Shown here: positions 1 to 33,759 of the stretch, in pieces | Layout of the letters: each line of letters begins with the position of its first letter | Numbering within the stretch: position 1 is the stretch's first letter | Notes under the pieces: model-generated | Databases searched by the model: none | What the model was told of the DNA's origin: nothing | The model's input: only the letters and a program-made list of their open reading frames with translations | Position numbers and translations under genes: made by a program | From: Planctomycetota bacterium | GTDB lineage: Bacteria; Planctomycetota; UBA8108; UBA1146 | Length of the DNA: 33,759 bases | Assembly (NCBI GenBank): GCA_012960845.1 | Contig: DUAN01000038.1 | Coordinates: 9,320 to 43,078 of the forward strand | Direction: 5' to 3'

Positions 1-2
1 CC

Positions 3-449
3 GATACCGATAGTGACGGAATCATCGACGCCTGTGATCCAGACGACGACGGTGACGGAATCGACGACGTGTGCGATGTCGACAGCACCGGTGGTGCCGA
101 CTGTGACGGCGACGGACTCGACGACTCCTGTGAAACCGACACCGACGGTGACGGAACGCCGGACGACTGCGAGGCTGACGACTTCATCCGCGGCAATGCC
201 AACAACGACGGCAATGTCGATCTTGGTGACGGAATCCTGATCCTGGGTTACCTGTTCTCTGGAGATGCGATCCCGTGTCTCGACGCAGCGGACTGTGACG
301 ACAATGGTCAGGTCGATATCACGGATGCCATTTACCTGTTCACCTACCAGTTTGCTGGAGGAGCGGCTCCGCTGGCGCCCTTCCCCGCCTGTGGTACGGA
401 TCCGACAGATGGGGATGCCCTCGACTGTCTGGTCACTACCTGTCCCTGA
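3..449 (+). CDS. C-terminal end of a secreted TSP3/dockerin-like calcium-binding protein (5' truncated)
   Basis: The reading frame is open from the first bases of the window, so the gene starts upstream. The visible 148 residues begin with Asp/Gly-rich thrombospondin type 3-like repeats (DTDSDG, DDDGDG, DTDGDG units with spaced Cys). They then give two dockerin-like calcium loops, NNDGNVDLGD and DDNGQVDITD, each followed by a hydrophobic helix, and end in a Pro/Cys tail (FPACGTDPTDGDALDC). Dockerin-like pairs at the C-terminus of large secreted proteins are common in Planctomycetota and may serve in surface attachment or sorting. What the missing N-terminal part does cannot be said. A strong intrinsic terminator follows about 30 bp after the TGA stop, so the transcript ends here. 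Confidence 0.8.
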   Translation, partial: DTDSDGIIDACDPDDDGDGIDDVCDVDSTGGADCDGDGLDDSCETDTDGDGTPDDCEADDFIRGNANNDGNVDLGDGILILGYLFSGDAIPCLDAADCDDNGQVDITDAIYLFTYQFAGGAAPLAPFPACGTDPTDGDALDCLVTTCP

Positions 450-480
450 TGGAACGTTTGTAGGTAGGTGCTATCAGTCA

Positions 481-520
481 CGGCCCCGCGGAATTCAAGA
501 TTCCGCGGGGCCGCTTTTTT
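481..520 (+). terminator. Intrinsic terminator after the dockerin-like gene
   Basis: A perfect 14-bp GC-rich stem (481-494 with 500-513) closes a 5-nt loop and is followed by C and six T. This is a textbook rho-independent terminator placed 31 bp after the upstream stop codon and 70 bp before maf. Confidence 0.93.
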
Positions 521-590
521 GCCCGCGTCCGACTTCTTGACCTGTAGCGGGGGGTTGCCACCGTGAGCGGGAGGGGACACCCTTCCTCTC

Positions 591-1154
591 ATGAGTCACT
601 CAACCGTCATCCTGGCCTCGGCATCTCCCCGGAGGTGTATCGCCTTGCAACGAGCTGGCTTTGCCCCGCTGGTTCGCCCCGTGGACATCGATGAATCCCA
701 CAATCCAGGGGAAGGAGCGGTGGCACTGGTCGAACGCCTGGCTCAGGCCAAGGCGGCATCGATCGATCAGCCCGAGCATCCGGTGCTGGCGGGGGATACG
801 GTTGTTTCTCTCGAGCAGCAGTTGTTGGGCAAGCCCGCCGATTCCAAGGACGCCAGGAGGATGCTGGAGTCCCTCTCCGGTCGAGAGCACCAGGTGACCA
901 GTGGTTGGTGCCTGCGCTGGGGCAGCGACACTCAGGTGGGCCATGTGGTCACCCTGGTGCGCTTCAAGCGCCTTTCCAGCAGCCAGATGGATGCCTACCT
1001 CGAAACGGGCGAACCCTTCGACAAGGCGGGGGCCTACGGGATTCAGGGCGAGGGGAGGGCGCTGGTCGAGGAAGTTCGTGGTTCCTGGAGTAATGTGGTC
1101 GGATTGCCACTTTGCCCGGTGATCCGGCTGCTGAGAGATCTCATGGAGCGTTGA
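591..1154 (+). CDS. maf: Maf-family nucleoside triphosphate pyrophosphatase (likely dTTP/UTP type)
   Basis: The 187-residue length fits the Maf family. Family motifs are present in order: SASPRR near residue 10, GDTVV near 68, GKP near 80, SGREHQVTSG near 95, and DKAGAYGIQG near 144. Maf enzymes hydrolyse non-canonical or selected nucleoside triphosphates to the monophosphate and pyrophosphate in the cytoplasm. The DKAGAYGIQG block resembles the YhdE-type (dTTP/UTP) branch rather than YceF, but this is inferred from memory of the families. The ATG at 591 gives the normal N-terminus directly before the SASPRR loop. No clear Shine-Dalgarno is seen close to the ATG. The gene stands alone between a terminator and the cytochrome gene. 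Confidence 0.93.
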   Translation: MSHSTVILASASPRRCIALQRAGFAPLVRPVDIDESHNPGEGAVALVERLAQAKAASIDQPEHPVLAGDTVVSLEQQLLGKPADSKDARRMLESLSGREHQVTSGWCLRWGSDTQVGHVVTLVRFKRLSSSQMDAYLETGEPFDKAGAYGIQGEGRALVEEVRGSWSNVVGLPLCPVIRLLRDLMER

Positions 1155-1244
1155 GAGTGCTCCCTCGGCTGAGTAGACTCATGGCGGAGTGGACTCTGTG
1201 GGAGATTCGCTCATCCCCGCTGTGCGACTCTGGAGGTTTGAGCC

Positions 1245-3533
1245 GTGAGTTTTGACATCTCAGCAATCCCTGATCTGATCGGACGATTCCACCCGTTGAT
1301 GCTTCACTTTCCCCTCGGGCTGTTGCTCTGGGCGGGGGTTCTCGAAGGGGTCCACCTGCTTCAGCGCCGGCCGATCCCGCCGACCGGCCCGGTCTCGCTT
1401 CCGATGGTGATTCCCGGCGCAGCGTTTGCGGTGCTGGCTTCACTCTCTGGCTGGTTGCTGGCGAATCCAGAGGATCCAGATACCGCACTGGCCTGGCACC
1501 GTTGGCTGGGGATCGGCACCACTTTCCTGGCACTGGTTACCGCGGGTGTCGGAATCGCAGTGCTTCGAGGTCGTGAGGTGGCGAGCCCGGCGTACCGATT
1601 GTCACTCTTTCTGTGCATCCCGATCCTCGCAGCGGGAGGGCATATCGGTGGCGAGATGAAGTGGGGCGAGGGTTTCGTCGAGGAGGGCTTCGAAAAAGTC
1701 TTTTTTGCGGGCCAGGGGGATGACGATCGGGAGAGGAACTCACTGACCCAGGTCAGCATCGATGCTCCGCAGGAGCAGCGGGGTTTGCTGCTGTACCATC
1801 AGAAAGTGAGAGGGATCCTCGATCAACATTGTGTTCCCTGTCACGGCCCGGAAAAGGTCAAAGGGGAACTCAGACTCGACACTCCCGATGACCTCAAGGA
1901 TCGACAGAGGGAGATTCCTCTGATCGTTCCGGGGGATCCGGACAATAGCTTGCTGGTCGAACTATTGCTGCTCCCCGCTGACGATGAAGATCGTATGCCG
2001 CCGCCGGATGAGCCGGCGCTGACCGAGCAGCAGCGCCGCAATCTCGTCGAGTGGGTGCGGGCGGGGGCTCCTTGGCCCGCACAAGGGCCAAAGGGGCTGG
2101 TCGGGGTTGCCGGTCCAGTCGGGTCACCCGGTGCCGTCGGCATCTCGGGCGGCGCCCAGGATCCTGTTCCAGCGGAAGAGGAAGAGGAAGAAGAAGATGC
2201 TCCGGATGAGGAACCGACCGGAGAAGATGGCTCCGATCCGCCACCGGAAATACTGCACTTCCAGCAGAAGGTGATGCCATTGTTCGAGCGCCACTGCCTC
2301 GAGTGCCACGGCTCGGAGAAACAGAAAGGTAAACTGCGGCTGGATCTGCGGGCCGAGGCATTCAGTGATCGCGAGTACCCGACCATCGTTCCTGGGAATT
2401 CTCAGGAGAGCGAGTTGATCGAGCGGGTCTCGTTGCCCGACGACGATGAGGATCGGATGCCGCCCGATGGAGATCGTCTGACCGGGGAGGAATTGGCACT
2501 GCTGCGCGACTGGATCGACCAGGGCGCTTCGTGGCCAGAAGATGAAGCGGTCGATGTACCGGTGCCGCCCGTCGGTGAGGCGGGAGTGTCGCAGGTACCC
2601 TCCAGAACTCCCGGGCAACTTCCGGACATGCCTCTCATCCGAATCGAGGATGAAGAGATCCGATCTGCAGTGGCTCGGTCGGTTTCCACTCTGCAGGCGT
2701 CCGGTGTTCGTGTCGCACCGATCTCTCGCATAGATGATGCGCATGAGGCGGTCTTTCGTCTGCTGCGAAAGGGCGCCTCCGACGAGATGGTGGCGCAGCT
2801 TGCAGGACTGGAACCAGTGCTGACTCGACTCGATCTGGCTGGAACATCGGTGACCGCCCGGTCGATTCGAGGATTGTGGAGATTTGGCAAGATTCGCGTG
2901 CTCAACCTGTCGGAAACCGTGGTGGGGGATGACGAGGTGGCGATTCTTGCGAGCCTGCCCGACCTGACGGTGTTGAATCTGTTCGGAACCGAGGTGACCG
3001 ACGATTGCCTGGCACTATTCGAGCGGATGCCCGCATTGCGAAGGGTTTATCTGTGGCGAACTGCGGTCACCCGGTCTGCCGTCGGCAAACTGGCCCTGAA
3101 ACGTCCCGACCTGCTGATCAATATCGGTGTCAACGAGGGTCCCAAGCGGATCAAGGCAAAGGTCGAGGTGGAAACCAGTGGGATCTGGCCCGGGAGAGAA
3201 GCGGAACTGGCGCCTGAACATGTTCATGACGGATCCGTCGAGACCATCTGGGCCGGTCCAGAGGAGGAGAGAAGTGGCTGGGTCCAGTTGACCCTGGAAG
3301 AGCCACAGGTGGTGGTCGGTGTACGTCTCGATGAGGGCCAATTCCCGAGGATCCAGAAGTTCTCGGTCGAGGTTCAGGACGATTCAGGTTGGGTGGAACT
3401 GGCCAGCGGAACTACCATCGGTTCAAAGAAGGAGCTGCTGTTCGCTGCCCATCTGGCGAAGGTGATTCGCATCAAGATTTTGGAAGCGGTTGATACGCCG
3501 GTGATCGCCGAGTTCGATCTGCTGGTCGATTAG
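1245..3533 (+). CDS. Membrane-anchored protein with two planctomycete-type cytochrome c domains, LRRs and a C-terminal discoidin-like domain
   Basis: A GTG start at 1245 is preceded by GGAGG with 8-nt spacing. The 762 residues run as follows. Residues 1-135 hold about four membrane segments beginning RFHPLMLHFPLG (DUF2231-like). A first heme domain has CVPCH at 196-200 and DRMPP at about 249. An acidic, Gly/Pro-rich linker (poly-Glu near 311) leads to a second heme domain with CLECH at 351-355 and DRMPP at 403. Leucine-rich repeats cover about 525-620 (LTRLDLAGTSVT, IRVLNLSETVV, LTVLNLFGTEVT). The last ~120 residues look like a discoidin/F5-8C beta-sandwich (VHDGSVETIWAG...SGWVQLTLEEP). In this family CxxCH binds heme covalently, and the DRMPP Met is a plausible axial ligand. 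A membrane-bound electron-transfer or sensing protein with an extracytoplasmic binding domain is inferred; the partner is unknown. It converges on the next gene with a 4-bp overlap. Confidence 0.85.
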   Translation: MSFDISAIPDLIGRFHPLMLHFPLGLLLWAGVLEGVHLLQRRPIPPTGPVSLPMVIPGAAFAVLASLSGWLLANPEDPDTALAWHRWLGIGTTFLALVTAGVGIAVLRGREVASPAYRLSLFLCIPILAAGGHIGGEMKWGEGFVEEGFEKVFFAGQGDDDRERNSLTQVSIDAPQEQRGLLLYHQKVRGILDQHCVPCHGPEKVKGELRLDTPDDLKDRQREIPLIVPGDPDNSLLVELLLLPADDEDRMPPPDEPALTEQQRRNLVEWVRAGAPWPAQGPKGLVGVAGPVGSPGAVGISGGAQDPVPAEEEEEEEDAPDEEPTGEDGSDPPPEILHFQQKVMPLFERHCLECHGSEKQKGKLRLDLRAEAFSDREYPTIVPGNSQESELIERVSLPDDDEDRMPPDGDRLTGEELALLRDWIDQGASWPEDEAVDVPVPPVGEAGVSQVPSRTPGQLPDMPLIRIEDEEIRSAVARSVSTLQASGVRVAPISRIDDAHEAVFRLLRKGASDEMVAQLAGLEPVLTRLDLAGTSVTARSIRGLWRFGKIRVLNLSETVVGDDEVAILASLPDLTVLNLFGTEVTDDCLALFERMPALRRVYLWRTAVTRSAVGKLALKRPDLLINIGVNEGPKRIKAKVEVETSGIWPGREAELAPEHVHDGSVETIWAGPEEERSGWVQLTLEEPQVVVGVRLDEGQFPRIQKFSVEVQDDSGWVELASGTTIGSKKELLFAAHLAKVIRIKILEAVDTPVIAEFDLLVD

Positions 3534-4150
3534 ATCGAGCCGTCCCGAACATTTTTTTCAGCTTCCTCGAAGATGTTCTCCCAGGAGTCGTCGAGAGCTT
3601 CTAGCAAGGATGAGGTGCTCGAGACCCCTGTGGTCTCCGTGGTTCTTTCCGGGGCGCGTCCTCCCCGTCGGCGAGTTCGAACCGCCTGGTCGATGGTGAT
3701 CTTCTGTTCATCCGAGAATTCAAGTTCGCGAGAAATCTCGACCTGGATCTCGTCCAGGTAAGAGATGGTGAAGAATGGCTCGGCATGGAGCCGTTCTCGA
3801 AGAGTGGCGATGGCGGGTGCTGGCGGAACTTCTGCTACCGCTATGATCACCGCAGCACCGATGCGAGAGAGCGGTAGGAGACCGTGCTCCCAGACGAAGT
3901 CTGCTTCGAGTGCCTGCAGCAGATCTCCATCGATCTGGTAACGGGAGATTGGAATCATCGGCAATTGATGCTGGGCACTGAGACATCTGGCCAGATCCGC
4001 CTCACTGAGAGGGGTCTCTCTCAGAAGCGACTCGATGGTGCTCTCGCCGGTCTTCGCACTCTGGGTGCGGGCCGCCTCGATGTCTGCAGGAACCAGTAGT
4101 CCCTCAGAAACCAGGATCTCGCAGGTGTTCTTGTATCGAACGGTTCGCAT
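3530..4150 (-). CDS. Orphan GspE/MshE N-terminal-domain protein
   Basis: The start is set at the ATG at 4150, preceded by AAGGAG with about 10-nt spacing; an upstream in-frame ATG at 4195 lacks such support. The 206-residue product opens with a pattern typical of the type II secretion ATPase N-terminal domain: CEILVSEGLLVPADIEAA, then ESLLRETPLSEADLARCLS, then ALEADFVWEHGLLPLSR followed by a beta segment (AAVIIAVAEV). MshEN domains often bind cyclic di-GMP, but the usual RLG at the start of the motif is not present (NTC instead), so binding is doubtful. No GspE ATPase core follows; the last ~70 residues are charged and probably disordered. A regulatory or adaptor role is possible; no partner is visible nearby. 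Confidence 0.65.
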   Translation of the reverse strand: MRTVRYKNTCEILVSEGLLVPADIEAARTQSAKTGESTIESLLRETPLSEADLARCLSAQHQLPMIPISRYQIDGDLLQALEADFVWEHGLLPLSRIGAAVIIAVAEVPPAPAIATLRERLHAEPFFTISYLDEIQVEISRELEFSDEQKITIDQAVRTRRRGGRAPERTTETTGVSSTSSLLEALDDSWENIFEEAEKNVRDGSI

Positions 4151-4237
4151 CTTGACCGATCTCCTTCCACTCAAGGATAAGACGCTCCCTCGCATATCGT
4201 CAAATCGGCCGATTGGACGAAATCGAGAAAAGGGGCG

Positions 4238-4636
4238 ATGCTGAGATATCCGCTCGCCCGCGGAAGGAGACCTACCCTGTCAGGAATGACCTCTGGTGGC
4301 CTGGAACTGGCTGCCACGGGAGCGATGGTGATTGCGCGAATTCGCCCGATTGCCGGAGATCCCCCCAGAATGATCGTCAAGGCCCTTGGTGCCCTCTCTC
4401 GCAAGGTGCACCAGCATCCAGGGACCTTGCTGGCGCTAATCGTCCCCCCTGAAGAAGCCCATCCTCCGGCGCTGCTGCGAAGGATGGCGCAACTGGCGGA
4501 AGTGGTGAATCGAGGAGGGGGATTCATGGTGATCGTCGGATCACGTCAGTCCCTCGATCTCGACTCCCAGCCAAATCTAGTCGTGCCGGTGGTCTCCACC
4601 CTGGAGGAAGCCGAGGTGATCCTGCTGCGTCAGTGA
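4238..4636 (+). CDS. Small hypothetical protein, possibly STAS-like
   Basis: The 132-residue ORF is divergent from the GspE-N-like gene and convergent with uvrC, overlapping its end by 7 bp. The pattern of strand (AMVIARIRPI), helix (VKALGALSRKVHQ), strand (LLALIVPP), helix (LLRRMAQLAEVVNRG), strand (GFMVIVG) and a final helix (TLEEAEVILLRQ) recalls STAS/anti-sigma-antagonist folds, but the usual phosphorylatable Ser region is not seen. The start is uncertain. ATG 4238 has a purine-rich AAAAGGGG almost touching it; ATG 4286 has GGAAGGAG, but about 17 nt away. Function is not assigned. Confidence 0.5.
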   Translation: MLRYPLARGRRPTLSGMTSGGLELAATGAMVIARIRPIAGDPPRMIVKALGALSRKVHQHPGTLLALIVPPEEAHPPALLRRMAQLAEVVNRGGGFMVIVGSRQSLDLDSQPNLVVPVVSTLEEAEVILLRQ

Positions 4637-6558
4637 GTCGCTCCACCGCTGGCGGGTGGCTGAGGATCCGCTTCATCAAGGGAGGGATCTAGCACTTCAT
4701 CCTCGATGTCTGATTCCTCTGGTGAGTGGAGGAAAGCATGGAGAGAGGTGGCGAGAGTGGTGGTCATCCCATCGACTTGTGCCAGCGACTCGACGGAGGC
4801 ATCGCGGATCGATTTGATCGATCCAAATTGTTGTAACAGAGCCCGGCGTCGGCGTGGACCGATGCCGGGTATTTCCTCGAGCCCGCTGACCAACTGACTA
4901 CGTCTTCGCAATTCTCGGTGGTATGAGTTGGCAAATCGATGCGCTTCATCACGGATCCGCTGCAAGAGGCGCGATGCGGGGTCTTCTTCTGGCAGGTCGA
5001 TCGGGTCGGATCTTTCTGGCAGATAGACCCGTTCGGTGGTTCGCTGTCCCGAGCGCAAACGATCCTTGGCGAGCCCACAGATGGTGACCCCAGGGGCGTG
5101 CTGGCGGAGCACTGACACGGCACTGGAAATCTGCCCCTTACCCCCATCGACCACGACCAGATCTGGAACAGCATCCCGTTCAGGATGTTCTCTGAAGCGC
5201 CGCTCGAGAACCTCTGCCATGCTGGCAAAGTCATCGCTTCCGCGAACCGTGCGGATTCGATAACGACGGTACAGAGCGGTGTCGGGCTCGCCGTCTTCGA
5301 AATATACCCGGCTCGCCACCGACAGGGTGCCCTGGATATTCGAGATGTCGTAGCACTCGATGGTACGGATCGGTTGTTGTGCCTCGAGGACCTCACCGAG
5401 TCGCACTGCGATCTGCTCCTGCAGTTCCAACTGTCGGCCATCGGAGTCCGAGCGTACCTCTGCGTTGCGTCGCGCCAGTTCGAGCAGGCGCACCTTGCTG
5501 CCACGTTGGGGCACCTTGACGGTGGTTTTTCGCCCTGCCTTGGTCGAGAGCCACTTCTCGATGATCTCCAGACCCTCGGGAACGGTTGGAACCAGGATCT
5601 CGGGAGGAACGAATTTGTCCCCGTGGTAGTACTGGCCGAGAAACGCCTGGAGCAGTTCAGAATCTTCTTCCCGGGTATCACGGCAAGTGTGGGTCGCCGA
5701 GGAAATCACTCTTCCATCTCGGACCAGCAGCAGGTGGATCGAGGAGAGATCGCCGACCCGATGCAGGCCCAGCACGTCGCAATCTCCCTGGGCATGTTCC
5801 TCGACATGTTGTTGCTCCATGATCTTATCGACCGCCGAGATCTGGTCTCGAACTCGCGCCGCTCCTTCGTAGTCACGAGCCTCGCTGGCGGCCGCCATCT
5901 TCTGCCGAAGGCGCTTGAGCAGCGATCGATCTCGACCCCGCAGTAACAGCAGCACCTCTTCGACCAGCTGGGCATAGGACTCTTCCTCGTCGAGACCGAC
6001 ACACGGTGCAGTACAGCGACCAATTTCGTACTCGATACAGGGTCTCTGGCGGCTGTCAAAGAAGGCGTTGGAGCAACTGCGGAGCGGGATGTACTTCTTG
6101 ATCAACCGCAGTAGCGAGTACACCGCGCGAGAAGATGAGTAGGGGCCGAAGTACAGGTGACCGTCATCCTTCCAGCGGCGAATCGGATGAACCCTGGGCC
6201 AGGCCTCACCTGTGGTGACTCGAAGCGACAGGTAGGTCTTGTCATCTCGTAATCGAAGGTTGTACAGGGGGCGGTGCTTCTTGATCAGGTTGTTCTCGAG
6301 AAGGAGAGCTTCCAGTGGATTGCTACAGACGATGTAGTCGATCGTCTCTGTATTCTCGACGATCCGGGAGAAGAGGAATCGTCCATCATTGGCTCCCGGT
6401 TGAAAGTAGGAACGAACCCGCGAGCGGAGATTTGTCGCCTTCCCGACATAGACCGTCTGTGAGCGTCCGTCGGTGAAGATGTAGACCCCTGGATCGGAGG
6501 GCAGTCCTGCTAACTGGCTGCGAAGCGTATCGGACAGTTCAGGAGACGGCGACATCAT
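4630..6558 (-). CDS. uvrC: UvrABC excinuclease subunit C
   Basis: With the start at the double ATG (6558/6555), which overlaps the end of trmB by 17-20 bp, the product is about 642 residues, normal for UvrC. The N-terminus carries the GIY-YIG nuclease domain (PGVYIFTDGRSQ, VYVGKATNLRSRVRSYF), which makes the 3' incision. A UVR domain that contacts UvrB follows (ASEARDYEGAARVRDQI). Then comes the RNase H-like nuclease that makes the 5' incision (ECYDISNIQGT, DLVVVDGGKGQ). The C-terminus has tandem helix-hairpin-helix motifs (LEEIPGIGPRRRRALLQQFG). All the catalytic landmarks I know are present. In nucleotide excision repair, UvrC is recruited by UvrB to cut either side of a lesion. The open frame extends upstream to 6744, but that part lies inside trmB and has no UvrC character. 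Confidence 0.97.
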   Translation of the reverse strand: MMSPSPELSDTLRSQLAGLPSDPGVYIFTDGRSQTVYVGKATNLRSRVRSYFQPGANDGRFLFSRIVENTETIDYIVCSNPLEALLLENNLIKKHRPLYNLRLRDDKTYLSLRVTTGEAWPRVHPIRRWKDDGHLYFGPYSSSRAVYSLLRLIKKYIPLRSCSNAFFDSRQRPCIEYEIGRCTAPCVGLDEEESYAQLVEEVLLLLRGRDRSLLKRLRQKMAAASEARDYEGAARVRDQISAVDKIMEQQHVEEHAQGDCDVLGLHRVGDLSSIHLLLVRDGRVISSATHTCRDTREEDSELLQAFLGQYYHGDKFVPPEILVPTVPEGLEIIEKWLSTKAGRKTTVKVPQRGSKVRLLELARRNAEVRSDSDGRQLELQEQIAVRLGEVLEAQQPIRTIECYDISNIQGTLSVASRVYFEDGEPDTALYRRYRIRTVRGSDDFASMAEVLERRFREHPERDAVPDLVVVDGGKGQISSAVSVLRQHAPGVTICGLAKDRLRSGQRTTERVYLPERSDPIDLPEEDPASRLLQRIRDEAHRFANSYHRELRRRSQLVSGLEEIPGIGPRRRRALLQQFGSIKSIRDASVESLAQVDGMTTTLATSLHAFLHSPEESDIEDEVLDPSLDEADPQPPASGGATH

Positions 6559-7207
6559 CGGTTTTCTGCAGGTAGAAGTGGTGAATTGGTTGGCCCTTCG
6601 ATAGGAATCGCTTCTCGAACAGGGTCTCGACATGATTTTCGAGATCGAGCGGTTGATAGAGCCATGGATCCTCTCCCGTGCGTGAGACCAGTGATTCGAT
6701 CTCTTCGAGGGAGGCGAGTGCCTGGTTGGCATATGAGGGGTCATCGGTGCGGATCTCGAGCGGCGCGCCGGGGCGCAATTTCCTGGCGACCATCGTCAGG
6801 AAAGACGATTGCAGCAGCCTTCTTCGCGCATGCCTTGTTTTGGGCCATGGATCGGGGAACAGGATGAAGGCGCCTGCGAGGCAGTTGTCTGCAAAGAGTG
6901 GATCGATGGCATCGAACGCATCGGCGTGAAGGAATTTGAGATTAGCCCCGCAGTGGAGCGTTTCCGCCTTGCGCAGGGTCATCTCGAATTTTTTCCGACA
7001 CTGCTCGATTCCGACATGAAGGTCACCATCGAATCGTGCGGCCCGGTCGATGATGTGAGTGTCCTTGCCGGTGCCGATCTCCAGCCACAGATCCCCCGAG
7101 AGACCGAACAGTTGCGACCAGTCACCATGGTCGAGCAACTGCTGTACCTTGAACTCACGAGATCGCTCGCCGTCGGAGAGTCGTTGGTGTCGTCGCAGAC
7201 GGGTCAA
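6539..7207 (-). CDS. trmB: tRNA (guanine-N7-)-methyltransferase
   Basis: The SAM-binding segment LWLEIGTGKDTHII, the HVGIEQCRKKFE motif, FLHADAFDAI, and the diagnostic ILFPDPWPKTRHARRRLLQ identify TrmB, which makes m7G46 in tRNA. The frame is open far upstream (to 7576), but that part has no family character. A TTG at 7207, preceded by GGGGAGG with 5-nt spacing, gives a 222-residue protein, the usual size; a TTG at 7243 is an alternative with no clear ribosome site. The stop overlaps the start of uvrC, so the two are likely co-transcribed and translationally coupled. The link to uvrC is probably for shared expression rather than function. Confidence 0.92.
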   Translation of the reverse strand: MTRLRRHQRLSDGERSREFKVQQLLDHGDWSQLFGLSGDLWLEIGTGKDTHIIDRAARFDGDLHVGIEQCRKKFEMTLRKAETLHCGANLKFLHADAFDAIDPLFADNCLAGAFILFPDPWPKTRHARRRLLQSSFLTMVARKLRPGAPLEIRTDDPSYANQALASLEEIESLVSRTGEDPWLYQPLDLENHVETLFEKRFLSKGQPIHHFYLQKTDDVAVS

Positions 7208-7410
7208 GATTACCTCCCCGGAATCGTCGATTCCTTTGCTCAAGGGTAGCCGGAGACGGGGAGGATTCCACCGACAGGTCCTCCAGAAGGGCTGTCGATC
7301 AGAGTTTTTCTGGGTCCAAAATATCAGTCGAGGTAGCGGCAGCGCAGAGCGTGCCTCGGAGGTAGCATGTGGCCGGGGAATCCTCCGGAATGGAGGGAGG
7401 GGAGAAAAAG

Positions 7411-8838
7411 ATGAAGCCAAGTAGCGAGACCGTATTGTCGATTCCAGGCCGGCTGCAGCCGGTGTATCTGCTGTGCCTCTGCTGGTTGCTGCCCGGTTGC
7501 GGGCTGTGGAGTTACTTCTCTTCCGATCAGGAGCCGACCCCGGTGAGCCGATCCGATTCGACATCCCACTCGACATCTGCCACCTGGGATGGAATCGGCG
7601 ACTCCTCTGATCTTGCAGAACTGGAGATGTTCCTGCTGCAGCAGAGTCCAGCCCTCGAGCCCTTCAAGGAGTCGCAGGGATCGACAGAAACCGGTCAGGT
7701 GGAATCCTGGCTGCCTGGGGCACGAGTCCTCGATAGCGCCGCCACCGAAGGAGATGGTGGAACTCATCTTCCTCGAACTCCGCTTCCTGGAGATCGATCG
7801 GTGGCCATCGACTGGCGTCCTTCTTCGATGTTCGATGGGGAGGCACAGCAACGACAGCGAGACGCACGCCAGTCCATCGCGCAGGCTCGTCTCCAGCAAG
7901 CTCAGGGGAAGTTGCTTCGACTACTGAGAGAAGAGTGGGCCGAACTGTGGTACCAGCAACAGGCGAGTCAGTTGACGATAGCGGCCCTGAAAGATCTGAA
8001 CGCAGATCTGAACGCGGATCAGAACCAGAAGTTTAGCGACTCTCCTGAAGAGTCCTCCGCTGAAGGGTCGATCCAGCGGGTCGCTCTGAGATCTCGCTGG
8101 AACGATCGCCTCGAGGGTTTCGCGGAGGAAGTGGGCAGAACCCGGATCAGAATCAATGCCCTGCTGGGTCGATCTGCCGGGTCGATCTTGCCGCAACCGA
8201 TGGATTCGGGTGATCTTCGATTTGGCGAGGTGGATGGGCTGTCCGATCGCCGCCTCCATCATCGTCGCCTCCATCCTCGTGTCCTTCTGGCCGAGCAAGA
8301 ACTGGTTCTGGCCAGCGCCCAGTTGGAGCAGGAGCAGGGCAGTGATTGGCCAGAGTGGGTCATCGGCGCCAGTTCCAGTTATGACGTGGATGCTTCCGTG
8401 ACCGGTTCGGCGGGTCGGGGAGATGCATGGATGGTGACACTGGGTGTGGAGTTTCCCCTCGGTCTTCAGCCGGGTGAGCAGAGGCTCAACGCTGCCCAGA
8501 ACCAGCTCGGATCTGCTCGTGCACGCCAGATCCTGTCGCGCCGTTCGATCGATGATGAGATTGCTGCAGCCAGGGCCCAACTCCTGGCGAGTCACGAGGC
8601 GATCGATACGCTGGAAAACCAGGTGATTGCCCACATCGAGGAGGCGCGGGCCAAGTGGAGTGCTGTGGCGGCTACCGATCAGGGAGATTCGCGCTTGCGG
8701 ATCGTCGAGAAACTGCTCGACGCCCGTATCGGCTGGCTGCGTGCCGTGTCGAATCGGGCTCGTGCCCGGGTGTCCCTGGTCGATCTTCTCGGGCTCGAGA
8801 GACACGGCTTCAGGGGTGTGCTCAGCCACTTGAGATGA
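7411..8838 (+). CDS. TolC/OEP-family outer-membrane efflux lipoprotein
   Basis: The ATG at 7411 follows an excellent GGAGGGAGGGGAG with 6-nt spacing; a GTG at 7369 is less likely. The 475-residue product has a lipoprotein signal with lipobox LLPGC (Cys at about 30), so it is lipid-anchored. Two long alpha-helical regions flank beta segments. The first reads like QSIAQARLQQAQGKLLRLLREEW with WYQQQASQLTIAALKDLNADL. The second runs LLAEQELVLASAQLEQEQ, then a strand region (WVIGASSSYDVD, WMVTLGVEFPLGLQPGEQ) and helices (NAAQNQLGSARARQ). This two-fold hairpin pattern is that of TolC-type outer-membrane factors. No membrane-fusion protein or inner-membrane pump is next to it, so its partner must be elsewhere. 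It is divergent from trmB across about 200 bp that hold no other feature I recognise. Confidence 0.75.
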   Translation: MKPSSETVLSIPGRLQPVYLLCLCWLLPGCGLWSYFSSDQEPTPVSRSDSTSHSTSATWDGIGDSSDLAELEMFLLQQSPALEPFKESQGSTETGQVESWLPGARVLDSAATEGDGGTHLPRTPLPGDRSVAIDWRPSSMFDGEAQQRQRDARQSIAQARLQQAQGKLLRLLREEWAELWYQQQASQLTIAALKDLNADLNADQNQKFSDSPEESSAEGSIQRVALRSRWNDRLEGFAEEVGRTRIRINALLGRSAGSILPQPMDSGDLRFGEVDGLSDRRLHHRRLHPRVLLAEQELVLASAQLEQEQGSDWPEWVIGASSSYDVDASVTGSAGRGDAWMVTLGVEFPLGLQPGEQRLNAAQNQLGSARARQILSRRSIDDEIAAARAQLLASHEAIDTLENQVIAHIEEARAKWSAVAATDQGDSRLRIVEKLLDARIGWLRAVSNRARARVSLVDLLGLERHGFRGVLSHLR

Positions 8839-8928
8839 CCGGTGCTCCGCTGTTTGTTCTTGCTCTGGCCGGCCGATTCCGGTGGGATGATGAGTAGATT
8901 CCAGGAGTAAGTTAGGCGGGCGACCCGA

Positions 8929-9888
8929 ATGCCGAAAATCCCATCTCAGTGCTCTCGTTCCTTCACTTCAATTGTGGTGCTTCTCATCACTATTGGAATC
9001 TCCCTGCCACTTCTGGCAGATTCACCGAAGAGGTCCAGCTCAAATGCGCCGGTCGATGCCCCTGACTCTGCCAGGAGTTTGCGGGATGCGGTCGTCAAGT
9101 TGGAGGCTGCTTGCCGGCGCAAAGGCTACCAGATGCAATGCAACGTCTGGGGAGGGCTCTCCAACAAGGCAGATCACAAGGTCTGGATGCATCAGGTCTA
9201 TGAGGAGCATGAAGGCCAGGTTCTCGGGGCGCTGATGTACTTGCCGGGATTGTCGATCTATCGTAATCGAGAACGCGGTGCGATTTTCATCGATGAGCAA
9301 TGGAAGCCGATGATCTCCGATCCTGCTGGCCACCGGGTGCAGAGGATCATCGCCTTTCCCGGGCAGGTGCTGTTCGACGCACTCTCGAGCAAGAAAAAGG
9401 TCGAGTGGATCGAACCTTCAAAACTGATCGACAGCGACGATCCCGATTACATCGAACCGATGGATGCGCCACTGGAGCCGGGCGAAGAGGGGGATACCGC
9501 TGTCGTCGAGAAGAAACAGCCGAGCTACCGCAGGGTCAAGGTGGAGGTGAGTGAGAAGGTCGCTGTTCGATACTTCAATCAGATCCAGAACTCAGGATTG
9601 CTCGGTGGTTTCAGCTGAAGCATCACCAAGTTCCTGTCCAGTGTGGACAGGACCCGTACTCGCTGCAGCGTCGAGGTGGGGATCGATCCCCAGACCGGGC
9701 TCCCCGATCAACTGTTGATGACGATCCTCATCGGCAGGAAGAACCTCGAGGGGAGCACCATCTCGGCGGACCGGGCATTTTCTGACGGAGTCGAACACAT
9801 CGTCTTCAATTATTCCTACCAGCTCGATTCTTCCGAGCCCGTGGAGGCGTTTCAGATTCCACCTCAGGCAAAAAAACTGCTGAGGTGA
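8929..9888 (+). CDS. Exported protein of unknown family, paralog 1, with in-frame UGA (candidate selenoprotein)
   Basis: The frame runs from ATG 8929 to the TGA at 9886-9888 and is interrupted only by a TGA at codon 230 (9616-9618). Read through, the product is 319 residues. It has a signal peptide (hydrophobic SIVVLLITIGISLPLLA, cleavage near residue 31). Shared paralog motifs are KGY near 125, GG.S followed by DH (SNKADHK), a G.LMYLP block, FPGQVL and VEWIEPS. After the UGA come exactly 89 residues that align without gaps to paralogs 2 and 3, including DRT.TR, DPQT, F..GVEH, VFNYSYQLD and a C-terminal P..AKKLLR. The C-terminal half recalls LolA/LppX-type beta-sheet lipoprotein-binding folds, a weak guess. 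A GTG at 9643 could start a separate ORF but has no ribosome site. A 9632-9652 hairpin follows the UGA. If terminated at the UGA the product would be 229 residues. Confidence 0.75.
9616..9652 (+). promoter_or_regulatory. Candidate bacterial SECIS element in paralog 1 (UGA plus hairpin)
   Basis: The in-frame TGA (9616-9618) is followed after 13 nt by a perfect 8-bp stem, TCCTGTCC (9632-9639) with GGACAGGA (9645-9652). It closes the 5-nt loop AGTGT, which can tighten to a GTG triloop. Bacterial SECIS elements lie in the coding region just after the UGA, with a small apical loop carrying a G in its first two positions, read by SelB. Position and loop fit this. Function is inferred. Confidence 0.6.
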
Positions 9889-10082
9889 GCCGCATCGCCG
9901 TCTGGTCGCGCAGCAATCCCCGCAGCGCTGGATGAGCGCCGATCCTCCTCGATAGAAGTGCCCCATTTCACGCTTGAGATGGGTCTGAGGACGATTCTAG
10001 GTCAATCGGGTGATCATCGGTCCGATCGATCGGGGCAGCCGGATCGAAGGGTATAGCCTCACCCGTTGAAAGGAGGAGCCAG

Positions 10083-10961
10083 ATGACGAAATCACACAAC
10101 TCGACGACACAGAATTCGACGACACAGAACTCGATGAATCGGTACGAACCCCACTGGTGGACGACTGGGCGCTGGACGGCGCTGGTGGTCGGAATCCTCT
10201 TCATCTCGCCTGCTGTCATGGCGGCCGAGGAGTCTCCACGGAAAGCGCTGGTCCAGGTGACCAGAAACCTGGCACAGATGGCCAGTGAAAGTGGATACCG
10301 AACCGATGTTGCCATTATCGGTGGGGTCAGTTCCGCTTCCGATCACAGCGTCGAGATCCCCAAGTACCTGCGAAGGGCTCGGGCCCATGTACGAGGAAAG
10401 GTGATGCACCTGCCCGAGCACAGCGCCTACCTGTACTGCGGCAAGGTCGCGATCGAGGAGGAAGGGGTCTGGATGAAACCGGGCACCAGTCGTCTCGGGC
10501 GAGAGATCGCAGGGATGTTTGAAGTCCCCACCGACCTGTTGACGAACGCCTTCCAGAGAGGGAGCCGGATCGAGTGGGTGGCGAATCGAATCGAGACTCG
10601 CAAGGCGATCAAGGTAGTTCTGCCAGCGAGTCAGTCGAGGGCTCGCTTCAGCGGAATCGACAGGTCTGGTTGTGTTGCCGCCGAGGGAAGGAGACTTTCC
10701 TACTTCCAGTCCAGGTTGGAGCGGTCCAATACCCAGACCACCATCATCATCGATCTCGATCCAGCAGGGGCACTGCCGCAAAAGATCCAGATCGAGGTCT
10801 TGGGAGCGTACAGGGATGAACATGGCCGCTCTCGCAAGGGACAGCTGGCGTTCGAGGAAGGAACCAACCATGCGGCGTTCCATTTCATCTACTGGCTCGA
10901 TACCAGCGCAGCGGTCGGGCAGTTCAAAGTGCCGCAGAAGGCACAGAGATTGCTCAAGTAA
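10083..10961 (+). CDS. Exported protein of unknown family, paralog 2 (uninterrupted)
   Basis: ATG 10083 has GAAAGGAGG with 6-nt spacing. The 292 residues begin with an unusual ~28-residue Asn/Ser/Thr-rich extension containing a tandem repeat. A signal sequence follows (WTALVVGILFISPAVMA, cleavage near residue 47). It shares the family pattern with its neighbours: SGY near 71, GG.S..SDH near 80-88, G.VMHLPE near 106, a W near 130 and RIEWV near 162. From residue 203 to the end are exactly 89 residues, alignable without gaps to the post-UGA parts of paralogs 1 and 3 (DLDP, AFEEGTNH, FHFIYWLD, P.KAQRLLK). At the position of their UGA it has Arg203 (AGG, 10689-10691), and the conserved hairpin is missing. 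It is the internal control showing that the full-length form is about 290-320 residues. No function can be assigned. Confidence 0.8.
   Translation: MTKSHNSTTQNSTTQNSMNRYEPHWWTTGRWTALVVGILFISPAVMAAEESPRKALVQVTRNLAQMASESGYRTDVAIIGGVSSASDHSVEIPKYLRRARAHVRGKVMHLPEHSAYLYCGKVAIEEEGVWMKPGTSRLGREIAGMFEVPTDLLTNAFQRGSRIEWVANRIETRKAIKVVLPASQSRARFSGIDRSGCVAAEGRRLSYFQSRLERSNTQTTIIIDLDPAGALPQKIQIEVLGAYRDEHGRSRKGQLAFEEGTNHAAFHFIYWLDTSAAVGQFKVPQKAQRLLK
10098..10134 (+). repeat. 15-bp in-frame tandem repeat at the 5' end of paralog 2
   Basis: Two copies of a 15-bp unit (10098-10112 and 10113-10127, one mismatch) and a 7-bp partial third copy encode NSTTQ-NSTTQ-NS. The repeat lies before the signal peptide. 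Its length in whole codons means copy-number change would alter only the leader length. Confidence 0.8.
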
Positions 10962-10982
10962 GTAACATGTCAACCAAGAAGG

Positions 10983-11014
10983 TGCTCTCGGAAGTCCAAC
11001 TTCCGGGAGCATTT
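10983..11014 (+). terminator. Probable terminator hairpin after paralog 2
   Basis: A 12-bp stem with one G-T wobble (10983-10994 with 11000-11011) and loop TCCAA lies 21 bp after the stop of paralog 2. The T run is short (TTTG), so termination may be partial. Confidence 0.6.
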
Positions 11015-11125
11015 GCATAGAATTCTGGACCCCCGGCGGCTACCATCATCGGGACCAGGCCCGCTGGGTATCGTCAGCCATCTCCACTTGAGGCTGGTGA
11101 GGTAGATCCGCGAAAGGACAGAGGC

Positions 11126-12025
11126 GTGAACAAGTTCATCTTCGTGCTGTTTTCAGGATGGTTGCTTTCAGCAGTGATGCTGGCCGGAGTTGGACTCCAG
11201 GCGTCAGATCCACCAGGGGAAAAGGCTCCCGATCCTGCCAAGGCCCTCAGGAAAGTCAGCAAGGACTTCTTGCGGCATTCGAGCAAGAGCGGCTATTCCG
11301 CACACCTCGTCATCGCCGGCGGCATGGCGAACTCGAGTGACCACAAGATCATCGATCAGGCGGTCAGCGAGGATTACTTTGGCCTGATCCGGGGTCCCCT
11401 GATGCACATGCCGGAACAACAGATCTTCCGCACCCTCGACAAGGGCGCCCAGTTCGATGGCGATATCTGGCGGGTGCTCCAGTCGACCGCGGATGGCAAG
11501 AAACTGGATCGGCTCTTCACCTTTCCCGAGAGATTGCTGGCCGATGCCAGCAGCAAGGGCAGCAAGGTCCAATGGCTCGAATCCACGGTCAAGCCGCGCA
11601 AGGTCAAGAGAGAAGCACCACTCGGCGGAACTGCGGTTGGATCCTCTGAACAGGCGGAAATGGTCTACCATCGCCTGCGGGTGACACTGCCCGACAAGAT
11701 GGCACTGCAGTACTTCATCGAGGTCCAGAATTCAGGTTGTCTGTCTGGCGGCTGATGTATTTCTGAATACCTGTCCCGTGCGGACAGGACCCAGACTCGC
11801 AGCGTGCTCGATATCGACCTGGATCCACAAACGATGACTCCTCGTAAGATGGAACTGCTGGTACTCACGGGGATGCGAAATGCCGATGGTAAGACCGCCA
11901 AGGGGGATGCTGCATTCTCCAAGGGAGTCGAGCATGTCGTGTTCCGCTATGCGTACGAGATCAACTCCGAGGAGCAGGTCGACCCCTTCAAGATTCCGGG
12001 TGCTGCGCGCAAGTTGATGCGATAA
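11126..12025 (+). CDS. Exported protein of unknown family, paralog 3, with in-frame UGA (candidate selenoprotein)
   Basis: A GTG start at 11126 is preceded by AAAGGA about 7 nt away. The frame runs to TAA at 12023-12025 with one in-frame TGA at codon 210 (11753-11755); read through, the product is 299 residues. It has a signal peptide (FIFVLFSGWLLSAVMLAGVGLQA) and the family motifs SGY, AGG.A..SDHK, G.LMHMPE, FPERLL and KVQWLES. Just before the UGA is NSGCLSGG, and the codon after it is TGT, so a read-through product would have Sec next to Cys. The following 89 residues match paralog 1 at about 40 positions without a gap (LS.ADRTQTR, LDPQT, AFSKGVEHVVFRYAYEI, A.KLMR). A GTG at 11804 has no ribosome site, which argues against a separate downstream gene. 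It ends 26 bp before a strong terminator. The biochemical role is unknown. Confidence 0.75.
11753..11789 (+). promoter_or_regulatory. Candidate bacterial SECIS element in paralog 3 (UGA plus hairpin)
   Basis: The in-frame TGA (11753-11755) is followed by a perfect 7-bp stem, CCTGTCC (11770-11776) with GGACAGG (11782-11788), loop CGTGC. Stem start, loop and distance from the TGA match the paralog 1 element base for base in position. The loop again has G second and a central GTG. Function as a SelB-binding SECIS is inferred. Confidence 0.6.
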
Positions 12026-12051
12026 GCGACTGCGGGATTTTCAGTGAAAAC

Positions 12052-12088
12052 GGGCGCCACCAGCGGGTTTGCTGGTGGCGCCCTTTTT
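12052..12088. terminator. Bidirectional terminator between paralog 3 and valS
   Basis: A perfect 13-bp GC-rich stem (12052-12064 with 12071-12083) and a GGGTTT loop are followed by five T on the plus strand and preceded by AAAAC. It can therefore stop transcription of both convergent genes. Confidence 0.9.
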
Positions 12089-12151
12089 GTTGCTGTGAAC
12101 TCGGCTGAGCCTGCTGGTGAGAGATACACTCGACACCTATTGGCCGGAAGC

Positions 12152-15100
12152 CTATTCGCCGGAAGTTTCGAGTGCCTCGATATTGATCCGGATCGTCTCC
12201 AGTTGCTGCTCCAGATCGATCGCAAGGGCCTTTTCTCTCTCGACCACTTCGGCAGCCGCACGACTGACGAAGTTTTCGTTGGCCAGTTTCTTTCGTGACC
12301 CTTCGAGCCTTCCCTGGGTTTTAGCGGACTGTTCCTGCAGGCGGGTGCGCTCCTTCTCGAGGTCGAGCACTCCCGGGATGAAGACTTCCAGGTCACCGTC
12401 GATGGCCACTGCACTGTCGATGGTTCGCTCCACCGTCGCTCCGATGGTCAACGAAGAGAAGTTACCGAGGTGCAAGATCAGTCCCTCCAGCGACTGGAGT
12501 TCGGACTGCGCCGGTCCCGAGGTTCGGACTCGTACCTCGAGCGGCTGGCGCGGCGGGATGTTGTAACGGGATCGTAGATCCCGGATGATCCGGATCAGGT
12601 CGCGGCAACGATCGAATGCGCCTTCGAGCACCGGGTCGCGCCAATTCGATGGCACCTCTGGCCAGCTCGCCAGGCACAGTAGTTCTTGATCGGGAAGAGG
12701 CTTCTCGACGCCTCGCACCGGTGCGATTTCTCTCAGGCTGCCCCACAGCTCCTCGGTGATGAAGGGAACGAACGGATGCAACAATCGAAGCACCTGGTCG
12801 AGGCAGGTGGCCAGTACCTGTTGCGCGGTTGAGGCATCTGGAGCGGGGGTTTCACCTTCGCCCTGTCGAAGACGCGGCTTGATCGCTTCCAGGTACCAGT
12901 CGCAAAGTTCACTCCAGAAGAAGTCCCGGGCCAGCCCGATGGCAGCGGAGGGATTGTAGGAATCCAGTTGCTGTTGAACCTCGGTGCATGCGGCCTGTAA
13001 TCGAGAGAGGATCCACCGATCTTCGCTAGCGAGATTGTCGCTGCAGGCTGGATCGAACTGGTATCCTTCCAGGTTCATCAGGGCAAAACGTGCCGCATTC
13101 CACAACTTGTTGCAGAAGTTGCGGCCGACATCGAAGCGCTCGCTGATCAACTTGGCGGCGGGAACACCTTCCATCGTGCCCAGCACATCAAACTCCTTGC
13201 CACTTTCCGGGCAGAGGTAGGTGAAGTTGTTTTGACCATGTTTTGCTGTGGCAAGGTCGATACCGTTGCCGGTGAATGGGCTGATCGCCTGCACCGGAAG
13301 TCGAATGTCCTGGGTTCCCGTTTGCATCTCGCACAGGACATATCGCATCGCATCGGTGCCATATCGTTCGATGATATCGACCGGATCGATTCCGTTCCCC
13401 TTCGACTTGCTCATCCGCTCACCCTTGCCATCGAGAATGTTTGCGTGAAGAAACACATCGGTGAAGGGTAAGTCACCCAGGTTGTAGAGCCCCATGATGA
13501 CCATTCGTGCGACCCACAGGGAGATGATATCCCGGCCGGTGACGAGGCAGGATCCGGGGTAGTAATAATCGAGGCAGTTTTCTTGCTGGTCGTTGGCTGC
13601 GAGCGAGCGTTGCCCCTCTGAGACCTGAGCGGTGGCCGGATCGGGCCACCCGAGGGTGGAATGGGGCCACAGGGCGCTCGAGAACCAGGTGTCGAGAACA
13701 TCGGGATCTCGCACCAACCCGGCCGCCTCCAACTGATCACTGATGTGGGTCTGAGATGGGGGTTCCTTCAGGCACACCTGCAGGTGACCGCCTTGCGCAG
13801 GAATCGTGCGGTGACCATCGAGATGGACACTGGATCCATCGCGGTTGACCAGCCTCAGGCAAACATCGTCTTGGCCCTCAACGTGGATCGATTGGAGCAG
13901 GGACTCGATCGAATCGGCGTCGAGATCGCCAGACCATATGGGAATCTGATGTCCCCACCAGAGTTGTCGAGAGATGCACCAGTCACGCTTCTCCGCCAGC
14001 CAACTGACGTAAGTACTTCGGTAACGCTCTGGATCCGGATGGAAGGAGACGGTTCTTCCGGTGTGCGAGCTCCAGCCCGAAACCGCATCGATGGCTGCCT
14101 GTGCCAATCCATCGACCTTGAACTCGTGCTCCAGACCCTCGGCGCAGCGGACGCCCCCCTCGATATCTCCCATCCGGACAAACCATTGCAGCGACAGGTA
14201 CGGTTCGACGGGGGTCTTCGAACGATCGGAGTGACCCACCTCGACCACTCGGTCCTCGACCTGTTCGAGCAGTCCTAGCTGCTCAAAGCGGCGAACCACT
14301 GCCTTCCTCGCCTCGAATCGGTCCTCGCCGGCATGGGGTCCTGCGGCTTCGTTGAGGGTCCCATCGGGGTTCAGGATGTTGATCGCTTCGATGCGATCTT
14401 GGTGTCGTTGCCACACCTCGTGGTCATTGGGGTCGTGGGCTGGAGTGATCTTGACGCAGCCCGATCCCAGTTCAGGCTTGGCCCACTCATCGGTGATCAG
14501 CGGGATCTTCCGATCGACGATGGGCAACTGGATCATCCGACCCGCTGCCGCCATCTCGGCCAGTTGAATCAGTGAGGGGAGTAACTGCTCGACTCTCGAT
14601 TCGAGGCGCTGGACCTCGGAGGTGAGTTCCTCGATCTGTTTTGCTGGAGCGGCAGCCAGCCGTTCCCGTGCCTGCTGGAGACGCTCCTCCAGTACCGCGG
14701 CGGGATCGGGATGAACCGCAACGGCCGTATCTCCCAGCATCGTTTCTGGACGAGTGGTGGCGACGATCACCTCGGAGGGCTCGCCGGGCTCGGGGTCGAT
14801 CACCGGATAGCGCAGGTGCCAGAAGTGGCCGTCGGTGCTCTTGTGTTCGATCTCGTCATCGGCCACGGCGGTTTGCAGGTGGCAATCCCAGTTGACCATT
14901 CGATCACCCTGGACGATCAACCCATCCCTGAACATTCGATAAAAGGTCCAGGTCACTGCCCGTGCGCAGATGGGGTCCATGGTAAATCGCTGGCGATCCC
15001 AGTCGCAGGAACAACCCATCGCTTTTTGCTGTGAGACGATTCGCTTCTGATACTGATCCTTCCACTGCCAGATGCGCTCGACCAGGGCATCGCGGCCGAG

Positions 15101-15424
15101 GTCGTGGCGGTTCTTGCCCTCCAGTTCCAGCAGTCGCTTCTCGACCACTGCCTGGGTGGCGATCCCGGCATGATCGGTACCTGCCATCCAGAGGGTGTTG
15201 TCCCCTTGCATCCGGTGCCAGCGCGTCAAGAGGTCCTGCATGACGTTGTCCATGGCATGACCCATATGAAGAGCGCCGGTCACGTTGGGAAGGGGCATCA
15301 TGATGACGTAGCGTTGGTCACGATCATCGGGAATCGAGCGGAATGCGTCCTTTTCATTCCAGCGATTCGTGATGGAATCCTCGATGAGATTCGGGTCGTA
15401 ATTTTTGGTCAGTTCCTCGGCCAT
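12152..15424 (-). CDS. valS: Valyl-tRNA synthetase with lineage-type insertions
   Basis: The 1090-residue class I synthetase charges tRNA-Val in the cytoplasm. Landmarks are PLPNVTGALHMGHAM (HIGH motif as HMGH, 53-56), AGTDHAGIATQ near 81, the editing-domain entry TTRPETMLGDTAVAVHPD near 223, WWGHQIP, DTWFSSALWPHSTLGWP, and GERMSKSKGNGIDP (KMSKS as RMSKS, about 669). A C-terminal coiled coil follows (LEKERTRLQEQSAKTQ). It is longer than the ~950-residue E. coli enzyme. Residues about 241-295 form an inserted coiled-coil-like segment inside the editing domain. A second insertion follows KMSKS (SPFTGNGIDLATAKHGQNN and onward). The start at ATG 15424 has GAGG 4 nt upstream. It converges on the paralog array through a shared terminator and diverges from the methyltransferase gene across 165 bp. 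Confidence 0.97.
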   Translation of the reverse strand: MAEELTKNYDPNLIEDSITNRWNEKDAFRSIPDDRDQRYVIMMPLPNVTGALHMGHAMDNVMQDLLTRWHRMQGDNTLWMAGTDHAGIATQAVVEKRLLELEGKNRHDLGRDALVERIWQWKDQYQKRIVSQQKAMGCSCDWDRQRFTMDPICARAVTWTFYRMFRDGLIVQGDRMVNWDCHLQTAVADDEIEHKSTDGHFWHLRYPVIDPEPGEPSEVIVATTRPETMLGDTAVAVHPDPAAVLEERLQQARERLAAAPAKQIEELTSEVQRLESRVEQLLPSLIQLAEMAAAGRMIQLPIVDRKIPLITDEWAKPELGSGCVKITPAHDPNDHEVWQRHQDRIEAINILNPDGTLNEAAGPHAGEDRFEARKAVVRRFEQLGLLEQVEDRVVEVGHSDRSKTPVEPYLSLQWFVRMGDIEGGVRCAEGLEHEFKVDGLAQAAIDAVSGWSSHTGRTVSFHPDPERYRSTYVSWLAEKRDWCISRQLWWGHQIPIWSGDLDADSIESLLQSIHVEGQDDVCLRLVNRDGSSVHLDGHRTIPAQGGHLQVCLKEPPSQTHISDQLEAAGLVRDPDVLDTWFSSALWPHSTLGWPDPATAQVSEGQRSLAANDQQENCLDYYYPGSCLVTGRDIISLWVARMVIMGLYNLGDLPFTDVFLHANILDGKGERMSKSKGNGIDPVDIIERYGTDAMRYVLCEMQTGTQDIRLPVQAISPFTGNGIDLATAKHGQNNFTYLCPESGKEFDVLGTMEGVPAAKLISERFDVGRNFCNKLWNAARFALMNLEGYQFDPACSDNLASEDRWILSRLQAACTEVQQQLDSYNPSAAIGLARDFFWSELCDWYLEAIKPRLRQGEGETPAPDASTAQQVLATCLDQVLRLLHPFVPFITEELWGSLREIAPVRGVEKPLPDQELLCLASWPEVPSNWRDPVLEGAFDRCRDLIRIIRDLRSRYNIPPRQPLEVRVRTSGPAQSELQSLEGLILHLGNFSSLTIGATVERTIDSAVAIDGDLEVFIPGVLDLEKERTRLQEQSAKTQGRLEGSRKKLANENFVSRAAAEVVEREKALAIDLEQQLETIRINIEALETSGE

Positions 15425-15589
15425 GGTGCCTCTACTTTCCGTGAACCAGGAGGATCTAGGGCGGTCGAAGACAAGTCAAGGGAGACAGCGAGATCAGGGG
15501 GGTGTGCTGGAAACGGATGATCTGGTGCGATACCGTGAGGTACATTCGCATCGGGTCCGATCATCGGGTCGGCAAGAAGGGAGTCTTGA

Positions 15590-16528
15590 ATGCGAGGGTG
15601 GAGGAGGATTCGGGACCTGATATCCCATTGGTTGCGAGTTCCCCGACGCTGGTTGGGCCACCCGGATCTCCGATCGCTGAATCGAAGGGCCGATCGATCG
15701 AGGCGAGACGTCGAGAAACTACTGCAGCGGCTTCATCCAGGAGTGGGTTGCGAAGTCGTCTCGGGCCCCGGGACCAGCCACCTCGAGGCGGGTTGTTACT
15801 CTCAAAATGGTGAGGATGGGGTCTTGCTTCACATCCTGTCGACTGCCGGGGTCGACCAGCGAAGTATCGTCGAGATCGGATGTGGTGCAGCTGTCGAATG
15901 CAATTCATCTGCATTGCTGTGCGGTTTTGGTTGGAGCGGTGTCCTGTTCGATCGAGACCCTCAGCAGGTCAAGAGTGCACGGAGTTTTTTTGAGGAGCGC
16001 GGAGTCTCCAACCGGGTAGAGGTGCTGGAGGTCGAGGTTCAGCCTGACACGATCGATGCCCTGCTGGCACAGCGATCGGAGCCCGATGTTCTTTCCATCG
16101 ATGTCGACGGTTATGACTTCTGGATCTGGAAACATCTCACCGTGTTCCGGCCACGGGTCGTGGTGATCGAGGTCAATGCTTCCTTCGGGCCATCGACATC
16201 TTGCACGGTTCCTTGGTCTGCTGGGAGTTCTCATCATGATGCGTATCGTCATCATGTCCGTGGCTGGCATCATGGTGCCAGCTTGGTGGCGATGGAGGCG
16301 CTGGGGAGAAGCAAGGGCTATCGGTTGGTTGCGGTCGAGTCGACCGGCACCAATGCTTTCTTCTTGCGGGAAGATCTGGCGGTCAGTGACCTTCCGCCAC
16401 TCGATCCCGGAGGGGCCTGGAGGCCTCATCAGGTCAGGAGTCGGCGGCACTCTCCAGATGGTCAAGCGAGGCAACTGCAATCGCTTCCATCGGTGCTCGT
16501 GGAGTTGGATGGAACCCCTGCGAGTTGA
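15590..16528 (+). CDS. FkbM-like SAM-dependent methyltransferase
   Basis: ATG 15590 has AAGAAGGGAG about 7 nt upstream. The 312 residues open with a basic, Trp/Arg-rich stretch. Then come SQNGEDGVLLHIL near 70, the SAM-binding SIVEIGCGAAVECNS near 92, a GVLFDRD acidic turn, and PDVLSIDVDGYDFWIWKHL, a hallmark of the FkbM/Methyltransf_21 group. VVVIEVNASFGP, HHGASLVAMEALGRSKGYRLVAVE and NAFFLRED complete the fold. These enzymes methylate sugars or small metabolites; the substrate is unknown. A His-rich stretch (SSHHDAYRHHVRGWHHG) sits in the loop before the last strands. It lies 74 bp upstream of the PLP/ATP-grasp pair in the same orientation, so a shared pathway is possible but unproved. Confidence 0.75.
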   Translation: MRGWRRIRDLISHWLRVPRRWLGHPDLRSLNRRADRSRRDVEKLLQRLHPGVGCEVVSGPGTSHLEAGCYSQNGEDGVLLHILSTAGVDQRSIVEIGCGAAVECNSSALLCGFGWSGVLFDRDPQQVKSARSFFEERGVSNRVEVLEVEVQPDTIDALLAQRSEPDVLSIDVDGYDFWIWKHLTVFRPRVVVIEVNASFGPSTSCTVPWSAGSSHHDAYRHHVRGWHHGASLVAMEALGRSKGYRLVAVESTGTNAFFLREDLAVSDLPPLDPGGAWRPHQVRSRRHSPDGQARQLQSLPSVLVELDGTPAS

Positions 16529-16602
16529 TGGCTGAATCCACTGGCGGATGATCGAATCGGAGTCGATGATATCGGTCAATTCTGCGACCAGGGAGGTGTG
16601 CT

Positions 16603-17754
16603 ATGAATGGGTTTCAGTCGAAGTTGGTGCACGGGGGGGAGCCGGAGGAGAGGGTCGGGGGAGCCATCGTTCCACCGATCTATCAGAGTGCGACCTTCGA
16701 GCAGGTGCCAGGTTCTGGATACCATGACGGGCGATACATCCGCCTCTCCAATACTCCATCTCATGACCTCCTCCACGACAAGTTGTCACTGATCTGCGGA
16801 ACCGAGGCCGCGCTGGTGGCATCCAGTGGAATGGCGGCGATCACCTCGACACTGCTGGCATTGTTGGGTTCCGGAGACACGGTGGTGGCGCAGGATCTAC
16901 TCTACGGTGGAACCGAGAGTTTCCTCGCGAGCGAGGTGCCGAGGTGGGGGATCGAGGTGCAACGCATCGATGCCTGTGATGTGTCCAGCTGGGGAACGCC
17001 ACCTCCTTCCGCTCGTGTGCTCTATTGCGAGGCGATCACCAATCCGACCTGTCGGATCGGGGATCTCCGAGCACTGGCCAGCTGGGCTCGTGACCACGGT
17101 ATGATCTCGGTGATCGATGCGACCTTTGCCACTCCAGCTCTGATGCGACCGGTCGATCTGGGTTTCGATCTGGAGGTCCATTCTGCGACCAAGGCGATGA
17201 ACGGGCATGGCGACATCGCCGCAGGAGTGATCGCCGGTCGAGAATCGCTGGTCCACCAGGTCAAGCACTGTCTTGACCATCTGGGAGGGCACCTCGATGC
17301 CAACGCCTGCTTCCTGTTGCACCGGGGAATCCGCACCCTCGGCCTGAGAGTCGAGCGCCAGTGCCAGAACGCCTTCGCGGTGGCGAGTTTTCTGGAGGGG
17401 CATCCGGCGGTCTCGGTAACGCACTATCCGGCGCTAGAAAGTCATCCGGATCATGCCCGTTGCCAGGAGTGGTTCGGTGGCAAGGGAGGTGGGGTGCTCT
17501 CCTTCGATGTTGGGGCAGGAGTCGAAGAGGCCGAAAGGATCGCTACCTCGATGAAACTGATGGCGACCGCTCCCAGTCTTGGTGGTGTGGAGACTCTCAT
17601 CATACGACCGGCCAGCTCCTCTCATGCAGCGGTCGATCCTGCCGTGAGACTTCAGATGGGGGTGCCCGACTCGCTGGTCAGGATCGCCTGCGGAGTCGAG
17701 GATTCCGATGATCTCGTGGCAGATCTTGCCCGGGTGATGGGAAACCGCGGATGA
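16603..17754 (+). CDS. Cys/Met-metabolism PLP-dependent enzyme (cystathionine gamma-synthase/lyase-like)
   Basis: ATG 16603 follows AGGGAGG with 6-nt spacing. The 383-residue length is standard. Family blocks are PIYQSATFEQ near 25, the SSGMAAIT turn near 74 that holds the cofactor phosphate, LLYGGTESF near 99, YCEAITNPT near 141, VIDATFATPALMRPVDLG with the pyridine-binding Asp at 172, and HSATKAMNGHGD with Lys197 as the Schiff-base lysine. The C-terminal block PSLGGVETLIIRPASSSHA is also conserved. It could act as cystathionine synthase, beta/gamma-lyase or O-acyl-homoserine sulfhydrylase; the sequence alone does not decide. Its stop overlaps the start of an ATP-grasp gene by 4 bp (ATGA), so the two are translationally coupled, which suggests a joint pathway other than plain methionine synthesis. 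Confidence 0.88.
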   Translation: MNGFQSKLVHGGEPEERVGGAIVPPIYQSATFEQVPGSGYHDGRYIRLSNTPSHDLLHDKLSLICGTEAALVASSGMAAITSTLLALLGSGDTVVAQDLLYGGTESFLASEVPRWGIEVQRIDACDVSSWGTPPPSARVLYCEAITNPTCRIGDLRALASWARDHGMISVIDATFATPALMRPVDLGFDLEVHSATKAMNGHGDIAAGVIAGRESLVHQVKHCLDHLGGHLDANACFLLHRGIRTLGLRVERQCQNAFAVASFLEGHPAVSVTHYPALESHPDHARCQEWFGGKGGGVLSFDVGAGVEEAERIATSMKLMATAPSLGGVETLIIRPASSSHAAVDPAVRLQMGVPDSLVRIACGVEDSDDLVADLARVMGNRG

Positions 17755-18614
17755 TGAAGATCGGGTTGGTGACTTGCCTCGAGAGCCCAGAGGCCGATCC
17801 AGATGAAGAGATTCAGCTGGAGGCGATCCGCCAGGCCGGGGGAGAAGCGAGTCTGGTTCCATGGGACGATTCTCAGATCGATCTCTCCCGCTTTGATCGA
17901 CTGATCCTCCGTTCCTGCTGGGATTATCCGTGGAGGGAGTCCGAGTTCAGGGAGTGGTTGGCGGCTGCCGACGGTCAGACTCAATTGCTCAATCCTCTGG
18001 CCGTGGTGAAGTGGAACCTGCACAAGGGCTACCTGCTCGATCTGGCGAGAGCTGGGGTTCCGGTGGTTCCCACCCGCATCCTGGCCGCGGGGCAAGGATC
18101 CGCCGCACTGGATCCGATCCTGGCCGAGCAACAGTGGTGCTCCGAACAATGGCCGCAGATCGTCATCAAGCCGGCGGTCTCTGCCGGAAGTTGGCTCACC
18201 GCTCGATTTGGCCCGACTGAACTGGCCGGAGCCCGGAAGTTCGTCGAACAGCATGGGGTCGACCGCGACCTGTTGGTTCAGCCCTACATCCGATCGGTCG
18301 AAAGTGGTGGAGAGCGGGCCAATGTCTATATTGCCGGGCAATGGAGCCATTGCGTCGCGAAGTCACCGCGCTTCAGTGGGTCCGATGAGCAGGTCGGAAT
18401 CGCCCAGCCGGTGCTGGCCGAAGATCTCGAACTGGGGGAGCTGGCGATCGCCTGCAGCCCGGCGAAGATCCTCTACGGAAGGGTCGATACCGTTCGCAAT
18501 CACCAGGGAAAGCCGATGGTCGCAGAACTGGAACTGATCGAGCCGACCTTATTTCTGAAGGAGAACCCTGCTGCGCGAGCACTCTTTGGCGCCGCCTGCG
18601 TCGACCGCTCCTGA
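17751..18614 (+). CDS. ATP-grasp (RimK/glutathione-synthetase-like) ligase
   Basis: The 287-residue product starts at a double ATG overlapping the PLP gene. It has an N-terminal Rossmann-like part (KIGLVTCLESPEADPDEE, LRSCWDYPWR) and a central ATP-grasp fold. Conserved segments are LNPLAVVKWNLHKGYL, a lid lysine in PQIVIKPAVSAGS, LLVQPYI and the metal-binding C-terminus RVDTVRN..GKPMVAELELIEPTLFL. The E.ELIEP signature is typical of a RimK-like group that joins a carboxylate to an amine using ATP. The substrate is unknown. Coupling to the PLP enzyme suggests that a sulfur-containing or other amino acid made or modified by its neighbour is ligated. No downstream gene continues the operon. Confidence 0.8.
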   Translation: MMKIGLVTCLESPEADPDEEIQLEAIRQAGGEASLVPWDDSQIDLSRFDRLILRSCWDYPWRESEFREWLAAADGQTQLLNPLAVVKWNLHKGYLLDLARAGVPVVPTRILAAGQGSAALDPILAEQQWCSEQWPQIVIKPAVSAGSWLTARFGPTELAGARKFVEQHGVDRDLLVQPYIRSVESGGERANVYIAGQWSHCVAKSPRFSGSDEQVGIAQPVLAEDLELGELAIACSPAKILYGRVDTVRNHQGKPMVAELELIEPTLFLKENPAARALFGAACVDRS

Positions 18615-18622
18615 TCGGCAAG

Positions 18623-18653
18623 TTGTCCACAACGTGTCGGCTAGTTTTCCACA
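18623..18653 (+). other. Two DnaA-box-like 9-mers
   Basis: TTGTCCACA (18623-18631) and TTTTCCACA (18645-18653) each differ by one base from the consensus TTATCCACA. They lie in the same orientation, 22 bp apart, in the short intergenic region. Two one-mismatch sites are not enough to call an origin. They may be regulatory sites or chance. Confidence 0.3.
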
Positions 18654-18658
18654 GATAC

Positions 18659-18688
18659 TTGCATTTTTTACCGCAAACCCGGTAGGGT
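18659..18688 (+). promoter_or_regulatory. Possible sigma-70-like promoter for the secreted two-domain protein
   Basis: TTGCAT (18659-18664) and TAGGGT (18683-18688) are 18 bp apart, about 75 bp before the start codon at 18762. The -10 is poor (three of six), so this is a tentative call resting on position and the T-rich stretch. Confidence 0.25.
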
Positions 18689-18761
18689 GCCGTCACGGCG
18701 CTCACGGGAGCCTGGGTTGACCAGGCTGGGTGTCGTGGGGAATAACCAGGGGGGAACGTCT

Positions 18762-19913
18762 ATGAGGAAAACTAACTTGAGGATGGCTTCGATCATTTGC
18801 GCCTTGTTACTGGTGTGTGGGATCGTCTCTGCTCAGCCAGGGAGTATTGTCACCCAGACCAAGAACAATGCCCTGATCGATGCATCCAGGGTCGATGAGA
18901 TCGGTGTGGTGAACAAGACTTCGGCCAATCAGGTGCTCAACAATCTGGTGGGAACCTGGAAGTTCGAGTACTCGCTGAGTGAGGATCTGGGCGGATATGC
19001 CGCAGGAACTCCGGTGATTGCGACCGTCACTTATCGCCGAGACTTCTCCACCGGAGGACTGTATGGGTTCGCCGAGACGTTGACCCTCAGCGGTGCATCG
19101 GTCAGTAATGGGACCTACTTCATCAACTGGAATGACACCACCAGCATGCTCGAATCGCACGGTCGATTTGTCGCAGGTGAAGTGGTGGCGATCTTCGATG
19201 AGTACCTCGACTCGATCAAAGGGGATACCTACTGCTGGATCGGTCAGCGCACTCAGGATGGAGTGGCCTCGCCGAATGTGATGATCGAGCGCTGCATTCG
19301 CAATAACTCCTTCAATGTTGTCGTCAATGAGCTCTCCGCCTCCGGCAACCCGATGGCTCAGGTCTGGAATGTCTCAGGCGAGCGAGTCAACATGCTGAAG
19401 GAATGCCTCGGACCGTTCGTCACCCTTGCGAGTGAATGGCAATCCGAGAGTTACACCGATGCCGGAGATAGAATTCGGATCGAGCACAACGGTTACTGGG
19501 CTGCGGATGAAGCTTGTCTCGTGGTCGAGGTCAAGAAGTACACCAACGATGCGATCTCCGATAACACCATCCAGACCTTCTACTACGATACCGAGATGCA
19601 CCGCATTTCTTTCACCGAAGTGGGAGCCAATGGCTTGGTCTGTACCGGTTACATCTCGCCGACCACGGAGCGCAATGGGACTCCCTGCCAGTTGAGAGTG
19701 TTGGATTCAGCCTTTGGCAATGGCGCCAAGGTCAGCACCATCAACAAGATGTTCCTCGTCGATTCGAAGACGATCAAGATCGACTTCGAGTGGGCCTGGT
19801 GGGAGGGAAGCGACATCACCTCCGAAAACGAAGTAGTTGATTTCGAGCAGAGGTTTGTACTCAAGCGAGTACCCGCCACGAATCGGGCCATCCCTCGGCC
19901 GGCTTCCTTCTAG
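18762..19913 (+). CDS. Secreted two-domain protein of unknown function (DUF1579-like repeats suspected)
   Basis: ATG 18762 follows AGGGGGGAA; the frame also opens at 18687, but without support. The 383-residue product has a signal peptide (MASIICALLLVCGIVSA, cleavage near residue 25). Two halves look related. Each begins with a segment like LVGTWKFEY or LASEWQSESYT, runs through beta strands with a polar tract (ATVTYRRDFSTGG / RIRIEHNGYW), and ends with a helix-strand tail (MIERCIRNNSFNVVV / DFEQRFVLKRV). GTW-type openings recall DUF1579 and other lipocalin-like beta barrels, but I cannot confirm that. It is extracytoplasmic and probably monocistronic, with a perfect hairpin just after the stop. 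Confidence 0.7.
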   Translation: MRKTNLRMASIICALLLVCGIVSAQPGSIVTQTKNNALIDASRVDEIGVVNKTSANQVLNNLVGTWKFEYSLSEDLGGYAAGTPVIATVTYRRDFSTGGLYGFAETLTLSGASVSNGTYFINWNDTTSMLESHGRFVAGEVVAIFDEYLDSIKGDTYCWIGQRTQDGVASPNVMIERCIRNNSFNVVVNELSASGNPMAQVWNVSGERVNMLKECLGPFVTLASEWQSESYTDAGDRIRIEHNGYWAADEACLVVEVKKYTNDAISDNTIQTFYYDTEMHRISFTEVGANGLVCTGYISPTTERNGTPCQLRVLDSAFGNGAKVSTINKMFLVDSKTIKIDFEWAWWEGSDITSENEVVDFEQRFVLKRVPATNRAIPRPASF

Positions 19914-19929
19914 GAGTCGACCGTTACCC

Positions 19930-19964
19930 AACTGCGGCGGGGAAGTCTCTTCCCCGCCGCAGTT
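19930..19964. terminator. Perfect 16-bp hairpin, probable terminator
   Basis: The stem 19930-19945 pairs perfectly with 19949-19964 around a TCT loop, 16 bp after the secreted-protein stop. The T run is weak (GCTCTATATT). It sits between convergent genes and likely ends both transcripts. Confidence 0.7.
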
Positions 19965-19998
19965 GCTCTATATTGATATTCCTGGACCCTGAGTGGGG

Positions 19999-20196
19999 TC
20001 ATTTCGATCGGTCGCGAATGGAGTTCATCCGTTCGACCAGATCACTCACCACATCCGGATGCTCTTCAGTTCGATCATGTTGTTGCGCCGGGTCAGTGGC
20101 AGGGTCAGTGACCCGGTCGTGAAGTCTGATCGGTGCATTCCTGCTGGCGCGCATCCGTTCCCAATGGCCATGGCCGAGAGGCTGTACCGCCGCAGG
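19999..20196 (-). pseudogene. C-terminal remnant of a second sulfatase
   Basis: The otherwise gene-free 318 bp between 19914 and 20231 hold, on the minus strand, an open stretch of 65 codons ending in TGA (19999-20001). It has no start or ribosome site of its own and is closed upstream by a TGA (20197-20199). It reads GHGHWERMRASRNAPIRLHD, then RVTDPATDPAQQ and EEHPDVVSDLVERM. This matches the usual sulfatase C-terminal pattern: a W-containing strand, an LYDL-like motif, DP.E, and HP.VV. It lies directly downstream of the intact sulfatase gene. A decayed tandem duplicate or a frameshifted tail is inferred. Confidence 0.5.
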
Positions 20197-20231
20197 TCAG
20201 CCGCAAGACCAGCAGCAGACTGCACCCATCA

Positions 20232-21698
20232 TTACTTGTCGCCAGCGGGGAGTCGCCCCGGACCCCGAACCTCGTCGCCCTTGATGCTGGAGAGCCGATC
20301 ACCCAGTCGCTGGCGCATTCCATTCGCTCGCGCTGACATCTCGACCACCACTCCAGGGTGATTGGCTTTGACATCGACCTGCTCGTTGGGATCGCTCTCC
20401 AGGTCGTACAGTGCGAGGCCGGTTTCGATCTGGTAGTTGTACTTGGCGGGGATGCCATTATTCCCCGGTGGGCGACCCTCGAGACTGCGATACTTGTGGG
20501 GGAAGTGTAGTTTCCATCTTCCCATCCTCATCGCCTCCATGTCGCCTCGGTGGTACCAGAAGTACAACTCTTCGTGAGGCGGCACGGCGTCCAGATCTCC
20601 CTGCAGCTGGGGAACGATGCTGACCCCGTCGATGGGTAGAACAGGAGCGGTTCCGCCGGTCAATTCGACGATGGTGGGCAAGATGTCGATGGTCATGCAA
20701 GGGGTCGAACAGGTGGTGCCGGGAGAGATGACCGGAGGATATCTCATCACACAGGGAACCCTTACCCCACCCTCCCAGGTGGTGCCCTTACCCTCTCGCA
20801 AGCCGCCGGTGGTGCCGGCGTGGTCGCCGTAGGAGAGCCAGGGACCATTGTCCGATGCGAACATGAATAAGGTGTTGTCGAGGATTCCGTGCTTCTCCAG
20901 CGCCTTGCGGATCTGGCCGACGGAGTCATCGATTTCGCGGATCACATCTCCGTAGGCACCAAAGCGGGTGGTCTGTCGGAAGCGAGGTGAGACACCCAGG
21001 GGCACATGCGGCATCGAGTGGGGCAAGTAGAGCAGGAACGGGCGGTCGGCATGGTCGTCGATGAACTGCACCGCTCTGCGAGTCAGTTCGGCAGTGATCT
21101 GCTCCTGATCATCGAGGTTTTTTATGATGCGCTCGACCTGGTCCTGTTGGTACCACGGTAACGGGGGCCACGCCTTGGGAGATTCTGGATGACCGGGCCA
21201 CATGTCATTGCTGTATGGGATTCCACAGTACTCATCGAAACCCTGTGCGGTGGGGAGGAAGCTGGGATGGTGACCGAGGTGCCATTTCCCGTAACAGGCC
21301 GTGGCATAGCCGAGGGGTTTGACCACCTCTGCAATCGTCAACTCCTGTGGATCGAGGCCGATCTTGGAAGACGGAACCAGCGCTCCACTGATACCGACTC
21401 GGTTGGCATAGCAGCCGGAGAGAAGAGATGATCGAGACGCAGAACAGACTGGCTGGCTGACATAGAAGTCGGTGAAGCGAATTCCTTCGGCGGCGAGTTG
21501 ATCGATGTTTGGAGTCGGAATCTGCTTCGAGCCATAACAAGAGAGATCACCCCAGCCCTGGTCGTCGGTGAAGACGATGACGATGTTGGGAGGAGGCTGG
21601 GTGGCGGGGGGCTCCTCTGAATGCAGCATCTGCCCGGTAAGGAGCATCAGGATTGAAAGGAGTACCAGGATCGGGTTGTGTCGGATGTATGAATTCAT
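20232..21698 (-). CDS. Secreted arylsulfatase-type sulfatase (formylglycine type)
   Basis: The 488-residue product has a signal peptide (PILVLLSILMLLTGQMLHS). The family core follows: PNIVIVFTDDQGWGDLSCYG (metal-binding Asp45/46), TPNIDQLAAEGIRFTDFY, then VCSASRSSLLSG. There Cys85 in a CxAxR context would be converted to formylglycine by a sulfatase-maturing enzyme. YGKWHLGHH, FLLYLPHSMPHVPL, and ASDNGP with GLREGKGTTWEGGVRVPCVMRYP complete the active site. It hydrolyses sulfate esters outside the cytoplasm, most likely on sulfated polysaccharides; the substrate is unknown. The Cys-type maturation site implies an anaerobic- or FGE-type partner elsewhere in the genome. It is the last gene of the minus-strand run, 32 bp after the FAD enzyme. 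Confidence 0.95.
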   Translation of the reverse strand: MNSYIRHNPILVLLSILMLLTGQMLHSEEPPATQPPPNIVIVFTDDQGWGDLSCYGSKQIPTPNIDQLAAEGIRFTDFYVSQPVCSASRSSLLSGCYANRVGISGALVPSSKIGLDPQELTIAEVVKPLGYATACYGKWHLGHHPSFLPTAQGFDEYCGIPYSNDMWPGHPESPKAWPPLPWYQQDQVERIIKNLDDQEQITAELTRRAVQFIDDHADRPFLLYLPHSMPHVPLGVSPRFRQTTRFGAYGDVIREIDDSVGQIRKALEKHGILDNTLFMFASDNGPWLSYGDHAGTTGGLREGKGTTWEGGVRVPCVMRYPPVISPGTTCSTPCMTIDILPTIVELTGGTAPVLPIDGVSIVPQLQGDLDAVPPHEELYFWYHRGDMEAMRMGRWKLHFPHKYRSLEGRPPGNNGIPAKYNYQIETGLALYDLESDPNEQVDVKANHPGVVVEMSARANGMRQRLGDRLSSIKGDEVRGPGRLPAGDK

Positions 21699-21730
21699 GC
21701 CAGGGAGGATAACCCCGGCATCGACCAGGG

Positions 21731-22909
21731 TCAGCCGAGGATCCCGTAACCGTAACTGGCCTCGATCGGTGTTCCCCGGGAAAATCGATCGGGAGCGAAG
21801 AAGTCGCTGTCGAAGTGGCCCGCACTTCCCTGTCCGATCACCGATGAAACCCCTCTAGCGACCGAGGGGGAGAGTTTGAAGCCGTGGCCACTGAATCCAC
21901 TCACGATCCACATTCCCTCGAGACCGGGGACCGGTCCGATCAGTGGGTGTGAGTCAGGGGTCACGGTGTAGAGCGCCCCCATTCCACCCCAGGATGCCGC
22001 ATGCGCGTACTGAGGAAGTCGTTTCGAGAGCCTTCCTCGGCATGCAGCGATGAACTCATCGCTGACACCCTCATCGTAGTGATCCGGATTCTCGACCACC
22101 GCATCGTGATTCATGTCGAGGAAGCCCACTCGAGTCCAGCCTGCCAGCTCTGGCTTCCAGTACAGTCCATGGGTGAGATCTCCGTAGATCAGCCGACTTT
22201 CCTCGGCTCTTGCCGGGGGATCAAAGAAGGACTGTTCAGGCCGAAGTGCGGTGAGTGGAAGTGAGACTCCCGCTTCCTCCAGCAACTGTCCCGCCCAGGG
22301 GCCCGCCGCAACGATCACCATTGCCGCCTGCAAGGTCGAACCGTCTTCAAGTTTCACACCGTGGATACGGTCACCGTCTCGCAGGAAATCGGTCACCCTG
22401 CATCCGAGTCGAGCCTCGGCTCCCGCTCGTCGAGCGGCAGCGAGCACGGCATGAACTGTCTTCACAGGATGGACATTGCCCGCCTCGGACTCAAAGGCAG
22501 CACATTCGTCATCGGCGAAGGAACCGCCAGGCTCGAGGTCTCTGAGCTGGGAAGCGTCGAGGATCTTCGTGCCGACACCCATCGATTGTTGCAACTGGAC
22601 ATTTCTCTCGAGATTACTGCGATCGGACTCGCCGCAGATGAATGCCATACCTGGGCGATGAAAGGCGATGTCGGTACCGTAACGCTGTTCAAATTCGGAA
22701 TACCACTGGAGGCTTTCTCGCGCCATTCCGATGGTCACCTTGTGGGAATAGTGCTGGCGCAGGATCGCTCCCGACTTGCCGGTGGACCCGGCCCCGGGGA
22801 ATGACTTTTCCAGCAACAAGACACTTCCTGATGAGGACTCCGCCAGTTCCAGGGCCAACATTGCACCCATGATTCCACCGCCGACGATGATGTAGTCGCT
22901 GTGAGTCAT
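21731..22909 (-). CDS. FAD-dependent DAO-family amine/amino-acid oxidoreductase
   Basis: Starting at ATG 22909, which overlaps the stop of the ATP-grasp gene by one base (TGATG), the product is 392 residues. The N-terminus DYIIVGGGIMGAMLALELAE is a dinucleotide-binding GxGxxG, followed by VLLLEK as the acidic end of the strand. Other DAO-family features are GSTGKSGAILRQHYSH, AMVIVAAGPWAGQLLEEAG, LYWKPE, DSHPLIGPVPGLEGMWIVSGFSGHGFKLSPSV. The fold resembles sarcosine/glycine oxidases, which oxidise a secondary or primary amine with FAD. The open frame to 23242 lies in the ATP-grasp gene and is not coding in this frame. Tight coupling to the ATP-grasp ligase suggests a common amino-acid-derived substrate. 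Confidence 0.9.
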   Translation of the reverse strand: MTHSDYIIVGGGIMGAMLALELAESSSGSVLLLEKSFPGAGSTGKSGAILRQHYSHKVTIGMARESLQWYSEFEQRYGTDIAFHRPGMAFICGESDRSNLERNVQLQQSMGVGTKILDASQLRDLEPGGSFADDECAAFESEAGNVHPVKTVHAVLAAARRAGAEARLGCRVTDFLRDGDRIHGVKLEDGSTLQAAMVIVAAGPWAGQLLEEAGVSLPLTALRPEQSFFDPPARAEESRLIYGDLTHGLYWKPELAGWTRVGFLDMNHDAVVENPDHYDEGVSDEFIAACRGRLSKRLPQYAHAASWGGMGALYTVTPDSHPLIGPVPGLEGMWIVSGFSGHGFKLSPSVARGVSSVIGQGSAGHFDSDFFAPDRFSRGTPIEASYGYGILG

Positions 22910-23958
22910 CAGGAGCTCTTTCGTCCGTTTCGATGGGCGCTCTTGGCGTCCTCCTTGGCCAGTTCCCGGGCCAGGTATCCGGTCACCTTGAGGAAGCCGT
23001 TGACCGAGGTCGTTTTCTGGATGTCTGTCCGATAAACGCTGGTGGCATTGATGTCGATGAAGCAACGACGCCCGCTGGTGGTATCGATCCATTCCACTCC
23101 ACCGATGTCGAGATTGGCTACCCTGAGGATCTCTCTCGCCTGAGCGACCGCTTCGGCGGGAACATCGGTCCACGCCTCGAAGGTGGCATCCGGTTTGATA
23201 CCAGGCTCGATGGGATTTCTTGGACACCCCTCGGCGGGACACAGGTTGTAGGTGTTATGAGCAGTGACTCGCATGGCAAAGAGGCATTCTCCATCGACGA
23301 ACTCGACCCTGGCGATCGATCCATCTGCAGGAACGATCAGTTCTTGCAGCAGCATCAGATGTCCGGGAGCGAACACTTCGTCATCATCGATGAGTGCCAG
23401 CAGGTGTTCTTTGTTCTCGATCCTGCGGACGAAGGCGCCACTGCCGCCAGTGTCCGGTTTGAGGATCAGCGGGAACAGCAGCTGGTCGATGACCTTGTGA
23501 ACTGCACTGCGACTGCTGACCACCTCGGTGCGAGGAACATCCACGCCGAGTTGGCTCATCAGAATCTGCTGAGCGACCTTGCTCGTCTCGAGATGGAAGG
23601 AGTGAGATCCGTTGATCACTTTTGCTCCGGATGACTCCAGTGCTGCGAGCAAGGCATGGGCATGGGAGATGGCGCCATCATTCCCCCTCAGGTACGAGGA
23701 GGGGGAAACACGGTTGAGGTACAAGGTGTGCTTGCGGGCGCTGAGAAGGTCGAAGGAATGATCTCGAACATCGATCGGCTCATAGGGAATCCCCGCCTCG
23801 GAGAGAGAATCAAAGAGCGGCGTCAGCCACGCATCATTCTCGAATACCACTCCGATGCTGGGAAGTTGCGTGTCTTCTGGCGAGAAGGAGGAATCGACAT
23901 CGGTTGCAGCGTCTGAATCGACGCCGGCCGATAGTGGTGTCGAGGATTCGAGTCCCAT
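22909..23958 (-). CDS. ATP-grasp ligase (RimK-like)
   Basis: ATG 23958 has GGGAGG with 5-nt spacing. The 349-residue product begins with a low-complexity Ser/Asp-rich leader (about 30 residues). An N-terminal alpha/beta part (SIGVVFENDAWLTPLFDSL, LYLNRVSPSSYLRG) and the ATP-grasp core follow. Core segments are HLETSKVAQQILMSQLGVDV, LILKPDTGGSGAFV (lid with a glycine-rich loop), LMLLQELIV, VEFVDGECLFAMRV and GVEWIDTTSGRRCFIDINATSV (metal-binding E and DIN). It forms a C-N bond through an acylphosphate in the cytoplasm. The substrate is not known. It is coupled to the FAD oxidoreductase and is 119 bp after the aldehyde dehydrogenase, a gap that may hold its own promoter, since I see no hairpin there. 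Confidence 0.85.
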   Translation of the reverse strand: MGLESSTPLSAGVDSDAATDVDSSFSPEDTQLPSIGVVFENDAWLTPLFDSLSEAGIPYEPIDVRDHSFDLLSARKHTLYLNRVSPSSYLRGNDGAISHAHALLAALESSGAKVINGSHSFHLETSKVAQQILMSQLGVDVPRTEVVSSRSAVHKVIDQLLFPLILKPDTGGSGAFVRRIENKEHLLALIDDDEVFAPGHLMLLQELIVPADGSIARVEFVDGECLFAMRVTAHNTYNLCPAEGCPRNPIEPGIKPDATFEAWTDVPAEAVAQAREILRVANLDIGGVEWIDTTSGRRCFIDINATSVYRTDIQKTTSVNGFLKVTGYLARELAKEDAKSAHRNGRKSS

Positions 23959-24077
23959 GGCAGCCTCCCGGATGAGATCTAGAGGGCGCCTCCCACCGTG
24001 CGTCCACTCTCAAGAACTGTACCCCGGAACGGGCTCGATTGTCGAAGTGAGGAGCGGTTGAAATGGCCTGGATGGGC

Positions 24078-26444
24078 TCAAATCCCGTGGGGAAGCCAGA
24101 TATTCTTCACCTGGGTACCACGATCGAGCATCCGTCTCGATCGATCCGAGAGTTCTCCCGGTCGCCAGCACACCTTCATGTTACCGGCGGAGACCGCTTC
24201 CAGTTCGCGGGCGAGAGGTTCATCGGAGACATGCCATAGCAGGTCGACATCGTCATGGCCAGCGAGCACCGGGCCGATCTCCGCGGCATCTCCAGTGAGT
24301 AGATTGAGGGCTCCAGCAGGGAGATCCGAATGTTCGATGATGCGACACATCTCGACGGCAGCGAGAGCGGCGGTCGAGGGGATCGCGATGACGCTATTGC
24401 CGGTGGCCAGTAGTGGAGCACAGAGAGCCACCAGACCCAGCAGCGGATTCTGTTGCGGACAGATCACTCCGGCGGTTCCAAATGGTTCGTGTACTGCGAG
24501 AACCAGTCCACGCCAGGGAGTATCGTGCACCGCTCCATCGTGCTTGTCGGCCCAGGAGGCCCACCAGGTCCAACCCGCGACCGACTGTTGCACCTCTTCG
24601 CGAGCTTTTGCGGCACCGCACCCGGTCATCTGGTCGATCAACTGGGCCAGATCATCGGAGCGTGGCTCGAGGTTCTCGGCGATGAACCACAGCACCTGTG
24701 CTCTTGCATGGCCTGTCATCGATCCCCACTTGCTGCGATGTGAAGCTTCCACAGCATTGCGGACATCTTTGCGATTCGATCGAGCCGCCAGTCCGAGCAA
24801 TTCTCCAGAGGGAGATTGAACCTCGAAACAGTAGCCTCCATCGGGGCGAACCTGTTTTCCTCCGATGTACAGTTTTGCAGTGCGGTCGAGGGCAGGATCG
24901 GTAGAGGTGGAATTGACGATGCCGCCGGTGGCGGAAGTGTCGCCGTCGGTCGGGGTCATCGGTTTGACATCGCGAAGGTAGGCGCGAAGACCTTCACGGC
25001 CGCCTTCTCTGCCGAAGCCCGATTCCTTCATGCCGCCGAATCCACTCGATGCATCGAACATGTTGGTGCCGTTGACCCAGACGGTTCCCGCCTCGACCTT
25101 GCGGGCGACATCGAGCGCAGTATCGATATCCTGGCTCCAGATGCTCGCCGCGAGACCGTAACGGCTGTGATTGGCGATCTTGACCGCCTCCTGGGGGGTG
25201 CGGAAGGTGGTCGAGACCAGCACCGGGCCGAACACCTCCTGACTGGCGATCTCCGATGAAAGCGGCGCGTCACGGAACAGAGTCGGGGGGAACCAGTAAC
25301 CCTGCTTGGGCAGGTCGATGGGGGGCTGGATGCAGGTGATCCCCTCGCCCTTGGCGCGTTCGCACATCGCGGCCACCTGGTCGCGGTGTTTCTCCTCCAC
25401 CATCGCACCGATGTCGATCGCCTTGTCGAGCGGGTTGCCGACTCGAAGTCTCGACATTCGTTCCTCGACCTTGCGGTGAACTTCATCGGAGATCGATTCC
25501 TGAACCAGCATGCGACTTCCGGCACAGCAGACCTGTCCCTGGTTGAACCAGATGGCATCGACCAGACCTTCGACTGCGCTGTCGATGTCGGAATCCTCGA
25601 AGATGATGTAGGGGCTCTTGCCACCCAGTTCCAGGGTCAGACCCTTGCCGCTCCCGGCGGTCGCTTCCCGGATGATTCGACCCACTTCGGTCGAGCCGGT
25701 GAAGGCCACCTTGTCGATGTCAGGATGTGCGACGATGGCGGCTCCGGTTTCTCCATCGCCGGTGACGATGTTGATGACTCCATCGGGCAGTCCCGCTTTC
25801 TGGCAGGTCTCGGCAAAGAGCAGTGCGCTGAGCGATGTCCATTCGGCGGGTTTCAGCACCACGGTGTTGCCACAAGCCAGTGCCGGGGCGATCTTCCATG
25901 CCAGCATCAGCAGTGGGAAGTTCCACGGGATGATCTGGCCGCAGACTCCCCACGGTTCGGCACCTGGATCGGTTTCGTCGAGCAACTGTGCCGCGCCGGC
26001 GTGGTGGTAGAAGTGTCTCACCACCAGTGGAATGTCGAGATCTCTGGTCTCGCGAATCGGCTTGCCGTTGTCGAGAGATTCGACCACGGCAAAGAGGCGG
26101 CTCTCCTTCTGGATGTTGCGGGCGATGGCATAGAGACAGCGAGCTCGCCCGTCGGGGCCCATCGCTTGCCAGGTCGGCAAGGCGGTCCGTGCCGCCTGTA
26201 CTGCACGATCGACATCCTCTGAACTCCCCTGGAGCACATCGCGCAGCGCTTCACCGGTTGCAGGGCAACGGGACGAGAAGCGCTTCGCTGCGGCTGGAGC
26301 CGACCATTCACCTCCGATGAAATGGGCTGGCTGGGTACCGCTCTGCTCGATCCAGCTGCGAGCTTCCTCGGCGGATTCGACGGCGGGGCCCCAGTCGAGG
26401 GTTTCGAGCGACTCGCCAGGATTGTGTTCATCGGGTGACATCAT
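24078..26444 (-). CDS. Double-domain ALDH16-like aldehyde dehydrogenase
   Basis: The start is the ATG at 26444 (or 26441), 2 bp after the deoC stop. The first domain (about 40-490) has all family residues: PWNFP with Asn175, FTGSTEVG, ELGGKSP with Glu272, GQVCCAGSR with Cys306 as nucleophile, and EVFGPVL. Residues about 520-788 repeat the N-terminal half of an ALDH (LYIGGKQVRPDGGYCFEVQSPSG, HEPFGTAGVICPQQNPL, ATGNSVIAIPS) but lack the ELGGK and GQxC blocks and end short, so this half cannot be catalytic. That arrangement is the ALDH16 type: one active and one non-catalytic ALDH domain, length about 780. It would oxidise an aldehyde to the acid with NAD(P). Next to DeoC, whose products include acetaldehyde, that is a natural substrate (inference). 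Confidence 0.9.
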   Translation of the reverse strand: MMSPDEHNPGESLETLDWGPAVESAEEARSWIEQSGTQPAHFIGGEWSAPAAAKRFSSRCPATGEALRDVLQGSSEDVDRAVQAARTALPTWQAMGPDGRARCLYAIARNIQKESRLFAVVESLDNGKPIRETRDLDIPLVVRHFYHHAGAAQLLDETDPGAEPWGVCGQIIPWNFPLLMLAWKIAPALACGNTVVLKPAEWTSLSALLFAETCQKAGLPDGVINIVTGDGETGAAIVAHPDIDKVAFTGSTEVGRIIREATAGSGKGLTLELGGKSPYIIFEDSDIDSAVEGLVDAIWFNQGQVCCAGSRMLVQESISDEVHRKVEERMSRLRVGNPLDKAIDIGAMVEEKHRDQVAAMCERAKGEGITCIQPPIDLPKQGYWFPPTLFRDAPLSSEIASQEVFGPVLVSTTFRTPQEAVKIANHSRYGLAASIWSQDIDTALDVARKVEAGTVWVNGTNMFDASSGFGGMKESGFGREGGREGLRAYLRDVKPMTPTDGDTSATGGIVNSTSTDPALDRTAKLYIGGKQVRPDGGYCFEVQSPSGELLGLAARSNRKDVRNAVEASHRSKWGSMTGHARAQVLWFIAENLEPRSDDLAQLIDQMTGCGAAKAREEVQQSVAGWTWWASWADKHDGAVHDTPWRGLVLAVHEPFGTAGVICPQQNPLLGLVALCAPLLATGNSVIAIPSTAALAAVEMCRIIEHSDLPAGALNLLTGDAAEIGPVLAGHDDVDLLWHVSDEPLARELEAVSAGNMKVCWRPGELSDRSRRMLDRGTQVKNIWLPHGI

Positions 26445-26446
26445 TT

Positions 26447-27415
26447 TTATCCCATCGGATGCCGGTGGGCGGCGGAATACCGTCCGGTGGCATGAAACTC
26501 CAGTTGTCTCTCCAGATCCGAAAGGAGCGAAGAAGCTCCGATGCGATAGCGGTTGGCCGCCATCGATTCGGTTCCCAGCTCCTCGCGGATCAACATCAGG
26601 AAGGCGATCGCTTCCTTGGCGGTGCGGATTCCTCCGGCGGGCTTGAACCCGGCGAGGATTCCGGTCCGTTCGCGATACTCTCGGATGGCTCTGAGCATCA
26701 CCAGCGCCACCGGTAAGGTGGCATTGACCGGTTCTTTCCCGGTCGAGGTCTTGATGAAATCGGCACCTGCTCCGAGGCACACCCGCGAGGCGCGTGCGAT
26801 GCGCCGCAGGTCGCCCAGTTCTCCGGTGGCGAGAATCGTCTTGAGGCAGGTGTTCTCTCCACAAGCCTCGCGATAAGCGCGGATCTCTTCATCCAGTTGC
26901 TGCCAGCGCCCCTCCAGTACCAGGCTTCTCGAGATGACGATGTCGATCTCGTCGGCTCCAGCGGCGATCGATGAGTGGATCTGGTCGACCTTCATCGAGT
27001 GGGGGATCTGTCCTGCGGGGAAACCGGTCGAGACCGCGCAGACCTTGACCGGAGATCCTTCCGTCGCTTGGCGGGCAGATTCAATCAGATTGTGATAGAC
27101 ACACACCGAGGCGCAATGAAGGTCGAGAGGGAGGCCGTGTGCTTCGAGGATGTCGTGGCGTACCGGCCTTCTCGCCTTGGCGGCGAGTCGGCGCACGGTA
27201 CCGGGAGTGTCATCGCCGGCGAGGGTGGTCAGATCGATGCAAGTGATGGCGTGGGCGAGCCAGCCGATCTGCCACGACTTCTTGACGGTTCTGCGGCCGG
27301 TCAGGGTGCGGGTTCGCCGTTCGACCGCCGAGCGGTTGACGCGGGTCGACAGCACCCAGTCCAGATCGAGATCGCTGCCGGGGTTGATCAAGGTGTCCTC
27401 CTGGTCGTCCAGCAT
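26447..27415 (-). CDS. deoC: Deoxyribose-phosphate aldolase (long, eukaryote-like form)
   Basis: The product resembles the DERA form seen in animals: VNRSAVERRTRTLTGRRTVKKSWQ, then CIDLTTLAGDDTPG, CVYHNL, CAVSTGFPAGQ, EIDIVISRSLVLEGRWQQLDEEI, LKTILATGELG, the Schiff-base block FIKTSTGKEPVNAT, GFKPAGGIRTAKEAI, and FRIGASSLL-like YRIGASSLLSDLERQ. It cleaves 2-deoxyribose-5-phosphate to acetaldehyde and glyceraldehyde-3-phosphate. The start is uncertain: ATG 27415 gives 322 residues, near the family length, and ATG 27496 would overlap the upstream gene; neither has a good ribosome site. It stops 2 bp before the aldehyde dehydrogenase start, so the two are surely coupled. Confidence 0.92.
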   Translation of the reverse strand: MLDDQEDTLINPGSDLDLDWVLSTRVNRSAVERRTRTLTGRRTVKKSWQIGWLAHAITCIDLTTLAGDDTPGTVRRLAAKARRPVRHDILEAHGLPLDLHCASVCVYHNLIESARQATEGSPVKVCAVSTGFPAGQIPHSMKVDQIHSSIAAGADEIDIVISRSLVLEGRWQQLDEEIRAYREACGENTCLKTILATGELGDLRRIARASRVCLGAGADFIKTSTGKEPVNATLPVALVMLRAIREYRERTGILAGFKPAGGIRTAKEAIAFLMLIREELGTESMAANRYRIGASSLLSDLERQLEFHATGRYSAAHRHPMG

Positions 27416-27464
27416 CGGTTGCCGGGACCCAGAGGTCAACAAACTCCGCAACAGCGTGATCGAT

Positions 27465-29963
27465 TCAGCGTTGGTTTTTCTCGGGAGAGGATTCATTACA
27501 GAGGGTGGTGAGCCATTGCTGGGCACCAGCGCACCATTCTTGCCACATCTTTTTACTCTCTGAATCCTGGGCCTGATCTGCCGCCGCAATCCTCAAAGTA
27601 CGCTCTTCATCGATGGCCTGCTGGTATCGCTGCAGATCATCTGGCTGTGGAGAGGCGACTGCCAGTGCCGATGCCATCAGCGCCACGCTCATGCGCCGCA
27701 CCATCCTCGGGTCGACATGAGAGAGGCGATCGAGGCTGGTGTGGTAGGCGAAGTCGGTGAAGTGCCACATCAAGATGGCGGGCACACCGCGCCCGAGGAA
27801 CACATCATGATCGCTGCCACCCTCCCACGGGTGTTCACCGATGACCCAGCCGTTCGACGCTGCCGCCACATCTTGCATCGCCAGTCTTGCGATGATGGAG
27901 ACGCCGCTCGGATGGAGATCCGATTCGCGAACACGGCCTGACCCCCAGGGGGTGTGGGAATCGGGAGGCAACACTCTCATCGCCCCGGGATCGGGGGAGC
28001 GCTCCAGCAGTGCGATGGCTCCCGTCATCCCTTGTGAGGCTCCGATCATGTCGGCGGAGAAGGCTGCGATGGTCTTTCTCTTGCTGTGATCGAGGAAGAT
28101 CCGGCTCATCGTCATCTCGTCGCCCCAGATGAACGAGATGCTGCGAGCGGGCCACTCGATCTCTTTCTTCCCGAGTGCCATCACGAGCGAACGAACCCCC
28201 TCCATCTGCCCGCCGACGCCGCTGGCGTTGTCCACCGCACCCGGTTCCTGCACATGAGCCGCGAGCGCCACCACCTCGTCAGGAATCTTGCGGCCCACGA
28301 TGGTGGCGACCACGGTACGCAATGGACGTTCATCGAACTGGACGACTGCTTTCAGGGCCACCCGTGCCTCGGGATGTTCGCGCAGAGTCTGGTGTACTCT
28401 CGGAGAGATCATCGCGACCGGAAAGTCGCCACTTCGGACACTCGAGTAGTGGATGGCATCGAGATGACGATCGCCACCGCTGGGATCGACGGTGAAATCA
28501 GCGAGTTGTGACGAAAGCACCGCAGCGGCGCCCTTGCTGCGGGCATCCCGCATCGCTCTACCGATCGATCGGTCGGTGACGAAGACATCACCCTTCTTCA
28601 ACTGGTCGAGGTCAAAGCAAAGAGGACCCTCCACATCACAGGATGGAGCGTGGACCGGAAGCATCGTTCGATGCGGGGCGCGACTGTTGTGAAAGCGCAG
28701 CAGGGTTTGATCCGGCTGATCTGTCTGCTTCATCACCAGGCTTGCCGATTTCGGTGTCCACGCCGGAGAGCGCATCGGCGTCTCGATCACCTCCAGTTGC
28801 AGTCGATCATCGGTGCCGAAGCCGCTCTTCTTCAATCGTTCGAGCAGATGATCGAGGGTCGCCTCGAACCCCTCGTTGCCCGGTTCCCGGTACCATCCAT
28901 CGGCGAACTCGATCGTCTCGAAGGCGCGGGCCGGATCGTACCCGGCAAACAACTGGCCAGCCCAGCGAGCGGTCGCCGTGGTACCGCGGGTGGCGATCGG
29001 TCCCGGGTGTTCTTCGCTACCCTTCATCGCTCCACCAGCGATCAGCCGAACCATCTCCTCGCCGAGTACATCGCCGATGCCGAAGTAACTCTCGGCGTTT
29101 CCGAACCAGTGATGGCCGTGACCCTTGTTGGGAGAATCTACCGGTCTGCGCATGAACTGGGCGGTCGAGACGAAGGAGACGGTGCCGCGGTACTGGGGAC
29201 GTTCCGCCACCGCAGCCTGAGCGTGACGAAGCGGCAGGCTACCGGCGTTTCCCGTCTCGCCGATCACCACCGGCAACAGCGGCGCATCGAACTCCTGGCG
29301 CAGGTCGTCGATCAGGTGGGCCAGGTTCTGTTCATACGCTTCCACTGCCCCGTCGGTATAGATGTCATTCCAACCCTGAAACCAGAAGAAGCCGCGCAGT
29401 TCGGTGGCGCGTCCGGCCAGATCGGGAAACTCGGTCTCGATCGCCGCCAGCGCCTCGCGGTACTCCTTCACCATCTGGGTGTAATAGGGGCCCGTCTCAC
29501 CACCGGCACTCGGTGGCCGGAAATCGACATGGAGGCTCTTGCCGCCCCAGCAGGTCTTGATCAGCAGCACCGGAGCGGTGTTGGCATCGCCGAGGCGGTG
29601 GCCAATTTGTAACTCGGGTCCAAAATGGTGCAGGTCGTCATAGACGGCGTAGCCGATGGAGAGGGGACCGCTTTTGAGCACGTTGTTGCCGGTGCGATAT
29701 CGCACCTGTACATCGTCACGAGTGGCCCAGCTGCCGTCTTGGTCTTGTAGATGTCCCATTCGCTTTGCCATCGCCGGATCATCGAGCAGCCGGAGCAGTG
29801 TCCCACGGCCGCCGTTGTAGTGCTGCTCGTGGACCAGATCGACCACCGCCTGACCCTCCATGTTCGACTGCCCGGCGAGCAGAAAGACCTGGATCGGTGC
29901 GTCGTCGGCCGCCGTCAGCGGCTGTGTCGCCAGCGTCAGTAGCAGCAGTGGTGAGAGGAACAT
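27465..29963 (-). CDS. Exported fusion: SASA-type carbohydrate esterase plus M28-type metallopeptidase
   Basis: ATG 29963 has GGAAGGA with 5-nt spacing; the frame is open to 30023 but unsupported. The 832 residues begin with a signal peptide (FLSPLLLLTLATQPLTAA). Residues about 24-310 are a sialate-O-acetylesterase-like (SASA) SGNH domain: FLLAGQSNMEG with Ser33, GGKSL near 142, WFQGWND near 195, ETGN and a terminal GHGHHWFGN. Residues about 340-560 include a PA-like segment (LKKGDVFVTDRSIGRAMRDARSKGAAAVLSS). The M28 core follows with a plausible two-zinc set: AAHVQEPGAVDNASGVG (His570, Asp578), GDE (615-617), DMIG (Asp638) and HTSLD (His741). It would remove O-acetyl groups and cleave peptide or amino-terminal bonds outside the cytoplasm. 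No such fusion is known to me. Confidence 0.85.
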   Translation of the reverse strand: MFLSPLLLLTLATQPLTAADDAPIQVFLLAGQSNMEGQAVVDLVHEQHYNGGRGTLLRLLDDPAMAKRMGHLQDQDGSWATRDDVQVRYRTGNNVLKSGPLSIGYAVYDDLHHFGPELQIGHRLGDANTAPVLLIKTCWGGKSLHVDFRPPSAGGETGPYYTQMVKEYREALAAIETEFPDLAGRATELRGFFWFQGWNDIYTDGAVEAYEQNLAHLIDDLRQEFDAPLLPVVIGETGNAGSLPLRHAQAAVAERPQYRGTVSFVSTAQFMRRPVDSPNKGHGHHWFGNAESYFGIGDVLGEEMVRLIAGGAMKGSEEHPGPIATRGTTATARWAGQLFAGYDPARAFETIEFADGWYREPGNEGFEATLDHLLERLKKSGFGTDDRLQLEVIETPMRSPAWTPKSASLVMKQTDQPDQTLLRFHNSRAPHRTMLPVHAPSCDVEGPLCFDLDQLKKGDVFVTDRSIGRAMRDARSKGAAAVLSSQLADFTVDPSGGDRHLDAIHYSSVRSGDFPVAMISPRVHQTLREHPEARVALKAVVQFDERPLRTVVATIVGRKIPDEVVALAAHVQEPGAVDNASGVGGQMEGVRSLVMALGKKEIEWPARSISFIWGDEMTMSRIFLDHSKRKTIAAFSADMIGASQGMTGAIALLERSPDPGAMRVLPPDSHTPWGSGRVRESDLHPSGVSIIARLAMQDVAAASNGWVIGEHPWEGGSDHDVFLGRGVPAILMWHFTDFAYHTSLDRLSHVDPRMVRRMSVALMASALAVASPQPDDLQRYQQAIDEERTLRIAAADQAQDSESKKMWQEWCAGAQQWLTTLCNESSPEKNQR

Positions 29964-30035
29964 CGGTATCCTTCCAGAGTGGTGATTCGTGACGATCTCA
30001 GGGTACTGCAAATCAGGGCTCAATGCGTCAGCGGA

Positions 30036-31487
30036 TCAGTCCTGCTCGACGATCCGCTGGAACAAGATGCCGCTCATGCCGCCGGCATCGATGGTGAATC
30101 CTGTCACTGCACCTTCCTCATCTCGAATCAGCTGCATCTTGAGCCACCTTCCCACCGTCAGCAGGTCGTCGCCGGTCACGGCGATCGCCAGCGGCTCCCC
30201 CTCGAATCCGTCCAGCGCCACATCGGTACCGCTGCTGTCGATGATCGACCACTCACGATCGAGCTCGCTCGAGTGGTATCGGCCCAGCACCTGACGGTGA
30301 TCCCATTCCTTCGCATCTTCTGGCGCTGCTGCGCTGCTATCAGTTCGATCGCGTCGATCGGTGGCCCTGTCCGGTCGTTGAAGAAGAGCAGGGACAAGAT
30401 CCTCGACCACCAGCGCGGCGATCTGGCGGCTGATCCGACTCGGTTGGAAGGCGCTGCAGTTGCCGAGGCAGATGATGACGATGCCCTGCCGGGGAAATGC
30501 CGCCAATGAGGTGCGAAATCCGACCCAGCCGCCGCCATGTTGCAGCATCCGCTGGCCACCGAAACGGGTATCGACGACGCCGAGGCAATAATCGAGCACC
30601 TCGCCATCGTTGAGCGTGAACTTCTGTTGCAAGCGCTGCAGCAGGTTCGCACCGAGGCGCCCCTCACCGAGTGCGGTGGTCCAGGTCGCCAGATCCTCGA
30701 CGGTGGTGAAGACCCCGCCGTCTCCGACATGGTCGAGCACCGTCTCGTGGATCCGGTACTTCCCCTCGCCGATCTCCGCATAGCCGGTGGCGCGCTTCGG
30801 TGTCACCTCGAGGTGGTTGTCGTGGTAATGGCTACTGGTCATCCCCAGCGGTGAGAAGATCTTCTGGTCTGCGAACTGGCGCAGCGTTTTTCCCGATACC
30901 CGCTGGCAGATGACGCTGAGCAGGAAGTAGCCGCTGTTGCAGTAGGAATGTTTCTCGCCGGGCGAGAAGTTGAGTCCCTTCTGGCGGGCGATCAGGTCGA
31001 TGGTCTGTTGCGGGGTGAAGAGATCTTCATCGCCGATCTCCAGCAACCTCATCAAGGATGTGTAGTCGCGCAGGCCGCTGGTGTGATGCAGAAGGTGTCG
31101 GATGGTGATGGTCTCGTCGTATTCGGGGATCTCCGGCAGCCACTTGCGAATGTCGGAATCGAGGGTGAGCACTCCTTCATCCTCCAGCAGCAGAATGCAG
31201 GAGGCGGTGATGTGCTTCGACACCGAGGCGATGCGAAAGACGGTGTCGGCACCGTTGGGGATGGAATGATCGAGGTTGGCCATACCGAACCCGCCGCTGT
31301 AGATGATGGTGCCATCCTTGACCACGGCGATGGAACATCCGGGGGTGTCGGGTTGGTCCCAGCCCCTCAGCAAGGTGGCGATGCGGGGTGCCAGCTCATC
31401 GACGGGTGGCTCATCCAGGGCCGTGATCGAGGGGCAGTAAGCCAGCAGCATCAGCAGCCAGGTCAGGGTCGTTGCACGGCGAATCAT
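30036..31487 (-). CDS. Exported class C beta-lactamase-like serine hydrolase
   Basis: The ATG at 31487 overlaps the stop of the transporter gene by 4 bp (ATGA). The 483-residue product has a signal peptide (LTWLLMLLAYCPSITA). The penicillin-binding-protein/AmpC core has SVSK with nucleophile Ser88 and Lys91 near 88-91, YCN (Tyr182, Asn184), and QHGGG (His317) as the third motif. Features such as ITIRHLLHHTSGLRDYTS, NFSPGEKHSYCNSGYFLLS and FSPLGMTSSHYH are typical. Members hydrolyse D-amino-acid-containing peptides, esters or lactams. True beta-lactamase activity is not implied. The C-terminal ~100 residues form an extra beta-rich domain. Its tie to an AmpG-like transporter points to cell-wall peptides. 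Confidence 0.9.
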   Translation of the reverse strand: MIRRATTLTWLLMLLAYCPSITALDEPPVDELAPRIATLLRGWDQPDTPGCSIAVVKDGTIIYSGGFGMANLDHSIPNGADTVFRIASVSKHITASCILLLEDEGVLTLDSDIRKWLPEIPEYDETITIRHLLHHTSGLRDYTSLMRLLEIGDEDLFTPQQTIDLIARQKGLNFSPGEKHSYCNSGYFLLSVICQRVSGKTLRQFADQKIFSPLGMTSSHYHDNHLEVTPKRATGYAEIGEGKYRIHETVLDHVGDGGVFTTVEDLATWTTALGEGRLGANLLQRLQQKFTLNDGEVLDYCLGVVDTRFGGQRMLQHGGGWVGFRTSLAAFPRQGIVIICLGNCSAFQPSRISRQIAALVVEDLVPALLQRPDRATDRRDRTDSSAAAPEDAKEWDHRQVLGRYHSSELDREWSIIDSSGTDVALDGFEGEPLAIAVTGDDLLTVGRWLKMQLIRDEEGAVTGFTIDAGGMSGILFQRIVEQD

Positions 31488-32875
31488 ACGGGTTCTCCAT
31501 TCTTTTCATCTTCGAGTCGTCTCTTGACCACAAGATCCGGTTTCATCAGCAGCAGCAATACGATGGGGATCAGTGCGCTGGTGCCACCCAGTACGAACAG
31601 GCTCCACCGCTCCCAATCGAGCCGGTTGAGCTGGCTTCCCAGGAACACACCGAAGTTGCTGATCGCCATGTACAGCGTGAACTGCGTCGCCGCTGCCGTG
31701 GTCCATGAGATCTTCATGTAGAGGGAAAAGAGCGAGACCGTCTGGAAGGCGATGGCGCCCTTGAACAGCGGGATGATCCACAGCCCCGAGAAGGAATCGC
31801 TGACCCAGTACGGGTGCAGCAGGCCAAAGGTGATGAGACCGCCCGAGGCGACCAGCCCGCCGATGAGGGCCATCTTGCGGCGGCCGAAGCGATCGCAGAA
31901 GAAGCCTCCTGAGATCGCCCCGATCACCTCGGCAGCGACGCCGTAACTGCCCTGCACCTTGCTGTAGTCGCTGGCACTCCAGTGGAAGACATTGACGAAG
32001 GTGTCGTTGGCGAGATTGATGAAGACCCCCTGGCACACCGAGGTGAAGATGGCGACCAGCACTCCGATGGCGGTGGTCCACAGAGCCAGTGCCCGGAACA
32101 GCTCCCGCAGCACGACGATCGGCGAACGCAGTGCTGCGATCTGATTCGATGCGGCGGCTCCCCGCGACCAGGGGAATCGCTTCTCGCCCGATCGTTCTCT
32201 GACCATCAGCACTGCCGCCAGGATCACCAGCACCATCACCGCCTGGGCCTGGATGGCCGCGTTCATGCCGTAGGACTCGATCATCACGGCACCACCGTAG
32301 GTGCCCACCGCGACGCCCAACGTCTTCGATCCCCACATGAAGCCGTTGACGCGCCCTCGCTCATCTTCCTCCAGGATATCGACCGCCAGTGCATCGGTGG
32401 CGACATCCTGGAGCGAGGCAAAACAATTGTGGAGGAAGAAGACACCTCCGATGAAAACGAGCACCGAAACCGAAGTGTCTGCGGCGCTGATCTCGCTGCC
32501 GGGGAGCCACGCCAACCCGTCGATCGCCCAGCTTGGCAGATCGATGGTCGATCCCTTCTGCAGGGCATCGATGGAGCCGATGCGATTGGCCGCCAGCAGC
32601 GTTGCGGCCATCCCCAGCTGGGCGAAGGCGATCCAGGGACGACGAAGTCCCAGCGCCGGCCAGCGGACCGAGTCGATCATCGGCGCCCAGAGGAACTTGA
32701 AACTCCACGGCAGCACCGCAGTGGCTGAGATCAGCACCGTTTCCGCCCGGGAGTAGCCGCCCTCGATGAAGAAACTGATCAGCGCATAGATCACGAATCC
32801 CCAGGGGAAGCCCTGGGCGAAGTAGAGCAGACACAGCATCGCGGTGCGTAAGCCCCGGTGATCCTTCATGTTCAT
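31484..32875 (-). CDS. MFS transporter, AmpG-like (muropeptide permease type)
   Basis: The start is set at MNMKDHRGLR (ATG 32875; 32869 also possible), as the extra residues upstream are unlike a transporter. The 463-residue protein has about 12 membrane segments. CLLYFAQGFPWGFVIYALISFF and the WSFKFLWAPMIDSV loop are the MFS/AmpG N-terminal hallmark, and FASLQDVATDALAVDIL is the LQDVATD motif of AmpG-type permeases. AmpG takes up anhydro-muropeptides by proton symport. The coupled serine hydrolase (ATGA overlap) and, further on, the SASA-M28 enzyme fit uptake of products from extracellular hydrolysis. It is the first gene of the minus-strand run and is divergent from the small lipoprotein across 195 bp. 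Confidence 0.9.
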   Translation of the reverse strand: MNMKDHRGLRTAMLCLLYFAQGFPWGFVIYALISFFIEGGYSRAETVLISATAVLPWSFKFLWAPMIDSVRWPALGLRRPWIAFAQLGMAATLLAANRIGSIDALQKGSTIDLPSWAIDGLAWLPGSEISAADTSVSVLVFIGGVFFLHNCFASLQDVATDALAVDILEEDERGRVNGFMWGSKTLGVAVGTYGGAVMIESYGMNAAIQAQAVMVLVILAAVLMVRERSGEKRFPWSRGAAASNQIAALRSPIVVLRELFRALALWTTAIGVLVAIFTSVCQGVFINLANDTFVNVFHWSASDYSKVQGSYGVAAEVIGAISGGFFCDRFGRRKMALIGGLVASGGLITFGLLHPYWVSDSFSGLWIIPLFKGAIAFQTVSLFSLYMKISWTTAAATQFTLYMAISNFGVFLGSQLNRLDWERWSLFVLGGTSALIPIVLLLLMKPDLVVKRRLEDEKNGEPV

Positions 32876-33070
32876 GATGAGGCCGTTACCTTCCCGGTGG
32901 TCGGTCCCTGACCGAGGCACGGTAGCCACGGAATCTGCTGCGAATCACCAGGATGCGCCCGATTTTGCCGAAATCGACCCGAAAATTACCGGGGTTACCG
33001 TGTCCGATAACGCTGCGGAACTGGATAGAAGAGTAGGGCGTTGACCGCCTCCAGAAGGAAAGGAGAAACC

Positions 33071-33484
33071 ATGACAGCCAGAACCACCCTACTCCTCTCC
33101 TTGCTGACGCTGGTGCCGATCGTCTCGATCGGTTGCTCTGCCCAGTACACCTACACGCGCGCCGTCGGATCGTGGAAGAGCGATACTTCGATCGCTCCCG
33201 TCGAGGCGGCGACCAACTGGGTCGATCGGATCCGTTGCCAGTTCGAGCACAGCGTCTTCGCCGACATCGAACTGAAGATCCTCCCCTCGGGGCAGTACAC
33301 GGTAAAACTGCACGGCCGTCAGTTCACCGGCCAGGCACGGATCACCTCGTTGCTGGGAGACGGACTCGGAGTGGCGACCGAGATCGGCAGCCTCGAGGCC
33401 AAGGGCCGCATCCGGATCGTCGACGAGAACCACATGATCCTCCAAGGAAACGGCACCGAGATCTCGCTGATCCGCTGCCGCTAG
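33071..33484 (+). CDS. Small lipoprotein of unknown function
   Basis: ATG 33071 has AAGGAAAGGAG with 5-nt spacing, so the ATG at 33041 is not used. The 137 residues begin with a lipoprotein signal (TTLLLSLLTLVPIVSIGC, lipobox VSIGC, Cys about 22). A small beta-rich body follows (ADIELKILPSGQYTVKLHGR, GRIRIVDENHMILQGNGTEISLI), like the lipocalin-type barrels of DUF-type lipoproteins. I do not recognise it. Its divergent promoter region is shared with the AmpG-like operon. Confidence 0.75.
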   Translation: MTARTTLLLSLLTLVPIVSIGCSAQYTYTRAVGSWKSDTSIAPVEAATNWVDRIRCQFEHSVFADIELKILPSGQYTVKLHGRQFTGQARITSLLGDGLGVATEIGSLEAKGRIRIVDENHMILQGNGTEISLIRCR

Positions 33485-33615
33485 ATCCACCTCCCCTGCC
33501 GACATCCCTGCCGACAACCACTGGCTCGCAGTCCGGGGACTTTCCAATACTGACCATCATCGAACTGGATCCTTCGGTTCCGTAAGTGGATAATCGGTAG
33601 CTGGAGGCTGTCAAG

Positions 33616-33759
33616 ATGCATTGCGAGAAGTGGCTGCTGCTACTGCTGGTTCTCGTTCCCCGGCTAGTCGTCGCCGATGTCGAGGTCTGCGAGAACCCCG
33701 AGATCGATTTCGGCGGAGCCAACGGCACCCCTCAACAGGTGACGAGCATCATCAGCGTC
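33616..33759 (+). CDS. N-terminus of an exported protein (3' truncated), possibly with a P-domain
   Basis: ATG 33616 has GGAGG with 8-nt spacing. The 48 visible residues hold a signal peptide (WLLLLLVLVPRLVVA, cleavage near residue 20) and then ENPEIDFGGANGTPQQVTSIISV. This resembles the opening of proprotein-convertase P-domains (NP.I.F...G.P..VTS.I.V), an inference from a short stretch. The rest lies outside the window. Confidence 0.6.
   Translation, partial: MHCEKWLLLLLVLVPRLVVADVEVCENPEIDFGGANGTPQQVTSIISV

Follow-up and report, generated by a model that had tools for sequence, protein, structure and literature searches.

Paralogous genes with an in-frame UGA codon

We analysed a stretch of 33,759 nucleotides from a Planctomycetota bacterium (assembly GCA_012960845.1, contig DUAN01000038.1, positions 9,320 to 43,078 of the forward strand), hereafter the window, which belongs to a marine draft genome of 3.3 Mb (G000). 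It holds three paralogous genes, P1, P2 and P3, with the following features (positions are those of the window).

8929-9888, + strand: P1 (paralogue 1), candidate selenoprotein gene; apparent true stop TGA at 9886-9888
9616-9618, + strand: putative selenocysteine (Sec) codon TGA of P1, in the aligned column shared with P3
9633-9651, + strand: putative SECIS hairpin of P1; stem 9633-9639 with 9645-9651, 7 bp, loop AGUGU
10083-10961, + strand: P2 (paralogue 2), Sec-free; frame uninterrupted, AGG (Arg) at the Sec column, hairpin down to 5 of 7 pairs
11126-12025, + strand: P3 (paralogue 3), candidate selenoprotein gene; GTG start, TAA stop at 12023-12025, 299 aa
11753-11755, + strand: putative Sec codon TGA of P3, in the motif C-LSGG-U-C
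11770-11788, + strand: putative SECIS hairpin of P3; 7 bp, loop CGUGC

Translation of P3 gave 209 residues, a lone TGA, a Cys codon (TGT) and then 88 codons up to the TAA, in agreement with a sequence-only reading of this DNA, which had described this TGA as the only stop in the frame and the Cys codon as its direct neighbour. Both P3 and P1 have a single in-frame TGA, which a hairpin of 7 bp follows at 14 nt; P2 lacks the codon as well as the hairpin. The N-terminus of P3, judged by eye, resembles a signal peptide. Since P1 also ends at a TGA (9886-9888), which we take to be an ordinary stop, UGA would mean both Sec and stop in one message. Elsewhere in the window, the protein encoded at positions 1245-3533 (762 aa) contains domains of the planctomycete cytochrome c (PSCyt1) and galactose-binding types.

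A conserved hairpin behind the UGA

In P3 the stem CCUGUCC (11770-11776) is fully paired with GGACAGG (11782-11788) and closes the loop CGUGC, with G second, at the same distance from the TGA as in P1, just as the sequence-only reading had it. The predicted energy is -11.9 kcal/mol (z -3.7), and none of 200 shuffles was as good. Published limits for bacterial SECIS elements are a loop of 3-9 nt, a stem of 4-16 bp, G in the first two loop positions, a distance of 16-37 nt from the UGA and a minimum free energy of -7.5 or lower (PMC13188914); the P3 hairpin lies inside all of them (loop 5 nt, 7 bp, G second, 21 nt from UGA to loop, energy as above), and so does that of P1. Among 43 distinct sequences, 95.7% of the hairpin cells are paired, compared with 29-43% in slid registers, 18 cells have changed on both sides and the covariation score is 0.151, values that neither measure reached in 500 shuffles. 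The clearest case is the second pair (19-35), where C-G and U-A replace each other; the first position of a Leu codon (CTG/TTG) is thereby tied to the second position of an Arg (AGG) or Lys (AAG) codon, so that the choice of the basic residue seems to be steered by the RNA. In Sec-free members the hairpin is degraded, with 2-5 of 7 pairs left.

When the 3.3-Mb genome was searched with a covariance model of this region, the hairpins of these two genes scored 72.5 and 67.7 bits and the next match 14.9 bits (E = 8); as the model was trained on 43 sequences that include P1 and P3, its informative part is that the genome holds no further matches at meaningful scores. Over 29 genomes of the class it matched solely inside family genes. 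An Rfam search of the window gave no match.

Selenium decoding in the genome and gene neighbourhood

A search of the genome for SelB and tRNA-Sec, proposed in the sequence-only reading as a check, recovered both, and SelA and SelD besides. The genome has a tRNA-Sec with anticodon UCA, SelB (395 bits), SelA (527 bits) and SelD (343 bits); selA, selD and the tRNA-Sec gene follow one another on one contig (C104), and selB lies on a different one. The selD gene (L136:1501-2424, G000:C104:17999-18922) itself has an in-frame UGA at the known Sec site, CAG-U-AAK, with its own hairpin behind, which implies that the Sec pathway is in use. SelD is thus like P1 and P3 in being UGA-encoded with a hairpin and in sharing their decoding machinery, but it is an unrelated protein and its hairpin has a different sequence (loop GGUCG). 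SelB scored above the cut-off in 29 of the 31 family-bearing genomes versus 79 of 117 others (Fisher p = 0.003, indicative only, the genomes being related). The two family-bearing drafts that lack it over the cut-off (G001 and G023) probably owe this to assembly gaps, because their congeners carry SelB.

In a relative of another taxonomic family (G024) the order on one strand is selA, selD, a gene of 247 aa, the family gene and tRNA-Sec (L139:3194-11414, G024:C21), a cluster which is a direct genomic link of the family to selenium; no NCBIfam model matched the 247-aa gene. Within the family-level group of the window, an outer-membrane efflux-type gene stands on one side of the genes and valS on the other. 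The P1-type gene is followed in one genus, after about 12 nt, by the start of a gene for an RtcB-type RNA ligase (L056:5858-7252, L060:4711-6105, L144:4071-5465), and the two likely form an operon there. We found no gene partner conserved across the phylum: apart from the sel cluster of G024, the neighbours vary in distant relatives.

Distribution and phylogeny of the family

With a profile built from the three paralogues, homologues turned up in 31 of 148 relatives; with a broader profile, they turned up in 37 of 392 genomes drawn from across Planctomycetota, one of the 37 (G231) being marginal. Nearly all full-length matches in both searches have exactly one stop, a TGA. The claim of the sequence-only reading that the TGA of P3 occupies the position aligned with that of its paralogue extends to the family, for 51 of 59 aligned members have TGA at one identical column. 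Genomes with the family have 1-2 Sec copies. As far as named records show, the members all come from uncultured draft genomes, and the relatives are mostly labelled as Planctomycetota metagenome-assembled genomes. The in-depth search covered this one phylum; a pattern scan run once over all GTDB species gave Planctomycetota and records labelled 'Bacillota', and tblastn against plasmids gave no family match. One record with the latter label, L052 (QNYK01000097.1), is probably mislabelled (compare G003:C23, placed in the genus of the window).

The motif around the Sec position is S-G-C-x(4-5)-U-[GCTS], with C-x4-U in 37 of 51 members, C-x5-U in 9 and the upstream Cys missing in 5 (P1-type). The sequence-only reading had pointed to the Sec-Cys pair as a redox-active arrangement. 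That pair is present in P3, but it is lineage-specific, occurring in 14 of 51 members (the P3-type clade and close kin), with mostly Gly, Thr or Ser after Sec elsewhere, whereas C-x(4-5)-U is common to 46 of 51; to judge by the alignment, the conserved partner of Sec is the upstream Cys and not the following one.

The 8 Sec-free members branch at two points within the Sec members of a maximum-likelihood tree, one being the P2 clade and the other a G016 copy, which is most simply read as two losses of Sec. P2 would be a paralogue that has lost both Sec and hairpin. The other loss left the sole Cys-bearing member (1 of 59; L081:301-1149, G016:C234), in which a TGC stands one residue off the Sec column next to a local insertion, the hairpin is lost, and an intact Sec copy stands beside it in the same genome; no other case of Cys in place of Sec turned up in the genomes searched. 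The sequence-only reading had also counted P1 and P3 as two genes that independently keep an open frame beyond the UGA. This part did not hold, because the two are paralogues of a single ancestral selenoprotein.

Sequence searches and predicted fold

Searches of Pfam, NCBIfam and PDB sequences, including the NCBIfam models of known selenoproteins (listed in PMC13188914), gave no coherent match for the family. No model matched more than 1 of 29 members, and the strays, such as CobT or MCP_Sipho in one member each, were weak and unrelated; LolA, LppX_LprAFG and MucB models or chains gave no sequence match. AlphaFold2 models, with Sec entered as Cys, had high confidence both for P3 (pLDDT 91.8, pTM 0.87) and for a distant member about 22% identical to it (pLDDT 89.2, pTM 0.86). 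In both, the residues after Sec, including three long main strands, lie within one compact model, so that a product stopping at the UGA would be without much of the fold. The C-x4-U loop is predicted to join two helices and to sit where the second, short one begins.

With Foldseek, the P3 model matched LolA, LprG and ApoB-type lipid binders, and the top ten matches of the distant member's model were all LprG, LolA or LprF. These half-barrel matches (3mh8, 6f3z, 4qa8, 7z6w and others) had E-values of 8e-6 to 3e-4 and a probability of about 1, with low TM-scores of 0.25-0.46 and 8-13% identity. The models thus suggest a fold like that of the periplasmic lipid carriers LolA and LprG, as a fold-level lead, and given these TM-scores and identities a lipid-carrier role is suggestive at most. 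The family would resemble the LolA, LprG and LprF (LppX-type) carriers in being apparently exported and in the predicted half-barrel, but it differs in its extra segments and Sec loop and showed no sequence similarity to them in these searches, and carrier activity would be a structural guess.

Alternative readings of the UGA

If the UGA were a real stop, the stretch behind it would be a gene of its own or left over from a pseudogene. TGA does serve as an ordinary stop in this genome, as at the end of P1, and some members have in-frame GTG or TTG codons after the UGA which could serve as starts. However, the comparison of selection before and after the UGA that the sequence-only reading had suggested gave dN/dS of 0.06-0.29 after it and mostly 0.06-0.21 before it (related pairs where it was computable), which is purifying selection of much the same strength. 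We found no conserved downstream start with a ribosome-binding site, and a Shine-Dalgarno-like motif precedes the commonest candidate restart in just 1 of 51 members. Moreover, 51 members keep TGA, and not TAA or TAG, at its column across deep divergence, one continuous fold is predicted across it, and the Sec-free paralogues translate straight through as a single chain. A true stop is therefore extremely improbable. It is also very improbable, if slightly less so, that the UGA is decoded as another amino acid, by near-cognate readthrough, a suppressor tRNA or a tRNA-Sec charged with Cys or Ser. The inserted residue cannot be told from sequence, but the genome has the complete canonical Sec pathway, its SelD is also a UGA protein at a classic Sec position, the hairpin keeps within the bacterial SECIS limits and disappears together with the UGA, and in one of the two lineages that lost Sec a Cys came to stand beside the Sec position (L081).

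The hairpin might in turn be a by-product of protein conservation with no RNA signal, as its stem lies inside a conserved coding motif (L-S-R-x-D-R/K) and 3 of its 7 pairs are invariant across members. Against this, 6.70 of 7 pairs are observed in the 43 distinct sequences, compared with 3.93 +/- 0.20 when synonymous codons are randomised with the protein fixed (the best of 2000 draws reached 4.53), and the compensatory exchanges join a Leu codon position with a Lys/Arg codon position. The hairpin codons show 0-2 silent changes between species, whereas silent sites elsewhere differ widely and are often near saturation. We consider it next to impossible that protein conservation accounts for the pairing.

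A probable family of exported selenoproteins and its proposed mechanism

The decoding genes, the conservation and covariation of the putative SECIS hairpin, the constancy of the codon, selection, phylogeny and predicted structure all agree, and for this reason we hold it highly probable that P3 and P1 encode members of a previously undescribed family of bacterial selenoproteins. By inference, insertion of Sec at the UGA is near-certain, in line with the proposal of the sequence-only reading that this codon is read as Sec. By the standard bacterial route, of which the parts are conserved here, SelB with Sec-tRNA-Sec would bind the hairpin 14 nt past the UGA and insert Sec rather than allow termination. 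The full-length protein would be exported via its signal peptide and is predicted to fold as a LolA/LprG-like half-barrel, with Sec in the loop before the short helix and the conserved Cys 4-5 residues upstream. This Cys/Sec pair probably cycles between selenolate/thiol and selenenylsulfide. As to function, we guess, tentatively even though we see no likelier role, that the protein serves in thiol/selenol redox chemistry or repair in the periplasm, and that it acts on a lipid or other hydrophobic ligand in the half-barrel or has its activity gated by one.

The family shares with the known SelB/SECIS-dependent selenoproteins the in-frame UGA, a hairpin within published limits, SelA, SelB, SelD and tRNA-Sec in the genome and a Cys near Sec, but it differs from them in having no sequence relation to the NCBIfam selenoprotein models or to Pfam families. 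A 2026 review tabulates 119 bacterial selenoprotein families or subfamilies and describes most characterised selenoproteins as thioredoxin-like (PMC13188914), in contrast to the LolA/LprG-like fold predicted here. The literature covered, mainly freely available journal papers, yielded no planctomycete or LolA-like selenoprotein beyond a list of candidates in two isolates (PMC4807772), and that list may overlap the family. The authors of deep-Sep state as a limit of their method that Cys homologues are required (PMC12013277). As Cys forms are nearly absent here, searches that rely on Cys/Sec pairs would tend to miss the family, which suggests that further Sec-only families are hidden. Because standard annotation ends at the UGA, public records probably give the members in truncated or split form.

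Our results would add to the known bacterial selenoproteins a family on a scaffold unlisted among them, apparently extracytoplasmic and conserved from deep in Planctomycetota. We regard it as possible, though rather doubtful, that this is an ancient, almost purely Sec-dependent exported family of LolA/LprG-like proteins, a non-thioredoxin class that combines selenium chemistry with the scaffold of a lipid or lipoprotein carrier. If so, selenium might serve, for example, in the reduction of oxidised envelope lipids or in the gating of cargo by a selenenylsulfide, and the family raises the question of why an exported, lipid-carrier-like protein should use selenium instead of sulphur.
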